The translations under genes and the position numbers were made by a program. From assembly GCF_900113065.1 (NCBI RefSeq), contig NZ_FOOA01000007.1, forward strand, positions 62,001 through 126,000: 64,000 bases of DNA. Direction: 5' to 3'. Source of the DNA: Aureimonas phyllosphaerae (GTDB lineage Bacteria > Pseudomonadota > Alphaproteobacteria > Rhizobiales > Rhizobiaceae). Positions within the stretch are counted from its first letter, which is position 1; the number at the start of each line of letters is the position of its first letter. This document shows, one piece after another, positions 1 to 64,000 of the stretch. The notes under the pieces were generated by a model. It was not told the DNA's origin, ran no database searches, and saw only the letters and a program-made list of their open reading frames with translations.

Positions 1-2543
1 CCGCCCACAGCCCTCCTGATGTCGTTGGCCCCGACGCCGAAACAAGAGCAGACGAGCGCGCCGGGGTCGGGCCGCTCGGTGCCGGCGCGTCCGGCAAGGA
101 TGCGGGCGCGGGCCTGGGGCTCGAAGGCCGGAGCGTCGAGCAGCGAGACGGCGAAGGCGCGCGAGACGGCGACGGGCTCCGGCGAGAGCCAGAGCGCGGC
201 GAGGAGCCGGCCGTCGGCATCGAAGGCGGCGAGGCGGCGCTGGCCGGTGCGGTCGGTGTAGTCGAGGAGGTCTGCGGCGGGGTCGAGGCTGAGGAGGGCG
301 TGGGGGTTCGGCGCGGTGCCGTTGCCGGCGAGCTCCAGCCGCCAGCCGCCGGAGGCGCGGGCCTTCGCCCAGTAGAGAGGATCGCCGGCCTCCGGCTCGG
401 CGCGTGAGACCGCGAAGCCGTACCACTCGGCCGAAACGCGACGGAGCGCGGCGGGCGCGGCCTTCGACGCCGGCTGGCCCGAGATCGGATCGGTGCGCGC
501 GGGAACGAGCGCGTTGACGCGGGCCGCGCCCGAGAACTGGCCGGTCCAGTGCATGGGGGCGAAGAGCGTGCCGGGCGCGACGCGGGGCGTCAGGAGCGCG
601 CGCAGGGTGGCGCCGCCGTGATCCGTCGAGAGCGACACGAGATCGGCCTCCGCGATGCCGAGGCGTTCCGCGTCGGCCGGGTGGATCTCGCAGAAGGGCT
701 CGGCGAGATGGGCCGACAGGCGGGGCGAACGGCCGGTTCGCGTCATCGTGTGCCACTGGTCGCGGATGCGGCCGGTGTTGAGCACGAACGGACGCTCGGC
801 CGTGAGGGCGGGCGCTTCGGCGGGGGCGACGGCCAGGAGCTTCGCCCGGCCGCTCGGCGTGAAGAAGCGGCCGTCGGCGAAAAAGCGGGTGGTCGGCGCG
901 GCGCCGGCCGGCATCGGCCATTGCACCGGCGCCAGCGCCTCGTAGGCCGCATCGTCGAGCGTCTTGAGCGCGCCGATATCGAAATCGCGCGTGCCCTCGT
1001 TCTCGAAGGCGGACAGCGCGGCATGCTCGCGGAAGATCGCGGCGGCGTTGGCGAAGTCGAAGCCCTTTGCGAAACCCATGCGCTTCGCGATTTCCTGGAT
1101 CTGCCACCAGTCCGGCCGCGCGTCTCCGGGCAGGGCGAGGTAGCCGCGCTGGCGCGAGATGCGGCGCTCCGAATTCGTGACCGTCCCGTCCTTCTCCCCC
1201 CAGGCGGCGGACGGCAGGGCGACATGGGCGAAAGGCATCGTGTCGGTGTCGGTCACGACGTCGGAGACGACGACGAAGGGGCAGCGGCGGAGCGCCTCAG
1301 CGACGCCGTCGGCTTGGGGAAGCGAATCGACGGGATTGGTCCCCATGATCCACAGCGCGCGCACCCGGCCGTCGGCGACCGCCTGGAAGAGGTCCACGGC
1401 CTTGAGGCCGGGCGTCTGCGCCACGCTCGGCGCATTCCAGAAGCGGCGCACGACGTCCGCATGGGCGAGATTGCCGAGGTCCATATGGGCGGCGAGCTGG
1501 TTGGCGAGCCCGCCGACCTCGCGCCCGCCCATCGCATTGGGCTGGCCGGTCACGGAGAAGGGACCGGTCCCGGATTTCCCGATGCGGCCGGTGGCGAGAT
1601 GGCAGTTGAGAATGGCCGATACCTTGTCGGTGCCGCCCGCCGACTGGTTCACGCCCTGGCTGTAGACGGTGACGGTCTTGTCCGTGTGGGCATAGAGGTC
1701 GAGGAAGGCCGCGAGCTTGTCCGTGTCGAGCCCGGTCGCTTCCGCAAGACGATCGAGGTCGGCGAAAGGACGCGCGGCCTCCAGCGCGGCGTCGAGGCCT
1801 TCCGTGTGCGCTTGCGTGTAGGCGCGGTCGATCGCGCCCGCCGCCTCGATCGCGGCGAGAGCCCCGAGAAACAGCGCCGTGTCGCCGTCGGCGCGGATCG
1901 GCAGATGCAGGTCGGCTTCCCGCGCGCTCGCCGTCTCGCGTGGATCGATGACGACGAGGCGCATCTGCGGGCGTCGCGCCCGCGCCGCCTGGACGCGCTG
2001 GAACAGCACCGGATGGCACCAGGCGAGGTTGGAGCCGACAAGCACCAGGAGGTCGGCCTCCTCCAGGTCCTCGTAGGTGCCGGGCACGGTGTCGGAGCCG
2101 AACGTGCGCTTGTGGCCGGCGACGGAAGAGGCCATGCACAGGCGCGAATTGGTGTCGATATTGGCCGAGCCGACGAAGCCCTTCATCAGCTTGTTGGCGA
2201 CGTAGTAGTCTTCGGTCAGGATCTGACCGGAGACATAAAGCGCCACCGAATCCGGCCCGTGGTCGCGGATCGTCTCGGCAAACCGGGCGGCCACCGTGTC
2301 GAGCGCCGCATCCCAGGAAGCGCGCTCGCCCCCGATCTGCGGATGCAGCAGCCGGCGGTCGGGAACCAGCGTCTCGGCAAGCGCCGAGCCCTTGGAGCAG
2401 AGGCGGCCGAAATTGGCGGGGTGCGTCTCATCGCCCGCGATCGCGACCGTGCCGTCGGGGCGGGGCGTCGCGACGACCCCGCAGCCGACGCCGCAATAGG
2501 GGCAGGTGGTGCGGGTTGCGCCCGGGGTCGCCAGCGTGTTCAT
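1..2543 (-). CDS. nasA: Assimilatory nitrate reductase, large catalytic subunit (3' end outside window)
   Basis: Reduces nitrate to nitrite in the cytoplasm using a bis-MGD molybdenum cofactor. About 847 residues are visible. The N-terminus carries the 4Fe-4S ligands C14-x2-C17-x3-C21 and C49 in 'GRLCSKG'. Molybdopterin-oxidoreductase signatures follow, such as 'NQSAGGTDK' and 'GQPNAMGGREVGGLANQ', then the C-terminal MGD-binding domain. The last visible residues (A-L-V-C-S-C-F-G-V-G) begin a BFD-type 2Fe-2S domain, common in NasA proteins that lack a separate electron-transfer subunit. There is no Tat signal, so the assimilatory (Nas) rather than the periplasmic (Nap) type is indicated. The ATG at 2543 lies one base after the cynS stop, so this is the distal gene of the nirBD-cynS run. 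The stop codon is not in the window. Confidence 0.95.
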   Translation of the reverse strand, partial: MNTLATPGATRTTCPYCGVGCGVVATPRPDGTVAIAGDETHPANFGRLCSKGSALAETLVPDRRLLHPQIGGERASWDAALDTVAARFAETIRDHGPDSVALYVSGQILTEDYYVANKLMKGFVGSANIDTNSRLCMASSVAGHKRTFGSDTVPGTYEDLEEADLLVLVGSNLAWCHPVLFQRVQAARARRPQMRLVVIDPRETASAREADLHLPIRADGDTALFLGALAAIEAAGAIDRAYTQAHTEGLDAALEAARPFADLDRLAEATGLDTDKLAAFLDLYAHTDKTVTVYSQGVNQSAGGTDKVSAILNCHLATGRIGKSGTGPFSVTGQPNAMGGREVGGLANQLAAHMDLGNLAHADVVRRFWNAPSVAQTPGLKAVDLFQAVADGRVRALWIMGTNPVDSLPQADGVAEALRRCPFVVVSDVVTDTDTMPFAHVALPSAAWGEKDGTVTNSERRISRQRGYLALPGDARPDWWQIQEIAKRMGFAKGFDFANAAAIFREHAALSAFENEGTRDFDIGALKTLDDAAYEALAPVQWPMPAGAAPTTRFFADGRFFTPSGRAKLLAVAPAEAPALTAERPFVLNTGRIRDQWHTMTRTGRSPRLSAHLAEPFCEIHPADAERLGIAEADLVSLSTDHGGATLRALLTPRVAPGTLFAPMHWTGQFSGAARVNALVPARTDPISGQPASKAAPAALRRVSAEWYGFAVSRAEPEAGDPLYWAKARASGGWRLELAGNGTAPNPHALLSLDPAADLLDYTDRTGQRRLAAFDADGRLLAALWLSPEPVAVSRAFAVSLLDAPAFEPQARARILAGRAGTERPDPGALVCSCFGVGANDIRRAVG

Positions 2544-2544
2544 C

Positions 2545-2988
2545 TCACCACGCGTTGTAGGCGAGGTACTTGCCGCTCATGCGCACCTCGATCCGGTCGC
2601 CCTTGGGGTTCGGCACCTTCTCGACCTCCATGTGGAAGTCGATCGCGCTCATGATGCCGTTGCCGCACTTCTCCTGGACGAGCTCCTTCAGCGTGTCGCC
2701 GTAGACGCCGACGATCTCGTAGAAGCGGTAGATGCAGGGATCGGTCGGAACGCTGCGGTCCCAGACCTTGGTCGGGTACTCGGCCAGCGTGACGGCCGCC
2801 TCCTGCGGCAGGCCGAGATTGGTGACGAGGAGGTCGGCCTTGTCGCGCGGCAGGGCGTTCATGCCGAGGCAGGCGGAGGTCGTGAAGACCTCGCTCATGC
2901 CGATGCCCTCCGCGATCGAGGCCCAGGACAGGCCCGCCTGGCGCTTGCGCTCGTAGACGAGGTCGGTGACGTCCTTCTTCGACAGCAT
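2545..2988 (-). CDS. cynS: Cyanate hydratase (cyanase)
   Basis: Catalyses the bicarbonate-dependent decomposition of cyanate to ammonia and CO2. The 147 residues match the family length (about 150-156). The N-terminal half is the helical DNA-binding-like fold. The C-terminal half holds the catalytic triad: R88 and E91 in 'YRFYEIVGVYG' and S114 in 'GIMSAIDFHM', equivalent to E. coli Arg96, Glu99 and Ser122. An AGGAG ribosome site lies just before the ATG, overlapping the nirD stop (AATAGGAG). The gene is packed between nirD (10-base gap) and nasA (1-base gap), so it is co-transcribed with nitrate assimilation. This suggests cyanate is used as a nitrogen source under the same control. Confidence 0.97.
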   Translation of the reverse strand: MLSKKDVTDLVYERKRQAGLSWASIAEGIGMSEVFTTSACLGMNALPRDKADLLVTNLGLPQEAAVTLAEYPTKVWDRSVPTDPCIYRFYEIVGVYGDTLKELVQEKCGNGIMSAIDFHMEVEKVPNPKGDRIEVRMSGKYLAYNAW

Positions 2989-2998
2989 GGTGCGTCTC

Positions 2999-3349
2999 CT
3001 ATTCCGCGGCTTCTTGAAAGGCTTCGGCTTCCAGCAGGATTTCCAGCGCCCCGTCCGCGCCGACGCGAACGGGAAAAGTGCGCACCCGGCCCTCGTCCGG
3101 CCCCTGCACCAGCCCGGTGTCGAGGGCGATCACCTGGGAGTGGAGCGGGCAGGTGACGGAGCCGCCGTGGACGATGCCCTGGCTCAGCGGGCCGCCCTTG
3201 TGGGGGCAGCGGTCCTCGGTCGCGAAGACCTTGTCATCCATCGTACGGAACACGGCGATCCGGCCGAGCGGCGAGGTCACGCAGCGCGCGCCGCGCCGGG
3301 GGATGTCGTCGAGGCGGCCGATCGCCGCCCATGCGCCCTGCATCGTCAT
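2999..3349 (-). CDS. nirD: Nitrite reductase (NADH) small subunit, Rieske type
   Basis: Small subunit partner of NirB in assimilatory nitrite reduction to ammonium; 116 residues. A full set of Rieske 2Fe-2S ligands is visible: C48-x-H50 ('RCPHKGG') and C67-x2-H70 ('CPLHSQ'). The E. coli NirD family has the Rieske fold without the cluster, so this copy is of the cluster-binding kind. The start at 3349 gives an ATGA overlap with the nirB stop, indicating translational coupling. A second ATG two codons downstream is the only close alternative. Confidence 0.93.
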   Translation of the reverse strand: MTMQGAWAAIGRLDDIPRRGARCVTSPLGRIAVFRTMDDKVFATEDRCPHKGGPLSQGIVHGGSVTCPLHSQVIALDTGLVQGPDEGRVRTFPVRVGADGALEILLEAEAFQEAAE

Positions 3350-5808
3350 TCCGCAGCCTCCCGGAAACCGATCTCCGCCATGGGTTTGAACTCGTGCGAG
3401 GCGACGCCCTTCGAGGCGCGCTCGGCCCAGGGGTCGACCTGCGCGAACTGCTGGGAGAACACGAAGCGCTCGAAATAGGCCTGGCGCTTCTCGAGGTCGT
3501 CGACGACCGCCGCGCGGATCGAGTCCATGCCGACGCGCTTCAGCCACTTGTAGATGCGCTCGAGATAGTGGCCCTGCTCGCGGTAGAGCTGGGTGAGGGC
3601 GGCGATCACCACCACCGCCTCGTCCTCGGTGACGACATGGCAGAGGACCTGCGTGCCGTGGATGTCGAGGCCGGCGGCGCCGGCGAAGTGGATGTCGTAG
3701 CCCGAATCCACGCAGATGACGCCGATGTCCTTGCACGTCGCCTCGGCGCAGTTCCGGGGGCAGCCGGAGACGGCCATCTTGAGCTTGGCCGGGGTCCAGG
3801 AGCCCCACATGAACTTCTCCAGCCGGATGCCGAGGCCGGTGGAATCCTGCGTGCCGAAGCGGCACCAGTCGGTTCCGACGCAGGTCTTCACCGTGCGCAA
3901 CCCCTTGGCATAGGCCGCGCCCGAGACCATGCCGGCGGCGTTGAGGTCGGCCCAGACGGCGGGAAGGTCCTCCTTCTTCACGCCCAGCATGTCGATGCGC
4001 TGGCCGCCGGTGCACTTGACGGCCGGGATGGCGAACTTGTCCACGACGTCGGCGATGGCGCGCAGCTCGGCTGACGAGGTCATGCCGCCCCACATGCGCG
4101 GCACGACGGAATAGGTGCCGTCCTTCTGGATGTTGGCGTGGACCCGCTCGTTGATGAAGCGGCTCTGCTTGTCGTCCTGGTACTCGCCCGGCCAGTCGGC
4201 GAGGAGATAGTAGTTGAGCGCCGGGCGGCACTTGGCGCAGCCGCAGGAGGTCGTCCATTCCAGCTCCTGCATCACGGCCGGGATCGACTTCAGTTCCTTG
4301 GCCTTGATGAGCCGGCGCACGTCGCCGTGGCCGAGCGTGGTGCAGCCGCACATCGGCTTGACGGCTTGCGCGTTGAACTTGTCGCCGAGCGTCACGCTCA
4401 TCAGCTGCTCGACGAGGCCGGTGCAGGAGCCGCAGGAGGCCGAGGCCTTGGTGTGGGCGCGCACGTCGTCGAAGGTCGTCAGGCCCTTGGCGGTGATGGT
4501 GGACGTGATCTTGCCCTTGCAGACGCCGTTGCAGCCGCAGATCTCGGCGTCATCGCCCAAGGCTGCAACGGCCGCCATAGGGTCCAGCGGGGACCCTCCC
4601 TGGTAGCTCTGGCCGAAGATCAGCGTGTCGCGCATCTCCCCGATGTCGGTGCCCTTCTTCAGAAGGTCGCCGAACCAGCCCCCATCCGCCGTCTCGCCGT
4701 AGAGCACGGCGCCGAGGATCCTGTTGTCCTTGACGACGAGGCGCTTGTAGACGCCGGCCGAGGCGTCGCGCAGCACGATCTCCTCGCGGTCGGGCGCATC
4801 GGCGAAGTCGCCGACGGAGTAGAGGTTGATGCCCGTGACCTTCAGTTTGGTCGGCGTGTCGGAGTGGCGGAAGCCTTCGCCCGGCTGGCCCGCGAGGCGG
4901 CGGGCCGCCACTTCCGCCATCTGGTAGAGCGGGGCGACGAGGCCGTAGACGCGCCCGTCGAGTTCGACGCACTCGCCGAGCGCGGAAATGCTCTCGTCCG
5001 AGGTCAGAAGCTGGTCGTCCACATGGATGCCGCGCCCGACGGCCAAGCCCGCCTCCTTCGCGAGACCCGCCGAGGGGCGGATGCCGACGGCCATGACGAC
5101 GAGGCTCGCGGGGATGACGCGCCCGTCCTTGAGCTTCACGCCCTCGACCTTTTCGGTCCCGAGGATTTCTTCCGTGTTGGCGTTGCAGATCACCTCGATA
5201 CCGCGCTTCTCCAGGGCGCGCTGGAGGAGGAAGCCGGCGGCGGGGTCGAGCTGGCGCTCCATCAGCGTCGGCATGAGATGGAGGACCGTGACCTCCAATC
5301 CTTGCGCGCGCAGGCCCGCGGCGGCTTCGAGGCCGAGGAGGCCACCGCCGATGACGACGGCCTTGGCTTTGGACTGTGCCGCCAGGATCATCGCGTCGAC
5401 ATCGTCGAGGTCGCGATAGGCGAGGACGCCGGGTAGGGTGTGGCCGGGCACCGGCGGGATGAAGGGCGTCGAGCCGGTGGCGATGACCAGGTGGTCGTAA
5501 GGCGCGGTCACACCCTTGTCCGACGTCACGGTCTTTGCCGCGCGGTCGATCGCGACGACGCGATGGCCCTTGTGGAGCGTGACGCCGTGGCTGACGTACC
5601 AGCCGTCGCCGTGGATCACGATGTCCTCGAAGCTCTTCTCGCCCGACAGGACGGGGGAGAGCATGATGCGATCGTAGTTCACGCGGGGTTCGGCGTTGAA
5701 GATCGTCACCTCGAAGGCATTCGGCGCCAGTTCGAAGAGGTGTTCGAGCATCCGGCCGGGGGCCATGCCGTTGCCGACGACGACGAGTTTCTGGGTCATG
5801 GGTCTCAT
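3346..5808 (-). CDS. nirB: Nitrite reductase (NADH) large subunit
   Basis: Cytoplasmic siroheme enzyme that reduces nitrite to ammonium with six electrons from NAD(P)H; 820 residues, normal for NirB. Domains in order: FAD/NAD-binding oxidoreductase (residues about 5-300, 'VVVGNGMAPGRMLEHL' and 'VVIGGGLLGLEAA'); two BFD-type 2Fe-2S segments ('CGCNGVCKGKI...CGSC' and 'CGCTTLGHGDVR...CGCAKC'); then the nitrite/sulfite reductase ferredoxin half-domain and siroheme/4Fe-4S domain. The last two carry the cysteine pairs C-x5-C ('TCVGTDWCRFG') and C-x3-C ('GCPRNCAEA'). The ATG at 5799 (fourth codon) is an equally plausible start; neither has a strong ribosome site. No siroheme synthase gene is nearby. 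About 70 bases separate it from nrtD upstream. Confidence 0.96.
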   Translation of the reverse strand: MRPMTQKLVVVGNGMAPGRMLEHLFELAPNAFEVTIFNAEPRVNYDRIMLSPVLSGEKSFEDIVIHGDGWYVSHGVTLHKGHRVVAIDRAAKTVTSDKGVTAPYDHLVIATGSTPFIPPVPGHTLPGVLAYRDLDDVDAMILAAQSKAKAVVIGGGLLGLEAAAGLRAQGLEVTVLHLMPTLMERQLDPAAGFLLQRALEKRGIEVICNANTEEILGTEKVEGVKLKDGRVIPASLVVMAVGIRPSAGLAKEAGLAVGRGIHVDDQLLTSDESISALGECVELDGRVYGLVAPLYQMAEVAARRLAGQPGEGFRHSDTPTKLKVTGINLYSVGDFADAPDREEIVLRDASAGVYKRLVVKDNRILGAVLYGETADGGWFGDLLKKGTDIGEMRDTLIFGQSYQGGSPLDPMAAVAALGDDAEICGCNGVCKGKITSTITAKGLTTFDDVRAHTKASASCGSCTGLVEQLMSVTLGDKFNAQAVKPMCGCTTLGHGDVRRLIKAKELKSIPAVMQELEWTTSCGCAKCRPALNYYLLADWPGEYQDDKQSRFINERVHANIQKDGTYSVVPRMWGGMTSSAELRAIADVVDKFAIPAVKCTGGQRIDMLGVKKEDLPAVWADLNAAGMVSGAAYAKGLRTVKTCVGTDWCRFGTQDSTGLGIRLEKFMWGSWTPAKLKMAVSGCPRNCAEATCKDIGVICVDSGYDIHFAGAAGLDIHGTQVLCHVVTEDEAVVVIAALTQLYREQGHYLERIYKWLKRVGMDSIRAAVVDDLEKRQAYFERFVFSQQFAQVDPWAERASKGVASHEFKPMAEIGFREAAE

Positions 5809-5877
5809 CCCGAAACGGAAAGGTTGAGAAGGGCGTCCGGCGCGGCGTCGGTGGCGCGCCGGGCGATCAGTCCGGCG

Positions 5878-6678
5878 TCAGGCCGCTTCGACGAAGCGGT
5901 TGCGCTCGTAGAGGAACCGCAACACCGCCTGGCGGCACTTGAGGTAGATCGGGTCCGTCGCGAGCTTGATGCGGTCGCGCGGCCGGGCGAGCGGCACGGC
6001 GAGGATCTCGCCGATGTTGGCCGATGGGCCGTTCGTCAGCATCACGATGCGATCCGACAGGAGCACGGCCTCGTCCACGTCGTGGGTGATCATCATCACC
6101 GTGGTGCCGAGGTCAGCCTGGATCTGCATGACCTGATCCTGCAGATGCGCGCGGGTGAGCGCGTCGAGCGCGCCGAAGGGCTCGTCGAGGAGGAGGATCT
6201 TCGGCTCCATGGCGAGTGCGCGAGCGATGCCGACGCGCTGCTTCATGCCGCCCGAAATCTCCGACGGACGCTTGTCCCGGGCGTGGCCCATATGGACGAG
6301 CTCGAGGTTGCGCATCACCCATTCGCGGCGCTCAGGTGCCGACTTGGCCTTGCCGAACACCTTGTCCACCGCGAGCGCGACGTTCTCGTAGACCGTGAGC
6401 CAGGGCAGGAGCGAATGGTTCTGGAACACGACGCCCCGGTCGGGGCCCGGCTGGTCCACGACCTTGTCCTCGAGGAGGACGACGCCGGTCGTGGCCTTCG
6501 TCAGGCCCGCCACGATGTTGAGAAGCGTGGACTTGCCGCAGCCGGAATGGCCGATGATCGAGATGTACTCGCCCTTGTCCACCGTCAGGTCGATGCCCTT
6601 GAGGACCTGGGTGGTGGCGGCGCCCCGCTTGAAGGTCATGTCGACGCCTTCGATCGACAGGAACGGCTTGGCTTGCAT
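5878..6678 (-). CDS. nrtD: Nitrate/nitrite ABC transporter, ATP-binding protein
   Basis: ATPase of the NrtABD nitrate/nitrite importer; 266 residues. Walker A is 'GHSGCGKST', the ABC signature 'SGGMKQRVGIARAL', Walker B 'ILLLDEPFGALD', and the H-loop 'MMITHDVDEA'. This pattern is typical of the NrtD/SsuB/TauB group. It ends after the ATPase domain, with no NrtC-type solute-sensing fusion. It starts 29 bases after the nrtB stop and is part of the same transcript. The same transporter family also carries cyanate (CynABD), which matters here because cynS is in the operon. Confidence 0.93.
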   Translation of the reverse strand: MQAKPFLSIEGVDMTFKRGAATTQVLKGIDLTVDKGEYISIIGHSGCGKSTLLNIVAGLTKATTGVVLLEDKVVDQPGPDRGVVFQNHSLLPWLTVYENVALAVDKVFGKAKSAPERREWVMRNLELVHMGHARDKRPSEISGGMKQRVGIARALAMEPKILLLDEPFGALDALTRAHLQDQVMQIQADLGTTVMMITHDVDEAVLLSDRIVMLTNGPSANIGEILAVPLARPRDRIKLATDPIYLKCRQAVLRFLYERNRFVEAA

Positions 6679-6707
6679 GGGTTCGCTCCGGGTCTGTCGA
6701 GGAGAGA

Positions 6708-7607
6708 TCAGGCCGCGGCCGTGCCGCGGGTGACGAGACGGCCGACCAGCGCCACGATCCGGTCGAGCACGAAGCCGACGAGGCCGACATAGGCGAGGGC
6801 GACGATGATGTCGGAGATCAGCGACGAGTTCCAAGCGTCCCAGATGAAGAAGCCGATCCCGACGCCGCCGATCAGCATCTCGGCCGCGACGATCGCCAGC
6901 CACGACAGGCCGACGCCGATGCGAAGTCCGGTGAAGATGTAGGGGGCGGCGGCCGGCAGCATGATTTTGGCGAAGAACTCGAGGCCGTTCAGGCGCAGCA
7001 CCGCCGCCACGTTGCGATAGTCGGCCGGAATGTTGCGCACGCCGACGGCCGTGTTGATGATGATCGGCCAGACCGAGGTGATGAAGATCACGAAGATCGC
7101 GGCCGGCTGGCCGTTCTGGAAGGCGGCGAGCGAGAGCGGCAGCCAGGCGAGCGGCGGCACCGTGCGCAGCACCTGGAAGATGGGATCGAGGCCGCGCATG
7201 GCGAGCGTCGACTGGCCGACGAGCACGCCGAGCGAGATGCCGACGGCGACCGCGATCGAATAGCCGATCGCGACGCGCTGGAGGCTCGCCCAGATCTGCC
7301 ATCCGAGGCCGACGTCGTTGCCCGAATTGACGTAGAACGGATGGGCGATCAGCTCCCAGCTATCGCTGAGCACCTGGCTCGGCGCCGGAAGCGCGGCGCC
7401 GGGATGGGCGCACAGGAGCTCCCACAGACCGAGAAGCACCGTGAGGGTGACGAGGAAGGGCAGGATTTCGGCCGCCCAGTCGCGCGAGCGCCGGACGAGA
7501 GCGGGGCCGACGGGCGCACGGCGCGTCGGCAGCGCGAGGACGGCGGCGCCGGCCTTGGCCGCGGGCGCCGGGCCCTTCAGGGGCAGCTTGGTGACGGTCT
7601 GGGACAC
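6708..7607 (-). CDS. nrtB: Nitrate/nitrite ABC transporter, permease
   Basis: Inner-membrane permease of the nitrate/nitrite importer; 299 residues with about six hydrophobic segments. The first follows a 45-residue cytoplasmic N-terminus rich in Ala and Pro. The cytoplasmic EAA-type loop that contacts the ATPase is visible around 'NVAAVLRLNGLEFFAKIMLP'. Length and the 'PPLAWLPLSLAAF' segment fit NrtB/NasE/SsuC permeases. It lies between nrtA (39-base gap) and nrtD (29-base gap). Confidence 0.93.
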   Translation of the reverse strand: MSQTVTKLPLKGPAPAAKAGAAVLALPTRRAPVGPALVRRSRDWAAEILPFLVTLTVLLGLWELLCAHPGAALPAPSQVLSDSWELIAHPFYVNSGNDVGLGWQIWASLQRVAIGYSIAVAVGISLGVLVGQSTLAMRGLDPIFQVLRTVPPLAWLPLSLAAFQNGQPAAIFVIFITSVWPIIINTAVGVRNIPADYRNVAAVLRLNGLEFFAKIMLPAAAPYIFTGLRIGVGLSWLAIVAAEMLIGGVGIGFFIWDAWNSSLISDIIVALAYVGLVGFVLDRIVALVGRLVTRGTAAA

Positions 7608-7646
7608 GGGGGACGGCCTCCGTTGAAGCGAGGGGCGGGACGGGCT

Positions 7647-8957
7647 TCAGGCGATGCGCTTGATCGACAGGCTCGCGAGGTAGGCGTCGGGATTGGCGGG
7701 ATCGAAGGTCTTGCCGTCGAAGAAGGTCTCGACGCCGCGCGAGGTCGAGGCCGGGATGTCGGCCGCTGAGACGCCGAGGTCCTTGGCCGCGGCGCGCCAG
7801 ATATCCTCCCGGTTGACCGCCGCGATCAGCGCCGCCTTGTCGAGCCCGGCGGGCAGGTAGCCCCAGCGCTGGTCCTCGGTGAGGAACCAGAGGTCGTGGC
7901 TCTGGAAGGGGTAGGAGGCGTGGTCGCGCCAGAACTTCATGACGTGGGGCGAGTTCTCGACCACCGGCTTGCCGTTGCCGTAGTCGTAGGTGCCCTTGAG
8001 GCGGTCGACGATATCGGCGGGGGCGACGTTGAACCAGGCGCGCTTGCCGACGATCTGGCTGAGCTCGTCCTTGTTCTCCATCGCGTCGCACCACTGCTGC
8101 GCCTCGAGGACCGCCATGGTCAGCGCCTTGGCGGCGTTGGGGTGAGCCGCGACCCAGTCGGCGCGCATCGCGAAGCTCTTCTCGGGATGCCTGGCCCAGA
8201 GCTCGCCCGTCGTGATGGCGCTGTAGCCGACGTCCTGGTTCACCATCTGCTCGTGCCACGGCTCGCCGACGCAGAAGGCGTCCATCGTGTTGACCTTGAG
8301 GTTCGCCACCATCTGCGGCGGCGGCACGACGATGGTCTCGACGTCGGAATTCGGATCGATGCCGGCGGCGGCCAGCCAGTAGCGCATCCACAGGTCGTGC
8401 GTGCCGCCGGGGAAGGTGACGGCGACCTTCGACACGGTGCCGGCCGCCTTCTTGGCCGCGAACGCGTCGCGCAGGACACCGGCGTCGAGGCCGACATTCT
8501 CCTTGCGCAGGCCGGTCGCGACCGAGATGCCCTGGCCGTCGAGGTTGAGACGGGCGAGGATCTGCATCGGCAGCGGCGCGCCTTGCGTGATCGTCCCGGC
8601 GCTCATCAGGTAGGGCATGGGGGTGAGGATGTGGGCGCCGTCGATGCCCGATCCCGCCGAGCCGAGCACGAGGTTGTCGCGCGTCGTGCCCCAGGACGAC
8701 TGCTTCACCACCTCGACATCGGGCATGCCGTGTTTGGCGAAGAGGCCCTTTTCCTTGGCGATGATGAGCGGTGAGGCGTCGGTCAGGGCGATGAAGCCGA
8801 GGACGGCTTTGGTGGTCTCGGGGCCCGCGCCTTGCGCAAACGCGCCGCCTGGGAAGCTCGCCGAGATCGCCGAGACGAGCGCGGCGGTGCCCGCGGTCGC
8901 GGCGGTGCCGAGAAGGAAGCGGCGACGGTTGAGGCCGGAATTGTCGGAAGCGGGCAT
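7647..8957 (-). CDS. nrtA: Nitrate/nitrite ABC transporter, substrate-binding protein
   Basis: Periplasmic nitrate/nitrite-binding protein of the NrtA/CmpA family; 436 residues. The N-terminus has a twin-arginine signal ('LNRRRFLLGTAATAG') followed by a hydrophobic stretch and an A-x-A-like cleavage site near 'GGAFAQG'. The mature part contains the family hallmarks 'GFIALTDASPLIIAKEKGLF' and 'FCVGEPWHEQMV'. I start at the ATG at 8957 because GAGGACCGCC precedes it; a TTG ten codons upstream (8987) also extends the frame. It is the first structural gene of the operon and sits directly behind the hairpin/terminator leader. Confidence 0.94.
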   Translation of the reverse strand: MPASDNSGLNRRRFLLGTAATAGTAALVSAISASFPGGAFAQGAGPETTKAVLGFIALTDASPLIIAKEKGLFAKHGMPDVEVVKQSSWGTTRDNLVLGSAGSGIDGAHILTPMPYLMSAGTITQGAPLPMQILARLNLDGQGISVATGLRKENVGLDAGVLRDAFAAKKAAGTVSKVAVTFPGGTHDLWMRYWLAAAGIDPNSDVETIVVPPPQMVANLKVNTMDAFCVGEPWHEQMVNQDVGYSAITTGELWARHPEKSFAMRADWVAAHPNAAKALTMAVLEAQQWCDAMENKDELSQIVGKRAWFNVAPADIVDRLKGTYDYGNGKPVVENSPHVMKFWRDHASYPFQSHDLWFLTEDQRWGYLPAGLDKAALIAAVNREDIWRAAAKDLGVSAADIPASTSRGVETFFDGKTFDPANPDAYLASLSIKRIA

Positions 8958-8985
8958 GGCGGTCCTCGGCGGGTGAGGGAAGGCC

Positions 8986-9031
8986 AAACGAAAACGACGC
9001 CGCGGACCACATGCCCCGTCCGCGCCTCGTC
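8986..9031 (-). terminator. Intrinsic terminator in the nrtA leader (attenuator)
   Basis: On the minus strand the arms CGCGGAC (9024-9018) and GTCCGCG (9007-9001) enclose a 10-base loop. Outside them GACG (9031-9028) pairs with CGTC (8999-8996). The T-rich run GTTTTCGTTT (8995-8986) follows at once. The terminator is only about 30 bases before the nrtA start codon and has no upstream gene to end, so it most likely acts as an attenuator of the nitrate operon. Confidence 0.75.
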
Positions 9032-9056
9032 CGGCGTGGGTTGGGTGGCATCGGGT

Positions 9057-9120
9057 TCGCGACGTCGATGTCGTCGAGGCTTGGGAGAAGCTCGGTGACC
9101 CTGTCGTCCTTGACGGGTCA
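9057..9120 (-). promoter_or_regulatory. Tandem hexaloop hairpins, probable ANTAR (NasT) antitermination target
   Basis: Two hairpins read on the minus strand. Hairpin 1 (9120-9096): TGACCC-GTC closes on GAC-(bulged A)-GGGTCA with hexaloop AAGGAC (9111-9106). Hairpin 2 (9077-9057): TCG-(bulged A)-CGAC closes on GTCG-CGA with hexaloop ATCGAC (9069-9064). Both loops have A at position 1 and G at position 4, the known ANTAR-target rule. They are 18 bases apart, and an intrinsic terminator follows before nrtA. nasT, encoding an ANTAR protein, lies 1.4 kb upstream. Expected behaviour: with nitrate present, NasT is released from NasS, binds the hairpins and prevents termination. A weak possible promoter (TTGCAA at 9155-9150, 17 bases, TGGATA at 9132-9127) would start transcription at about hairpin 1. 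The rest of 9121-9303 holds no gene that I can see. Confidence 0.78.
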
Positions 9121-9303
9121 TGGTGCTATCCAACCGCAGAAGCGTCATTTTGCAAAGCACAAATGTACGCCAGATAAGCACGCCTAGAAATTCAGCATAA
9201 TGGTTCCAGATTGCGGCGCCGCAGGCGTTTGATGGTGCTTTGGCCTCGCGCGTGTTCTTCGGTCACGACGCGCAAATGTTGGGCATCGATCCTCGAGCGC
9301 TCG

Positions 9304-10503
9304 TCAGTCGCTGGCTGGTGACGCGCCGGGGGGCGCCGCAGGGATCTTCGCGAGCGCCGCCTCGATCGCATCCGGATCGAAGTCCGGGCCGGCATCGGGC
9401 GAGCGTTCGATACGACTGTCGGGCAGCGCCTCGGCGCGTCCGGGCAGGGCCGAGCGGTAGACGTCGGGCCGGAACGCCTGCGCGGCCTGGCGCGCCGCGT
9501 CCGGCGAGTAGGTCGCCTGTCCCCAGCGCACCATCTGCGCGAAGACCCAGAGCGCCTGCGAGCGGCGCGGCAGGTTGGCGCCCTCCGGCCGGAAGTCGAC
9601 ATAGGCGGCGAGCGCCCGGCGGGTGCCGTCCGGGTCCACCGGCAGGTCGCCGCCCAGCACCGTCTCGAACAGGGCGGCGCGGCCGCCGACATGGGCGGGC
9701 TCGGCGAGGATCGCGGCCAGTTCCCGCCGGTTGGCGGGCTCGGCGCACCAGAGGGCGCTGGCGTCGAGCGCCGCGAGCAGACGCTCGGCCGTGTCGCGCT
9801 GGTCCTGCCACCAGTCCGGCCGAAGGCCCAGCACCTTTTCCGGCGAGCCGGGCCAGATGTCGGCCTTCACCGCCACGATGCGCCCGATCCCCTCTTCCAC
9901 GGCCATCACGTTCCACGGCGCGTTGACGCAGAACCCGTCGATCAGCCCGGCGCGCAGGGCATCGGCGGTCATCGGCGGCGGCACCACCGTCAGCGTCACG
10001 TCGCGGTCGGGATCGATCCCCGCCGACGCCAGCCAGAGCCGGAACTCGTAGGCGTGCGAGGAGAAGGGATAGGTCACGCCGAACACCGGGACGGCTTCGC
10101 CCACCCGGCGTCGTCGCTCCAGCGCCCGCTTCAGCGCCCGCGCATGGGCGCCGGCCACGTCGGGGTAGTCCTCGCCGTCCATCGCCGCGCGCATGGCGGC
10201 CATCAGCGGCGTCGAGAGCGTGATGGCGTTGCCGCCCTCGGCGAGCGCGAAGGGGGCGATGACCTTGTGCGGGTTGGAGCCGAGGCCGAGCTCGCCCGCG
10301 ACCGCCATGGGGCCGAGCATGTGGGCGACGTCGAACTGGCGGAAGGCGAGGCGATCGCGGATGTTCGACCACGATACGTCGCGCGTCAGCTCGATCCGCA
10401 CGCCCTCGCGCCGGTCGAGGCCCAGCGCCGAGGCCGCCACGAGCACCGCGGCGTCGAGAAGCGGGATGAAGCCCGCGCGCACGATCCGTTCGGGAGCGCT
10501 CAT
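9304..10503 (-). CDS. nasS: Nitrate/nitrite sensor NasS (NrtA-like, cytoplasmic)
   Basis: A 399-residue protein of the NrtA/CmpA binding fold but with no signal peptide: it begins 'MSAPERIVRAGFIPLLDAA'. It shares with NrtA the segments 'DVTLTVVPPPM', 'FCVNAPWNVMAVEEGI' and 'GLRPDWWQDQRD'. Cytoplasmic NrtA homologues next to an ANTAR gene are NasS sensors, which hold NasT inactive until nitrate or nitrite binds. The ATG at 10503 is preceded by GGGGAGGATTGAGG and lies 2 bases after the nasT stop, so the two are co-translated in near-fixed ratio. The TTG at 10509 is a weaker alternative start. Confidence 0.9.
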   Translation of the reverse strand: MSAPERIVRAGFIPLLDAAVLVAASALGLDRREGVRIELTRDVSWSNIRDRLAFRQFDVAHMLGPMAVAGELGLGSNPHKVIAPFALAEGGNAITLSTPLMAAMRAAMDGEDYPDVAGAHARALKRALERRRRVGEAVPVFGVTYPFSSHAYEFRLWLASAGIDPDRDVTLTVVPPPMTADALRAGLIDGFCVNAPWNVMAVEEGIGRIVAVKADIWPGSPEKVLGLRPDWWQDQRDTAERLLAALDASALWCAEPANRRELAAILAEPAHVGGRAALFETVLGGDLPVDPDGTRRALAAYVDFRPEGANLPRRSQALWVFAQMVRWGQATYSPDAARQAAQAFRPDVYRSALPGRAEALPDSRIERSPDAGPDFDPDAIEAALAKIPAAPPGASPASD

Positions 10504-10505
10504 CC

Positions 10506-11105
10506 TCAATCCTCCCCGCCGAGAAGGCTGGCGGCCGTCACCAGCGAGCGGGCGATGTCCACGAGCTTCTTCTTCTCGTTCATGGCGGTCTGGCGCATCA
10601 GGCGATACGCCTCCTCTTCCGACAGGCCCCGCATCCGCATGAGAAGCCCCTTGGCGCGCTCCACCACCTTGCGGTCGGCGAGCTCCGAACGCGCGTTCTG
10701 CAACTCGCGCTCCAGCCGCGAGTAGGCCTCGAAGCGCAGGACGGCCGTGTCGAGGATCGGCTTCACGCGCTCCTTCTTCAGCCCGTCCACGACATAGGCC
10801 GAAACGCCGGCGGCGATCGCGGCCTCCATCGAATCGGCGTCCGAGCGGTCGACGAACATGGCGATCGGACGGCGCACCGAGCGCGAGACCTGGAAGAAGG
10901 CCTCCAGCCGGTCGCGGTTGGGATTTTCGAGATCGACCACGATCACGTCGGGCCGGAACGCCTCGATCTCGCGCACCAGCCCTTGCGCGTCCGCGACGAT
11001 GTGGACGCGCTCGTGGCCGGCCTCGCGCAGGCCCTCTTCGATGATCGCGGCCCGCGCCCGGTTCTCGTCGACAATCAGGACGGCAAGGGCGGGGCGGGGT
11101 TCCAT
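10506..11105 (-). CDS. nasT: ANTAR-domain antiterminator NasT
   Basis: A 199-residue response-regulator-like protein. The N-terminal receiver fold covers residues about 7-120 ('ALAVLIVDENRARAAIIEEGL'; D58 in 'DVIVVDLENPN' is the position of the usual phosphoacceptor). A coiled linker ('YSRLERELQNARSELADRKVVERAKGLLM' in part) leads to the C-terminal ANTAR RNA-binding domain, about 136-196, with 'AKGLLMRMRGLSEEEAYRLMR'. In studied systems NasT is controlled by NasS binding rather than by phosphorylation. The start at 11105 gives the family N-terminus; the open frame continues upstream without typical sequence. Confidence 0.92.
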   Translation of the reverse strand: MEPRPALAVLIVDENRARAAIIEEGLREAGHERVHIVADAQGLVREIEAFRPDVIVVDLENPNRDRLEAFFQVSRSVRRPIAMFVDRSDADSMEAAIAAGVSAYVVDGLKKERVKPILDTAVLRFEAYSRLERELQNARSELADRKVVERAKGLLMRMRGLSEEEAYRLMRQTAMNEKKKLVDIARSLVTAASLLGGED

Positions 11106-11178
11106 GGCGGGAAGAGTGGCAAAGAGGCGAGGGCGGCGCAATATCCCGCGCGCCGCCCCTGCTGCATTGCGGAAGAAA

Positions 11179-11607
11179 TCAGCCGGCGTCGGCGGTGAGA
11201 CCCACAGCCTCGATGCCGGCCGTAGCCGCCGCTTCGTCGTTGTCCGAGGTGTCGCCGGTGATGCCGACCGCGCCGACGACCTTGCCGCCATCGCGGATCA
11301 GGACCCCGCCCGGCACCGGCACGAGCGAGCCGCTCGTCAGCGTGTTCATCGCGTTGATGAAATAGGCCTGCTCCTCGGCGCGCTTCCACAGCGCGCGCGA
11401 GCCCATGCCCATCTGCACCGCGCCGTTGGCCTTGCCGATGGCGATCGCCGGGCGCAGCGGCGAGGCGCCGTCCTCGCGCTCCAGCACCAGAAGGTCGCCG
11501 CCGGCGTCGAGCACCGCGACGGTCAGCGGCTTCAGGCCGAGCTCGCGCCCCTTGGCGCGGGCGGCCTCGACGATGCGGCGGGCGGTGTCGAGCGTCAGTG
11601 CGGTCAT
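11179..11607 (-). CDS. GlcG/HbpS family protein (DUF336)
   Basis: A small protein of 142 residues in the GlcG/HbpS/PduO-C family ('LTVAVLDAGGDLLVLEREDGA', 'VPVPGGVLIRDGGKVVGAVGITGDTSDNDE'). Family members bind heme or cobalamin-like ligands and occur as oligomers; the precise role is unknown in most cases. There is no signal peptide, so it should be cytoplasmic. It lies 73 bases upstream of nasT on the same strand and could share its transcript, although a link to nitrate sensing is only positional. Its ribosome site (AGGAG) falls inside the hairpin at 11615-11639. Confidence 0.8.
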   Translation of the reverse strand: MTALTLDTARRIVEAARAKGRELGLKPLTVAVLDAGGDLLVLEREDGASPLRPAIAIGKANGAVQMGMGSRALWKRAEEQAYFINAMNTLTSGSLVPVPGGVLIRDGGKVVGAVGITGDTSDNDEAAATAGIEAVGLTADAG

Positions 11608-11614
11608 GGGCTCA

Positions 11615-11639
11615 AGGGCTCCTCGTGTCGGGGAGCCCT
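11615..11639 (-). promoter_or_regulatory. Hairpin between the Hsp70-like gene and the GlcG-type gene
   Basis: AGGGCTCC and GGAGCCCT form a perfect 8-bp stem with a 9-base loop. On the minus strand it follows the Hsp70-like stop and has no real T run, so it would be a poor terminator. The downstream arm contains AGGAG, the best ribosome site for the GlcG-type gene (12 bases before its ATG), so folding could hide that site. Confidence 0.45.
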
Positions 11640-11676
11640 CCCTAGCGCGCGGCGACCACTGCTGGCAAACCGCCGT

Positions 11677-12936
11677 TCAGGCGAAGCGGCGGGCCGCGTC
11701 GAGGCCGAGACCGAGGCCGACCGAACCGAAGGCGTCCGACAAGGCGACGCGTGCCTCCGGGAAGCGCGCCGTCGCCGCCCTCGCCACGGCCGGCACCTGC
11801 GCGCCGCCGCCGGTCAGGATCACCGTCTCGATCGCCTCCGGCCCGATGCCGGCAAGCTGGAGCGAGGCAGCGATCGCGCCGTCGATCCGTTCCACGAGCT
11901 CGGCCGTCGCCGCCTCGAACTCGGCGCGCGTGACGGGAGCCTCCAGCGTCAGCCCCGATTCGCGAAGGCTGATCGTCGCCTCCTCCTCGTGGGTGAGAGC
12001 GATCTTCGCCCGCTCCACGGCCCCGGCCAGCCGGTGGCCGGAGCGGTGCGCCAGCATGTGCTCCATGCGCTTCAGCTTTTCCGGCTCGGCGGCTTCCTTG
12101 GCGAGCGAGCGGATGTCGGCCAGCACCTTGGGCGTATAGAGCGTGTTGATACGGTGCCAGGTCGCGAAATCGTTGAAGTACCAGACCGGCAGCGTCCGCT
12201 TGCCGTCGGCCGTGGTCGAGCCGAGCCCGAGCAGCGGCTGCATGCGGGCGATGTTCAGGAGGCGGTCGAAATCCGTGCCGCCGACATGGACGCCCGTGGT
12301 GCCGAGGATGTCGTCGGCGCGGTCGGGACGCCGGGCGCGCTCGGGGCCGAGGCGCAGGATCGAAAAGTCCGACGTGCCGCCGCCGATATCGACGACGAGC
12401 GCCACCTGCTCGGCGTTCATGCCGCTCTCGAAGTAGAGGGCGGCAGCAACCGGCTCGTACTGGAACTCGACATGGGCGAAGCCTTGCGCCCGCGCGGCCG
12501 AGGCGAGCTGGTCCTCGGCTTCCTGGTCGGCCGCGTCGCTTTCGTCGACGAAGCGCACGGGCCGGCCGAGCACGATGCGGTCGACCGGCGCGTCGCTCTC
12601 GCGCTCCAGCGTCTTGCGCAGGTGCTCGAGGAAGGTGCCGATCAGCGCCTCGAAGCTCATGCGCTGGCGACCGACCTGCGTCGTCTCCTTCATCAGCGAC
12701 GAGCCGAGGATGCTTTTCAGCGCGCGCATGAAGCGGCCTTCCGCACCGTCGACATATTCGAAGACGGCGCGTCGGCCGAAGTAGGTCTGGCCGTCCTCCA
12801 GCGAGAAGAACAGGGCCGAGGGGATCGTCAGGTGGTCGCCCTCGACGGGCAGGAGCCGCGGCGCGCCGCCGGGGGCGCAAAGCGACAGGGTCGAGTTCGT
12901 GGTGCCGAAGTCGAGGCCGGCGAAGGAGGCGGACAT
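11677..12936 (-). CDS. Hsp70 family protein, short YegD-like form
   Basis: A 419-residue actin-fold ATPase related to the Hsp70/YegD group. The phosphate 1 motif is 'GLDFGTTNSTLSL', the phosphate 2 motif 'ALVVDIGGGTSDFSIL', and the adenosine motif 'TVILTGGGAQVPAV'. It ends soon after the nucleotide-binding domain and has no substrate-binding domain or lid, so it is not DnaK. YegD-like proteins are of unclear function and are often called chaperone-like. A GTG at 12969 could add 11 residues. The neighbours (GlcG-type gene downstream, glycosyltransferase upstream) give no functional clue. Confidence 0.85.
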   Translation of the reverse strand: MSASFAGLDFGTTNSTLSLCAPGGAPRLLPVEGDHLTIPSALFFSLEDGQTYFGRRAVFEYVDGAEGRFMRALKSILGSSLMKETTQVGRQRMSFEALIGTFLEHLRKTLERESDAPVDRIVLGRPVRFVDESDAADQEAEDQLASAARAQGFAHVEFQYEPVAAALYFESGMNAEQVALVVDIGGGTSDFSILRLGPERARRPDRADDILGTTGVHVGGTDFDRLLNIARMQPLLGLGSTTADGKRTLPVWYFNDFATWHRINTLYTPKVLADIRSLAKEAAEPEKLKRMEHMLAHRSGHRLAGAVERAKIALTHEEEATISLRESGLTLEAPVTRAEFEAATAELVERIDGAIAASLQLAGIGPEAIETVILTGGGAQVPAVARAATARFPEARVALSDAFGSVGLGLGLDAARRFA

Positions 12937-13073
12937 GGGGGCGGGCTCATGCAGGAACGGCGTCGCCACCTCGGCCGGGCGAGGCGTCGAAACGGGGGAC
13001 GGGGCGGGGCGGCCCGTCTAGCCCATCGATTCGCGGAAGGGAAGGGGCGGCCGGTCCGACCGTCCGGTTCCCG

Positions 13074-14057
13074 TCAGTTCGCTTCCGGCTTGCGGTACTG
13101 TTCGCCGATCCGTCCGAACTCGCCCTGCACCCGGCCGAGCGCGATCTGCAAGGGGTAGAGGCCGATCAGGAGCGAGCGCTGGCGGATCGCCTGCAGGATG
13201 GCGCGAGGCGGGGCGGCAAGAAGAAGCGCCGCGGTCTTGGCGGCCGAGCGCACGCGCCCGTCGCGCCGCCGCTGGATGGCGCTCGACAGGGCGCCGTTGC
13301 GCAGCGAGCGCGCGTGGAGCCACGACCATTCCGTGCGGCGCGCCGGCACCGTCTCGTCGACCGGGGCTTCCGCGCACCAGCCGAAGCGGGCGCCCTTGCG
13401 GGCGGCGCGCGAGAAGAAGTCGGAGTCGCCGCCACCGGTGAAGTTGAAGGCGGTGTCGAAGACCGGGTCGCCCATGCGCTCCAGCAGCGCACGCGTGAGG
13501 CAGAGATTGCCGGACGACAGGAGGATCGGGACGCGGCCCGTCGCGCCGTAGGGCGGGCGGAACACGGGATGTCGGGCGACGGCGTCGCGCGCCGGCCCCT
13601 CGAAGACCGGGACCTGCGGGGCGCCGACCACGTCGACGTCGAGCCGCTCCACCGTCTCGATCATCCGCTCGGCCCAGTCCGTGCCGGCCGCCTCGTCGTC
13701 GTCGATCACGAGGCAGTAGCGCATCGCGGGAAACTCGGCCAGCGCGACCTGGAAGCCGGCATTGTAGGCCGAGCAGTTGCCGCGCTCGTGCGCGACGAGA
13801 ACGAGCCCCGCCATCGCCCCGGTCTCGAAGAGGCCGCGTGCCGCCGCAAGGCCCGCCCGGCCGTCCGCGTCGTTCTCCATCACGACGACGGCAAGGTTCC
13901 GTTTCGTCACCTGCGCCGCCAGCGAGGCGAGCGTCCGCAGGAGCCCGTCGGGGCGTCGGAAGGTTGGTAGGATCACCACCGCCTCGAACCCGCTTGCGGC
14001 ATGCGGCGAGCGCGCTTCGATCGTGACGCAAGGGGAGGCGGGCTTGTGATCATCCAT
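13074..14057 (-). CDS. Family 2 glycosyltransferase
   Basis: Cytoplasmic GT-A fold transferase of 327 residues, probably adding a sugar to a lipid-linked surface polysaccharide. The N-terminal core reads 'FEAVVILPTFRRPDGLLRTL', the nucleotide-sugar site is the acidic cluster 'YCLVIDDDEAAGTDW', and a later 'FNFTGGGDSDFF' corresponds to the acceptor-side ED/DxD-like motif. No transmembrane segment is evident; the basic C-terminus may bind the membrane. The start at 14057 leaves a 126-base divergent region before the plus-strand glycosyltransferase. A longer frame up to 14162 would run into that promoter region. Confidence 0.82.
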   Translation of the reverse strand: MDDHKPASPCVTIEARSPHAASGFEAVVILPTFRRPDGLLRTLASLAAQVTKRNLAVVVMENDADGRAGLAAARGLFETGAMAGLVLVAHERGNCSAYNAGFQVALAEFPAMRYCLVIDDDEAAGTDWAERMIETVERLDVDVVGAPQVPVFEGPARDAVARHPVFRPPYGATGRVPILLSSGNLCLTRALLERMGDPVFDTAFNFTGGGDSDFFSRAARKGARFGWCAEAPVDETVPARRTEWSWLHARSLRNGALSSAIQRRRDGRVRSAAKTAALLLAAPPRAILQAIRQRSLLIGLYPLQIALGRVQGEFGRIGEQYRKPEAN

Positions 14058-14183
14058 GACCGGCACGCTAGCGCGGCAGTCCTGAATAAGCGGCGAAGAT
14101 GACGCGTTAAAACGCCGGCTTTGACGAAATCGCAACGGGCGGGGTGCCAATGTGTCGGTCAAACAGGGTCAATCGTAGCGCCG

Positions 14184-15401
14184 ATGCATATCCTCTTTGC
14201 GACATCGCTCCTGCCCGAAAGGGAACCGGCGACCGGTTTCGAGATCGCCAACCGTGCGATCGCCGACGCCTATCGCGCGGCCGGGGCGCGGGTGACGGTG
14301 GCGGGCTTCCGGCGCCCCGGCGCGGCGCTGCCGGACGTCGCCCATGTCGATCTCGGCGAGGTCGCGATCGAAAACGCGGGGGCCGGGCGCGCGCGCAAGG
14401 TGCGCTGGGTGCTGAACGCGATCCGCCGCGGCCTACCGGTCGGCGCGGCCAAGCTCCGGGTGATGCCGGAGGCGACGCTTCTCGGGCGCCTGCGCGCGGC
14501 CGGACCCTTCGATGCCGTGGTGCTGTCGGCGGCCCAGCTTCCGATCGCCTTTCCCGGCCTTCTCACCATCGCCCCGCCGATCTTCGTCGCCCACAATGTC
14601 GAGCATCTCTCGGCCGCCGAGATGGGGCGGAGCGCGGGCAGCGCCGCGTCCCGCCTTCTCTATCGCCGCGAGGCGAAGCTCCTGCGCGCGGCGGAAGAGC
14701 GCCTCTGCGCCGCCGCGCGCGTCGTCCACAGCCTCGCCGCCGCCGACGCCGAGCGGCTGGGTCTGTCCGGCGATCCCCGCTCGATCCCGCTCAGCCTCGG
14801 CATCGGGCGCGGCACCGCGCCCGCCGACGACGGCGCCCGGCAGTTCGACGTCGTGATGATCGGCACCTGGAGCTGGGCGCCCAACCGCCTCGGTCTCGAC
14901 TGGTTCGCCGCCGAGGTCGCGCCGCGCCTGTCGCCCGGCATCACGGTCGGCGTCGCCGGTCGGTTCGACGGCACGCCGCCGCAGGCACCCGGCAACGTAT
15001 CCTTTCTCGGGCGCGTGCCGGACGCACAGGCCTTCGTGCGCTCGGGGCGCGTCGTGGCGCTTTCGACGCGCGGCGGCACCGGCGTTCAGCTGAAGACGAT
15101 CGAGACCCTGGAAGAGGGCATGCCGGCCGTCGCGACCCCGTCCGCGCTCCGTGGCATCGGCGCGGCCCTGCCCGGCAACGTGCGCGTGGCGAGCGATGGG
15201 GTGAGCTTTGCCCGCGCCCTGGAAGACCTCGTGACCCGCGAGCGCGCCGGCGAGGTCCTGCGCCTCGACGGCCGCGCCTTTGCCGAACGCCAGCGGCTCG
15301 ACTGCAAGCGGGGCGTGCGCGCCGGGCTGGCGCTCGTCGGTCTGGGTGCGGAGGAAGCGAGCGGACCGGCGGTCCCGGCGATGGAGGCACTTGCGTCATG
15401 A
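14184..15401 (+). CDS. Family 4-type (GT-B) glycosyltransferase
   Basis: A 405-residue GT-B glycosyltransferase. The N-terminal donor/acceptor domain starts 'MHILFATSLLPEREPATGFEI'; 'FVAHNVEHLSAAEMG' resembles the group that includes sugar transferases with an 'HNVE' motif. The C-terminal domain has 'VVMIGTWSWAPNRLGLDWF' and the E-x7-E-like 'ALSTRGGTGVQLKTIETLEEGMPAVAT'. It is likely to extend an exopolysaccharide or O-antigen repeat unit. The stop overlaps the next start (ATGA), forming a three-gene operon with the WecG-type and DUF6492-type genes. Confidence 0.85.
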   Translation: MHILFATSLLPEREPATGFEIANRAIADAYRAAGARVTVAGFRRPGAALPDVAHVDLGEVAIENAGAGRARKVRWVLNAIRRGLPVGAAKLRVMPEATLLGRLRAAGPFDAVVLSAAQLPIAFPGLLTIAPPIFVAHNVEHLSAAEMGRSAGSAASRLLYRREAKLLRAAEERLCAAARVVHSLAAADAERLGLSGDPRSIPLSLGIGRGTAPADDGARQFDVVMIGTWSWAPNRLGLDWFAAEVAPRLSPGITVGVAGRFDGTPPQAPGNVSFLGRVPDAQAFVRSGRVVALSTRGGTGVQLKTIETLEEGMPAVATPSALRGIGAALPGNVRVASDGVSFARALEDLVTRERAGEVLRLDGRAFAERQRLDCKRGVRAGLALVGLGAEEASGPAVPAMEALAS

Positions 15402-16195
15402 TCGATCCCGCGCCCATCCAGCCCGCGGCCGGTAAACCGGTCGTCATCCGCAAACGGGCCGACGCACAGACACCTGTCCGGCGGCTCGGCGGCCTCGATG
15501 TCACCGGCGTCGACGCCATCGCTCGCATCGACGCGGCCATCGCCTCGCGCCAACGCCTGCAGATCGCTTTCGTCAACGCCCATTGCGTCAACGTGTCGAT
15601 GACCGATGCGGATTATGCGGCGGTGATGTCCGAGATGCTGTGCCTGCCCGACGGGATCGGCGTCGACGTCGGCTCGCGCATGCTGTTCGGCGAGCCGTTC
15701 CCAGAGAACCTCAACGGCACCGACTTCCTGCCGCGCTTCTTCGGCGAGACGCAGGGCGAGCTGCGCGTCGGCCTCGTCGGCGGCGAGCCGGGCATCGTCG
15801 ACCGCGCGGCCGAGCGCTTCGGCGAGCGCTTCCCGCAGCATCGCTTCATCGCGGTCTCGCACGGGTTCTTCGCCGAGGGCGAGGAGACCGAGCGGCTGCT
15901 CGACTGGATCCGCCTGGCACGGCTCGACGTGCTTCTCGTCGGCATCGGCGTGCCCCGGCAGGAGCGCTTCCTCGCCCGCCATGTCGGCGTGCGCGAGGCG
16001 CCGGTCGCCTTCGCCGTCGGCGCGCTCCTCGACTTCACCGCCGGCAAGGTCGCCCGGGCGCCCGCCTTCGTGCGGCGCCTGCGGATCGAATGGATCTGGC
16101 GCCTCCTGATGGAGCCGCGGCGTCTCGCGCGGCGATATCTCGCCGGCAATCCGGCCTTCCTCGCTCGCATCGCCCGCCAGCGTCTTCGCAAGTGA
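15398..16195 (+). CDS. WecG/TagA/CpsF family glycosyltransferase (GT26)
   Basis: A 265-residue enzyme of the family that transfers N-acetylmannosamine or its uronic acid to a lipid-linked acceptor. Family motifs are 'FVNAHCVNVSM', 'CLPDGIGVDVGSRML', 'NLNGTDFLPRFF', 'LVGGEPGIVDRAAERF', 'LLVGIGVPRQERFLARH' and the C-terminal 'RAPAFVRRLRIEWIWRLLMEPRRLARRY'. This C-terminus is the amphipathic, basic membrane-binding tail. It overlaps the upstream gene by ATGA, so translation is coupled. The sugar specificity cannot be read from sequence. Confidence 0.92.
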   Translation: MIDPAPIQPAAGKPVVIRKRADAQTPVRRLGGLDVTGVDAIARIDAAIASRQRLQIAFVNAHCVNVSMTDADYAAVMSEMLCLPDGIGVDVGSRMLFGEPFPENLNGTDFLPRFFGETQGELRVGLVGGEPGIVDRAAERFGERFPQHRFIAVSHGFFAEGEETERLLDWIRLARLDVLLVGIGVPRQERFLARHVGVREAPVAFAVGALLDFTAGKVARAPAFVRRLRIEWIWRLLMEPRRLARRYLAGNPAFLARIARQRLRK

Positions 16196-16200
16196 CGTCG

Positions 16201-17073
16201 ATGCGCTTTGCGCTGGTCACCTCGAGCTATCGCGGCGATCTCGAACGCTGCCGCCTGCTGTGCGACAGCATCGATCGTTTCGTCACGGGCTTCGAGACGC
16301 ACTACCTTCTCGTCGAGGCGCGCGATCTCCCGCTGTTCAGAAGGTTCGAAGGCCCTCGGCGACGGGTCGTCAGCGAGCGCGATCTCCTGCCCTGGTGGCT
16401 GCGGCCGGTGAACCACCCGCGGCAGCGCGGTCGCCGGCTCTGGATCCATCCGTTCGGCCTGCCGCTGCACGGCTGGCATGTCCAGCAGCTTCGCCGCTTC
16501 GCGATGGCCGAGACGATGGCGGAGGAGGCGATGGTGTCTCTGGATTCCGACGTCGTCTTCGTGAAGCCGTTCGACGTCCGGTCGATGGAGGCGGGCGGGC
16601 GCGTCGCGTTCTACCGCGTGCCGGATGGCATGGACCGCGTGCTCCCGCAACTTCAGGCAGAGCACGAGACCTGGGCCCTGCGGGCCGCCCGGCTGATCGG
16701 GCTTCGCCCGCCGTCCACCACCCGCACCACCTATATCGGCACGCTGATCGCCTGGCGTCGCGACACGGTGTGCGGCCTTCTCGCCCGGATCGCGGCGGTC
16801 GGCCGGCGGCCGACGATGATGGTGCTGTGCGCCTCGCGGGCCCTCTCCGAATGCACGATCTACGGCCGCTTCGTTGAAGAAGCGGAGGCACGGCCGGAGC
16901 GCCATGCGCCGGACGCCACGCAGCGCTGCGCCGTCTACTGGGACGGGCCGCCGCTCGACGAGATGGGCCTTGCCGCCTTTCTCGCCGATCTCGCGCCCCA
17001 TCAGGTGGCGATCGGCCTCCAGTCCTTCACCGGCACCGACCCCGCCCTGATCCGCCGCGTCGTCGGCCTCTGA
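16201..17073 (+). CDS. DUF6492-like putative glycosyltransferase
   Basis: A 290-residue protein that I place tentatively in the DUF6492 group. It starts like a GT-A fold enzyme ('MRFALVTSSYRGDLERCRLLCDSIDRF') and has a DxD-type metal/nucleotide-sugar motif in 'MVSLDSDVVFVKPFD'. The segment 'GWHVQQLRRFAMAE' before the DxD is characteristic of this group. It follows the WecG-type gene by 5 bases, so it belongs to the same operon and probably modifies the same polysaccharide. No signal peptide or membrane segment is visible. Confidence 0.7.
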   Translation: MRFALVTSSYRGDLERCRLLCDSIDRFVTGFETHYLLVEARDLPLFRRFEGPRRRVVSERDLLPWWLRPVNHPRQRGRRLWIHPFGLPLHGWHVQQLRRFAMAETMAEEAMVSLDSDVVFVKPFDVRSMEAGGRVAFYRVPDGMDRVLPQLQAEHETWALRAARLIGLRPPSTTRTTYIGTLIAWRRDTVCGLLARIAAVGRRPTMMVLCASRALSECTIYGRFVEEAEARPERHAPDATQRCAVYWDGPPLDEMGLAAFLADLAPHQVAIGLQSFTGTDPALIRRVVGL

Positions 17074-17077
17074 CCCC

Positions 17078-17096
17078 GCCGGCCGCTCAGGCCGGC
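17078..17096. terminator. Palindromic hairpin between convergent genes
   Basis: GCCGGCC and GGCCGGC form a 7-bp stem with loop GCTCA, directly between the stop of the DUF6492-type gene and the stop of the convergent flippase gene, whose last codon it overlaps. It has no T run, so it may slow transcription from both sides rather than act as a strong terminator. Confidence 0.4.
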
Positions 17097-18379
17097 CGCG
17101 CGATCGGCATCCGGCGCGTGTCGAGCGCGGTGTAGGTCGCCATCGCGGAGGCGAGCCAGAGCGCGGCGAACACGCCGTTGAGACCGACGACCCAGGCCGT
17201 GTCGCCGGCTGCTTCGCCCCCGCGCAGGACCAGCGTCAGGAGCGCACCCTTGGTCAGCGTCAGGAAGCCGAGGACCACGGCGCGCGTGCCCGTGCGGCCG
17301 CGGGCGTAGAGGAGTTCGCCCTCGTACTCCACGAGATTGCGGAAGGCGGGCACGAGAAGCGCCATCAGGACGAGCGGTGCCGCATCCGCGACATTGGCGC
17401 CGAGCAGCGTCGGGCGGGCGTGGAGGACGAGGCCGAGCGCGGCGAGGCCGCCGACTGACACCAGCGCGATTCCGGCCTCGACGCCCCAGCGCACGCGCCA
17501 GGAGTCCAGCCGGTCGGGCCGCCGCATCAGCGCCTGCACCGCCATCATGTTGAAGGAGCGCACGGGCAGGGCGGTGAGGTCCACAAGGCGCATCAGCATG
17601 GCGTAGAGGCCGGCGATGTGCGGGCCCCCGAGCGACAGGACGAGCAGCTTGTCGAGTTCGGACTGGAGGTAGAACAGGACCTCGGCCCCGGCCACGGCGA
17701 TGCTGTCGGCGGCACGGCGGTGGTAGAGGTCCGGCCGCCAGCGCAGGCGCTGGCGCGGGTAGAGGAACAGGATGCCGCCGAGCGCCGCGAGCCCGTTGGC
17801 GGCGAGGTAGAAGAGGCTCCAGGCGGCGAGCCCGCCCTCGCGCCCGGTGGTGGCCGCGAAGACGAGTGCGGCGAGCGCCTTGGCGCCCGTGCCGATCACC
17901 ACCAGCACGGAGGCGCGGCCGAAGCGGTTCATGCCATTGTTGACGATGCAGACGACCTCGAGCGCCCGCCAGCAGACGATCTCGGCGGCGAGGATCGCGG
18001 CGAAGGGCGCCAGCGCCATGTCGCCGGCGAAGACGCCGAGATAGAACAGCGCGGCGCCGAGCGCGACCAGCGGCAGCGACAGGGCGAAGGCGGCGAGCAG
18101 TCCGGCGGTGTAGGTGCCCACGAGATGGGGCTTTCGCGTCGCGGAGCGGTAGAGCGGCGAGACGAAGCCGAGCCCGGCCACGCGCGACAGGACGATGCCG
18201 GTGGCGGACGCCGTGGCGAAGAGGCCGAACTCGGAGACGGTCAGGACGTTGGCGACCGCCGTGAAATAGGCGAGCGACAGGACCAGCCGGCCACCCGACC
18301 CGCCGAGCAGCTTGGCGTAGTCGCGTGCCATCTTCAGCTTTGCTTCAAGACTTCCTGTCAGGACTCCGGGGCGTCGCAT
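17087..18379 (-). CDS. Polysaccharide flippase-like membrane protein (Wzx/MATE-like)
   Basis: A 430-residue integral membrane protein with about 12 hydrophobic segments and short basic loops, like lipid-linked oligosaccharide flippases. It would move lipid-linked repeat units from the cytoplasmic to the periplasmic face for polymerisation. The N-terminus 'LLGGSGGRLVLSLAYFTAVANVLTVSEFGLFATASA' matches the start of the Wzx family. The ATG at 18379 leaves only 26 bases to the divergent glycanase start. The ATG at 18331 (residue 17, 'MARDYAKLLGG') would leave more room for promoters and is a real alternative. Confidence 0.82.
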   Translation of the reverse strand: MRRPGVLTGSLEAKLKMARDYAKLLGGSGGRLVLSLAYFTAVANVLTVSEFGLFATASATGIVLSRVAGLGFVSPLYRSATRKPHLVGTYTAGLLAAFALSLPLVALGAALFYLGVFAGDMALAPFAAILAAEIVCWRALEVVCIVNNGMNRFGRASVLVVIGTGAKALAALVFAATTGREGGLAAWSLFYLAANGLAALGGILFLYPRQRLRWRPDLYHRRAADSIAVAGAEVLFYLQSELDKLLVLSLGGPHIAGLYAMLMRLVDLTALPVRSFNMMAVQALMRRPDRLDSWRVRWGVEAGIALVSVGGLAALGLVLHARPTLLGANVADAAPLVLMALLVPAFRNLVEYEGELLYARGRTGTRAVVLGFLTLTKGALLTLVLRGGEAAGDTAWVVGLNGVFAALWLASAMATYTALDTRRMPIARPA

Positions 18380-18405
18380 GAGGCACCTTGGAAGGGCGGG
18401 GACGG

Positions 18406-19515
18406 ATGACGAACGACCAAAGCAGCGCTCCCCGCGCCGCGCCGCGCTCCCCCTTCCATACCGGCCCGAGCTTAACGCGGCGTTCGCTCCTCGCCGGCGC
18501 CGCCGCCTTGGCCGCCGGCATTCCGGCCACGGCGTCGGCGCGCGGCACGGGCATCCCGTTCGGCGCCGCCATCCAGAACGAGTATTTCGACGACCTCGGC
18601 TATCGCCAGCTCTTCACCGGCGAATGCGATCTCGTGATGCCGATGAACGAGCTGAAGTTCGCGCTGGTCCAGCCGGAGCGCGGGCAGTTCGATTTCAGCC
18701 GCGCCGACCGCCTCCTCGCCTTCGCGGACGCCAACGGGCAGAGCGCCCGCGGCACGACCTTCGTCTGGTGGTCGACCAACCCGCCCTGGCTCGAAGCGAT
18801 CGAGGACCCCCTGGATCTCGAACGGGCGCTCGTCGAGCACATCGAGCGCGTCGCCGACCACTGCAAGGGCCGGCTGACGAGCTGGGACGTCGTCAACGAG
18901 GTCGTCGCGCACGATCCGCAGGAGCATCGCGGCCCCTTGCGCGACACGTTCTGGCTGCGCCGCCTCGGGCCCCGGCACATTCCCGTCGCCTTCCAGGCCG
19001 CCGCGCGCGCCGATCCGACGGCGCGGCTCGTGCTCAACGACTACGACCTCGAGTTTCGCGGGCCCCGCTTCGACCAGCGCCGCGCCATCGTCCTGTCGAT
19101 CGTGCGCCAGCTCCAGAAGGCCGACATCCGCATCGATGCGGTCGGTATCCAGGGCCATCTCTACGCCCATCAGGAGATCGACGTGGAGGCGCTGGCGCGC
19201 TTCGGTGCCGACCTCAAGGCGCTGGGCGTCGGGCTCCTCGCCACGGAACTCGACGTCATCGACTTCCAGGTCCGCGGCGGACCGGCGGAGATCGACGCGG
19301 CCGCGTCCCGGGTGGTCGGCGACTTCCTCGACGGGCTGATGGGGGGGCAGCGCCCCGAGACCGTCATCACCTGGGGACTGACGGACCGCTACAACTGGGT
19401 TGAGGACGTCATGCCGCGCAGTGACGGTGCGCCCTGCCGCCCCTTGCCCTTCGACGCCGACCTCCGGCCGAAGGACTGGTACGGGATGCTGCGCCGCCGG
19501 CTGTCGCAGGCCTGA
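18406..19515 (+). CDS. GH10 endo-1,4-beta-xylanase family glycanase, Tat-exported
   Basis: A 369-residue glycoside hydrolase family 10 enzyme. The N-terminus has a twin-arginine signal ('SLTRRSLLAGAAALAAG', cleavage near 'TASARG'). The catalytic acid/base is the Glu of 'SWDVVNEVVAHD' and the nucleophile the Glu of 'LLATELDVIDF'. Other GH10 marks are 'NELKFALVQPERGQFDF' and 'GLTDRYNWVED'. Its place between the flippase and the Wzz gene suggests a role in cutting or trimming the cell's own polysaccharide rather than plant xylan; this is inference. The ATG at 18406 follows GGGCGGGGACGG; a TTG six codons earlier is less likely. Confidence 0.9.
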   Translation: MTNDQSSAPRAAPRSPFHTGPSLTRRSLLAGAAALAAGIPATASARGTGIPFGAAIQNEYFDDLGYRQLFTGECDLVMPMNELKFALVQPERGQFDFSRADRLLAFADANGQSARGTTFVWWSTNPPWLEAIEDPLDLERALVEHIERVADHCKGRLTSWDVVNEVVAHDPQEHRGPLRDTFWLRRLGPRHIPVAFQAAARADPTARLVLNDYDLEFRGPRFDQRRAIVLSIVRQLQKADIRIDAVGIQGHLYAHQEIDVEALARFGADLKALGVGLLATELDVIDFQVRGGPAEIDAAASRVVGDFLDGLMGGQRPETVITWGLTDRYNWVEDVMPRSDGAPCRPLPFDADLRPKDWYGMLRRRLSQA

Positions 19516-19613
19516 CCGCTTCGCCGAGACCGGCAGGGGGTTAACCCTTTCTTTGCCATGAGCGGTGAAAGGTGCGGGCTGCAAACCGCGCCGTTCCTGT
19601 CCAGGGCCCTTCC

Positions 19614-21701
19614 ATGTTCTACGCCGAGGATGCCGCATCCCGCCCCGCGTCCCGCTGGGACCCCGTTCCGAAGGCGGAACCCGTGCGCCGGCACGAGAGC
19701 TTCCTCGATCCGGCCTATCTCGCCGCCTCGGTCTGGCGGGTGAAGCGCAAGATCCTCCTCGCAGGGGTCCTCGGAGCGGCCGTGGCCGGCGCCTTCGCCC
19801 TGTCGCAGCCCAAGCAATACACCGCGACCGCACAGATCGTCCTCGACCCGCGCGAGTTGAACCTCGTCCAGAACGAGCTCACCCCGACGGCGAACGGCCT
19901 CAACACGGATGCGGCGCTCGCCCTCGTCGAGGGGCAGATCTCGGTGATGACCTCGAACAGCGTGCTCCTGCGCGTCGTCCGGGAGGCGAACCTTACCGCC
20001 GATACTGAGTTCAACGGTCTGCGCGAGACGTGGCTCGGCGGCCTGTCGGCGACGCTCTCCGCCTTGATGTCGGACGATCCCGTCGCGGCGGCCGACACGC
20101 GCGAGCTTCGCACCGTCACCAACCTCTGGCGCCACATCTCGGCGGTGCGCAACGCCAACAGCTTCGTCATCAACGTGTCGGTGACGAGCGAGGACGCCGA
20201 CAAGGCGGCCCGGCTCGCCAACCTGACGACGCAGACCTTCATCGCCGAACAGGGCCGCGCGCAGTCGGACCTCGCGCGGCGCGCGACCGAGGCCCTGTCG
20301 TCGCGCCTCGCCGAACTGCGCGCCCGCGTCGTCGAGGCCGAGGACGCGGCTGAGGCCTACAAGGCGCAGAACCAGCTCGTCGGCGTCGGCGGACGGCTGA
20401 TCGACGACGACTACATCACCCGCGTCAACAACCAGCTGGCGGACGTCCGCTCGCAGATCACCTCGCTGAACGTGCGCGCCCGCTCGCTGCGCGAGGCGAG
20501 CGTCGAGGACATCGCCGCCGGCTCCTTCCCGGAAGGCCTCAACTCGGAATCGCTCCTGCGCCTGCGTCAGGTCTATTCAGAGGCCGCGCAGAACCAGGCG
20601 ATCCTCGCCTCGCGCCTCGGGCCCCGCCATCCCCAGCGCATCGCCGCCGACCAGGCGCTCGCCACCGCGCGCCGCGCGATCGAGACCGAACTGTCGCGCA
20701 TCGTCGCCTCGGCCCAGACCGAACTCGCCAGAGCCCAGGCGACCGAGCGCGACCTGACCGGCCAGATCGACACGCTGCGCTCGCGCCAGATCGAGACCAG
20801 CGGCGCCTTCGTGCGGCTGCGGGAACTGGAGCGCGAGGTCGATGCCTCGCGCGCGGTCTACGAGGCCTATCTCCTGCGGGCCCGCCAGACGAGCGAGCAG
20901 GAGCGGCTCAACACCACCAACGTGCGCGTGATCTCCGACGCCACCGTCCCGTTCCAGCCCTCCAGCCTGTCGCGCAAGATCGTGGTGATCCTCGGCTTCG
21001 TCGGGGGCATCGGCCTCGGGATCGCGCTGGCGCTTCTGGTTGCCATGGTGCGCGCCATCAACGGCACGGCCGCCTCCCCCGCCATGGCGGCGCTGGCTAC
21101 GGACATGCGCGCCAGAGAGCGCAAGACGCCGGATCACATGGCGGAACCCGCCGTCGTGCCGGTCGCCGCGGTCGCTGCGGCAGCGCCCGTTGCGGCATCG
21201 CCCCGGCCCTCGACGCCCGAAACCGCCCCGGCGCTCGACACCAGCGAAGGCGACTGGTCGCTGCGCGGTGGCTCCTTCGACGTCGCCGATGCGGAGCCGG
21301 AAGAGGTCCGCGAAACGCCTATCGTCGCGGCGAAGGTCGATGAGGACGACCGGATCGTCGAGCCGACCGCGGTCGAGGAGCCGAATGAAGCCATCCACGA
21401 GCCGGTGGCCGAAGCCGAGCCGCCCGTGGTGCCCCGGATCGACGAGACCCCTTCCGACGACGAGGATGACGCTCCGACGGGCGTCAGCGAGATCGAGGCA
21501 CGCCGCGAGGCGCTGCGTCAGAGAATCCGCGAGCTCGGCGCCGTGCGCGGCGCCCGCAGCCTCGGCGCGCCGCATCTCGCACCCGCTGCGCCGGAGACCC
21601 TGTCTGCCGACGAACGGCGCGAGCGCATCAGCCTGCGCCTCGCGGCCGCTCGCGGGCGCCGTGCCGACATCACCGACCGGGCCGACGTCGAACACGGCTG
21701 A
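19614..21701 (+). CDS. Wzz/GumC-type polysaccharide co-polymerase without kinase domain
   Basis: A 695-residue inner-membrane protein controlling chain length or export of a surface polysaccharide. A Wzz domain begins at about residue 30 ('LAASVWRVKRKILLAGVLGAAVAGAFAL' in part, first membrane helix). A long periplasmic coiled coil covers about 200-400, and the second membrane helix is near residue 460 ('IVVILGFVGGIGLGIALALLV'), preceded by the proline-containing 'DATVPFQPSSLSRK'. There is no BY-kinase ATPase domain. Instead about 210 residues, Ala/Pro/Glu-rich and acidic, extend into the cytoplasm, with a basic end ('ADERRERISLRLAAARGRR'). It ends 12 bases from the convergent dehydratase gene. 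Confidence 0.85.
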   Translation: MFYAEDAASRPASRWDPVPKAEPVRRHESFLDPAYLAASVWRVKRKILLAGVLGAAVAGAFALSQPKQYTATAQIVLDPRELNLVQNELTPTANGLNTDAALALVEGQISVMTSNSVLLRVVREANLTADTEFNGLRETWLGGLSATLSALMSDDPVAAADTRELRTVTNLWRHISAVRNANSFVINVSVTSEDADKAARLANLTTQTFIAEQGRAQSDLARRATEALSSRLAELRARVVEAEDAAEAYKAQNQLVGVGGRLIDDDYITRVNNQLADVRSQITSLNVRARSLREASVEDIAAGSFPEGLNSESLLRLRQVYSEAAQNQAILASRLGPRHPQRIAADQALATARRAIETELSRIVASAQTELARAQATERDLTGQIDTLRSRQIETSGAFVRLRELEREVDASRAVYEAYLLRARQTSEQERLNTTNVRVISDATVPFQPSSLSRKIVVILGFVGGIGLGIALALLVAMVRAINGTAASPAMAALATDMRARERKTPDHMAEPAVVPVAAVAAAAPVAASPRPSTPETAPALDTSEGDWSLRGGSFDVADAEPEEVRETPIVAAKVDEDDRIVEPTAVEEPNEAIHEPVAEAEPPVVPRIDETPSDDEDDAPTGVSEIEARREALRQRIRELGAVRGARSLGAPHLAPAAPETLSADERRERISLRLAAARGRRADITDRADVEHG

Positions 21702-21713
21702 ACGCCAGGGGCG

Positions 21714-23669
21714 CTACGCCTCCGGGCGCGGCGCCGGCAGGGCGGGGCTGATGAGGGCCGCGTTCGACAGGCGCGCGCGGCCGAACTCCGGCACCACGTC
21801 CGAGAGAAGGGCGACGGCCGCTGGGGCGTCGCCGGCGGCGATCGCCTCTGCGATCGCTTCGAAGCGGGCGCGCAGGAAGGCGACGTCCGAAACGCGCGAG
21901 CGGGCGATCAGAAGCCCGGGCAGGCCGGTGTCCTCGCGGGTTTCGCCCTCGCCGAACAGTTCCTCGTAGAGCTTCTCGCCCTTTCGAAGCCCCGTGTACT
22001 CGATGCGGATGTCCTTGTAGGGCCTGAGGCCCGCCAGCTGGATCAGCCGCTCGGCGAGTTCCGTGATGCGGATCGGCTCGCCCATGTCGAGCACGAAGAT
22101 CTGCCCCTCCGCCGCGCGGTCGGCGATGCCGTGGCCCGCGGCATGGAGGATCAGCCGCGAGGCTTCCGGGATCGTCATGAAGAAGCGGGTGATGTCGGGA
22201 TCGGTGACGGTGAGCGGCCCGCCGCGCGACAGCTGGTTCTGGAAGAGCGGGATCACCGAGCCCGCCGAGCCCATGACGTTGCCGAAGCGCACGGTCATGA
22301 AGCGCGTGCCGGCTTGGCCGAGGTCCAGCGCCTGGCAATAGGCTTCCGCCGCGCGCTTGGTGGCGCCCATCACGTTGGTCGGGTTCACCGCCTTGTCGGT
22401 CGACACCATGACGAAGGCGAGTGCCCCGCAGCCGAGGGCGGCGTCCGCGACGTTGCGCGAGCCGAGAAGGTTGGTCTCGATGCCCTCGAGCGGGTTTTCC
22501 TCGACGATCGGCACGTGTTTCAACGCCGCCGCGTGGAAGATCACCTCCGGCTTCCACTCGTCGAAGATCGCCATGATGCGCGCACGCTGGCGCACGTCGG
22601 CGACGCGCTCGACGGTCTCGACGCCCGGATGCTGGTCGGCCATGCGGCGGCCGATCGAGTAGAGGTTGAACTCGCCGGCGTCGATGAGGACGAGGCGCTT
22701 CGGTTTGAACGAGGCGATCTGCGCCACGAGCTCGGAGCCGATCGAGCCGCCGGCGCCTGTCACCGCGATGCAGCGGCCTTCGATCAGCCGCGCCACCTCG
22801 TCGATGTCGAGCCGGATCTCGCGGCGGCCGAGGAGGTCTTCGAGCGAGACGGGAAGCACTTCGATCGGCGCCTCGCCTAGATCGCCGGCGCGCGAGATAT
22901 CGGGCAGGCGCTTCACCGCGATCTTGAGGGGCGCCGCGACCTCGACCACGGCCGCAAGTTCAGCCGGCGGCACCTGGGCCTTAGCGACGATCAGCTGGTT
23001 GATCGGCGTCGCGCCGAGTTCGGCCCGGCGGGCGATCTCCGGCAGGTCGGCGAGGGCGCCGAGCACCTTCACCCCGTGAAGCTGGCGCCCCTGGTTCTTC
23101 GCCTTGTCGTCCACGAGGCCGACGATGTGGACGCCGTGGTGGGAGCGCCGGGCGTCGCGGATGAAGAGGTCGGCATTGTCGGTGAAGCCGTAGATCACGA
23201 CGTTCTCGACCGGCACGCGAATGCCGCTCGTGTCGAAGAAGCGCGCCGACAGGCCGCGCTCCTTCCACAGGCGGTAGGCGAGGCGCGGGCCGCCGAGACC
23301 GACGATCATGATGAACCACGTCATCACCAGCGACGAGCGCGGCAGGTAAAGGCCGCGGAACAGGATGAAGTGGCCGGCGAGGAAGACGACGTTGATCGCG
23401 GTCACCGCCTTGACGATCGACAGGACGTCGAGGAGCGAGGCATAGCGCCAGGCACCGCTGTTCAGCGAGAACAGCGGGAACATGGCGGCCGACAGCGCCG
23501 TGAACGCGACGATCAGCGACCAGATCTGCCAGTTGTTGAATGTGATGCGGAAGCCGAAGGCGAGGCCGAGCGACAGCGAGATCGCGATGGCCGCGATCAG
23601 GACGTCGTGGACGATGCCGAGCGAGCGGAACGAGCCGCGGGGCAGAAGGGACAGAAGGCGAGGCAGCAT
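21714..23669 (-). CDS. Membrane-bound UDP-sugar 4,6-dehydratase, CapD/FlaA1/WbpM type
   Basis: A 651-residue two-part protein. Residues 1-130 hold about four membrane helices. Residues about 150-270 form a first nucleotide-binding-like domain ('NVVIYGFTDNADLFIRDARR'). Residues about 300-590 form the extended SDR domain with 'VTGAGGSIGSEL' for NAD(P). The catalytic set is Ser-Met-Lys ('MVSTDKAVNPTNVMGATKRAAE'), Met replacing the usual Tyr, as known for WbpM/PglF. It likely makes a 4-keto-6-deoxy UDP-HexNAc, the first step to bacillosamine- or fucosamine-like sugars. It closes the polysaccharide locus, convergent with the Wzz gene. Confidence 0.93.
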   Translation of the reverse strand: MLPRLLSLLPRGSFRSLGIVHDVLIAAIAISLSLGLAFGFRITFNNWQIWSLIVAFTALSAAMFPLFSLNSGAWRYASLLDVLSIVKAVTAINVVFLAGHFILFRGLYLPRSSLVMTWFIMIVGLGGPRLAYRLWKERGLSARFFDTSGIRVPVENVVIYGFTDNADLFIRDARRSHHGVHIVGLVDDKAKNQGRQLHGVKVLGALADLPEIARRAELGATPINQLIVAKAQVPPAELAAVVEVAAPLKIAVKRLPDISRAGDLGEAPIEVLPVSLEDLLGRREIRLDIDEVARLIEGRCIAVTGAGGSIGSELVAQIASFKPKRLVLIDAGEFNLYSIGRRMADQHPGVETVERVADVRQRARIMAIFDEWKPEVIFHAAALKHVPIVEENPLEGIETNLLGSRNVADAALGCGALAFVMVSTDKAVNPTNVMGATKRAAEAYCQALDLGQAGTRFMTVRFGNVMGSAGSVIPLFQNQLSRGGPLTVTDPDITRFFMTIPEASRLILHAAGHGIADRAAEGQIFVLDMGEPIRITELAERLIQLAGLRPYKDIRIEYTGLRKGEKLYEELFGEGETREDTGLPGLLIARSRVSDVAFLRARFEAIAEAIAAGDAPAAVALLSDVVPEFGRARLSNAALISPALPAPRPEA

Positions 23670-23783
23670 CGGCAGTTCCGAAGGGCAGGGGCGCGGAAAA
23701 GCCGCCGGGGCGGCTTCACCTCCTGCGAACCTCTAACCGAACGGCGGCAAATGTCACGCGAACGGCCGGCCGCGGTGCCGGCG

Positions 23784-25598
23784 TCAGAAGACGCTGGCAC
23801 CCGTATCGGCGGTGCCGACGGCGCGGCGGAACACGGCGAAGAGCTCGCGCCCGAGCCCGACCTCGTTGCCCGAAAGGTCGGCTTCGGCGTTGGGGCGACG
23901 CGCGAACTCGGCGGGATCCACGAGCACTTCCAGCGTGCCGGCCTCGCCGTCGAGGCGGATCAGGTCGCCGTCGCGGATCTTGCCGATCGGCCCGCCGTCG
24001 AGGGCTTCCGGCGTCACATGGATCGCGGCCGGTACCTTGCCGGACGCGCCGGACATGCGCCCGTCGGTGACGAGGGCAACCTTCTGGCCGCGGTCCTGCA
24101 GAACGCCGAGCGAGGGCGTCAGCTTGTGCAACTCGGGCATGCCGTTCGACTTCGGGCCCTGGAAGCGCACGACGGCGACAAAATCGCCCGTCAGTTCGCC
24201 GGCCTTGAAGGCGCGCTGCAGCGAGTCCTGGTCGTGGAAGACGCGGGCTGGCGCTTCGACGACGCGCTTTTCCGGCTTCACCGCCGAGACCTTGATGACG
24301 GCCTTGCCGACATTGCCGTTGAGGACGCGAAGGCCGCCGTTCGAGGAGAAGGGCTTGTCGGCGGTGGTGAGAACCTTCGGATCGCCGCTTTCGGCCGGCG
24401 CCGGTACGCGCACGACCTGCCCCTCGTCCCCGAGCTTCGCCTCGACCGTGTAGGCCGAGAGGCCGGTGCCCCAGGCGGTGCGCACGTCGTCGTGCAGGAG
24501 CCCGTGGGACAGGAGCTCGCGGATCAGGAAGCCCATGCCGCCGGCAGCCTGGAAGTGGTTCACGTCGGCGAGCCCGTTGGGATAGACGCGCGCGAGCAGC
24601 GGCGTGACCTCCGAGAGGTCTGAAATGTCGGCCCAGGTCAGCTGGATGCCGGCTGCGGCGGCCATCGCGACGAGATGCAGCGTGTGGTTGGTCGAGCCGC
24701 CGGTGGCATGGAGGCCGACGACGCCGTTGACCACCGCCCGCTCGTCCACCACGAGGCCGGCCGGCGTATACTCGTTGCCGAGCGCGGTGATCGAGAGGGC
24801 GCGGCGCGTCGCCTCGCGGGTCAGGGCGTCGCGCAGCGGCGTGTTCGGATTGACGAAGGACGAGCCCGGCGTGTGCAGGCCCATGATCTCCATCAGCATC
24901 TGGTTGGAGTTGGCCGTGCCGTAGAAGGTGCAGGTGCCCGGCCCGTGGTAGCTTTTCGATTCGGCCTCGAGCAGCGCGTCGCGGCCCACCTTCCCTTCCG
25001 CGTAGAGCTGACGGATGCGCGCCTTCTCATCGTTGGGCAGGCCCGTCGTCATCGGGCCCGCCGGCACGAAGATCGCCGGCAGGTGGCCGAAGGAGAGCGC
25101 CGCGATGACGAGCCCCGGCACGATCTTGTCGCAGACGCCGAGATAGACGGCGGCGTCGTACATGTCATGGCTGAGGCCGACAGCGGCCGACATGGCGATC
25201 ACGTCGCGCGAGAAGAGCGACAGCTCCATGCCGATCTGGCCTTGCGTGACGCCGTCGCACATGGCCGGCACGCCGCCCGCGACCTGCGCCGTCGCGCCAG
25301 CCTCGCGCGCCGTCTGGCGAATGATCTCAGGGTAGGTCTCGAACGGCTGATGGGCCGAGAGCATGTCGTTGTAGGACGTGATGATGCCGAGATTGAGCGT
25401 GGCGTCGCCGGTCAGCCGCGCCTTGTCGGTCGGACCGCAGGCGGCAAAGCCGTGGGCGAGGTTGCCGCAGTTGAGGGCGGTGCGCTTGGGCGCGCTCTCG
25501 CCCTTCAGGCGGATGCGGTCGACATAGGGCTCACGCGTCGGCTTGGAGCGCTCGCGGATGCGGTTGGTGATCTCTTCGATGCGGCGGTCGGCGGCCAT
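23784..25598 (-). CDS. edd: 6-phosphogluconate dehydratase
   Basis: Entner-Doudoroff enzyme converting 6-phosphogluconate to 2-keto-3-deoxy-6-phosphogluconate; 604 residues, the normal Edd length. IlvD/Edd family marks include cluster cysteines in '[10 protein letters not shown]', '[11 protein letters not shown]' and '[15 protein letters not shown]', and '[23 protein letters not shown]' near the C-terminus. It is the third gene of zwf-pgl-edd (42 bases after pgl). eda is not in the window. It ends 114 bases before the dehydratase gene start on the same strand; no clear terminator is seen there. Confidence 0.97.
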
Positions 25599-25640
25599 GG
25601 CATCATCCCTTCGGGTCGCAGGGGTGTGGTTTGCGGCGCG

Positions 25641-26342
25641 TCAGGGCGCCCAGAAGACTTGCAAGGGTTCCTCGCGCGGGGCGCGAAGGACGGAGCGGAC
25701 CGGCATTTCGGCGACCGTTCCGTCGGCCAGCGCCTTCTGCAGCGTCTCGCGCTTCTCGTCGCCTTCGATGTGCAGCGCGAGAAGGCGCGCCTCGAGGAGA
25801 AAGGGCAGTGCCAGCGTGATGCGCGGCTCGCCGGCGCCCGGCGCCCCGATCGCAAGGACGCGGTGCCCGGCTTGCGGGTCGATCGCCTCGGCCAGGCGAT
25901 CGGCGCCCGGAAAGAACGAGGCGGTGTGCCCGTCGTTGCCCATGCCGAGGATCACGGCGTCGAATGGGCGGGGCAGGGCCGCCAGGCGCCGCGATACCTC
26001 GTCCTCGGCCTCGCGGGCGCTCGCCCCCTCCTCGAATAAAGGTTCGAGCCGCGCGCTCGCGGCCGGTCCCGTCAGGAGGTTCTCACGCACGAGGCGCGTG
26101 TTGGAGCGGTCGCTCGTCTCGGGCACCCAGCGCTCGTCGACGAGGCAGACGGTGACGCGCGACCAGTCGAGATCGGCCTTCGCCAGCGTCCGGAAGAAGA
26201 GCTTCGGCGTCGAGCCGCCGGAGACCGCGAGCACCGCCTGGCCGCGCGTCGCGATGCCGCCGCAAAGAACCGCGGCGACGCCCGTCGCCAGCGCCTCGGC
26301 CAGCGCTTCGCGCGTCGGGTAATGGTGCTCGCGTATCGTCAT
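25641..26342 (-). CDS. pgl: 6-phosphogluconolactonase
   Basis: Hydrolyses 6-phosphogluconolactone to 6-phosphogluconate. The 233 residues match the DevB/SOL type ('LAVSGGSTPKLFFRTLAKADLDW', 'VTVCLVDERWVPETSDRSN', 'FDAVILGMGNDGHTASFFPGAD'). It begins 7 bases after the zwf stop, so translation is probably coupled. Confidence 0.95.
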   Translation of the reverse strand: MTIREHHYPTREALAEALATGVAAVLCGGIATRGQAVLAVSGGSTPKLFFRTLAKADLDWSRVTVCLVDERWVPETSDRSNTRLVRENLLTGPAASARLEPLFEEGASAREAEDEVSRRLAALPRPFDAVILGMGNDGHTASFFPGADRLAEAIDPQAGHRVLAIGAPGAGEPRITLALPFLLEARLLALHIEGDEKRETLQKALADGTVAEMPVRSVLRAPREEPLQVFWAP

Positions 26343-26349
26343 TCCAGCC

Positions 26350-27828
26350 TCAATCGGGTTCGTGCCAGGTGCGCCCGTCGCGCTCGATCAGGGCGATCGA
26401 GGAGGAGGGGCCCCAGGTGCCGGACGTGTAGCCCTGCGGACGCACGGCGCGCGCATCCCAGGCCTTGAGGATCGGGTCGACCCATTCCCACGCCGCCTCG
26501 ACCTCGTCGCGGCGCATGAACAGGGTCTGGTTGCCCCGGATCACATCCATCAGAAGACGCTCGTACGCGTCCGGGTTCCGCACGTGGAAGCTCTCGGCGA
26601 AGCTCATGTCGAGCGGCACGTGGCGCAGGCGCATGCCGCCGGGGCCGGGGTCCTTGATCATCAGCCACTGCTTCACGCCCTCGTCGGGCTGCAGGCGCAT
26701 GACGAGCTGGTTCTGCTGCACGTGGCCGGCGGCGTTGTCGAAGATCGAGTGCGGGATCGGCCGGAAGGTGACGACGATCTCGCTCATGCGCTCCGACAGG
26801 CGCTTGCCGGTACGGATGTAGAAGGGCACACCCGCCCAGCGCCAGTTGTTGATCTCGGCCTTGATGGCGACGAAGGTCTCGGTGTCGCTCGTCGGCTCGC
26901 CGAGGTCCTCGAGATAGCCCTTCACCGCGCCGCCGTTGGAGGCGCCGGCCTTGTACTGGCCGCGAACGGTGAGGTGCTCGATGTTGCTCTCGTCGATGCG
27001 CTTCAGCGAGCGCAGGATCTTCAGCTTCTCGTCACGCAGCGCGTCGGCGTCCATCGCGGACGGCGGCTCCAGCGCCACGAGGCAGACCAGCTGCAGGATA
27101 TGGTTCTGCACCATGTCGCGCAGCGCGCCGGCCTTGTCGTAGTAGCCCGCGCGCCCCTCGAGGCCGACGCTCTCGGCCACCGTGATCTGGACATGGTCGA
27201 CATAGGCCGAGTTCCAGAGCGGCTCGTAGAGCATGTTGGCAAAGCGCAGAGCCATCAGGTTCTGCACCGTCTCCTTGCCAAGATAGTGGTCGATGCGGAA
27301 GACCTGGCTTTCGTCGAAATGTTCGCCGATCAAGGCGTTCAGGGCCTTCGCCGAGGCGAGGTCGCGCCCGACCGGCTTTTCGACGACGATGCGCGTCTTC
27401 TCGTGCGCGAGGCCGTGACGCTTCACCGAGGAGGCGAGGTCGCCGAAGAGGCTGGGGCTGACGGCGAGATAGAAGGCGCGGATCCGGTCCTGACCCGCCT
27501 CGTCGAGAAGGCTCTTCAGCTCGGCCCAGCCGGTCTCGCTCCTGGCGTCGACCTGGCGGTAGTAGAGACGCGACAGGAAGCGCTCGACGGCCTCCTCGGT
27601 GCGATGGGCCTCGCCGACGAAGCTGTTCAGCGCCTCGCGGCCGAAGGCGCGGTATTCCTCGTCGGTGAACGGCGTGCGCGAGGCGCCGATGATGCGGGCG
27701 CCGGGCGGGATCTGGCCGTCGAGGTCCCGGTGGTAGAGCGCGGGCAGGAGCTTGCGCTCGGCAAGGTCACCGTTGCCGCCGAAGACGATGTAGTCGAAGC
27801 ATTCGACAGGAATGATCTGACTGGACAC
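26350..27828 (-). CDS. zwf: Glucose-6-phosphate 1-dehydrogenase
   Basis: NADP-linked first step of the Entner-Doudoroff and pentose phosphate routes; 492 residues. The coenzyme fold starts 'DYIVFGGNGDLAERKLLPALY'. The active-site signature is 'RIDHYLGKETVQNLMALRF', with the catalytic His in 'IDHYLGKE'. I start at GTG 27828 ('VSSQIIPVECFDYIVFGG') because GGAGAAGG lies 7 bases before it and the product then matches the family N-terminus; a longer frame up to 27897 has no ribosome site and would cross the palindrome upstream. It is the first gene of zwf-pgl-edd. Confidence 0.96.
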   Translation of the reverse strand: MSSQIIPVECFDYIVFGGNGDLAERKLLPALYHRDLDGQIPPGARIIGASRTPFTDEEYRAFGREALNSFVGEAHRTEEAVERFLSRLYYRQVDARSETGWAELKSLLDEAGQDRIRAFYLAVSPSLFGDLASSVKRHGLAHEKTRIVVEKPVGRDLASAKALNALIGEHFDESQVFRIDHYLGKETVQNLMALRFANMLYEPLWNSAYVDHVQITVAESVGLEGRAGYYDKAGALRDMVQNHILQLVCLVALEPPSAMDADALRDEKLKILRSLKRIDESNIEHLTVRGQYKAGASNGGAVKGYLEDLGEPTSDTETFVAIKAEINNWRWAGVPFYIRTGKRLSERMSEIVVTFRPIPHSIFDNAAGHVQQNQLVMRLQPDEGVKQWLMIKDPGPGGMRLRHVPLDMSFAESFHVRNPDAYERLLMDVIRGNQTLFMRRDEVEAAWEWVDPILKAWDARAVRPQGYTSGTWGPSSSIALIERDGRTWHEPD

Positions 27829-27892
27829 GCGATGCCTTCTCCGTTCAGCGGGGAACCGGTTACAGCCGATCCGATCCCGCAGCCGTGGATAA

Positions 27893-27906
27893 TTCAATCG
27901 ATTGAA
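27893..27906. promoter_or_regulatory. Perfect 14-bp palindrome upstream of zwf, probable operator
   Basis: TTCAATCGATTGAA is a perfect even palindrome centred on CG, 65 bases before the zwf GTG, in an AT-richer stretch than its surroundings. Even palindromes with a central CG are typical of LacI-family operators; an RpiR/HexR-type regulator is the other candidate because HexR controls zwf-pgl-edd in many proteobacteria. No regulator gene is adjacent. Confidence 0.6.
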
Positions 27907-27954
27907 AAAGGAAAGGTCGAACCGTCCGGGCCAAGGCCCGAACGGCGGGACGCA

Positions 27955-30543
27955 TCATGGTTTGCGAGGACGGCGCGCGGCCGCGCGGGCGATCGCGCTG
28001 ACCAGAAGATCGCTGACGAACGGCTTCTTCACCGCATCGGCCCCGCGTGCTTCCTCGGGAAACTCGATCGCCTCGCCGTAGCCGGTGACGAACACGAAGG
28101 GGATGCCCTTGGTGTTGAGGTCGCGCACCAGCGGGAATGAGGTTTCCGAGCCGAGATTGACGTCGAGCAGCGCGACGTCGATCGCCTGACCCTCGATCAC
28201 CTTGCGCGCCTCGCCGACGCTGGCGGCGGTGAAGACTTCCGTCATCCCGTGTTCGGCGAGCATCTGCTCAGCGTCGAGCGAGATGATGAGGTTGTCCTCG
28301 ACCACGAGGCCGCGAAGGCCGGCGAGGGCCGCGACGGGCGCCGCGGCGGACTGCGTTTCGACCGGAGCCTGCGCGACGGGCGCACCCGGATCGCCGGCAA
28401 GATGGAAGACGTTGCCGGGCAGGGTGAAATGCGCGCGCACGCCGGCGAGGTGGTAGTCGATGCGCGCCTCGCCCGACAGGTCGTGCGGAATGGAGCGCTC
28501 GATGATCGTCGATCCGAAGCCGCGGCGCGTCGGCGCGGTGACGGGCGGCCCGCCGCTCTCGGCCCATTCGATGCGGCAGGCGTCGTTCTCGTCGATGTAC
28601 CAGTTCACGGCGACGCTGCCCGAGGAGTCCGACAGGGCGCCGTACTTGGCCGAGTTGGTCACGAGTTCGTGGAACACCAGCGCCAGCGTCGAGAAGGTCA
28701 CGGCCTCGACGACGATCTCGGGGCCCGACATCAGGACGCGTCCCGCCTTCTCGCCGATATAGGCCGAGACCTCGGTGCGGATGATGTCGCTCAGCGTCAC
28801 CGCGCCCGCGTCGGCGCTGGTGATCTGGTCGTGGGCGCGCGCCAGCGCCTGGATGCGCCCGCCGATGATCGCGGCGAACTCGTCGACGGTCGCGGCGCCC
28901 GGCTTCGACTGAACGACCAGCGCCCGGATCAGGCTGAGGACGTTGCGCACACGGTGATTCAACTCGGCGATCAGGAGTTCCTGGCGCTGCGTCGCCAGCG
29001 TCTGCTGGCGCTGCGACTCCTCGTTGAAGCGCAGGAGCACTTCGAGGATCGACACGCGAAGCCCCTCGGCGGCCTTGGTCTCGCTGACGGTCCATGGGAA
29101 GCTCTTGCCGTGGACGGTCTGCTTCCAGGCCTCGAAGCTCTTGCGCGGCGTCAGGCGCACGCCGTTCGGGCCGACCGTCCGCTCCTTGGTCTTCGGGTCG
29201 CCCGCCCAGGTGACGGTCTGGATGATCTCGCGCCGGAAGAACAGGAGATAGTCGCGCGGCGAGCGCGAGATCGGGATCGCAAGGACCCCCGAGGCGCGTT
29301 CGATGTAGTCGGCTGCCGGCGGATGGACCGCCGAGATCTCGTCGGTCGCGAAGATTCGGCCGGAGCCCGCGCGGTTGAGGAAGCGCGCGAGATGGGCGAT
29401 CTCTTCGGGCGACGGGCAATGACCGTAGCACTGCGCCTCGCCCTTCACGTAGACCGCGAAGCCATCGGCGGGGATGATTTCGCGCAGGTCGTCGGCGAAC
29501 TCGCCGATCGTGTCGAGCGTCGAGGACGCCGCGACGATGCGCGAGACGAAGCGGTCGTGCAGGACGCGACCGGCTTCCTCCAGCTGACGCTGCTCCTTGG
29601 CAAGGCGCCCCTCGATGATCAGCGAGACCATCTGGCCGAACAGTTCGGCTGCCGCGCGCACTTCCATCGCGAGATGCCGCGGGGCGTAGTTGTGAAGCGC
29701 GAAAAGGCCCCAGAGCTGGCCGTCGATGACGATCGAGACCGACATGGAGGCCGAGACGCCCATATTGGTGAGATATTCGATGTGGATCGGCGAGACCGAG
29801 CGCAGCACCGACAGCGACAGGTCGAGCGCCTTGCCGTGCGGATCGAACTCCGGGATCACCGGCACCGTCTCGGACTGGACGTCCGCGATGAGGCGCACCT
29901 GGTTGCGCACGTAGAGCGCGCGCGCCTGGGGCGGAATGTCGGTCGCCGGATAGTTCAGGCCGAGGAACGAGCCGATGCCGGAGCGCGCGGCCTCCGCGAT
30001 CACGGAGCCGGCGCCTTCGCTCGCGAAGCGATAGAGCATCACGCGGTCGAAGCCGGTGATGCCGCGCAGCTGGCGCACGCTTTCCTTGTAGAGCCCGTCG
30101 AGCCCCTGCGTCTTCTGAACCCGCGTGATCATGCTCTTGACGAGCGCGCCGGGATTGGTCGACGGCCGCTCGGCCTGCGGCTCCGCCTCGATGATGATCG
30201 AGCCGGCGGACACGTGGATCGCCACGTCGAAGCGCGTACCGGTGCCGAAGAGGTCGAGGCCGACGATGCGCTCGGCCCCGTTGTCGCCCGACAGGATCTG
30301 CAGGCGGCCGCGGATCGAGTGGAGCGCGCTTTCCGAGACGATGGTGAGGACGGATTCGCCGAGAAGACTTTCGGGCTCGCGCCCGACGACGTCACCGATA
30401 TTGGTCGAGACGCGTTCGATCAGCCAGTCGGTCGACACCGCCAGCAGATAGCCGAAGTTCTGGATCCGACCCAGAAACTGGATCGGCTCGCGCTCGCAGT
30501 TGGTGATGTCGACGTCGCCGAACGGCGGTGGCTGGATCGTCAA
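27955..30543 (-). CDS. bphP: Bacteriophytochrome hybrid sensor kinase (PAS-GAF-PHY-HWE kinase-REC)
   Basis: Red/far-red photoreceptor of 862 residues. A PAS domain covers about 20-120 with the biliverdin-linking C16 ('DVDITNCEREPIQFLG'). The GAF domain covers about 140-310 with the bilin-pocket motif 'PATDIPPQARALYVRNQ', and PHY about 330-500 ('SFPWTVSETKAAEGLRV' near its end). The HWE-type kinase has its phospho-His in 'IAELNHRVRNVLSLIRALV', followed by its ATPase domain. The C-terminal receiver, about 745-855, has phosphoacceptor Asp in 'DVALLDVNLGSE'. The start is TTG at 30543, overlapping the heme oxygenase stop as TTGA. No output regulator gene is adjacent. Confidence 0.93.
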   Translation of the reverse strand: MTIQPPPFGDVDITNCEREPIQFLGRIQNFGYLLAVSTDWLIERVSTNIGDVVGREPESLLGESVLTIVSESALHSIRGRLQILSGDNGAERIVGLDLFGTGTRFDVAIHVSAGSIIIEAEPQAERPSTNPGALVKSMITRVQKTQGLDGLYKESVRQLRGITGFDRVMLYRFASEGAGSVIAEAARSGIGSFLGLNYPATDIPPQARALYVRNQVRLIADVQSETVPVIPEFDPHGKALDLSLSVLRSVSPIHIEYLTNMGVSASMSVSIVIDGQLWGLFALHNYAPRHLAMEVRAAAELFGQMVSLIIEGRLAKEQRQLEEAGRVLHDRFVSRIVAASSTLDTIGEFADDLREIIPADGFAVYVKGEAQCYGHCPSPEEIAHLARFLNRAGSGRIFATDEISAVHPPAADYIERASGVLAIPISRSPRDYLLFFRREIIQTVTWAGDPKTKERTVGPNGVRLTPRKSFEAWKQTVHGKSFPWTVSETKAAEGLRVSILEVLLRFNEESQRQQTLATQRQELLIAELNHRVRNVLSLIRALVVQSKPGAATVDEFAAIIGGRIQALARAHDQITSADAGAVTLSDIIRTEVSAYIGEKAGRVLMSGPEIVVEAVTFSTLALVFHELVTNSAKYGALSDSSGSVAVNWYIDENDACRIEWAESGGPPVTAPTRRGFGSTIIERSIPHDLSGEARIDYHLAGVRAHFTLPGNVFHLAGDPGAPVAQAPVETQSAAAPVAALAGLRGLVVEDNLIISLDAEQMLAEHGMTEVFTAASVGEARKVIEGQAIDVALLDVNLGSETSFPLVRDLNTKGIPFVFVTGYGEAIEFPEEARGADAVKKPFVSDLLVSAIARAAARRPRKP

Positions 30544-31157
30544 GCGCGGGTCGTCCTCTTGTCGTCGTCCCCGCACAGCATGCGGAAGTAGCGGAACGTC
30601 GCGTCCGCTGCCGCCACGGCCCGCCGCATGTCCGCCTCGCCCGCCGGCTCGGCCGCCATGCGATCGAGCAGCCATGTGAACGGGCGCGCGTCGCTGGAGG
30701 CCTCCAGATAGTGAGTCGGCCAGCGCGCGCCAGAAAGTCGCTCATCACGTTTGATGGCGCGCGACATGTATTTAGCGCCCAGGCGCGAGCCTTCCAGCAC
30801 ATAGGCGATGCCGAAAGCCTCGAAGATATCCGGTCGCGGCAACGAAAACGGTGCCGCCGCACGCGGTTCGATGCCGAGGACCTCCGCGTCGCGGCGCGCC
30901 GCCTCCAGGCGGTCGGCGTGGTCGCCGTCCGCACCCAGCCGTCCGAGCGGGCTCTGCGACAGCACCGGCTCGATCGCTTGGTGGGCTTGAAGGTTCATGG
31001 CGATGAAGCGCCGGTACTGCGCGCCGGAGGCATCCGCGAACATATCGGCGAAGGATGCGTCGAGCGCCTCGTGCGCCGCTTGTGTGTCCGCGCGCAGCCG
31101 ATCCCGCAGCGAGGGTTCGGAGCGGGAGGGGGCGGGGATGGCGCTCAAATCCAGCAA
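30540..31157 (-). CDS. bphO: Biliverdin-producing heme oxygenase (BphO type)
   Basis: Opens heme to biliverdin IX-alpha, the chromophore of the bacteriophytochrome; about 205 residues. The proximal heme ligand is H29 in 'TQAAHEALDASF', and the distal helix is 'AYVLEGSRLGAKYMSR'. The frame starts at TTG 31157 with no good ribosome site, so the exact N-terminus is uncertain. Its stop overlaps the bphP start by four bases, so chromophore synthesis and apoprotein are translationally coupled. Confidence 0.88.
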   Translation of the reverse strand: MLDLSAIPAPSRSEPSLRDRLRADTQAAHEALDASFADMFADASGAQYRRFIAMNLQAHQAIEPVLSQSPLGRLGADGDHADRLEAARRDAEVLGIEPRAAAPFSLPRPDIFEAFGIAYVLEGSRLGAKYMSRAIKRDERLSGARWPTHYLEASSDARPFTWLLDRMAAEPAGEADMRRAVAAADATFRYFRMLCGDDDKRTTRA

Positions 31158-31214
31158 CTTCTGATAGATCGGACAAAATGGAAACGCGACCGTTCCTTTC
31201 GCCCTTTTCCGTCA

Positions 31215-32507
31215 TCACAACCGATCGCGCAAGGCGTACCACGTCATGGCGAGAAACAGGAGCGGCGCGCGCAGCCACGTCCCGCCGGGGAAGGCGGGGA
31301 TGTCGAGATCGCGAAGGGCGGCGAGCGGGTCGCCGTGGCCGGTCAGCCGGTCGGCGTAGAGCTTGCCTGTCCAGTGCGTCAGCATCACCCCGTGGCCCGA
31401 GAACCCGGCGACGACGTCGAGGCCCGGCTGGGTTTCCGCGACATAGGGCATGCGCGGCATGGTGACGGCCACCGAGCCGCCCCAGGCGTGGGTGAAGCGG
31501 ACGTCGGACAGGTGCGGCCAGATCGAGACGACCTGTTTGCGGATCTGCCCGGCGATGTCGCCCGACGCCGAGGTGTAGGCCTCGCGACCGCCGAAGAGGA
31601 GCCGCCCGTCGGCGCTCTTGCGGAAATAGCGCACCACGAAGCGGGAATCGTCCGCCGCCTCGTTGCCGGGCAGCACGCGGTCCGGTTCGGCCAGCGGCTC
31701 GGTCGCCGCGATGAAGGAGCGGATCGGCATGACATGTGCGGCGCTCCTCGGCTCCAGCCGGCCGCCATGGGCGTTTGTCGCGAGAAGCACGCGCGCGGCG
31801 CTGATCGTCCCGCGCGCCGTTCGCGCCTCCCAGAGCCCGGCGGCAGTCCGCGTCAGGCTTTCGATGCGCGTCTCCTCGCAGAGCCTGGCCCCCGCACGGG
31901 CGGCCGCGCGCCCGAGGCCGACGAGGAGCTTCATCGGGTGGAGGTGGCCGGTGCCGACGTCGCGAAGGCCGGCATGGTAGGTGCTGGAGCCGAGGCGCTC
32001 GGCGGTCTCCTCGCGGTCCATGAAGCGCAGATGCGGGTAGTCGTAGCGCTCGGCGAGATGGTCGGCATGCCGGCGGAACTCGTCGACATAGCGCGTGCGA
32101 TGGGCGAGCGAGATCTGGCCGGGGCGGAAATCGGCGGCGATGCCCTCGCGCACCATGGTCTCGTGCAGCCCGGCCTTGGCCTCCTCCGCCATCGCGAAGA
32201 GGCGGCGGGCGGGCTCCAGCCCGTATTTCTCTTCCATCTCCTCCGGCCAGAGGCGCTGGCCGGTGCCGAACTGGCCGCCGTTGCGCCCCGAGGCGCCGTC
32301 GCCGATCCGGGCGGCCTCGCAGACGACGACATCGATGCCGGCGCGGGCGAGGTGGAGCGCGGCGGACAGGCCGGTGAAGCCGCCGCCGATGACGAGCACG
32401 TCGGCGCGGGCCGAGCCGTCGAGCGCCGGATATCGCGGGCGCTCGCCGACGGAGTCCTCGTACCAGGACCGGCCCGGCGAGATCGGGGACTGGTAGGGCT
32501 CAGACAT
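31215..32507 (-). CDS. puuB: FAD-dependent amine oxidase, gamma-glutamylputrescine oxidase type
   Basis: A 430-residue DAO-family flavoprotein, likely oxidising gamma-glutamylputrescine to gamma-glutamylaminobutyraldehyde in putrescine breakdown. The FAD-binding motif is 'ADVLVIGGGFTGLSAALHLARAG', followed by 'RIGDGASGRNGGQ' and a C-terminal 'GFSGHGVMLTHWTGKLYADRL'. The PuuB call rests on length, the N-terminal 'SWYEDSVGERPRYPAL' segment typical of PuuB/OrdL, and the 8-base overlap with the glutamine-synthetase-like gene upstream. Confidence 0.85.
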   Translation of the reverse strand: MSEPYQSPISPGRSWYEDSVGERPRYPALDGSARADVLVIGGGFTGLSAALHLARAGIDVVVCEAARIGDGASGRNGGQFGTGQRLWPEEMEEKYGLEPARRLFAMAEEAKAGLHETMVREGIAADFRPGQISLAHRTRYVDEFRRHADHLAERYDYPHLRFMDREETAERLGSSTYHAGLRDVGTGHLHPMKLLVGLGRAAARAGARLCEETRIESLTRTAAGLWEARTARGTISAARVLLATNAHGGRLEPRSAAHVMPIRSFIAATEPLAEPDRVLPGNEAADDSRFVVRYFRKSADGRLLFGGREAYTSASGDIAGQIRKQVVSIWPHLSDVRFTHAWGGSVAVTMPRMPYVAETQPGLDVVAGFSGHGVMLTHWTGKLYADRLTGHGDPLAALRDLDIPAFPGGTWLRAPLLFLAMTWYALRDRL

Positions 32508-34053
32508 TCAGGAGCAGGAACTCGCGCTCCCACGGGCTGATGACTTGCATGAAGGTCTCGTGCTCGCCGCGCTTGATGCCGGCATAGGTTCCGACGAACT
32601 CCTTCGACAGCACCTCCTGGAACGCCTCTTCCGCCTCGAAGGCGGCGACCGCCTCGAGAAGGCCGCGCGGCAGCGAGATCACGCCGTCCTCGTTGACGGT
32701 CCGGTCGGTCGGCTGGTCCGGCTCCACCGCGTTGACCATGCCGAGCCAGCCGCAGGCGAGCGAGGCCGCGAGCGCGAGGTAGGGATTGGCGTCGGAGGAG
32801 GGCAGGCGGTTCTCGACGCGCCGGGCGGCGGCGTCCGACGCCGGCACGCGGAAGGCCGTGGTGCGGTTGTCGAAGCCCCAGGCGTTGTTGGTCGGCGCCG
32901 ACATGCCGTAGGTGAGGCGGCGATAGGAGTTGACGTAAGGCGCCATCATCACGAGCGCGGCCGGCACGTAGCGCTGCATGCCGCCGAGGAAGTGATAGAA
33001 CAGCGGCGACGGCGAGCCGTCTTCACCTGAGAAGACGTTGCGCCCGGTCGCGAGATCCACGACCGACTGGTGGATGTGCATGGCCGAGCCCGGCTGGCCC
33101 TGAATGGGCTTCGCCATGAAGGTCGCGTAGATGTCGTGCTTCAGCGCCGCCTCGCGGATCGTGCGCTTGAACATGAAGACCTGGTCGGCCAGCTCCACCG
33201 GGTTGCCGTGCCGCAGGTTGATCTCGAGCTGCGCCGCGCCGTCCTCGTGGATCAGCGTGTCGATCTCGAGGCCCTGCCCGTCGGAGAAGTGGTAGATGTC
33301 GTCGATCAGCTCGTCGAACTCGTTGATGCCGCCGATTGAATAGGCCTGCCCGCCTTGGATCTGGCGCCCCGAGCGGCCGATCGGCGGCGTCAGGGGATAG
33401 TCGGGGTCGACGTTCTTGGAGACGAGGTAGAACTCGATCTCGGGCGCGACCACCGGGCGCCAGCCGCGGTCCTCGTAGAGCTTCACGACGCGCTTCAGCA
33501 CATTGCGCGGGGTGTAGCCGACCGCCTCTCCCGCCGTGTCCACGAGATCGCAGATCACCTGCGCCGTCGGGTCGGTTTCCCAAGGCACGGCCGACAGCGT
33601 CGAGAGGTCCGGCACGAGCTTCAGGTCGCCGTCGTTCGGCGAATAGCGGAACGAGCCCGTCTCCTCCGGGTATTCGCCCGAGATCGTGTGCATGAAGAGC
33701 GCGGAGGGGAGCGCCAGCGACGTGTTGCCGGTGAACTTCTTGGCCGGCATCATCTTGCCGCGCGCGACGCCCGCAAGGTCGGGCGTGATGCATTCGAGAT
33801 CCTCGATGCCCCGCACGCGCAGCCATTCGGCGGCTTCCGCCATGGAGCGCACGCCGCGTCGGGAATCGAGGAAGCCGGAGCGGTCCACGGCCGCGGCGGG
33901 GACGGGTTTGGCAATTCGCGGCCGTTCCGCCGGCGCGCCCGACACCTTGCCGATCGTCCGCGCCTCCGGTGCACCGCGTCGCTTGGGCTTGTCGCGCTTG
34001 ATCTTCGACAAGGCGCCGGCGTCGTGCTTGGGCGGTCGGGTACGGTCCTGCAT
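32500..34053 (-). CDS. puuA: Glutamine synthetase family protein, gamma-glutamylputrescine synthetase type
   Basis: An ATP-dependent ligase of the glutamine synthetase fold, probably joining glutamate to putrescine. The catalytic domain includes 'PEIEFYLVSKNVDPDYPLTPP', 'EDGAAQLEINLRHGNPV' and 'MHIHQSVVDLATGRNVFSG'. From the ATG at 34053 (AGGA 8 bases upstream) it has 517 residues, about 70 more than usual. The extra N-terminus is Lys/Arg/Pro-rich and low in complexity. The ATG at 33843 ('MAEAAEWLRVRGIEDLECIT') would give a standard 447-residue protein but has no clear ribosome site. It overlaps puuB by 8 bases. Confidence 0.88.
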   Translation of the reverse strand: MQDRTRPPKHDAGALSKIKRDKPKRRGAPEARTIGKVSGAPAERPRIAKPVPAAAVDRSGFLDSRRGVRSMAEAAEWLRVRGIEDLECITPDLAGVARGKMMPAKKFTGNTSLALPSALFMHTISGEYPEETGSFRYSPNDGDLKLVPDLSTLSAVPWETDPTAQVICDLVDTAGEAVGYTPRNVLKRVVKLYEDRGWRPVVAPEIEFYLVSKNVDPDYPLTPPIGRSGRQIQGGQAYSIGGINEFDELIDDIYHFSDGQGLEIDTLIHEDGAAQLEINLRHGNPVELADQVFMFKRTIREAALKHDIYATFMAKPIQGQPGSAMHIHQSVVDLATGRNVFSGEDGSPSPLFYHFLGGMQRYVPAALVMMAPYVNSYRRLTYGMSAPTNNAWGFDNRTTAFRVPASDAAARRVENRLPSSDANPYLALAASLACGWLGMVNAVEPDQPTDRTVNEDGVISLPRGLLEAVAAFEAEEAFQEVLSKEFVGTYAGIKRGEHETFMQVISPWEREFLLLNV

Positions 34054-34107
34054 GCGGTCCTGCTGGCAAGGGGCAGATGGCAAAAGCATAGCCGGTTGCC
34101 GGGAAAG

Positions 34108-34140
34108 CCGAAAGCCTCCGGCGGCAGGGCGCCGGAGGCT
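34108..34140 (-). terminator. Intrinsic terminator after the aceA-small ORF unit
   Basis: AGCCTCCGGCG and CGCCGGAGGCT form a perfect 11-bp stem (34113-34140) with a 6-base loop. On the minus strand TTCGG and then TTTCC follow, a weak T-rich tail. It is placed just after the small ORF at 34164-34421 and before puuA. Confidence 0.6.
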
Positions 34141-34163
34141 CAGGTCGAGGGCAGGGCGCCAGC

Positions 34164-34421
34164 TCAGATGCGGCCGGCGAGCACCACCGGGATCATCAGG
34201 TCGCCCCAGCTTCCGTCGCCGCCGTGATGGCGGGCCGAGCGGACGAGCTCGACCGACACGCCGGCCTCGACGGCGCGCATCACGGACTGGTTGAGGCGGT
34301 GCAGGTCGTTGGCGAGGATGCGGATGGCGTTCTGTGCGTCCTCCGACAGCGTGCTCGCCTGCGCCTCGGCGCGCTCGCGGACATGGGTGCGGGGACGCTC
34401 GATCGGGCTGACGTTGCTCAT
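34164..34421 (-). CDS. Small protein of unknown function downstream of isocitrate lyase
   Basis: An 85-residue soluble protein ('MSNVSPIERPRTHVRERAEAQ...') with a strong AAGGAG ribosome site before the ATG at 34421. The middle is a predicted helix ('LSEDAQNAIRILANDLHRLNQSVMRAVEAG') and the C-terminus has 'GGDGSWGDLMIPVVLAGRI'. I do not recognise a family. It lies 35 bases after the aceA stop and before a terminator, so it is probably co-transcribed with isocitrate lyase. Codon use and GC are like its neighbours, supporting a real gene. Confidence 0.72.
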   Translation of the reverse strand: MSNVSPIERPRTHVRERAEAQASTLSEDAQNAIRILANDLHRLNQSVMRAVEAGVSVELVRSARHHGGDGSWGDLMIPVVLAGRI

Positions 34422-34456
34422 GGTGCTTCTCCTTGTCGCGGTTGGGTGGCGGATGG

Positions 34457-35743
<1,287 letters not shown>

Positions 35744-35865
35744 CGCGATGGCTCCTGTGTCCGGTCCGTCCTGGCGCGCCGTCTCGAAGCGGCGTCCGTG
35801 GAAAGAAATTGACAAGCTTGGGCTCTCGGAGCGACCCTGATCTGCAGGAATGCCCTCGCAATTCG

Positions 35866-35911
35866 TGTCGGGTTGTCGCGATCCCGACAAGCCGGCCGGT
35901 CGGTTTGTAAA
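35866..35911. promoter_or_regulatory. Inverted repeat and TTTGTAAA site between aceA and its putative regulator
   Basis: TGTCGGG (35866-35872) and CCCGACA (35883-35889) form a perfect 7-bp inverted repeat with a 10-base spacer. TTTGTAAA (35904-35911) differs by one base from the TTTGCAAA core reported for RamB sites in Corynebacterium. Both lie within 70 bases of the regulator's start, so autoregulation or shared control with aceA is possible. The assignment is by position and resemblance only. Confidence 0.4.
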
Positions 35912-35930
35912 ATCCAGTCAAGGAGCGGAT

Positions 35931-37340
35931 GTGGCCGACAACAAGGTCTTCGCCGGCCCCAAAGTGCGGCGCCTGCGCAATCAGCTCGGCCTGACGCAGA
36001 CGGCGATGGCCGGCACGCTCGGCATCTCGCCGTCCTATCTGAACCTCATCGAGCGCGACCAGCGGCCGCTGACCGTGCAGCTTCTCCTGAAGATGGCGCA
36101 GGCCTTCTCGCTCGACCTCGGGGAGTGGCAGGGGGGCGACCGCGAGAAGGTGGTGGCCGACCTCCGGCGCATCTTTGCCGATCCGCTGATCGCGGGCGAA
36201 CTGCCGGGCGAGGGCGAGCTCGTCGAACTGGCCGACGCCGCGCCCAACGTCGCCGCAGCCTTCGCCAAGCTCCATCGAGCCTATGGCGAGACGCAGGCGC
36301 GGTTGTCCGACCTGTCGGCCGCGATGGGTCGCGGCGAGGGGGCGGGGCTCCGGCTGTCCCGCCTGCCGCTCGACGAGGTGCGCGACGTCCTGGAAACCCG
36401 CCCGCACCATCATGCCGCGCTGGAGGGCGCGGCCGAGCGCCTGCGCACCGAGGTCGGACCCGTCGGCGAGGACCTCGGCGGCGCGCTGCGGCGTTGGCTG
36501 CGCGAGCGGCACGACATTGCGGTGCGCGTCCTGCCGGTCGAGGTGATGCCGCTCTGGCGGCGGCGCTACGACCGGCATTCGCGCCGCCTGTTCCTGTCGG
36601 AGCGCCTCGACGCCGCGGGCCGCCTGCGCGAGACCGCGGCGGAGGCCGTGCGCCTCGCCTTTGGCGACGCTGTGGAGGCCGAGGTCGCGAGCTTCGGCTT
36701 CTCCAGCAATGAGGCGCAGCGCATCGCGGTGCGCGAACTGACGCGCTACGGGGCGCTCGCCCTCGTCATGCCCTACGGTGCGTTCCGCGATGTGTCCGTG
36801 TCGGTCGGCTACGACGTCGAGCGGCTGGCCGCCCGTTTCGGCGCGAGCTTCACCGACGCCGCGGAGCGGCTGACCTCTCTCCAGCGGCACACGGCACCTG
36901 GGCTGCCCTTCTTCTTCCTGGAAACCGACCCAGTGGGCCATGTCCTCCGGCGGGCAGGCGCGCGGGGTTTTCCGGCGGCGCTCTTCGGCGGCGCCTGCGC
37001 GAGGCTCCCGCATGTGCGCGCCGGCGATGCGGTCGTCGCCGAGCGCGCCGAGATGCCGGACGGCACGGCCTGGCTCCTCGTCGCGAAGGGAGAGGCCGGC
37101 CTGCCCGGCGACTTCCCCGATCCCGGCCGGCGAACGCGCGTCCTTCTCGGTTGCGAATGGGACGCCGCGGCGGAGACGGTCTATGCGCGCGCGCTCGGGA
37201 CGGCGCGCGCCGTCGGCATCGGCCCGGCCTGCCGGACCTGCGAGCGAGAAGCCTGCGCGTCGCGCGCCAAGCCTCCGCTGACGCGCCCGCTCGCGCTCGA
37301 CGAATGGGTATCCGGTCTCACGCCTTACGATTTCCGTTGA
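35931..37340 (+). CDS. XRE-family regulator of the ScfR/RamB type
   Basis: A 469-residue DNA-binding regulator. The helix-turn-helix covers residues about 7-65 ('KVRRLRNQLGLTQTAMAGTLGISPSYLNLIERDQRPL' in part). An IrrE/ImmA-like middle region lacks a clear zinc HExxH motif ('ETAAEAVRLAFG' occupies the place). The C-terminal domain is the one common to short-chain fatty-acid regulators, with a Cys cluster 'CRTCEREACASRAK'. The start is GTG 35931 with AGGAG upstream. Divergent placement from aceA points to acetate/glyoxylate-shunt control, as for RamB; whether it activates or represses cannot be told. Confidence 0.88.
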   Translation: MADNKVFAGPKVRRLRNQLGLTQTAMAGTLGISPSYLNLIERDQRPLTVQLLLKMAQAFSLDLGEWQGGDREKVVADLRRIFADPLIAGELPGEGELVELADAAPNVAAAFAKLHRAYGETQARLSDLSAAMGRGEGAGLRLSRLPLDEVRDVLETRPHHHAALEGAAERLRTEVGPVGEDLGGALRRWLRERHDIAVRVLPVEVMPLWRRRYDRHSRRLFLSERLDAAGRLRETAAEAVRLAFGDAVEAEVASFGFSSNEAQRIAVRELTRYGALALVMPYGAFRDVSVSVGYDVERLAARFGASFTDAAERLTSLQRHTAPGLPFFFLETDPVGHVLRRAGARGFPAALFGGACARLPHVRAGDAVVAERAEMPDGTAWLLVAKGEAGLPGDFPDPGRRTRVLLGCEWDAAAETVYARALGTARAVGIGPACRTCEREACASRAKPPLTRPLALDEWVSGLTPYDFR

Positions 37341-37361
37341 AACGGGCGTGGAAAGAGCGCC

Positions 37362-38219
37362 ATGCAAAGGACGAACGGCCGCGCGGCCGTGACAGTATCG
37401 GACACGATCATGACAGACACGTCGTCGAAAAAGGCCGGCCCCCAGCAGACCGGCAAGACGCAAGGGCTCGAGGACACGATGAGCCGCCAGGGCACGGCGG
37501 CCCGCGTCGTGCAGGGCCTCGTCGACAAGGCCGAGGCGCTGAACCTGAAATACGCCCCCAACGGCAATCCGCCGGTCTATCCGACCGACGAGTTTCCCTG
37601 GGCGCGCGAGGTCGAGGCCGAATGGCGCCTGATCCGCGCCGAACTCGACAAGATTTTGGTGCGCAAGGGCGACCTGCCGGCCTTCCACGAGATCTCGTCC
37701 GAGGTCCGCTCCATCTCGTCGGATCAGAACTGGAAGACGTTCTTCCTGTGCGGCTACGGGATCAAGTCGGAGGAGGCGATCCGCCAGTGCCCCGAGACCT
37801 GGCGCATCCTGCAGAAGATCCCGGGCCTCAAGTCGGCGATGTTCTCGATCTTCGAGCCGGGCAAGCATCTGCCGCCGCATCGCGGGCCGTATAACGGCGT
37901 CCTGCGCTTCCATCTCGGCCTGATCGTGCCCGACCAGCCCGAGAAGATCGGCATCCGCATCGCCGACGACACGCGCCACTGGCGCGAGGGCGAGGCGCTG
38001 ATCTTCGACGACGCCTACGAACACGAGGCCTGGAACCATTCGGACTTGGTGCGTGTGGTGCTGTTCGTCGACTTCGAGAAGCCGCTCCGCTTCCCGGCCA
38101 GCGTCACCAACAAGGCAGTGCTCAACCTTGCCGTCTTCACCCCCTTCATCCGCGAGGGCTACAAGGCCCACAAGGCCTGGGAAAAGATGTTCTACGGCGA
38201 GGGGCGCAAGCACCGATGA
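37362..38219 (+). CDS. Aspartyl/asparaginyl beta-hydroxylase family protein (LpxO-like)
   Basis: A 285-residue 2-oxoglutarate/Fe(II) oxygenase of the family containing lipid A hydroxylase LpxO. The iron and cosubstrate residues lie in 'HLPPHRGPYNGVLRFHLGLIVP', 'FDDAYEHEAWNHSDLVRVVLFVDF'; the first His is in 'PPHRGP', the second in 'YEHEAWN', and the Arg binding 2-oxoglutarate is in 'RVVLFVD'. It has no evident membrane helix, unlike classical LpxO. A downstream ATG at 37410 is an alternative start. It overlaps the GNAT gene by ATGA. Confidence 0.85.
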   Translation: MQRTNGRAAVTVSDTIMTDTSSKKAGPQQTGKTQGLEDTMSRQGTAARVVQGLVDKAEALNLKYAPNGNPPVYPTDEFPWAREVEAEWRLIRAELDKILVRKGDLPAFHEISSEVRSISSDQNWKTFFLCGYGIKSEEAIRQCPETWRILQKIPGLKSAMFSIFEPGKHLPPHRGPYNGVLRFHLGLIVPDQPEKIGIRIADDTRHWREGEALIFDDAYEHEAWNHSDLVRVVLFVDFEKPLRFPASVTNKAVLNLAVFTPFIREGYKAHKAWEKMFYGEGRKHR

Positions 38220-38740
38220 GCGTGGACGGCGCGCCGGTCGCCGCCGACTGGCGGGGGATGGTGCCGAGCGACACGGCCGCCGTCGTGTCGCTCGCCGACC
38301 GGGTGCATCCGACGTTCCACGAGGACGAGGCCGTCTTCCGCGATCGACTCTCGCTGTTTCCGGACGGCTCGCTGGTGCTGGCGGCGCCGGGCGGCGGGCT
38401 CGCGGCCTATGCGATCGCCTATCCCGTGCGCCGCTTCGTCCCGCCGCCGCTCGACACGGTGCTCGGCCGCCTGCCGGAGGGCGCTGACGCGCTCTACATC
38501 CACGACGTCGCCGTGGCGCCGGAATGGCGCGGGCGAGGGCTCGCCGAGCCCGCGATCGAAAGGCTCCTCGCGCTGGCCGAGCCGTTCGGTGCGGCGGTTC
38601 TCGTGTCGGTCTACGGCACGCCGCCCTTCTGGGCGCGGCACGGATTCCGGCCCGTCGAGGACGAGGCGCTGACGTCCAAGCTCGCGAGCTACGGCGAGGA
38701 CGCCGTGTTCATGCTGCGCGAGACTATGAAGGAAGGATGA
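38216..38740 (+). CDS. GNAT family N-acetyltransferase
   Basis: A 174-residue acetyltransferase. The acetyl-CoA loop is 'VAVAPEWRGRGLAEPAIERLL' (R-x2-G-x-G/A type), preceded by the beta strand 'ALYIHDVAV' and followed by 'YGTPPFWARHGFRPVE', the usual motif B region. The substrate is unknown. The start overlaps the hydroxylase stop (ATGA), so the two are made together and may modify the same or related targets. Confidence 0.85.
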   Translation: MSVDGAPVAADWRGMVPSDTAAVVSLADRVHPTFHEDEAVFRDRLSLFPDGSLVLAAPGGGLAAYAIAYPVRRFVPPPLDTVLGRLPEGADALYIHDVAVAPEWRGRGLAEPAIERLLALAEPFGAAVLVSVYGTPPFWARHGFRPVEDEALTSKLASYGEDAVFMLRETMKEG

Positions 38741-38778
38741 AAGTCGGCCGCCGGCCCTAGGCAAATCAGGACGCTTTC

Positions 38779-38797
38779 GCAATATTGCCTTGCAATA
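38779..38797. promoter_or_regulatory. Overlapping palindromes upstream of potF
   Basis: GCAATATTGC (38779-38788) is a perfect palindrome and overlaps TATTGC-CTT-GCAATA (38783-38797), a perfect 6-bp inverted repeat. They lie 28 bases before potF in an AT-rich patch, the natural place for an operator of the potFGHI operon. The regulator is unknown. Confidence 0.45.
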
Positions 38798-38824
38798 CAG
38801 TTCGATGCGAAAGGTGCCCGTCCG

Positions 38825-39916
38825 ATGCGATTGACCCCCTTCCTGCTTGCCGGCGTGCTCGCCGGTCTCGGCACTCATGCGGCCTCCGCGCAGGAAAAGG
38901 TGCTCAACGTCTTCAACTGGTCGGACTACATCGACACCTCGATCATCGACGACTTCACCAAGGAAACCGGGATCCGGGTGGTCTACGACACCTACGATTC
39001 CAACGAGATCCTGGAAACGCGCCTGCTAGCCGGCGGCAGCGGTTACGACGTCGTGGTGCCCTCGGCCGAGTATCTGTCGCGCCAGATCGATGCGGGCGTC
39101 TTCCAGAAGCTCGACCCGTCCAAGCTGCCGAACCTGAAGAACATGTGGCCGGTGGTGACCGAGCGCGTGGCGGCCTACGATCCCGGCAACGCCCATTCGG
39201 TCAACTACATGTGGGGCACGACGGGCATCGGCTACAACGCCGCCAAGGTGAAGGAGCTCGCGCCCGACGCGCCGCTGGATTCCTGGGCCCTCGTCTTCGA
39301 TCCGAAGTTCGCCGAGCCCCTGTCGAAATGCGGCATCGACATGCTCGACGCGCCGGGCGAGATCCTGCCCGCCGCCCTCCAGTATCTTGGGCTCGACCCG
39401 AACGCGACCGACGCGGATTCGCTCGGCAAGGCGCAGGAGCTCCTGATGAGCGTGCGCCCCTTCATCCGCAAGTTCCACTCCTCGGAATACATCAACGGGC
39501 TGGCCAACGGCGACATCTGCGTGGCGGTCGGCTTCTCCGGCGACGTCTTCCAGGCGCGCGACCGCGCGGCCGAGGCCGGGCGCGGCATCGAGATCGGCTA
39601 TTCGATCCCGAAGGAAGGCGCGATGATGTGGTTCGACCAGATGGCGATCCCCGCCGATGCGCCGCATGTCGAGGAAGCGCATGTCTTCATCAACTACATG
39701 ATGCGCCCCGAGGTGATCGCGAAGGCGACGGACTTCGTGTCCTATGCCAACGGCAACCTCGCCTCGCAGCCGCTGATCAAGAAGGAGATCCTCGACGATC
39801 CGGCGATCTACCCGGACGAGGCGACGCTCCAGAAGCTCTTCATCAAGCGCCCCTACGACTCGCGCGCCCAGCGCCTGGCGACCCGCGCCTTCACCACGGT
39901 GAAGACCGGCCGCTGA
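38825..39916 (+). CDS. potF: Putrescine/spermidine ABC transporter, substrate-binding protein
   Basis: Periplasmic polyamine-binding protein of 363 residues with a Sec signal peptide (residues 1-22, cleavage 'ASAQE'). Family hallmarks are 'KVLNVFNWSDYIDTSIIDDFTKETGI', 'SGYDVVVPSAEYLSRQI' and 'NYMWGTTGIGYN'. Length and gene order (F-G-H-I) indicate the PotF putrescine type rather than PotD. First gene of potFGHI. Confidence 0.93.
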   Translation: MRLTPFLLAGVLAGLGTHAASAQEKVLNVFNWSDYIDTSIIDDFTKETGIRVVYDTYDSNEILETRLLAGGSGYDVVVPSAEYLSRQIDAGVFQKLDPSKLPNLKNMWPVVTERVAAYDPGNAHSVNYMWGTTGIGYNAAKVKELAPDAPLDSWALVFDPKFAEPLSKCGIDMLDAPGEILPAALQYLGLDPNATDADSLGKAQELLMSVRPFIRKFHSSEYINGLANGDICVAVGFSGDVFQARDRAAEAGRGIEIGYSIPKEGAMMWFDQMAIPADAPHVEEAHVFINYMMRPEVIAKATDFVSYANGNLASQPLIKKEILDDPAIYPDEATLQKLFIKRPYDSRAQRLATRAFTTVKTGR

Positions 39917-39981
39917 CGGCTGAAACGGTCGGGTGCCCCTCGAGCGCCCGACGACCGGCAACCGCGACACGAAGGACGGGC

Positions 39982-41133
39982 ATGGCGGGCGCACAGAAAT
40001 CCCTCGGCAACATCCGACGCAATTTCGATCCCTGGAACGATCCCGCCGCCAAGCCCCTCATCGAGTTCGACCACGTCACCAAGCGGTTCGCCGACTCGGT
40101 GGCGGTCGACGACCTGTCGCTCGGCATCTACACTCGCGAGTTCTTCGCGCTGCTCGGGCCGTCGGGCTGCGGCAAGTCCACGCTCCTGCGCATGCTGGCG
40201 GGCTTCGAGGAGCCGACGAGCGGCGACATCCGCCTAGGTGGGAAAAGCCTCAAGGGCGTTCCGCCCTATCGCCGCCCACTGAACATGATGTTCCAGTCCT
40301 ACGCGCTCTTCCCGCACATGAGCGTCGAGAAGAACGTCGCCTTCGGCCTGAAGCAGGACGGCATGGCGCGATCGGAGATCGACGCGCGCGTCGACGAGAT
40401 GCTGAAGCTCGTCAAGCTCGAGCCCTTCCGGCGCCGCAAGCCCAGCCAGTTGTCGGGCGGCCAGCAGCAGCGCGTGGCGCTCGCCCGTTCGCTCGCCAAG
40501 CGGCCGAAGGTGCTCCTACTCGATGAGCCGCTCGGCGCGCTCGACAAGAAGCTGCGCGAGGAGACCCAGTTCGAACTGATGGACCTCCAGCAGGAGCTCG
40601 GCCTGACCTTCGTGATCGTCACCCACGATCAGGAGGAGGCGATGACCATGGCCGACCGCATGGCCGTGATGCGGGCCGGTCGCATCTGTCAGGTCGCCCC
40701 GCCCGCCGTCGTCTACGAGGCACCGACCTCGCGCTATGTCGCCGATTTCGTCGGCAACGTCTCGCTGATCGAGGCGGAGGTGGAAAGTGTCGCCGGGGGG
40801 CTGGCGGTCCTGCGGTCCGCGTCCGGGCGCATCGAGACCGAGACCACGGTTCCGCTCTCGCCGGGGCAGACGGTCGCCTTCGCGATCCGCCCGGAAAAGG
40901 TGCGCCTGTCGCGCCGCGCTCCGGAAGCGGGCGCCGCCAACACGCTGACCGGCACGGTGTGGGACATCGGCTATCTCGGCGACGTCACGCTCTTCAATAT
41001 CAAGCTCACCGACGGCACGCTGGTGCGCTCCACCGTGATCAACGCGGCGCGCGTCGCGTCCGAGCAGATCGCCTGGGAGGAAGAGGTCACGCTCTCCTTC
41101 GCGCGCGACGCCGGCGTCGTGCTGGCGGAGTAG
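39982..41133 (+). CDS. potG: Putrescine ABC transporter, ATP-binding protein
   Basis: ATPase of the putrescine importer; 383 residues. Walker A is 'GPSGCGKST', the signature 'LSGGQQQRVALARSL', Walker B 'VLLLDEPLGALD', and the H-loop 'VTHDQEEAM'. The C-terminal TOBE-type regulatory domain follows (about 285-383). GAAGGA lies just before the ATG at 39982. The N-terminal 'NFDPWNDPAAKPLIEFDHVTKRF' is the PotG signature extension. Confidence 0.94.
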   Translation: MAGAQKSLGNIRRNFDPWNDPAAKPLIEFDHVTKRFADSVAVDDLSLGIYTREFFALLGPSGCGKSTLLRMLAGFEEPTSGDIRLGGKSLKGVPPYRRPLNMMFQSYALFPHMSVEKNVAFGLKQDGMARSEIDARVDEMLKLVKLEPFRRRKPSQLSGGQQQRVALARSLAKRPKVLLLDEPLGALDKKLREETQFELMDLQQELGLTFVIVTHDQEEAMTMADRMAVMRAGRICQVAPPAVVYEAPTSRYVADFVGNVSLIEAEVESVAGGLAVLRSASGRIETETTVPLSPGQTVAFAIRPEKVRLSRRAPEAGAANTLTGTVWDIGYLGDVTLFNIKLTDGTLVRSTVINAARVASEQIAWEEEVTLSFARDAGVVLAE

Positions 41134-41138
41134 GGCGG

Positions 41139-42044
41139 ATGGCCGAGCCTTCGAAGACCGGCGGCGGATGGTGGCGGGGCGCCGTGATCGGCATCCCCTA
41201 TCTCTGGCTGCTGGCGCTGTTTCTCGTCCCCTTCGCGATCGTCCTCAAGATTTCGCTGTCGACGACGACGATCGCGATGCCGCCTTACGAGCCGGCCTTC
41301 GCACTGGAGAACTGGCCGGACTTTCTGGCCAACCTGAAGCGTCTCACCGTCGACAACTATGTCTGGCTTGCCGACGACCCGCTCTATCTCGACGCCTACC
41401 TCTCGTCGCTGCGCATCGCCGCGATCTCGACGGTTCTGGCGCTTCTCGTCGCCTATCCGCTCGCCTATGCCATGTCGCGGGCATCCTCGACGATGCGCCA
41501 GATCCTCGTGATGCTGGTGATCCTGCCGTTCTGGACGAGCTTCCTGATCCGCGTCTACGCCTGGATCGGCATCCTGCGCAGCGAAGGCTACCTCAATCAG
41601 GTGCTGCTCTGGAGCGGCCTCGTGTCCTCGCCGCTCGAGATCCTCAACACCGAGACCGCCGTCTTCATCGGCATCGTCTATTCCTACCTGCCCTTCATGG
41701 TGCTGCCGATCTATGCCAGCCTCGAGCGGCTGGATGGGCGGCTTCTCGAGGCCGCGAGCGATCTCGGCTGCACGCCGCTGCGCGCCTTCTGGCAGGTGAC
41801 GTTCCCGCTCTCGCTGCCGGGCGTCCTCGCCGGGGCCTTCCTGGTCTTCATCCCGGCGGTCGGCGAGTTCGTGATTCCCGATCTTCTCGGCGGCTCGCAG
41901 ACGCTGATGATCGGAAAGACGCTCTGGGACGAGTTCTTCACCAACCGCGACTGGCCGGTGGCCTCGGCGGTGGCGGTGCTGCTGCTTCTCGTCCTCGTGA
42001 TCCCGATCATGCTGTTCCAGCGCGTCCAGGCGAGGGTGAACTGA
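41139..42044 (+). CDS. potH: Putrescine ABC transporter, permease PotH
   Basis: Inner-membrane permease of 301 residues with six hydrophobic helices. The large periplasmic loop after helix 1 ('TIAMPPYEPAFALENWPDFL') is typical of PotH. The EAA loop is 'LEAASDLGCTPLRAFWQVTFPLSLPG'. It starts 5 bases after potG and its stop overlaps the potI start by one base. Confidence 0.93.
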   Translation: MAEPSKTGGGWWRGAVIGIPYLWLLALFLVPFAIVLKISLSTTTIAMPPYEPAFALENWPDFLANLKRLTVDNYVWLADDPLYLDAYLSSLRIAAISTVLALLVAYPLAYAMSRASSTMRQILVMLVILPFWTSFLIRVYAWIGILRSEGYLNQVLLWSGLVSSPLEILNTETAVFIGIVYSYLPFMVLPIYASLERLDGRLLEAASDLGCTPLRAFWQVTFPLSLPGVLAGAFLVFIPAVGEFVIPDLLGGSQTLMIGKTLWDEFFTNRDWPVASAVAVLLLLVLVIPIMLFQRVQARVN

Positions 42045-42862
42045 TGGGACGCGGCCTCTCGCTCTTCAACGTCGTGTCGCTGGTCGTCGGCTTCGCCTTC
42101 CTCTACCTGCCGATCCTGCTTCTCGTGGTCTATTCCTTCAACGCCTCGCAGCTCGTCACCGTCTGGGGCGGGTTCTCGACGCGGTGGTATACGGCGCTGG
42201 CCGGAAACCGGCTCTTCCTCGACGCCGCCTTCGTCACCTTGCGGGTCGGCATCGTCTCGGCAACGCTGGCGACGATCCTCGGCACGCTCGCTGCGCTCGC
42301 GCTCGTGCGCCACAAGCGCTTCCGCGGGCGGCTCCTGTTCTCCGGCATGGTGTTCGCGCCGCTCGTCATGCCCGAGGTGATCACCGGTCTTTCGCTCCTC
42401 CTCCTCTTCGTCGCGATCGACTTCGACCGCGGCTTCTGGACGGTGACGATCGCCCACACGACGCTGACGATGTGCTTCGTGGCCGTGGTGGTGCAGTCGC
42501 GGCTGGTGTCGTTCGATCTGTCGCTGGAGGAGGCGGCGCAGGATCTCGGCTGCCCGCCTTGGAAGGCGTTCTTCCTCGTCACCCTGCCGGTGATCTGGCC
42601 GGCGGTCGCCGCCGGCTGGATGCTGGCCTTCACCCTGTCGCTCGACGACCTCGTGATCGCGAGCTTCACCTCGGGGCCGGGCGCGACGACGCTGCCGATG
42701 CGCATCTACAGCCAGGTGCGCCTCGGCGTGACGCCCGAGATCAACGCGATCTCGACCATCCTGATCGCGGTGGTGGCGGTCGGCGTCGTGATCGCCTCGC
42801 TTCTGACGAAGCGCCAGGAGGTCCGGCGGCTGCGCGACGAGCGGCTCGCCGCCGGGGCCTGA
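42044..42862 (+). CDS. potI: Putrescine ABC transporter, permease PotI
   Basis: Second permease subunit, 272 residues with six hydrophobic helices. 'IVYSFNASQ' has its usual PotC/PotI form here ('VVYSFNASQLVTVWGGFSTRWY'), and the EAA loop is 'LEEAAQDLGCPPWKAFFLVTLPVIWP'. It begins within the potH stop (TGATG). Its stop abuts the stop of the convergent gene with no spacer. Confidence 0.93.
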   Translation: MGRGLSLFNVVSLVVGFAFLYLPILLLVVYSFNASQLVTVWGGFSTRWYTALAGNRLFLDAAFVTLRVGIVSATLATILGTLAALALVRHKRFRGRLLFSGMVFAPLVMPEVITGLSLLLLFVAIDFDRGFWTVTIAHTTLTMCFVAVVVQSRLVSFDLSLEEAAQDLGCPPWKAFFLVTLPVIWPAVAAGWMLAFTLSLDDLVIASFTSGPGATTLPMRIYSQVRLGVTPEINAISTILIAVVAVGVVIASLLTKRQEVRRLRDERLAAGA

Positions 42863-44062
42863 TCAGCCCTTGCAGCCGCAGCTGTCCGCATGCGCCGTCT
42901 CGATCGCCGAGAAGGTGGCTTCCAGCGCCGCCGGCAGCGGGTGGGAGGGTGCCGCGGCCGCCGCCATCAGATAGTCGAGCGCCTCGAGGTCGGAGAGCGC
43001 GCGCACGAAGTCGGCGCGCTGCAGCGGATCGGCGGCTGGCTGCACCAGGCGCTGGCGAAGCGCCGCGAGGAGTGCGAGCGAAGGCCGGGCGTCGGACGCG
43101 CCCGGTCCCGGCGCCGGGATTGCCCCGGTCTGCATTGGGTCGGTGCCGGCGACCGCGGGGCCGCCGAGGACGCCTGCGGTTTCGGCACGGCTCGACAGGT
43201 CGCGGATCGCCCGCGCGATGTCGCTTTCGCTGGCCAGCGCTTCGCTCGGCTTCAGCGGCGGCAGGTCGGGATCGGAACTGCCCTCCGACACGCCGACGTC
43301 CTGGCGCGTCGCCACGCGCATCACGGGGCCGTAGACGTCGCTCGCCTGGAAGCCGACGCTGGAGCGCAGGTTGCTGGCGACCAGCGCCTCGCCCGGCCGG
43401 TCGTCGGGAGCGAACCGGGGGATGGGCGCCGGCCGGAGCGCGGTGCGGGCGGCGTCGAGGCTGACGCGCGCTGCCTCGCGCTGCGTCTTCACGAGGGCCG
43501 CGAGCCGGTCGGGCGACTGGCCGATGCGCGCCGCCTGAGCCCGCAGCGTCGTGAGATAGGCGTCGATGCCGCTGCACAGGAACGGCGTTTCCTTCTGGGA
43601 CAGGAAGTCGCCGAGATCCTCGCGGATCCGGGCGGCGATCCAGCGCGCGTTGGCGTCGAGCGGACCGACGGTGCGGCCTCTAGCCTTGGCAAGATCGGCT
43701 GCTGTACGCAGCGCCGCCGCGTTGCCGCCCGGCTGCGCCCGACCGGCTGGGGGGAAGATCAGAACGCCCGGAAGCGCCGCATCGGACGCACCGGCCTCGG
43801 CGCCGGCCGCAGCCTTGAGAGCTGCGAATTCGCTCTCGCGAATGGCGCCGAAGCGCGCGTGGAAGGCGTCGGCGCAGGCGGCGGGCGAGGCGGGCTTGGC
43901 TGGCGCCGCGGTGGTCGCCGCAGGCGCCTGCGGCGTCCGAGAGGCCCCGACGACGAGAACCGACGAGGCGGCGGCTGGAGTGCCCGAGACGGCGGCCGTG
44001 GCTGCGAGGGCGAGAAACAGCGAGCGGACCGCAGCGGTGCGGCGGTGGGTCGTCGTGGCCAT
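42863..44062 (-). CDS. Secreted protein of unknown function
   Basis: A 399-residue protein with a Sec-type signal peptide (basic 'THRRTAAVR', hydrophobic 'SLFLALAATAAVSG', cleavage near 'AAASS'), so probably periplasmic. It is Ala/Pro-rich with few recognisable motifs. Conserved-looking parts are 'CADAFHARFGAIRESEFAALKAAAG', 'PFLCSGIDAYLTTLRAQA' and a C-terminal 'DSCGCKG'; its few cysteines could form disulfides. I know no family for it. It follows the AsmA-like gene by 45 bases on the same strand, so an envelope role is possible. Confidence 0.65.
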   Translation of the reverse strand: MATTTHRRTAAVRSLFLALAATAAVSGTPAAASSVLVVGASRTPQAPAATTAAPAKPASPAACADAFHARFGAIRESEFAALKAAAGAEAGASDAALPGVLIFPPAGRAQPGGNAAALRTAADLAKARGRTVGPLDANARWIAARIREDLGDFLSQKETPFLCSGIDAYLTTLRAQAARIGQSPDRLAALVKTQREAARVSLDAARTALRPAPIPRFAPDDRPGEALVASNLRSSVGFQASDVYGPVMRVATRQDVGVSEGSSDPDLPPLKPSEALASESDIARAIRDLSSRAETAGVLGGPAVAGTDPMQTGAIPAPGPGASDARPSLALLAALRQRLVQPAADPLQRADFVRALSDLEALDYLMAAAAAPSHPLPAALEATFSAIETAHADSCGCKG

Positions 44063-44107
44063 GGACGTCCGGCTCCCGGGCAAGGGTTGGCACCCCGCCC
44101 GCCGGAT

Positions 44108-45991
44108 TCAGATCGGCGCCTCGGGCGCGTCCACGGTCATGACCGGGCGGGGCCATTCTCCCTGGATCGTAAACGGAATGGGTTGAGAGGAGGTGAACGC
44201 TTCGCTCGCGCCCGACGCCTCGACCACTGACGATTGCGTCGTGCCGAAGAGATTCAGGCGTCGCGTGTAGGCGTCGAGGACGCCGCGCGCCTCGCTCTTG
44301 CCCGCGGTGGTGGTCATCGACAGCGTGTCTAGGCGCATGCGCGTGCCGAACCCTTCGAGCGAGGCGGTGAGCGACTGGAACCCCTGCGCTGCCGAGGCCG
44401 TGCCGGCTTCGATCTCGTGGCGGCCGGATGCCCGCATCAGCTCGTTGGCAAAGCCCCGCATCCGCCCGTCCGAGACGCGCAGGGACAGGGTCGAACGCCC
44501 ATTGGCCAGAAGGTCGCCCCAGCTGGCGGCCGGGCCGCGGAACGAGACGTCGAGATCGCCCGACCCGGCCGATACCGGCAGGGGCACGCCGGACAGGGCG
44601 TCGAGCTCGGTCATGCTGACGGCCGAGAGGCGGAGGCTGGCGTCGACGCTCGGATGCCCGTTCGTCGAGGCGAAGCGCAGGCGCAAGCCGCCGCGCCCGC
44701 CGAGCGCCGCCATGTCGCCGATATCGAGCGTGCCCGCCCCGCCGACCACCTTGATGGCGGCTGCAAGCTCGCTCGCCGCCACGGGGCCAAGCTGGGCGCG
44801 TTCGGCCGACAGGCGGAGATCGATGTCGAGGTCGCGCCCGAGCGCGAAGTGCATCGGCCGCTGGAGATCGAGAACGTTGCGCGGGATCGGGGCGATCGCC
44901 TGGAACGCGCGCCCGAGGTCGAGATCGGAAAACGCGAGGGTTCCCGACAGCGAGCGCCGTCCCGCCGTGCCTGACAGATCGGCCTCCAGCGCGCCGCGCG
45001 CCTGATTGCCGCCAAGGTCGAGCTGGACCGCGCCGAAGTTCAGTCGCTCGCCCGACAGCTCGATGCGCGTTTCCAGCGCGAGCGCGCCGAGATCGGGCAC
45101 CGACGGCTCGCCGAGCCAGCGCGCTGCCCGCGACAGGGAAGGGGTCGCAAGGCGCACGAGGCCGGACAGCTGAAGCGGCGTGCGTCCGGAGCCCTCGCCC
45201 GAGAAGCTGACCTCGCCGGAAGGGCCGGACAGGACGAGCCGGAGCGGGCTCGTCTCGCCGTCGAAGAAGGGGACGGGACGGTCGAGTTGACCCTGGACCT
45301 TGGCCGGTTGGCCGTTCCAGACGAAGGAGCCGGACAGGTTCGCAGACGCCCCATCGCCGTTCCAGCGGAAGTCGATGTCGGCGCTGGAAACAGGACTGTC
45401 CATTCCCGGCAGGCGGACCAGCCCGTCGCGCAGCCGCAGCTCGTTGACGCCCTGGAACCGCGCGAGGAGGGCCCGCATCGCCTCGCGCCCGCCGGCTGGC
45501 GTTGGCGGCGCGGGCACGGCGGCGGCCGGCGGTGTCCCGGCTGAAGGCGAGCCGGGGGGGCTGAGCGTTGCGGGATCGGCAGGGCCGAGTTCCGGCCGCA
45601 CCATCGTCACGCGGCGGATCTCGGCGCGTCCCGCCAGCGCATCGAGCAGGTTGAAGTCGGCTTCCAGCCGGTCGACGTCGAGCTGCAGCGCCGCGCCGTC
45701 CGCCGAGGTGACGGCGCGCACGTCGGAGAGGATCACGCTCGGGCGTGGGAGGAGCGAGAATTCCGCCGTGCCCGCCACCGAGACCGGCGCGCCGACCAGC
45801 CGGCCGAGCCGGGCCTCGATTTCGGCCTGCGCCGCGGGCAGGGTGAGGGGAAAGGTCGAGAAGGCCGCGACGAGGCCGCCGCCCAGCACCAGCGCCGCCA
45901 CGCCGCCGATCGCCAGCGAGCGCTTGACCCCGCGTCGGCGCGGGCTCGCGTCCGTCGGGACACGAGGTGACGGATCGCGCGCTGGGGTCAA
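44108..45991 (-). CDS. AsmA family protein
   Basis: A 627-residue envelope protein. A short basic cytoplasmic N-terminus leads to one membrane helix ('LAIGGVAALVLGGGLVAAF') and a long periplasmic part. That part has the AsmA N-terminal features ('RLGRLVGAPVSVAGTAEFSLLPRPSVILSDVRA' in part) and the C-terminal AsmA_2-like region ('GNGRST'-type 'LLANGRSTLSLRVSDGRMRGF'). AsmA-like proteins are thought to bridge lipids across the periplasm or affect outer-membrane assembly. The start is TTG 45991, so the exact N-terminus is uncertain. Confidence 0.83.
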   Translation of the reverse strand: MTPARDPSPRVPTDASPRRRGVKRSLAIGGVAALVLGGGLVAAFSTFPLTLPAAQAEIEARLGRLVGAPVSVAGTAEFSLLPRPSVILSDVRAVTSADGAALQLDVDRLEADFNLLDALAGRAEIRRVTMVRPELGPADPATLSPPGSPSAGTPPAAAVPAPPTPAGGREAMRALLARFQGVNELRLRDGLVRLPGMDSPVSSADIDFRWNGDGASANLSGSFVWNGQPAKVQGQLDRPVPFFDGETSPLRLVLSGPSGEVSFSGEGSGRTPLQLSGLVRLATPSLSRAARWLGEPSVPDLGALALETRIELSGERLNFGAVQLDLGGNQARGALEADLSGTAGRRSLSGTLAFSDLDLGRAFQAIAPIPRNVLDLQRPMHFALGRDLDIDLRLSAERAQLGPVAASELAAAIKVVGGAGTLDIGDMAALGGRGGLRLRFASTNGHPSVDASLRLSAVSMTELDALSGVPLPVSAGSGDLDVSFRGPAASWGDLLANGRSTLSLRVSDGRMRGFANELMRASGRHEIEAGTASAAQGFQSLTASLEGFGTRMRLDTLSMTTTAGKSEARGVLDAYTRRLNLFGTTQSSVVEASGASEAFTSSQPIPFTIQGEWPRPVMTVDAPEAPI

Positions 45992-46115
45992 GAAGGGCCT
46001 TTCGGATGGCGGAATCGGGCGGTCGGTCGGACCGACGGCCGACGGATCGTCGCTTGTGTCGCATCGAATTGTGCCGGAGCCAAGGCGTTGGCGCTTCCGG
46101 CTTGCCCGAACCTTG

Positions 46116-47810
46116 TCAGTCGGCGCGCGGACGGCCGTCCCGTGCGAGGCTTCGCGTGAGCACGACGACGGGCAGGATGCCGGTCGCGACGATGAGGAGG
46201 CTGGCGATCGCCCCGTCCTCGAAGGCCGCGCGCGAGGCCTGCGCGTAGACGAAGGTGGCGAGCGTGTCGAAGTCGAAGGGCCGCAGGAGGATCGTCGCCG
46301 ACAATTCCTTGGCGGCTTCCACGAAGACGAGGAGCATGGCGGTGAGGAGCGCCGGCCGCATCAAGGGCAGGAGGACGCGCCGCAGCGTGCCGCCCGGTCC
46401 GTGCCCGAGCGCGCGCGAGGCCATGTCGAGATGCGGCGACAGGCGCGCGAAGCCGTTGTCGAGCGAGCCGTGGCCCATCGCCATGAAACGTGCCGTGCAG
46501 GCGAAGACGATGGCAAAGCCGGAGCCGGACAGGAGAAGTCCGGTCGACACGCCGAACGCGGCGCGAAGGGCGGCATCCAGCGCGTTGTCGAAGGCGGCGA
46601 AGGGGACGAGGATGCCCATGGCGAGGATCGTGCCGGGCACCGCGTAGCCGAAGGCGGCCAGACGCGACAGGACGCGCAGCGGCCGGGCGTTGGTCAGGCG
46701 GATGCCGTAGGCGACGAGAAAGCCGATCGCGACCGTCAGGAGCGCGGTCGAACCGGCGACGACGATCGTGTTCTGCAGGGCCCGCCAGAGCTGGGGATCG
46801 GCGAAGTCCTCCGGGCGCCGGAAGGCGTAGCCGCCGAGGATGGCGAGCGGCACGCCGAAACCGGAGGCGATCGGCACGAGGCAGGCCGCGGCGGCTGCCC
46901 AGCCCTTCCAGCCGGCGAGCTGCTCGGCGCCGGCGCGCACGGTGTCGGAGCGCCCGGCCGTGAAGCGCTGACGCCGCCGGGCGAAGCGCTCGACCCACAG
47001 AAGAAGCAGAATGAAGGCGAGCATCAGGAGCGCGATCTGCGTCGCCCCGGCGAGATCCCCCCGGTTCAGCCAGGTCGCGTAGACCGCGAAGGTCAGCGTC
47101 TGGACGCCAAGGAATTCGACTGCACCGATGTCGTTGACGGTCTCCATGAGGACCAGCGCGACGCCGACGGCGATCGCGGGGCGCGCCATCGGCAGGAGCA
47201 CGGTGGCGAGGATGCGCAGCCGACCCGCGCCGAGCGTGCGCGCGACGTCGGCCGCCTTTCGCCCCTGCATCAGGAAGACGAGCCGCACGGTCAGGAAGAC
47301 ATAAGGGTAGAGGACGCTGGACAGGACGAGGACGGCGCCGCCGGCCGAGCGGATGTCGGGGAACCAGTAGTCGGAGCGCGTCGTCCAGCCGAACAGCGCC
47401 CGGAGGCCGGACTGGACGGGCCCGACATAGTGCAGGAGCTCGTTGAAGCAGTAGGCCGCGATATAGGTCGGTACGGCGAGCGGCAGCACCAGGGCCCAGG
47501 CGAAGACGCGCTGGCCGGGGAAGCGGAAGCTCGTGACGAGCCAGGCGGTGAACGTGCCGACGACGGCGGTCGCGACGCCGACGCCCGCCATCAGCGCCAA
47601 CGTCGTGCCGGTGGCGCGCGGCAGGACGGTGCGGGCGAGGTGCGACCAGTTCGCGGTGCCGCCGGTGAGCGCGATCGCCGCGAGCGACAGGACGGGAAGC
47701 GCGGCGAGGAGCCCGACGGCAAGCGCCGCGGCGAGGAACAGGCGCTCCGAGCCGACGCTCGCCCGCCGCGCCGGGGAGACGCCCGCGCTGCCCAGCCGCA
47801 ATTCGCTCAA
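46116..47810 (-). CDS. fbpB: Iron(III) ABC transporter, fused double permease
   Basis: Inner-membrane permease of the FbpB/SfuB type, in which two permease halves are fused: about 12 helices and two EAA loops ('AADVARTLGAGRLRILATVLLP' and 'LDMASRALGHGPGGTLRRVLLPL'). I start at TTG 47810, which has GAGGGACGG in place and gives 564 residues. GTG 47831 adds seven residues but begins only 5 bases from the strong hairpin. No ATPase gene (fbpC) is next to it. Confidence 0.9.
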   Translation of the reverse strand: MSELRLGSAGVSPARRASVGSERLFLAAALAVGLLAALPVLSLAAIALTGGTANWSHLARTVLPRATGTTLALMAGVGVATAVVGTFTAWLVTSFRFPGQRVFAWALVLPLAVPTYIAAYCFNELLHYVGPVQSGLRALFGWTTRSDYWFPDIRSAGGAVLVLSSVLYPYVFLTVRLVFLMQGRKAADVARTLGAGRLRILATVLLPMARPAIAVGVALVLMETVNDIGAVEFLGVQTLTFAVYATWLNRGDLAGATQIALLMLAFILLLLWVERFARRRQRFTAGRSDTVRAGAEQLAGWKGWAAAAACLVPIASGFGVPLAILGGYAFRRPEDFADPQLWRALQNTIVVAGSTALLTVAIGFLVAYGIRLTNARPLRVLSRLAAFGYAVPGTILAMGILVPFAAFDNALDAALRAAFGVSTGLLLSGSGFAIVFACTARFMAMGHGSLDNGFARLSPHLDMASRALGHGPGGTLRRVLLPLMRPALLTAMLLVFVEAAKELSATILLRPFDFDTLATFVYAQASRAAFEDGAIASLLIVATGILPVVVLTRSLARDGRPRAD

Positions 47811-47836
47811 AGCCGTCCCTCGTGCGTCCACGCGGC

Positions 47837-47867
47837 GGCGCGGGCGGCCTTTTCGGCCGCCCGCGCC
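47837..47867 (-). promoter_or_regulatory. Strong intercistronic hairpin between fbpA and fbpB
   Basis: GGCGCGGGCGGCC and GGCCGCCCGCGCC form a perfect 13-bp stem with a 5-base loop, 22 bases after the fbpA stop. There is no T run after it on the minus strand. Such hairpins after a binding-protein gene usually protect the upstream message or let only part of transcription pass, so more FbpA than FbpB is made. Confidence 0.7.
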
Positions 47868-47889
47868 ATCATGTTTGCGAGAGGAGGGT

Positions 47890-48936
47890 TCAGGACTTCG
47901 GGCCGTTGTCGAAGCCGACCTCGTCGACGAGTTCGGAGGCCTTGGCGCGGTTGGCCGCGATGTCGCTCAGCGACAGCGTGTCGGGCTTTAGTTCGCCAAA
48001 GCTCTTCACCGTCTCCGACAGGGTGACGCCCGGCTTCAGCGGGTACTCGTAGTTCACCTCGGCGTAGATGCGCTGGGCTTCGTCGGTGGTGAGGAATTCC
48101 ATGAACTTCACCGCGTTGTCGCGGTTCGGCGCATTCTTGGCGAGGCCCATGCCGGAGATGTTGACGTGGGTGCCGCCGTTCTCGAAGGTCGGCAGGATCA
48201 CCTTGATGGCGTTCGCCCACTCCTTCTGCTCCGGCTCCTTCTCGTTGTTCTGCATCAGGCCGACGTAATAGGTGTTGCCGATGGCGATGTCGCACTGGCC
48301 GGCCGCGATGTTGCGCGCCTGGTCGCGGTCGCCGCCCTCGGGCGCCGAGGCGAGGTTGTCGCGCAGGCCCGTCAGCCAGGTCCGCGTCGCCTCCTCGCCA
48401 TGGTGGGCGAGATAGGCCGCGACCAGGGCGACGTTATACTGGTGCTGGCCCGAGCGGATGCAGATCTTGCCCTTCCACTTCGGGTCGGCGAGGCTCTCGT
48501 AGGTGATCGCCTCGTCGCCGACACGCTCCTTCGAGGCGTAGACGACGCGGGCGCGCGAGGTCACGCCCGACCATTCCTTGCCCGAGTCGCGAAACTCCGC
48601 CGGGATGTCCTTCTCGATCACCGCATCTTCCAGCGGCTGCAGCACGCCGGCCTGCTTGGTGGCGTCGAGGCGGCCGATGTCGACCGTCAGCACGACGTCG
48701 GCCGGCGAGTTCGCGCCCTCCGCCTTGATGCGCTCCTCGAGACCCTTCTCGATGAAGATCGTCGCCGTGGTGAGGCCGGTCTCCTTGGTGAAGGCATCGA
48801 GCAGCGGCTGGATCAGCGCCGGCTGGCGCGAGGAGTAGATGTTGACGTCGGCCGCCTGCGCCGCGGCCGGCGCGGACAGGGCGAGGGCGCAGGCGCCCAG
48901 TCCGAAAGCGGCGCGGCTCGAAAGAAGCTTGGTCAT
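47890..48936 (-). CDS. fbpA: Iron(III) ABC transporter, periplasmic binding protein
   Basis: A 348-residue ferric-iron-binding protein of the FbpA/AfuA type. It has a Sec signal peptide (residues 1-24, cleavage 'AQAAD') and then 'VNIYSSRQPALIQPLLDAFTKETGL'. The adjacent tyrosines that bind iron are in 'DIAIGNTYYVGLMQ'. The ATG at 48936 follows GAGGACCCGAC. It is separated from fbpB by a strong hairpin and preceded by an Irr-box-like palindrome. Confidence 0.93.
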   Translation of the reverse strand: MTKLLSSRAAFGLGACALALSAPAAAQAADVNIYSSRQPALIQPLLDAFTKETGLTTATIFIEKGLEERIKAEGANSPADVVLTVDIGRLDATKQAGVLQPLEDAVIEKDIPAEFRDSGKEWSGVTSRARVVYASKERVGDEAITYESLADPKWKGKICIRSGQHQYNVALVAAYLAHHGEEATRTWLTGLRDNLASAPEGGDRDQARNIAAGQCDIAIGNTYYVGLMQNNEKEPEQKEWANAIKVILPTFENGGTHVNISGMGLAKNAPNRDNAVKFMEFLTTDEAQRIYAEVNYEYPLKPGVTLSETVKSFGELKPDTLSLSDIAANRAKASELVDEVGFDNGPKS

Positions 48937-49111
48937 GTCGGGTCCTCGGGACAGCACCGACGCCATGCGCCGGTCGCGGATGGGGACGGCAGCGCCGGAA
49001 CGGCCCCGCCGGGCGGCCCGCGAAACTTGCGTTTCGCAGTCCGGTTTCGGATGCCCGAGTCATGAGATGAAATCAAGTAGATCCGGCAGTAACGTTCCGT
49101 TCAACTGCCAG

Positions 49112-49128
49112 ATTGGAATCGTTCCAAT
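49112..49128. promoter_or_regulatory. Irr-box (ICE)-like palindrome upstream of fbpA
   Basis: ATTGGAA-TCG-TTCCAAT is a perfect 7-bp inverted repeat with a 3-base spacer. It has the same geometry as the iron-control element bound by Irr in Hyphomicrobiales (TTTAGAA-N3-TTCTAAA) and shares the TT.GAA/TTC.AA positions. It lies 175 bases before the fbpA start. Regulation of fbpAB by Irr is therefore likely but unproven. Confidence 0.6.
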
Positions 49129-49146
49129 AGCAACGCGACAATGCTA

Positions 49147-49161
49147 ATGCTTGCGAAGCAT
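49147..49161. repeat. Short perfect inverted repeat after the histidine kinase gene
   Basis: ATGCTT-GCG-AAGCAT lies 7 bases after the histidine kinase stop and 20 bases from the Irr-like box. There is no T run. It may end or slow kinase transcription, or be a second iron-responsive operator; the sequence does not decide. Confidence 0.35.
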
Positions 49162-49167
49162 TTCGCG

Positions 49168-52152
49168 TCAGTCGGCCAGCACCCGTTGCGCAGGGAAGAC
49201 GATCTCAACCAGCGTTCCCTCGCCGGGCGTCGAGGCGATGGAGAACTGGGCGCGGTTCGCCTCGGCCATCGCCTTGGTCAGCGGCAGGCCGAGGCCGGTG
49301 CCTTCGCCGCGCTCGTTGCGGCCGGCATTCACCTGCTGGAACGGGGTCAGCGCGATCTCGATCTCGCGCTCGGTCATGCCGATCCCCGAATCGCGGAAGC
49401 GCAGGGCGACCTCGCCCGCCGCCCCATAGTGGGTCGAGGCGACGATCTGGCCGCCGGCCGGCGTGAAGCGCACGGCGTTGGCGATGAGGTTCAGGGCGAT
49501 CTGGCGCACCGATCGTCGGTCGGCGACGACGCTCGGAACGCTCGCGGGCAGCACCGAACGGACGATGACGCGCTCACGGTTGGCCTGCGGCTGCATCAGC
49601 GACACGACCTCGGCGACCACCTCGTTGAGCGACACCGCCTCGAAGGCAAGGTCGACCTTGCCGGCCTCGATCTTGGAGATGTCGAGGAGGTCGTTGACGA
49701 GATCGAGCACGTGGTGGCCCGAGCGCTTGATGTCGCCGAGATACTCGAGATAGCGCTCGTGGCCGATCGGGCCGAAGCATTCCGAGGCCATGACGTCGGC
49801 AAAGCCGATGATGGCGTTGAGCGGCGTACGCAACTCGTGGCTGATATTGGCGAGGAAGCGGCTCTTGTGGAGGCTGGCGTCCTCGGCGAGGCGACGCGCC
49901 TCGATGAGATCGGATTCGGCGCTCTTCCACTGGGCGATGTCGCGGATCACCACGCACCAGCCGCGACCCTGGCTGAGACGGCCGAGCGTCACGAAGAGCG
50001 GGATCGTGCGGTCGCCGCCGGCGACCCGTGCCTCGACCTCGCGCCCGTCGTTGAGGATCGCGGCGAGCCCGTTGTCGCGCAGCGTGCCGATATAGTCGGT
50101 AAGGACGCGGCGGCTGTCGGGCGCCAGCAGCTCCTGCAGCGGCAGCCCGACGTAGGACTCGGGCCGCAGGCCGAACAGCGCCTCGGCGGCGCCGTTCATC
50201 TTGCGCAGCCGCTCGCCCTCGTCGAGGAGGAGAATGCCGTCGGTGGCCGTGTCGAGAACGGCCTGGAGTTCCTCGACCTCGCCCTGGAGGTCGAGAAGGA
50301 TCGGCGTCATGTCCTCTTCGGGCTCGGCCTCGGCCGGCGGGAAGGACATGAGAAGGCAGGAGCGCCCGGCGACGCTGATGCGCTGGAGATGGAGGCGCGC
50401 GCGCTCGAACGAGCCGTCCGCGCACTGGATCAGCGCCGTCTCGTCGTCGAAGCCGGAACCCGACGTCTGCACGAGATGGTCGAGGCCGCCGGCGGCTTCC
50501 AGCGCGTCGAGATCCTCGTAGCGCGTCAGCGTGAAGAAGCGCCGGTTCGCAAAGATCAGCCGCTCCTGCATCTGCACGAGCACCGCGAGCGGGAGCGCGT
50601 CGAGCATGTCCTCGAGCTCCTGGACTGGCAGGAGCAGGGTCGAGCCGTCGTCCGGCGCGGCGTCGGAGGCCGCGGTCTCGACCGGCGCGGGGAGGGGCGC
50701 CTGCGCGTCGGCGAGAGCCTCGTGCGCGCGAAGGCCGAGTTTCGCGCCGATCGCCTTGAAGGCCGCGACCTCGGCGTTCGAGAGATTGGCCTCGCGGCGC
50801 CGCCGCTCGGCGACCGTCTCGACGCCCATCACCGGGGGCGCCGTGCGGCGTCCGAAGGCCGCTGCGGCTTGCGCCTCCGCCGCGTCGTCGCCCGCAGGCA
50901 GGCTCGCAGCGGAGACCTCGATCCGGGCGCTGCGCTCGGGGAGCGCGAGCGCAAGGCCGATCGCCGCCGGATCGCTCTCATGCTCGGCCGGACGCACCAC
51001 GCCGAAGCCGCGGAAGCCGAGGAATTCGCGATCGCGGCTGTAGAGAGGGAGACCCGCGAGATCGATCGGCGCGCGGCGGTCGGTGCCCTCGATCGGCCAC
51101 AGGATCGTGCGGCCCGACCACGTGTCGCGCCGCTGCAGGAGGCGCTCGATCTCGCCGGTCTCGTCGAAGCCGAAGACGCGCGCGACATCGGCGAAGGGCC
51201 TGCCGATCACGTCCGCCGCGCGCGGGCCGACGATCGCGGCGAATTCCGGCGACAGCTGCGAGAAGCAGGTCTCGGCGTCGGTCTGCCAGACGAAGCGGAC
51301 GGGCTCGGCGTCGAGGACGGCGCGGAAGGGCTCGGCGGACAGGGCGGCCGGAGCCGGCTCGGGCATCTCGTCGGGAAGGCCCGCCATCTCGTTCGAAATG
51401 CTCTCTTCGGGTTCAACGAGGACGGGCGCGACCTCGTCAACCGGTTCCGCGGCCGCATCGGGGGCGGCGGGTTCCGCGATCTCGATCTCGGCCTCGATCG
51501 ACGCTTCGCCGGCGGGAGCCGCTGCCGGCCCGGCATCCTCGACCGCGGCCGGTTCGGCGACGGGTTCTTCGGCCACGCTCGGCATGTCGATATGGATGAG
51601 CACCAGCCCGTCGCCGACGCGGGTGAAGGACAGGGCGCCGGCCTCGTCCTCGACCACGAGGCGGTCCTCGTCGGCCTGGAGGAACTCCTGCCCCTGGATG
51701 GCCAGAAGCGAGTGTTCGTCCTCGGGCAGGCGATTGGTCGCCGCCAGCAATCCGGTCGGCCCGACGACGCAGGCGAGGGCCTCGGCGAGGCCCGCGTCGT
51801 GCAGGAACTCGCGCGCCTGCTCATCGGGTGCGGCGGCTGCGTCGGTGCCAAGCTTCACGGTGAGCAGCGCCAGATGCGTGCGCCCGGCCGAGATCGCCTC
51901 GAGCCGCGCCAGCAGCGCCTTGCCGAGGCCGCTGGCTTCGGGCGGGCGCAGGAGAAGCTGGGTGCGGCCCTTGCCGGCGAAGGCCTCGCGCGCCGAGCGG
52001 ATCTGGCGCATGGCGTCGGCATCCGGTGCTTCGGCCAGCCCCAGCAGCCGGCGACCGGCTGCGTTCATCCAGAGGATCTGCGACAGCCCGGCATCCAGCA
52101 CGGCCACGGCCGAACCGGTCTGCGCGGCGGCGCGGACGGACTTCAGCGACAT
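49168..52152 (-). CDS. Large soluble PAS-domain sensor histidine kinase (PdhS-like)
   Basis: A 994-residue cytoplasmic kinase without membrane helices. A PAS-like N-terminus ('AVLDAGLSQILWMNAAGRRLLG') is followed by an Ala/Glu/Pro-rich linker at about 200-280. Further PAS units follow ('VRFVWQTDAETCFSQLSPEF', 'LPLAVLVQMQERLIFANRRF', 'ATDGILLLDEGERLRKMNGAAEALFG'). The dimerisation domain has its phospho-His in 'ANISHELRTPLNAIIGFA', and the ATPase has 'NLIANAVRFTPAGG', 'FRDSGIGM' and 'GEGTGLGLPL'. Domain order and the 'SECFGPIGHERYLEYLGDIKRSGHHVLDLVNDLLDISKIE' region (in part) recall PdhS/PleC-type kinases of the DivK cell-cycle circuit. The partner is not in the window. Confidence 0.88.
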   Translation of the reverse strand: MSLKSVRAAAQTGSAVAVLDAGLSQILWMNAAGRRLLGLAEAPDADAMRQIRSAREAFAGKGRTQLLLRPPEASGLGKALLARLEAISAGRTHLALLTVKLGTDAAAAPDEQAREFLHDAGLAEALACVVGPTGLLAATNRLPEDEHSLLAIQGQEFLQADEDRLVVEDEAGALSFTRVGDGLVLIHIDMPSVAEEPVAEPAAVEDAGPAAAPAGEASIEAEIEIAEPAAPDAAAEPVDEVAPVLVEPEESISNEMAGLPDEMPEPAPAALSAEPFRAVLDAEPVRFVWQTDAETCFSQLSPEFAAIVGPRAADVIGRPFADVARVFGFDETGEIERLLQRRDTWSGRTILWPIEGTDRRAPIDLAGLPLYSRDREFLGFRGFGVVRPAEHESDPAAIGLALALPERSARIEVSAASLPAGDDAAEAQAAAAFGRRTAPPVMGVETVAERRRREANLSNAEVAAFKAIGAKLGLRAHEALADAQAPLPAPVETAASDAAPDDGSTLLLPVQELEDMLDALPLAVLVQMQERLIFANRRFFTLTRYEDLDALEAAGGLDHLVQTSGSGFDDETALIQCADGSFERARLHLQRISVAGRSCLLMSFPPAEAEPEEDMTPILLDLQGEVEELQAVLDTATDGILLLDEGERLRKMNGAAEALFGLRPESYVGLPLQELLAPDSRRVLTDYIGTLRDNGLAAILNDGREVEARVAGGDRTIPLFVTLGRLSQGRGWCVVIRDIAQWKSAESDLIEARRLAEDASLHKSRFLANISHELRTPLNAIIGFADVMASECFGPIGHERYLEYLGDIKRSGHHVLDLVNDLLDISKIEAGKVDLAFEAVSLNEVVAEVVSLMQPQANRERVIVRSVLPASVPSVVADRRSVRQIALNLIANAVRFTPAGGQIVASTHYGAAGEVALRFRDSGIGMTEREIEIALTPFQQVNAGRNERGEGTGLGLPLTKAMAEANRAQFSIASTPGEGTLVEIVFPAQRVLAD

Positions 52153-52395
52153 GATGTCGAGGGCGGACGGAATGGCCTTGCGCTCCTGCGGGCGGTCGAT
52201 CGGTTACTGCTTCGTTAATAAGGCGACCGGGAGATCAAATCCAGAACCGACGGCCGCCGCTGGGCTTGAAAGCCGGGGCAGGGTTAACATGGCTGTGTGA
52301 ATGCCGTGCCGACCCTGTTCGAGCCCCGCGCACGCCCCTAGTTTGTCGTTGGCGGGCTGTGGATCCGCCATCATCCGGTCGAGGAGAATGCCGTC

Positions 52396-52884
52396 ATGTC
52401 CGATACCGAGAACTTCAACTCCGGCGATCCGGCGCGCGACGCCTTCGACAACGCCAAGCGCGCCCAGGCCGCCATGGGCATGGACCCGTCGAAGATGGGC
52501 GAAGCCTTCCGCACGATGACGCAGACGTCGATCGAGCAGTCCAAGGAAGCCTATGCGCGCATGAAGTCGGCCGCCGACCAGGCGACGCAGACGCTCGAGG
52601 CGACGATCGAGAACGCTCATTCGGGCTCGCTCAACCTCACCAAACGCGCGCTCGAGGGCATGCGGGCGCAGGCCGACATGAACTTCCAGCATTTCGAGAA
52701 GCTCGCCTCCGCCAAGTCGATGGCCGAGTTCGTGGAGTTGCAGACGAGCTTCATGCGCCGCCAGATGGAACTCTTCGCCGATCAGGCCAAGGAGATGCAA
52801 TCCCTGTCGCAGAACGTCGCGCAGGACGTCATCCGCCCGAGCCGCGATGCGGCGCAGAAGGCCACCGGGCAGGACAATTTCTGA
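52396..52884 (+). CDS. phaP: Phasin family protein
   Basis: A 162-residue, almost wholly helical amphipathic protein of the phasin_2 family ('TSIEQSKEAYARMKSAADQATQTLEATIENA' in part and 'FVELQTSFMRRQMELFADQAKEMQSL'). Phasins coat polyhydroxyalkanoate granules; some relatives act elsewhere. It has its own upstream region of about 240 bases and a strong terminator behind it, so it is probably a single-gene unit. Confidence 0.88.
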   Translation: MSDTENFNSGDPARDAFDNAKRAQAAMGMDPSKMGEAFRTMTQTSIEQSKEAYARMKSAADQATQTLEATIENAHSGSLNLTKRALEGMRAQADMNFQHFEKLASAKSMAEFVELQTSFMRRQMELFADQAKEMQSLSQNVAQDVIRPSRDAAQKATGQDNF

Positions 52885-52891
52885 GACGTCG

Positions 52892-52930
52892 AAGCCTCGG
52901 GCGCCGATCGCGCGCCCGAGGCTTGCCTTT
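52892..52930 (+). terminator. Intrinsic terminator after the phasin gene
   Basis: AAGCCTCGGGCGC and GCGCCCGAGGCTT form a 13-bp stem (52892-52924) with a 7-base loop, followed by GCCTTT. It is 8 bases after the phasin stop. Confidence 0.75.
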
Positions 52931-52965
52931 GCCGCAAAAGTTTTCTATTGCGGGCCCATCGGTAT

Positions 52966-53042
<77 letters not shown>

Positions 53043-53186
53043 CCGAAACCCCTTCAGCATACATCGTCTCGCGCCGCGCTGTGATGCGCGTCCGCTGACC
53101 GTATCGGGTCGCGCCGGGACTTGTCCAAATCGCAAGGCGCCCGAATTGTCCGTGCGATCGGCGCCCAAGCGCCGGACGGAGGCCCC

Positions 53187-54160
<974 letters not shown>

Positions 54161-54164
<4 letters not shown>

Positions 54165-54922
54165 ACCTCCATGCGATCCGCTCGATCTACCTCTTCGAGA
54201 TGGCGCGCGCCTGGCGCACGCTCCTCCAGAGCATCGTCGCGCCGGTGATCTCGACCTCGCTCTACTTCGTGGTGTTCGGCTCGGCGATCGGCTCGCGCAT
54301 GGATGCGATCGAGGGCGTCTCCTACGGCGCCTTCATCGTGCCCGGCCTCATCATGCTCTCGCTTCTGACGCAGAGCATCTCCAACGCCTCGTTCGGCATC
54401 TACTTCCCGAAGTTCACCGGCACGATCTACGAAATCCTGTCGGCGCCCGTGTCCGCGATCGAGATCACCATTGCCTATGTCGGGGCGGCGGCGACGAAGT
54501 CGGTGATCCTCGGGCTCATCATCCTCGCCACCGCCGCACTCTTCGTGCCGCTCCGGATCGAGCATCCCGGCTTCATGCTGGCCTTCCTGGTGCTGACGGC
54601 CGTGACCTTCAGCCTCCTCGGCTTCATCATCGGCATCTGGGCGGAAGGCTTCGAGAAGCTGCAGATCGTGCCGCTCCTGATCGTCACGCCGCTGACCTTC
54701 CTCGGCGGCAGCTTCTATTCGATCTCGATGCTGCCGCCGGTCTGGCAGACGGTGACGCTGTTCAACCCGGTGGTCTATCTCGTCAGCGGTTTCCGCTGGA
54801 GCTTCTACGGCACGTCCGACGTCGGCGTCGGCTGGAGCCTCGCCGCGACGCTCGGTTTCATGGTCCTGTGCGTCGCCGGTATCTGGTGGATCTTCCGCAC
54901 GGGGTGGCGCATTCGCGCCTGA
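54161..54922 (+). CDS. ABC-2 type exporter, permease
   Basis: A 253-residue membrane protein with six hydrophobic helices, the YadH/NodJ type ('[23 protein letters not shown]', '[37 protein letters not shown]' in part). It overlaps the ATPase gene by ATGA, so the two form one exporter. It ends 21 bases from the convergent SnoaL-like gene. Confidence 0.9.
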
Positions 54923-54943
54923 CCCCGGCGGGTGGCGTCGCCG

Positions 54944-55363
54944 TCAGATCGACGAGACGCCGAGCTGCCTGAGGAGCCCGAGATTGTCGAGCAGCGCCCA
55001 GTGCTCGACGAGCTTGTCGCCCTGGAAGCGGAAGAGGTCCATGACCCCGATGTCGATCGGCTTGCCGGTCGGCTCCAGTCCCATCAGCTCGCCGCCATGC
55101 GTGCCCTGCACGCGCAGGTGGATCAGCACGAGGTCGCCCTCGGCGACGGCGTGGCTGATGGGCAGCTTCATGTCGGGAATGCCGGGGTTGAGGACGTCGG
55201 CGAGCTTGCGCACCCCCTCGATCCCGCGCACCTCGAAGGGCAGGCCGGGGTCGTGGCGCACGAAGTCGTCGGCGATGTGGGCGGCCCACCAGGCCTCGTC
55301 ATGGGCCCGGAACGCCTTGAAGTAGTCCCTGGCCAGCTGCTTGTTCTCTTCCGGCGTCGCCAT
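54944..55363 (-). CDS. SnoaL-like/ester cyclase family protein
   Basis: A 139-residue NTF2-fold protein of the SnoaL-like polyketide-cyclase group ('ARDYFKAFRAHDEAWWAAHIADDFVRHDPGLPFE' in part, 'VAEGDLVLIHLRVQGTHGGE', 'VMDLFRFQGDKLVEHWALLD'). The 'DLFRFQGDKLVEHW' region is diagnostic. The function in bacteria is usually unknown. It follows two GST-type genes on the same strand and may belong to a small detoxification or catabolic unit. Confidence 0.82.
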   Translation of the reverse strand: MATPEENKQLARDYFKAFRAHDEAWWAAHIADDFVRHDPGLPFEVRGIEGVRKLADVLNPGIPDMKLPISHAVAEGDLVLIHLRVQGTHGGELMGLEPTGKPIDIGVMDLFRFQGDKLVEHWALLDNLGLLRQLGVSSI

Positions 55364-55393
55364 GTGTCGTCCTCCCGAGACGGCCCTGTGATG

Positions 55394-55990
55394 TCAAAGG
55401 CTGGGTGCGGTCGCCGCGAAGGCGGGGCGGTCGGCGACACGGGCGCGCAGGTCTTCGAGCCGCGGATAGGCCTCGACCCAGGGTTCGCCGGGAAAACGCA
55501 GCGCGAGGTAGTCGAGCGCGACCACGCTCGCGATCACCGCGATCGACGGCGTGCCGCCGTCGTATTCGGGCGGATCGCTCTCCAGCTGGCGCATCCCCTC
55601 GACGATCGTGCGCCGGCGCTTGAGGCCGACGCGGTGCTCGCCGAAATTCGGGTCGACCTGCATCCGGTTGATGACGATGTTGGCCATCGCGTCGACGACG
55701 CCCATCGCGCGGCCGGCGAGGCTGATCGTCCGGTCCAGCGGGCCGGGCAGGAGCGAGGGCTCCGGCACCTTGCGCTCCAGCCAGAGGACCACGAGCAGGC
55801 TTTCGGTGATCGGCAGGCCCTCGTCGGTCTCAATCGTCGGCACGCGCGCCGCGCTGTTCAGGGCGAGAAGGCCCGGATCGTCGCTCCACGGGTTGACGAT
55901 CTCGGTGCCCGACAGGTCGAACCCCTTCTCACCGAGCGCGATGCGGGCGATCCGGGCATAGGGCGACGTCGTGTTGGTGAGGATGCGCAT
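55394..55990 (-). CDS. Glutathione S-transferase family protein
   Basis: A 198-residue GST. The thioredoxin-like N-terminal domain has 'MRILTNTTSPYARIARIALGEKG', with Ser/Tyr candidates for glutathione activation, the cis-Pro in 'AARVPTIETDEG' and the 'ITESLLVV' glutathione-binding segment. The C-terminal domain is helical. Its ATG lies within the stop of the upstream GST-like gene (TGATG), so they are coupled. The substrate is unknown. Confidence 0.87.
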   Translation of the reverse strand: MRILTNTTSPYARIARIALGEKGFDLSGTEIVNPWSDDPGLLALNSAARVPTIETDEGLPITESLLVVLWLERKVPEPSLLPGPLDRTISLAGRAMGVVDAMANIVINRMQVDPNFGEHRVGLKRRRTIVEGMRQLESDPPEYDGGTPSIAVIASVVALDYLALRFPGEPWVEAYPRLEDLRARVADRPAFAATAPSL

Positions 55991-56940
55991 CAGGCGGCCT
56001 CGGCCTGCGAGGAGGCGGCCTCGCGGGGAACCGCGCTGTAGCCGAAGCGCGGGAAGTGGACGTGGGCGAGCCCGACCCGCTCGCTCTCGTGGCGGATCAC
56101 GATCTCGTCCCGGTCGGCGGTGACGAGGATGCCGTGGATCGGATCGTTGGCGTCGTCGGACCGGATCGCGACCGCGTCGCCCGCCTTCAGGCCGCTCGGG
56201 TCGTCGAGATCGACGCCTTCGAGGACGACGGGTTCGGCGGCGCGGGCGATGGCCAGCGCCTCGTCGGCGCCGAGCGGGCTGCGCGTGCCGTGGCCGAGCG
56301 CCGCGACGCGCTCCATCCAGGCGAGAATCGCCGGATCGAAGGGCAGGAGGCGATCCGCCTCCGCGCCCGCATGGGTGCGCACGAACCAGAGCGGGTGATA
56401 GGCGGAAAGGTCGGCAGCTGATACCGCGTCGCCGAGGAGAAAGGGGCGACCGTCGCGCAGCATATTGGCGAGATGCGTCATCTGGGCGGCGACGCGCTGG
56501 CGGTTGAGGCCGAGATCGCGCAGCGAGGCGGCCTTCGAGAAGTCATGCCGCATGAAGGCGATGCGGTCCTCGATGAACTCGGGCGGCACGCCGTCGCCGA
56601 TGATCGAGGTCGCGATCGAGGCCGCGGCGATGAAGGTCGTCGTGTCCGCCCACCACGACAGGACGGCGGCCAGCCCCGCCTGTCCGCCGGGATAGAGCGT
56701 CGGTTCGGGATAGCGGCGCTCCAGCTCACGGAGGATCAGGAGCGTGTCGCAATAGACGTCGGCGCCGATCTGCAGGACCGGCGAGCGGCGGTAGCCAGCC
56801 GTCAGCGGCACGGTGTCCGGTCGAGGCGGCCAGATCGGCGTTTCCACCGAGCGCCAGGCCAGTCCCTTATGCCCGAAGGCAAGACGGACCTTCTCGCCGA
56901 ACGGGGACAGATCGTAGTGATGCAGGATCGGCTGGTCCAT
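55990..56940 (-). CDS. GST-like protein with extra C-terminal domain
   Basis: A 316-residue protein. Residues 1-80 form a GST thioredoxin-like domain ('LHHYDLSPFGEKVRLAFGHKGLAW', 'SPVLQIGADVYCDTLLILREL') and about 90-215 the helical GST domain. About 100 further residues form a beta-rich tail ('GVDLDDPSGLKAGDAVAIRSDD', 'DEIVIRHESERVGLAHVHFPRFGY') not found in ordinary GSTs of about 200-230 residues. I know no function for the tail; it may bind a ligand or partner. First gene of a GST-GST-SnoaL-like unit. Confidence 0.82.
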   Translation of the reverse strand: MDQPILHHYDLSPFGEKVRLAFGHKGLAWRSVETPIWPPRPDTVPLTAGYRRSPVLQIGADVYCDTLLILRELERRYPEPTLYPGGQAGLAAVLSWWADTTTFIAAASIATSIIGDGVPPEFIEDRIAFMRHDFSKAASLRDLGLNRQRVAAQMTHLANMLRDGRPFLLGDAVSAADLSAYHPLWFVRTHAGAEADRLLPFDPAILAWMERVAALGHGTRSPLGADEALAIARAAEPVVLEGVDLDDPSGLKAGDAVAIRSDDANDPIHGILVTADRDEIVIRHESERVGLAHVHFPRFGYSAVPREAASSQAEAA

Positions 56941-56983
56941 GGCGACGTTCCTCCCGAGAACGCGTTTCGAGGGTGGCGACGCC

Positions 56984-58189
56984 TTAAGCGAGGCAGCGCC
57001 GGAAGATGGCTTCGGCCTGCCCGACCGTCATCTTGCGGGCCGAGGGGCAGGCGATCACGGTGTGGTCGTTGGCGGTGGCCGGGTCGAAGTCGCGAGCGGC
57101 GATGCCAGCGTAGAGGCCCGGCACCGCGCGCTGCGCCATCTCGCGCACGCGCGCCTCCGGCAGCTGCTCGCGCGTGAAATGCTCAGGGAAGCCGATGTCG
57201 CGGTAGAGCGCGCGGACCGCCTCCGCGCAGGCTTCGATCATCTCGGGCCGCGACAGGCCGGCGGTCTCGACCTCCAAGGCTTCCGCGAGCGGCTTCACCT
57301 TCTGGGGCAGGACGGCGAGGTTGAAGGCCGTCACATGCGGGAGGAGAACGCCGACGCCATAGGGATGGGGCAGGTCGAGATGGCCCTCGAGCGGCAGCGA
57401 CAGGGCGTGCCCGTGACCGAGCCGGGCGTTGCCGCAGGCGATGTTGGCCATGCAGGAGGCCACGAGATTGTCCTCGCGGGCACGCTCGTCGTCGGAATTG
57501 ATCGAGGCGCGCAGCGATCCGTACTGGAGGCGCACGGCCGCGATCGCCAGCGCATCGGTGATCGGCGAGCCGATGGCGCTGAAATAGGCCTCGACGGCAT
57601 GGGTCAGCGCGTCGACCGCCGGCAGAGCCGCCACGCGCATCGGCAGCGAGCGCAGCGTCACGGGATCGAGGATCGCCGCATCCGGGAAGCTGAGCGGTCC
57701 GCCGCCGAGAAGCTTCAGGTGGCGCTCCTCGTCCTTGACGATCGTCCACTGCGAGACCTCGGAGCCCGAACCGGCCGTGGTCGGCACCATGATCATGGGA
57801 AGCGCCCGCTTGTCGAACCGGCCGACGCCGGTGCATTCGGCCATCGGCTTGCGGTTGGTCGCGACGATCGCGATGCCCTTGCCGGTACACATCACCGAGC
57901 CGCCGCCGATGCAGACGACGCCGTCGATGCCCTCCCGCCGGACGCGTGCGCCCTCCGTGTCGATATGCGAGCATCGCGCGTCGATGCCGCAGTCGTCGAA
58001 GCGGGCGGTGGCGATCCCGGCCGCTTCCAGCGCAGCGAGCGCCTCGGCGTGGAACGGCTGCTGCGAGATCACGGGGTCCGACACGACAAGGACGCAACTC
58101 ATCGCCAGATCGCGCGCGAGCGTCCCGATCGTGGCGAGCGAACCCTGGCCGGCGACGACGCGCGTCGGCATGTAGAAATGGCTGATCAA
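56984..58189 (-). CDS. Iron-containing alcohol dehydrogenase family protein (maleylacetate reductase-like group)
   Basis: A 401-residue NAD(P)-dependent dehydrogenase. The coenzyme loop is 'GVVCIGGGSVMCTGKGIAI'; the usual Asp of GGGS-x-x-D is replaced by Cys. Metal ligands fit D and H in 'PAVDALTHAVEAYFS' and the His residues of 'GHGHALSLPLEGHLDLPHPYGVG'. The start is TTG 58189 ('LISHFYMPTRVVAGQGSL') because GGGAGG lies 8 bases before it; the ATG at 58171 has no ribosome site. It lies 43 bases upstream of the GST genes on the same strand. The substrate is unknown; an aromatic-ring pathway is possible but not shown. Confidence 0.82.
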   Translation of the reverse strand: MISHFYMPTRVVAGQGSLATIGTLARDLAMSCVLVVSDPVISQQPFHAEALAALEAAGIATARFDDCGIDARCSHIDTEGARVRREGIDGVVCIGGGSVMCTGKGIAIVATNRKPMAECTGVGRFDKRALPMIMVPTTAGSGSEVSQWTIVKDEERHLKLLGGGPLSFPDAAILDPVTLRSLPMRVAALPAVDALTHAVEAYFSAIGSPITDALAIAAVRLQYGSLRASINSDDERAREDNLVASCMANIACGNARLGHGHALSLPLEGHLDLPHPYGVGVLLPHVTAFNLAVLPQKVKPLAEALEVETAGLSRPEMIEACAEAVRALYRDIGFPEHFTREQLPEARVREMAQRAVPGLYAGIAARDFDPATANDHTVIACPSARKMTVGQAEAIFRRCLA

Positions 58190-58389
58190 CGACGTTTCCT
58201 CCCGAAGCGTCGAGGCGGGTCTGGCCGCCGGTCGGACCGAAGATGCCGCGGCGGCCGAGGGCCGCGCCAATAGGGCTTTTGTGCAGCCGCTATCACCCCA
58301 CCCTATGGCGCGCGATCAGCTGTGAGTGGCTCGGTCGTGGGTCGGCGAGCGAAGAAAACAGACCGCAGCGCGTGGGGCGTGTAACACCG

Positions 58390-58411
58390 GACTGCGCGAG
58401 CGAACGCAGTC
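58390..58411 (-). terminator. Weak hairpin after the LysR gene
   Basis: GACTGCG and CGCAGTC form a perfect 7-bp stem with an 8-base loop, 28 bases after the LysR-type stop. There is no T run, so it may be a weak terminator. Nothing else stands out in the 250 bases before the dehydrogenase start. Confidence 0.35.
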
Positions 58412-58439
58412 TGTGCTGGGGTGGCCCGTCCTTAGGGAA

Positions 58440-59387
58440 CTAGCCGCTGACGCGCATCTGCGCGCCGCTCCATTCGCCCGACCGGACGAGATCGCGCAGC
58501 GTCTCGCGGCAGAGCTTCTCGACCGCCTGCACGGCATGCGACAGCGGCCGGTCGATCGGCTCGACGAGATGGACCGTCCGCAGGAAGGCCGGCATGAACG
58601 GCCAAGCCCGGATGACGCCGCGCTCGGTCTCGCGCCGGATCGCATGAGCGGGAAGCACCGAATAGCCGAGACCCTTCTCGACCAGCGACTTGATCGCGCC
58701 GTAGGCGTCGATCTCGATGGCGGCGGACAGACGTGTCCCATCCGCCGCCGCCCGTTCGTCGAGAAGATCGCGCAGCCCGTGGCCGGGGCTCGGCAGGATC
58801 AGCGGCAGGCCCGCCAGCAGCGAGGCCGGAACGGGCGATCCCGACGCGGGCAGCGCCGCCGTGTCGGGATCCGACGCCGGGCCGAAAAGGTGCAGCGTCT
58901 CCGACAGGAGGCCGATGGAGCGCAGGCCCCGATCCTCGACGAACGCGTAGAGAAGGCCGAGATCGACGCGGCCGAGCCGCAGCCAGTCGAGGACGTATCC
59001 GCTCATCGCCTCTGCGATGCGCAGCTTGACCTTCGGCAGGCGCTCCTGCGCCGCCATCACAAGCGGAACGCCGAGCACCTGCGCGATCGAGGAGGGGAGG
59101 CCCAGCCGCACCTCGCCCGCTGGCTCGGCGCCGCTGCCGCGGATCTCGCGCTCGGCCTCCTCGAACTGCGCGACGATGGCGCGCGCGTTGCGCAGGAGGA
59201 TCTCGCCCGCTTCGGTCGGCTGCACGCCTTGCGCCGTGCGGAACAGGAGCGGCACGCCGAGATCGGCCTCCATGTTGCGCACATGAAGGCTCAGCGAGGG
59301 CTGCGCGATGTTGAGCCGCCCCGAGGCACGCGAGATCGAGCCGCTCTCCACGATGGCGACGAAATATCGAAGCTGCCTGACGTCCAC
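58440..59387 (-). CDS. LysR-family transcriptional regulator
   Basis: A 315-residue regulator. The winged helix-turn-helix is at residues 1-60 ('MDVRQLRYFVAIVESGSISRASGRLNIAQPSLS' in part, 'LGVPLLFRTAQGVQPTEAGE'). The C-terminal effector domain has two lobes ('VRLGLPSSIAQVLGVPLV', 'LPLILPSPGHGLRDLLDE'), resembling the Nac/Cbl-like branch. It lies upstream of the dehydrogenase-GST genes in the same direction and probably regulates them, but is not divergent from them, so this is inference. Confidence 0.92.
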   Translation of the reverse strand: MDVRQLRYFVAIVESGSISRASGRLNIAQPSLSLHVRNMEADLGVPLLFRTAQGVQPTEAGEILLRNARAIVAQFEEAEREIRGSGAEPAGEVRLGLPSSIAQVLGVPLVMAAQERLPKVKLRIAEAMSGYVLDWLRLGRVDLGLLYAFVEDRGLRSIGLLSETLHLFGPASDPDTAALPASGSPVPASLLAGLPLILPSPGHGLRDLLDERAAADGTRLSAAIEIDAYGAIKSLVEKGLGYSVLPAHAIRRETERGVIRAWPFMPAFLRTVHLVEPIDRPLSHAVQAVEKLCRETLRDLVRSGEWSGAQMRVSG

Positions 59388-59455
59388 GCCCGAATCCTCC
59401 CGTACCGAGGATAGCCGCTCGCCGATGCCCCGTCACCGCGAGGAACGCCGCACGC

Positions 59456-59488
59456 AAAAAGGCCGCCGCACCGAAGCGCGACGGCCTT
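59456..59488 (-). terminator. Intrinsic terminator after the small secreted repeat protein gene
   Basis: On the minus strand AAGGCCGTCGC (59488-59478) pairs with GCGGCGGCCTT (59469-59459), 11 pairs including one G-U, with an 8-base loop. Five T residues (59460-59456) follow. It ends the gene at 59506 and isolates it from the LysR gene. Confidence 0.8.
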
Positions 59489-59505
59489 TCCGTTCAGTGG
59501 CGGTC

Positions 59506-59889
59506 TTAGTTCGCCGGGGCGACCGTGTCGTCACCCGTCGAGGTGCCCGGGACCGGGACCGAGGTGTCGCGCGGCACCGGGGTCGCATCGCGCGGCACGA
59601 CGACCGTGCTGGCAGCCTCGGCGTCGATCGCCGAACCGATGCCCGACGTATTGCCCGGGACCGGGATCGAGCTGGTGGCCGCGTCGGTCGTCGCCGGGGG
59701 CGCATCGCGGTTCGTCTTGATCTGCGAGGCCTGGTCGGCCGGCAGGACGCTGTCGAGGCCGGACTCCGTACCTGGAACCGGGACGGCGCTGGAATTCTGC
59801 GGGGTATCGACGGAGGTGGCCGTCTGAGCGAGAGCGGCGCCGCTCGTCAGGGCCAAGGCGGACACGGCTGCAAGAATGGTGAGTTTCAT
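59506..59889 (-). CDS. Small secreted protein with three PVPG-type repeats, unknown function
   Basis: A 127-residue protein with a Sec signal peptide ('MKLTILAAVSALALTSGAALAQ', cleavage after ALA). The mature part is of low complexity and rich in Thr, Ser, Val, Pro and Asp. It carries three imperfect repeats: 'SSAVPVPGTESGLDS', 'SSIPVPGNTSGIGS' and 'TSVPVPGTSTGDDT'. The ATG at 59889 has AAGGGATC before it, and a terminator follows, so it is an independent, probably well-expressed gene. I know no family; a periplasmic or surface role is likely from the signal peptide. Confidence 0.72.
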   Translation of the reverse strand: MKLTILAAVSALALTSGAALAQTATSVDTPQNSSAVPVPGTESGLDSVLPADQASQIKTNRDAPPATTDAATSSIPVPGNTSGIGSAIDAEAASTVVVPRDATPVPRDTSVPVPGTSTGDDTVAPAN

Positions 59890-60237
59890 GGAGTGATCCC
59901 TTTCGTTTTGCCGAATAAGCAAATCGAGCGGCTTCGCGTTCCATGGCGCGCAAGATTATTTCTGAAATATGTCGGGTAGCCTTCCCAAGGGTTCCGCTGC
60001 GTGAGGTCTTCGACCGGCTGATGCTGATGGAGCGGCGTTCGCGGCGTCCGCTTCCGGGCAAAGCGATTGCCGCCGGACGCTTGCGCGAGACGGGTGGGAG
60101 GCTCGCGCGAATCGTGCCATCGTGCGCCCGCGCTGCCTGAGAGGAGACAGGCCGCGCGGGTGCCCGACTGCGCCGCATTGCCGCTTCTTCGCGGTGGCGG
60201 CCGGCGGCGACCGCTTCGCAGGAGAGGACGACGCAGG
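59890..60237. other. Divergent intergenic region, no gene seen
   Basis: This 348-base stretch holds the start regions of the minus-strand repeat protein and the plus-strand sugar operon. The patch at about 59945-59975 is AT-richer (ATTATTTCTGAAATATG) and is the most likely promoter zone. Short open frames here have no ribosome site, and no clear operator or riboswitch could be recognised. Confidence 0.5.
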
Positions 60238-61296
60238 ATGAAGACCATCAAGGGACCAGGCATCTTCCTGGCGCAGTTCGCCGGGGACGAGGCGCCCTTC
60301 AACTCCTTCGACGCGATCTGCGGCTGGGCCGCCGGTCACGGCTACAAGGGCGTGCAGATCCCGACTTGGGACGCCCGCCTCTTCGACCTGAAGCGCGCCT
60401 CGGAATCCAAGGACTATTGCGACGAGATCGCCGGCGTCGCCGCGCACCACGGTCTCGCGATCACCGAACTCTCCACCCACCTGCAGGGCCAACTCGTCGC
60501 CGTCCATCCGGCCTATGACGAGGCCTTCGACGGCTTTGCCGCGCCGCACGTGCGCGGCAATCCGAAGGCCCGGCAGGAATGGGCGACCGATCAGGTGAAG
60601 CGCGCGCTGACCGCCTCGCGCCATCTCGGTCTCAAGGCGCACGCGACCTTCTCCGGCGCGCTGGCATGGCCCTTCGTCTATCCCTGGCCGCAGCGCCCGG
60701 CCGGCCTCGTCGAAACGGCCTTCGACGAACTGGCACGTCGCTGGAAGCCGATCCTCGACCACGCGGACGAACAGGGCGTCGACGTCGCCTACGAGATCCA
60801 TCCGGGCGAAGACCTCCACGACGGCGCCTCCTACGAGATGTTCCTGGAGCGGACGGACAACCACGCCCGCGCCAACCTTCTCTACGATCCCTCGCATTTC
60901 GTTCTGCAGGGGCTCGACTACCTCGCCTATATCGACATCTACCACGAGCGCATCCGCGCCTTTCATGCCAAGGACGCCGAGTTCAATCCGACCGGTCGCC
61001 AGGGCGTCTACGGCGGCTTCCAGTCCTGGGCGAACCGCGCCGGCCGCTTCCGCTCTCTCGGCGACGGACAGGTCGATTTCTCCGGCGTCTTCTCGAAACT
61101 GACCCAGTACGGTTTCGACGGCTGGGCGGTGCTCGAATGGGAATGCGCGCTGAAGCACTCCGAGCAGGGGGCGGCCGAGGGCGCGCCATTCATTGCCGCC
61201 CACATCATCCGCGTGACCGAGCGCGCCTTCGACGATTTTGCCGCAGGCGGCGCCGACGACGCCGCCAACCGCCGCATGCTCGGCCTCGACGCTTAA
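60238..61296 (+). CDS. Sugar phosphate isomerase/epimerase family protein (TIM barrel)
   Basis: A 352-residue xylose-isomerase-like TIM-barrel enzyme (AP endonuclease 2 family) with metal-ligand-type residues in 'DVAYEIHPGEDLHDG', 'LLYDPSHFVLQGLDY', 'IRAFHAKDAEFNPTG' and 'WAVLEWECALKH'. It would isomerise or epimerise a keto-sugar or oxidised cyclic sugar. GGAGAGGA and AGG precede the ATG at 60238. It is followed after 13 bases by a Gfo/Idh gene, a frequent pairing for inositol-like or rare-sugar catabolism. Confidence 0.88.
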   Translation: MKTIKGPGIFLAQFAGDEAPFNSFDAICGWAAGHGYKGVQIPTWDARLFDLKRASESKDYCDEIAGVAAHHGLAITELSTHLQGQLVAVHPAYDEAFDGFAAPHVRGNPKARQEWATDQVKRALTASRHLGLKAHATFSGALAWPFVYPWPQRPAGLVETAFDELARRWKPILDHADEQGVDVAYEIHPGEDLHDGASYEMFLERTDNHARANLLYDPSHFVLQGLDYLAYIDIYHERIRAFHAKDAEFNPTGRQGVYGGFQSWANRAGRFRSLGDGQVDFSGVFSKLTQYGFDGWAVLEWECALKHSEQGAAEGAPFIAAHIIRVTERAFDDFAAGGADDAANRRMLGLDA

Positions 61297-61309
61297 GGAG
61301 ACTCAGAGG

Positions 61310-62488
61310 ATGGCCATCGAGGCAGGCAAGGGAACCGAAGGCGGCGCGCGGCGCATCCGGCTCGGCATGGTGGGCGGCGGGCAGGGGGCCTTCATCGGCG
61401 CCGTCCACCGTATCGCGGCGCGGCTCGACGACCGCTACGAACTGGTCGCAGGCGCCCTGTCGTCGGATGCCGAGCGCGCTCGCGCCTCGGGAGCGGACCT
61501 TGGGCTGGCTCCGGAGCGCTCCTATGCAAGCTTTTCCGAGATGGCGAGCGCGGAGGCCGCACGGGACGACGGCATCGAGGTGGTCTCGATCGTCACGCCC
61601 AACCACATGCACGTGCCGGCGGCTAAGGCCTTCCTCGAGGCCGGCATTCACGTGATCTGCGACAAGCCGCTCTCGGTCTCGGTCGCCGAGGCCGAGGACC
61701 TCGTCGCGCTCCAGGCGAAGAGCCGGCGCATCTTCGCCCTGACCCACAACTACACGGGCTACCCGCTGATCCGGCAGGCGCGGGCGATGGTCGAGGCGGG
61801 CGAACTTGGAGAGATCCGCCTCGTGCAGATGGAGTATGCGCAGGACTGGCTGTCCGAGCGCGCCGAGGCGACCGGCTCGAAGCAGGCCGAGTGGCGCACC
61901 GACCCGGCGCGCTCGGGTGCCGGCGGCTGCATCGGCGACATCGGCACGCACGCCTACAATCTCGGCGCCTTCGTCTCGGGCCTGAAGACGCGCGAACTTC
62001 TGGCCGAACTCACGACGTTCGTCGAAGGCCGGGCGCTCGACGACGACGTGCGCGTGCTCCTGCGATACGAGGGCGGCGCCAAGGGCGTCCTTTGGGCGAG
62101 CCAAGTCGCGGTCGGCAACGAGAACGCGCTGCGGCTGCAGGTCTACGGCACCAAGGGCGGGCTCGAATGGTGCCAGGAAAACCCGAACCAGTTGTGGTTC
62201 TCGCGGCTGGGGCAGCCGAAGCAGCTTCTGACCCGCAACGGCGCGGGCTCGCTCCCCGCCGCCGCGCGCATGACGCGCGTGCCGCCCGGGCACCCCGAAG
62301 GCTATCTCGAGGGATTTGCGAACATCTATTACGAGGTGGCCGAGGCGATCCTGGCCGCGCGCAGTGGCGGGGCGCCGGATGCCGCGGTGACCTATCCCTC
62401 CGTCGCGGACGGGCTCGCCGGCATGCGCTTCATCGAAGCGGCGGTCGCCTCCTCGCGCGGCGGCAGCGTCTGGACGCCGGTCGGATGA
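61310..62488 (+). CDS. Gfo/Idh/MocA family oxidoreductase
   Basis: A 392-residue NAD(P)-dependent sugar or cyclitol dehydrogenase. The nucleotide-binding fold starts 'RLGMVGGGQGAFIGAVHRIAA'. The catalytic Lys lies in the 'HVICDKPLSVSVAEAEDL' motif, and the catalytic-site His probably in 'GGCIGDIGTHAYNLG'. AAGGAG lies 9 bases before the ATG at 61310. Paired with the upstream isomerase; together they would convert a transported sugar to a central intermediate. The substrate is unknown. Confidence 0.92.
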   Translation: MAIEAGKGTEGGARRIRLGMVGGGQGAFIGAVHRIAARLDDRYELVAGALSSDAERARASGADLGLAPERSYASFSEMASAEAARDDGIEVVSIVTPNHMHVPAAKAFLEAGIHVICDKPLSVSVAEAEDLVALQAKSRRIFALTHNYTGYPLIRQARAMVEAGELGEIRLVQMEYAQDWLSERAEATGSKQAEWRTDPARSGAGGCIGDIGTHAYNLGAFVSGLKTRELLAELTTFVEGRALDDDVRVLLRYEGGAKGVLWASQVAVGNENALRLQVYGTKGGLEWCQENPNQLWFSRLGQPKQLLTRNGAGSLPAAARMTRVPPGHPEGYLEGFANIYYEVAEAILAARSGGAPDAAVTYPSVADGLAGMRFIEAAVASSRGGSVWTPVG

Positions 62489-62792
62489 TCGGTGACCCTT
62501 TGGAAGGGTTGTCCGAGTCGGAAACGGGAGACCGCTCGTCAACGCCTCGCGATGGTGCTGTAGTCCCACAGGGTGTGAGACCGCTGCTAACGGTTGTGTG
62601 AAGATGTGGCGGCGAGGCTGTCGGCGCCGGCGGTTATGAAGTACGTAACTCAAAAAGCCGCCGGAGAGTGGTTGAGAGACGCGGACCGAGGTCCGCGCGC
62701 GCCGGGAGGAACGGCACGATGAGACGTTCGAGACGGGACGCCGGCGCGAGCCGGGGAGGCGTCCGCACACGACTTTTGACGTGGAGCGCGGC
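62489..62792 (+). other. Intergenic region before the sugar ABC ATPase, no gene seen
   Basis: A 304-base gap between the dehydrogenase and the ABC ATPase genes. It contains an AT-richer patch (about 62632-62660, TTATGAAGTACGTAACTC) flanked by GCCGGCGG and CCGCCGG, which could pair over a long loop. A promoter for the transporter genes is plausible. No riboswitch or clear terminator was recognised. Confidence 0.4.
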
Positions 62793-64000
62793 ATGACGGT
62801 GCCGGCTCCCGCGGCGAAGCGCGTCGACGGCGCAGACGCGGGGCGTCCGGCCGTGGTGACGGCCGACGGCGTGTCCAAGTCGTTCGGTCCGGTCGAGGTG
62901 CTGAAGGACATCCGCTTCGACCTGCGGGCCGGCGAGGTGCACGCGATCATCGGCGAGAACGGCGCCGGCAAGTCCACCCTGATGAAGATCCTTGCGGGCC
63001 ACCTTCAGCCGACTGGGGGACAGCTCGTCCTGAAGGGCGAGCCCGTGCGCCTGTCCGGGCCCGTGGAGGCCGAGCGGCGCGGGATCGTGCTGGTGCACCA
63101 GGAAATCCTTCTCGCGCCCGACCTGACGGTGGCCCAGAACATCCATCTCGGCCGCGAGGTGCGCCGCGGCCTGACGCTCGACGACCGCGCGATGAACGCG
63201 TCGGCGAAGGCCGCGCTGGAGGGGCTGGGTGCGGCGATCGACCCGCGCGTGCGCGTCGGCTCGCTGTCGATCGCGCAGCGCCAGCTCGTCCAGATCGCCC
63301 GCGCCCTGCTCGTACCGCACGAGGTGGTGATCTTCGACGAGCCCACCGCTTCGCTCACCCCGCACGAGACGGAAGCGCTTCTCAAGGTGATCGCGGATAT
63401 CCGGGCGCGCGGCGTCGGCGTCCTCTACATCTCGCACCGCCTGCCGGAGGTGAAGCTCCTTGCCGACCGCGTCACGGTTCTGCGCGACGGGCGGCGGGTC
63501 GGCACCCATGATGCCGCCGAACTCGAACCCGCCGACATGGCCCGTCTGATGGTGGGGCGCGACGTCTCGAAACTCTATCCCGACCGCGTGGCGCAGGTGC
63601 GCGGCACGCCCCTTCTGTCGGCCGAGAACATGCGCGTGCCGGGCTATGTCCGCTCGGGCGGGTTCGAGGTCGCGAAGGGCGAGATCCTCGGCTTTGCCGG
63701 CCTCGTCGGTGCCGGACGCACCGAGCTTCTGGAGGGTGTCCTGGGTCTTCGGCCGGCCGAAGGCACGGTGCGCCTCGACGGCAAGCCGGTTCGCTTCCGC
63801 GACGCGCGCGACAGCATGGAAGCGGGGATCGTCTATCTCAGCGAGGACCGCAAGGGCAAAGGGCTGCTCCTCGCCCAGAGCCTTCGCACCAACCTGACGC
63901 TGGCCGCGCTCGACCGCTTTGCCAGCGGCCCGCTGCTCCAGCCCGCCCGCGAGGACGAGGCCCTGACGACGGCGATCCGCGACTTCGATATCCGGACCCG
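62793..64000 (+). CDS. Sugar ABC transporter ATP-binding protein, RbsA/MglA type (3' end outside window)
   Basis: The first 402 residues of a double-ATPase sugar importer subunit (family length about 500). First half: Walker A 'GENGAGKSTLMKIL', signature-like 'LSIAQRQLVQIARAL', Walker B 'VVIFDEPTASLT', H-loop 'LYISHRLPEV'. The second half starts near residue 268 ('LLSAENMRVPGYVRSGGF') with the degenerate Walker A 'GLVGAGRTELLEGV' and 'YLSEDRKGKGLLL', all typical of RbsA. It probably works with a binding protein and permease beyond the window, supplying the isomerase/dehydrogenase pair upstream. The ATG at 62793 has GGAGCG in place. Confidence 0.93.
   Translation, partial: MTVPAPAAKRVDGADAGRPAVVTADGVSKSFGPVEVLKDIRFDLRAGEVHAIIGENGAGKSTLMKILAGHLQPTGGQLVLKGEPVRLSGPVEAERRGIVLVHQEILLAPDLTVAQNIHLGREVRRGLTLDDRAMNASAKAALEGLGAAIDPRVRVGSLSIAQRQLVQIARALLVPHEVVIFDEPTASLTPHETEALLKVIADIRARGVGVLYISHRLPEVKLLADRVTVLRDGRRVGTHDAAELEPADMARLMVGRDVSKLYPDRVAQVRGTPLLSAENMRVPGYVRSGGFEVAKGEILGFAGLVGAGRTELLEGVLGLRPAEGTVRLDGKPVRFRDARDSMEAGIVYLSEDRKGKGLLLAQSLRTNLTLAALDRFASGPLLQPAREDEALTTAIRDFDIRT

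Follow-up and report, generated by a model that had tools for sequence, protein, structure and literature searches.

A probable NasT-type transcription attenuator, with a conserved third helix between its two predicted target hairpins, ahead of the nitrate operon of Aureimonas phyllosphaerae

The leader of the nitrate operon in the 64,000-nucleotide stretch of the Aureimonas phyllosphaerae genome analyzed here (the window; NZ_FOOA01000007.1, positions 62,001 to 126,000) had been described in a first-pass annotation as a complete attenuator of the ANTAR antitermination type, which raises the question of whether the leader is such an element and how it is built. In all likelihood the leader is a genuine NasT-type attenuator of an ordinary kind, equipped with a conserved third helix. 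On comparative sequence evidence we hold with high confidence that a NasST-controlled attenuator of the ANTAR kind heads an nrtABC-nirBD-cynS-nasA operon, with the third helix (PL) probably spacing the loops that would be read. The proposed antitermination is well supported by the loops, the covariation of the first hairpin (P1), the overlap of the second (P2) with the terminator, the nasT-nasS genes, and the presence of the element in relatives, where it precedes nrtA, nirB, or narK-type genes.

The attenuator spans 9120 to 8986 on the minus strand, ahead of nrtA (Table 1). The nrtA product has a sole NCBIfam match, TIGR01728, below its cut-off; an alternative start (TTG at 8987) falls at the U-tract. 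The molybdopterin reductase at the far end of the operon has Fdh-alpha (446.5 bits) and NasC (395.5 bits) as its best NCBIfam matches, both below cut-off, and we infer from the context that it is a nitrate reductase. A cyanase gene lies inside the operon, and cyanate may be a further substrate of NrtABC. The nasS-nasT pair had been placed next to the leader, and these genes do lie directly upstream of it and of the operon: NasS is 32% identical to NrtA and is encoded adjoining nasT, and the receiver and ANTAR domains of NasT both score over their cut-offs.

Table 1. Leader features and neighboring genes, in window coordinates
Feature	Position	Strand	Basis or remark
Molybdopterin reductase, nasA/nasC-like	3..2543	-	NCBIfam; runs off the window
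cynS, cyanase	2545..2988	-	TIGR00673 and NF002773, over cut-off
nirD	2999..3400	-	TIGR02378, 94.9 bits, over cut-off; 5' end approximate
nirB	3346..5808	-	TIGR02374, 886 bits, over cut-off
nrtC, ATP-binding protein	5878..6750	-	TIGR01184, 346.5 bits, over cut-off; 5' end approximate
nrtB, permease	6708..7607	-	TIGR01183, 313.6 bits, over cut-off
nrtA, nitrate ABC transporter binding protein	7647..8957	-	Named from nrtBC neighbors; ATG at 8957
U-tract GTTTTCGTTT	8995-8986	-	After terminator; 7 U in 10
Local GC hairpin of the first-pass annotation	9024-9001	-	Folding; core CGCGGAC/GTCCGCG
Conserved terminator hairpin	9066-8996	-	5' arm 9066-9058 pairs with 9004-8996
P2, second NasT-target hairpin (predicted)	9073-9060	-	Folding; 4 pairs
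PL, hairpin filling the P1-P2 linker	9094-9075	-	Folding; homologues covary
P1, first NasT-target hairpin (predicted)	9120-9096	-	Folding; 9 pairs
-10-like GGATAG	9126..9131	-	Upstream regions side by side
Imperfect dyad CATTTGTGCTTTGCAAAATG	9146..9165	-	Candidate activator site
nasS, nitrate sensor	9304..10509	-	PF13379, 231.6 bits; overlaps nasT end
nasT, REC + ANTAR antiterminator	10506..11105	-	PF03861, 69.3 bits; PF00072, 42.1 bits; start is the MEPRP methionine

Sequence and folding agree with the earlier description of two tandem hairpins with hexaloops AAGGAC (9111-9106) and ATCGAC (9069-9064), both with A1 and G4. ANTAR targets as described by Ramesh et al. (2012) consist of two hairpins of at least three pairs with such hexaloops and an intrinsic terminator overlapping the second; the leader has all of these, with an imperfect U-tract. 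The first-pass annotation did not mention PL (CGAGCTT-CTCCC-AAGCCTCG), a third hairpin of seven pairs with a bulged C, whose loop is not an A1/G4 hexaloop.

By the mechanism that we propose, transcription would start near the base of P1. When nitrate is absent, NasS would hold NasT. The RNA would then form P1 and PL together with the terminator, which takes its 5' arm from the 3' side of P2, and transcription would stop at about 8994-8986. Nitrate would free NasT, and a NasT dimer would bind the A1/G4 loops in P1 and P2 and keep P2 folded, in which state the terminator could not form. PL would fold most of the linker away and leave the two loops about as close together as they are in the short-linker targets of other bacteria.

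Antitermination of this general type is known from several systems. In Paracoccus denitrificans, too, nasTS immediately precedes the nitrate operon; there, NasT binds the nasA leader RNA and nitrate dissociates NasS from NasT (PMC3795266). Hairpin HI of that leader is required for induction, and the accessible text of the two reports describes hairpins HI and HII and no linker helix (PMC3795266, PMC5424462), whereas comparative analysis distinguishes P1, PL, P2, and the overlapping terminator in the present leader, and the operon here is headed by nrtABC. The eut leaders of Enterococcus faecalis, read by EutV, share the two A1/G4 hexaloop hairpins and the overlap of P2 with the terminator, an exclusion known for ANTAR targets (PMC3369931). 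EutV acts on phosphorylation, in contrast to Paracoccus NasT, which acts on release from NasS. The eut linkers measure 5 to 12 nt; a linker of 14 nt drastically cut induction in the cell, and 20 added nucleotides abolished antitermination in vitro (PMC3369931, PMC8934654), whereas the linker here has 22 nt (22 to 42 across leaders) and is folded into PL. The Klebsiella oxytoca nasF leader is also a nitrate-responsive ANTAR antitermination target with A1/G4 loops, but its NasR is a one-protein NIT-ANTAR sensor in place of NasS plus NasT. NasT hairpins and antitermination are described in Bradyrhizobium diazoefficiens as well, in leaders that control different genes, nosR and nirA (PMC6759348). 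We found no mention of a linker-internal hairpin in the accessible parts of the literature searched (PMC3369931, PMC8934654, PMC8164766, PMC3795266, PMC5424462, and PMC6759348, main texts, with subscription journals thinly represented), and within that literature the three-helix variant was not found described.

The earlier annotation had asked for covariation of both stems in homologous leaders. RNAalifold, run on a MAFFT alignment of 35 of the 36 mixed leaders (L005 was omitted as nearly identical to L004), recovered P2 but not P1 or PL, because the columns are shifted by P1 bulges and by the linkers. After that result a subset of 12 leaders with uniform layout was chosen by hand, all from other genera and none from Aureimonas, and built into a covariance model, R1. 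When 89 rows were aligned by R1, an alignment that is fitted to the model and leans toward it, both sides changed at 6 of 9 P1 pairs, 7 of 7 PL pairs, and 2 of 3 P2 pairs. The 237 cells with changes on both sides compare with 74 +- 8 after shuffling, a count that none of 500 shuffles reached, and the covariation score of 0.405 compares with 0.155 +- 0.008 when shuffled (0/500) and at most 0.084 when slid. This alignment (A3) began from 96 loci, of which 7, five of them from Aureimonas, fell below the threshold (E 0.001); loci repeating sites already included were left out, and the doubtful L161 and L164 were kept. In a MAFFT-only alignment of the 12 leaders, both-side changes occur at 4/9 P1 and 4/7 PL pairs. 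Covariation is thus borne out for P1, but P2 is nearly invariant across relatives. PL keeps its structure while its sequence changes; R1 aligned just three PL pairs in the window sequence.

The A1/G4 loop is kept in P1 in 87 and in P2 in 88 of the 89 rows, the exceptions being L161 and L164. All ten Aureimonas leaders keep both loops and the terminator arms, five of them keep the lower CG pairs of P2, and three (L007-L009) have a P1 mismatch beside the closing pair. A bulged A had been noted in both stems as a shared detail that might matter for recognition. Both bulges exist, but they sit on opposite arms (9102, on the 3' arm of P1; 9074, on the 5' side of P2) and are not conserved. The P1 bulge in the ten Aureimonas stems is A in four, C in two, T in one, and missing in three, and its position in the 89 rows is paired in 78, unpaired in 3, and a gap in 8. 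With the base absent or different in relatives, a role of the bulged A in recognition is not supported.

The linker of the window is 22 nt long with a four-pair P2 (23 nt if P2 counts three pairs), outside the eut range and inside the 2 to 25 nt allowed in a curated set of actinobacterial ANTAR targets (PMC8164766); PL leaves 2 to 3 nt of it outside. Across 35 leaders, the window included, linkers run from 22 to 42 nt (median, 30), and the linker ends outside their own fold from 1 to 16 nt (median, 8). Folded alone, the 35 linkers average z -2.3 relative to dinucleotide shuffles (Stouffer, -13.5, a value that ignores kinship), with p <= 0.05 in 24 and above 0.05 in 11. The window's own linker is marginal (z -2.0, p 0.053), and those of L006 and L007 gave no signal against shuffles. 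The P1 boundary of L010 was set by rule, P1 being absent from the fold used. Read most simply, PL takes up surplus linker by folding it, and in this genome and many relatives it seems to keep the two hairpins that would be read near each other.

We lean, by a little more than an even balance, toward the view that the ANTAR targets of rhizobia and related bacteria form a class of their own, made of three helices (P1-PL-P2). In this class PL would be obligatory though unread by NasT and would fix how far apart, and perhaps at what angle, the two loops are presented to a single NasT dimer. Such a class would explain how these leaders function although their linkers exceed the lengths that inactivate the EutV system, the only one for which the accessible literature yielded a test of the narrow-distance rule for ANTAR dimer hairpins. 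It is possible, though rather unlikely, that PL instead acts as a pause hairpin or plain insulator, delaying RNA polymerase so that NasT loads on P1 before P2 and the terminator emerge. The place of PL between the two NasT sites and the keeping of its structure under changing sequence would suit a delay of this kind; against it stand the short unpaired remainder and the short-linker leaders (among the matches listed, those of Methylobacterium, Ancylobacter, Chelatococcus, Zavarzinia, and others), whose linkers of 1 to 9 nt leave no room for a hairpin. The spacing between the receiver and ANTAR domains does not differ in length between 24 long-linker and 10 short-linker NasTs (one partial) in the alignment; of the top 80 of 589 matches, 41 yielded a NasT. 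Linker length varies several-fold in nature, yet what lies outside the linker's fold remains short and NasT keeps its domain spacing, so that the spacing question can be tested by PL swaps.

The first-pass annotation took the GC-rich hairpin and T run just before nrtA for the terminator. Both are present, but the local hairpin is not the conserved terminator, which is longer and reaches to 9066, into P2. The conserved hairpin has nine pairs (-43.9 kcal/mol; duplex, -18.3 kcal/mol), and its 5' arm comprises part of the P2 loop, the P2 3' arm, and two bases beyond. Since this arm is the 3' side of P2, P2 and the terminator are mutually exclusive. The computed leader fold reaches -67.8 kcal/mol in the terminator state and -54.0 kcal/mol with P1, PL, and P2 forced, a preference of 13.8 kcal/mol for the former. 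The duplex between the 3' side of P2 and the terminator is present in 36/36 long-linker leaders (-12.1 to -19.0); matching of these arms between clades was not counted as evidence, as the parser itself required it. With the P2 arm removed, the last 10 nt of the folded stretch, which reaches the first two bases of the U-tract, are fully unpaired in 26/36 leaders. Of the 10 nt that precede the U-tract, a local fold occupies 8 in the window and L004, 5 in L006 and L012, and 3 to 4 in six others; the count for L005, the second-closest relative, is 3.

Upstream of P1 there is no canonical sigma-70 match. A -10-like hexamer common to the Aureimonas leaders lies a few bases upstream of P1 and leads us to infer a transcription start near the P1 base, and all ten leaders carry a dyad, ACATTTG-N2-CTTT-(G/C)-CAAA, that is a possible activator site. 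Of 36 long-linker leaders, 23 have a sigma-54 type box, TGGCA(C/T)-N4-5-(T/C)TGC, whose distance to P1 is fixed, at -26 to -28 relative to an anchor nine bases before the P1 loop. With the consensus and start distance that we take to hold for such boxes, it would place the start at the P1 base. The box occurs in none of the ten Aureimonas leaders and is also missing in L033, L037, and L063; perhaps Aureimonas switched promoter type and kept the start position.

These features bear on whether the attenuator still works fully in this genome. The hairpin at 9024-9001 is able to form beside P2 and competes for the terminator 3' arm, and in the window and L004 it could terminate transcription even with P2 folded, which may make this copy leaky or partly NasT independent. 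The earlier description of the attenuator as complete calls for some qualification: the U-tract (GTTTTCGTTT) is interrupted here and is poorer still in L006 and L012. In its strong form, in which the element would be partly decayed, with the local hairpin a NasT-independent terminator or the poor U-tract barely terminating, nitrate control weak, and the promoter doing most of the work, we judge this reading unlikely: the 8 of 10 nt taken by the local fold, the state of the U-tract, and a promoter unlike that of the relatives point to it, whereas the loops and terminator arms kept in every Aureimonas leader, despite the P1 mismatch in three, and the 13.8 kcal/mol advantage of the terminator state speak against it.

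Two leaders among the best 80 of 589 matches, L185 (Azorhizobium doebereinerae) and L215 (a Xanthobacter MAG), have three tandem A1/G4 hexaloop hairpins before nrtA, the middle one close to P2. They would agree with a descent of PL from the middle member of an ancestral triple array whose loop lost recognition, a history that we consider improbable, as an A1/G4 hexaloop is found in 0/35 PL loops.

Hairpins with A1/G4 hexaloops and at least three pairs are common, numbering 413 on both strands of the window and forming 68 pairs at 16 to 66 nt. Only P2 at 9073-9060 passed filters for a locally folded P1 and for a T-rich tract behind, preceded by bases that pair with the P2 3' side at <= -12 kcal/mol; it did so in combination with P1 and, less strongly, in combination with an overlapping hairpin upstream. 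The covariance-model scan proposed for the site put it first in the window and in its own 4.7-Mb genome (27.6 bits, E 0.015). The next match in the genome (24.5 bits, E 0.07; 11961-12048) was rejected as chance, since it lies inside an HSP70-family gene and its P1 has no hexaloop. Rfam 15 gave no relevant family at the gathering threshold in the window and the loci of 12 relatives, or at E up to 10 in 8800-9400, and a simple terminator scan limited to loops of 3 to 8 found nothing in 8940-9320. That these are chance hairpins beside an ordinary terminator, with no NasT target, is hardly credible: the abundance of such hairpins and the lack of a matching Rfam family are outweighed by a combination unique in the window and ranked first in the genome, by covariation, and by conservation. 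R1 can serve as a working covariance model for NasT targets in rhizobia, for which no matching Rfam 15 family was found.

Aureimonas belongs to the NCBI family Aurantimonadaceae. NrtA matches, weaker NasS-like ones included, occur in 15/21 genomes of the genus, 93/151 of the family sample, and 139/249 of the order sample; the window NrtA is 93% identical to that of Aureimonas sp. SK2. The P2 pattern GACA..G..GTCGC together with P1 was found in 36 of 64 leaders, counted from 76 after dropping ten nasS-centered duplicates (L018-L027), L059 (partial nrtA), and L061 (contig end). R1 at E <= 0.1 matches 101 of 394 family-group genomes. Where the best match has E <= 1e-3, in 80 genomes, an ANTAR protein is present in 80/80, against 273/394 overall; among the 21 genomes with a weaker match, 6 lack one, about the background rate. 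Stricter R1 filters missed the A. phyllosphaerae genome itself (G000) and that of L004 (G011), though both carry the element. A few genomes, e.g., G463, G516, and G559, have two strong copies.

In 18 R1-matched loci that were checked, the element is followed by nrtA in 10, by nirB in 3 (L131, L138, and L144), and by a NarK-type transporter gene in 3 (L119, L132, and L146), the NirB and NarK names being the best NCBIfam matches of six genes that all score below whole-protein cut-offs, five of them cut by the locus end. The remaining two, L161 and L164, were set aside as chance matches with no nitrate gene or terminator behind. The 80 top-ranked of the 589 matches break down into 34 loci without a parse, 32 with a long linker, 11 with a short one, 2 with three hairpins, and 1 doubtful case (L206). 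Given the short-linker and unparsed leaders among these 80, the long-linker class is not universal in the order. Of the Bradyrhizobium nrtA leaders in the same set, 22/23 are unparsed and one is doubtful; their P1 seems mismatched near the loop, and their terminator differs.

The A. phyllosphaerae genome has two ANTAR-protein matches over cut-off, NasT and one at G000:C43. The latter lies beside a PF13433 AmiC-like protein of the periplasmic-binding type, at a locus (L246, 3830-9909, minus strand) that also holds permease-like genes and an acetamidase/formamidase gene (PF03069); a simple scan of this AmiC/AmiR-like locus gave no convincing dual hairpin. In the ANTAR helix of NasT, long-linker proteins read RQTAM where short-linker ones have RR or RS before xAM, a difference possibly linked to the P2 stems (GAC/GTC versus CNGC/GCTG) or reflecting kinship only.
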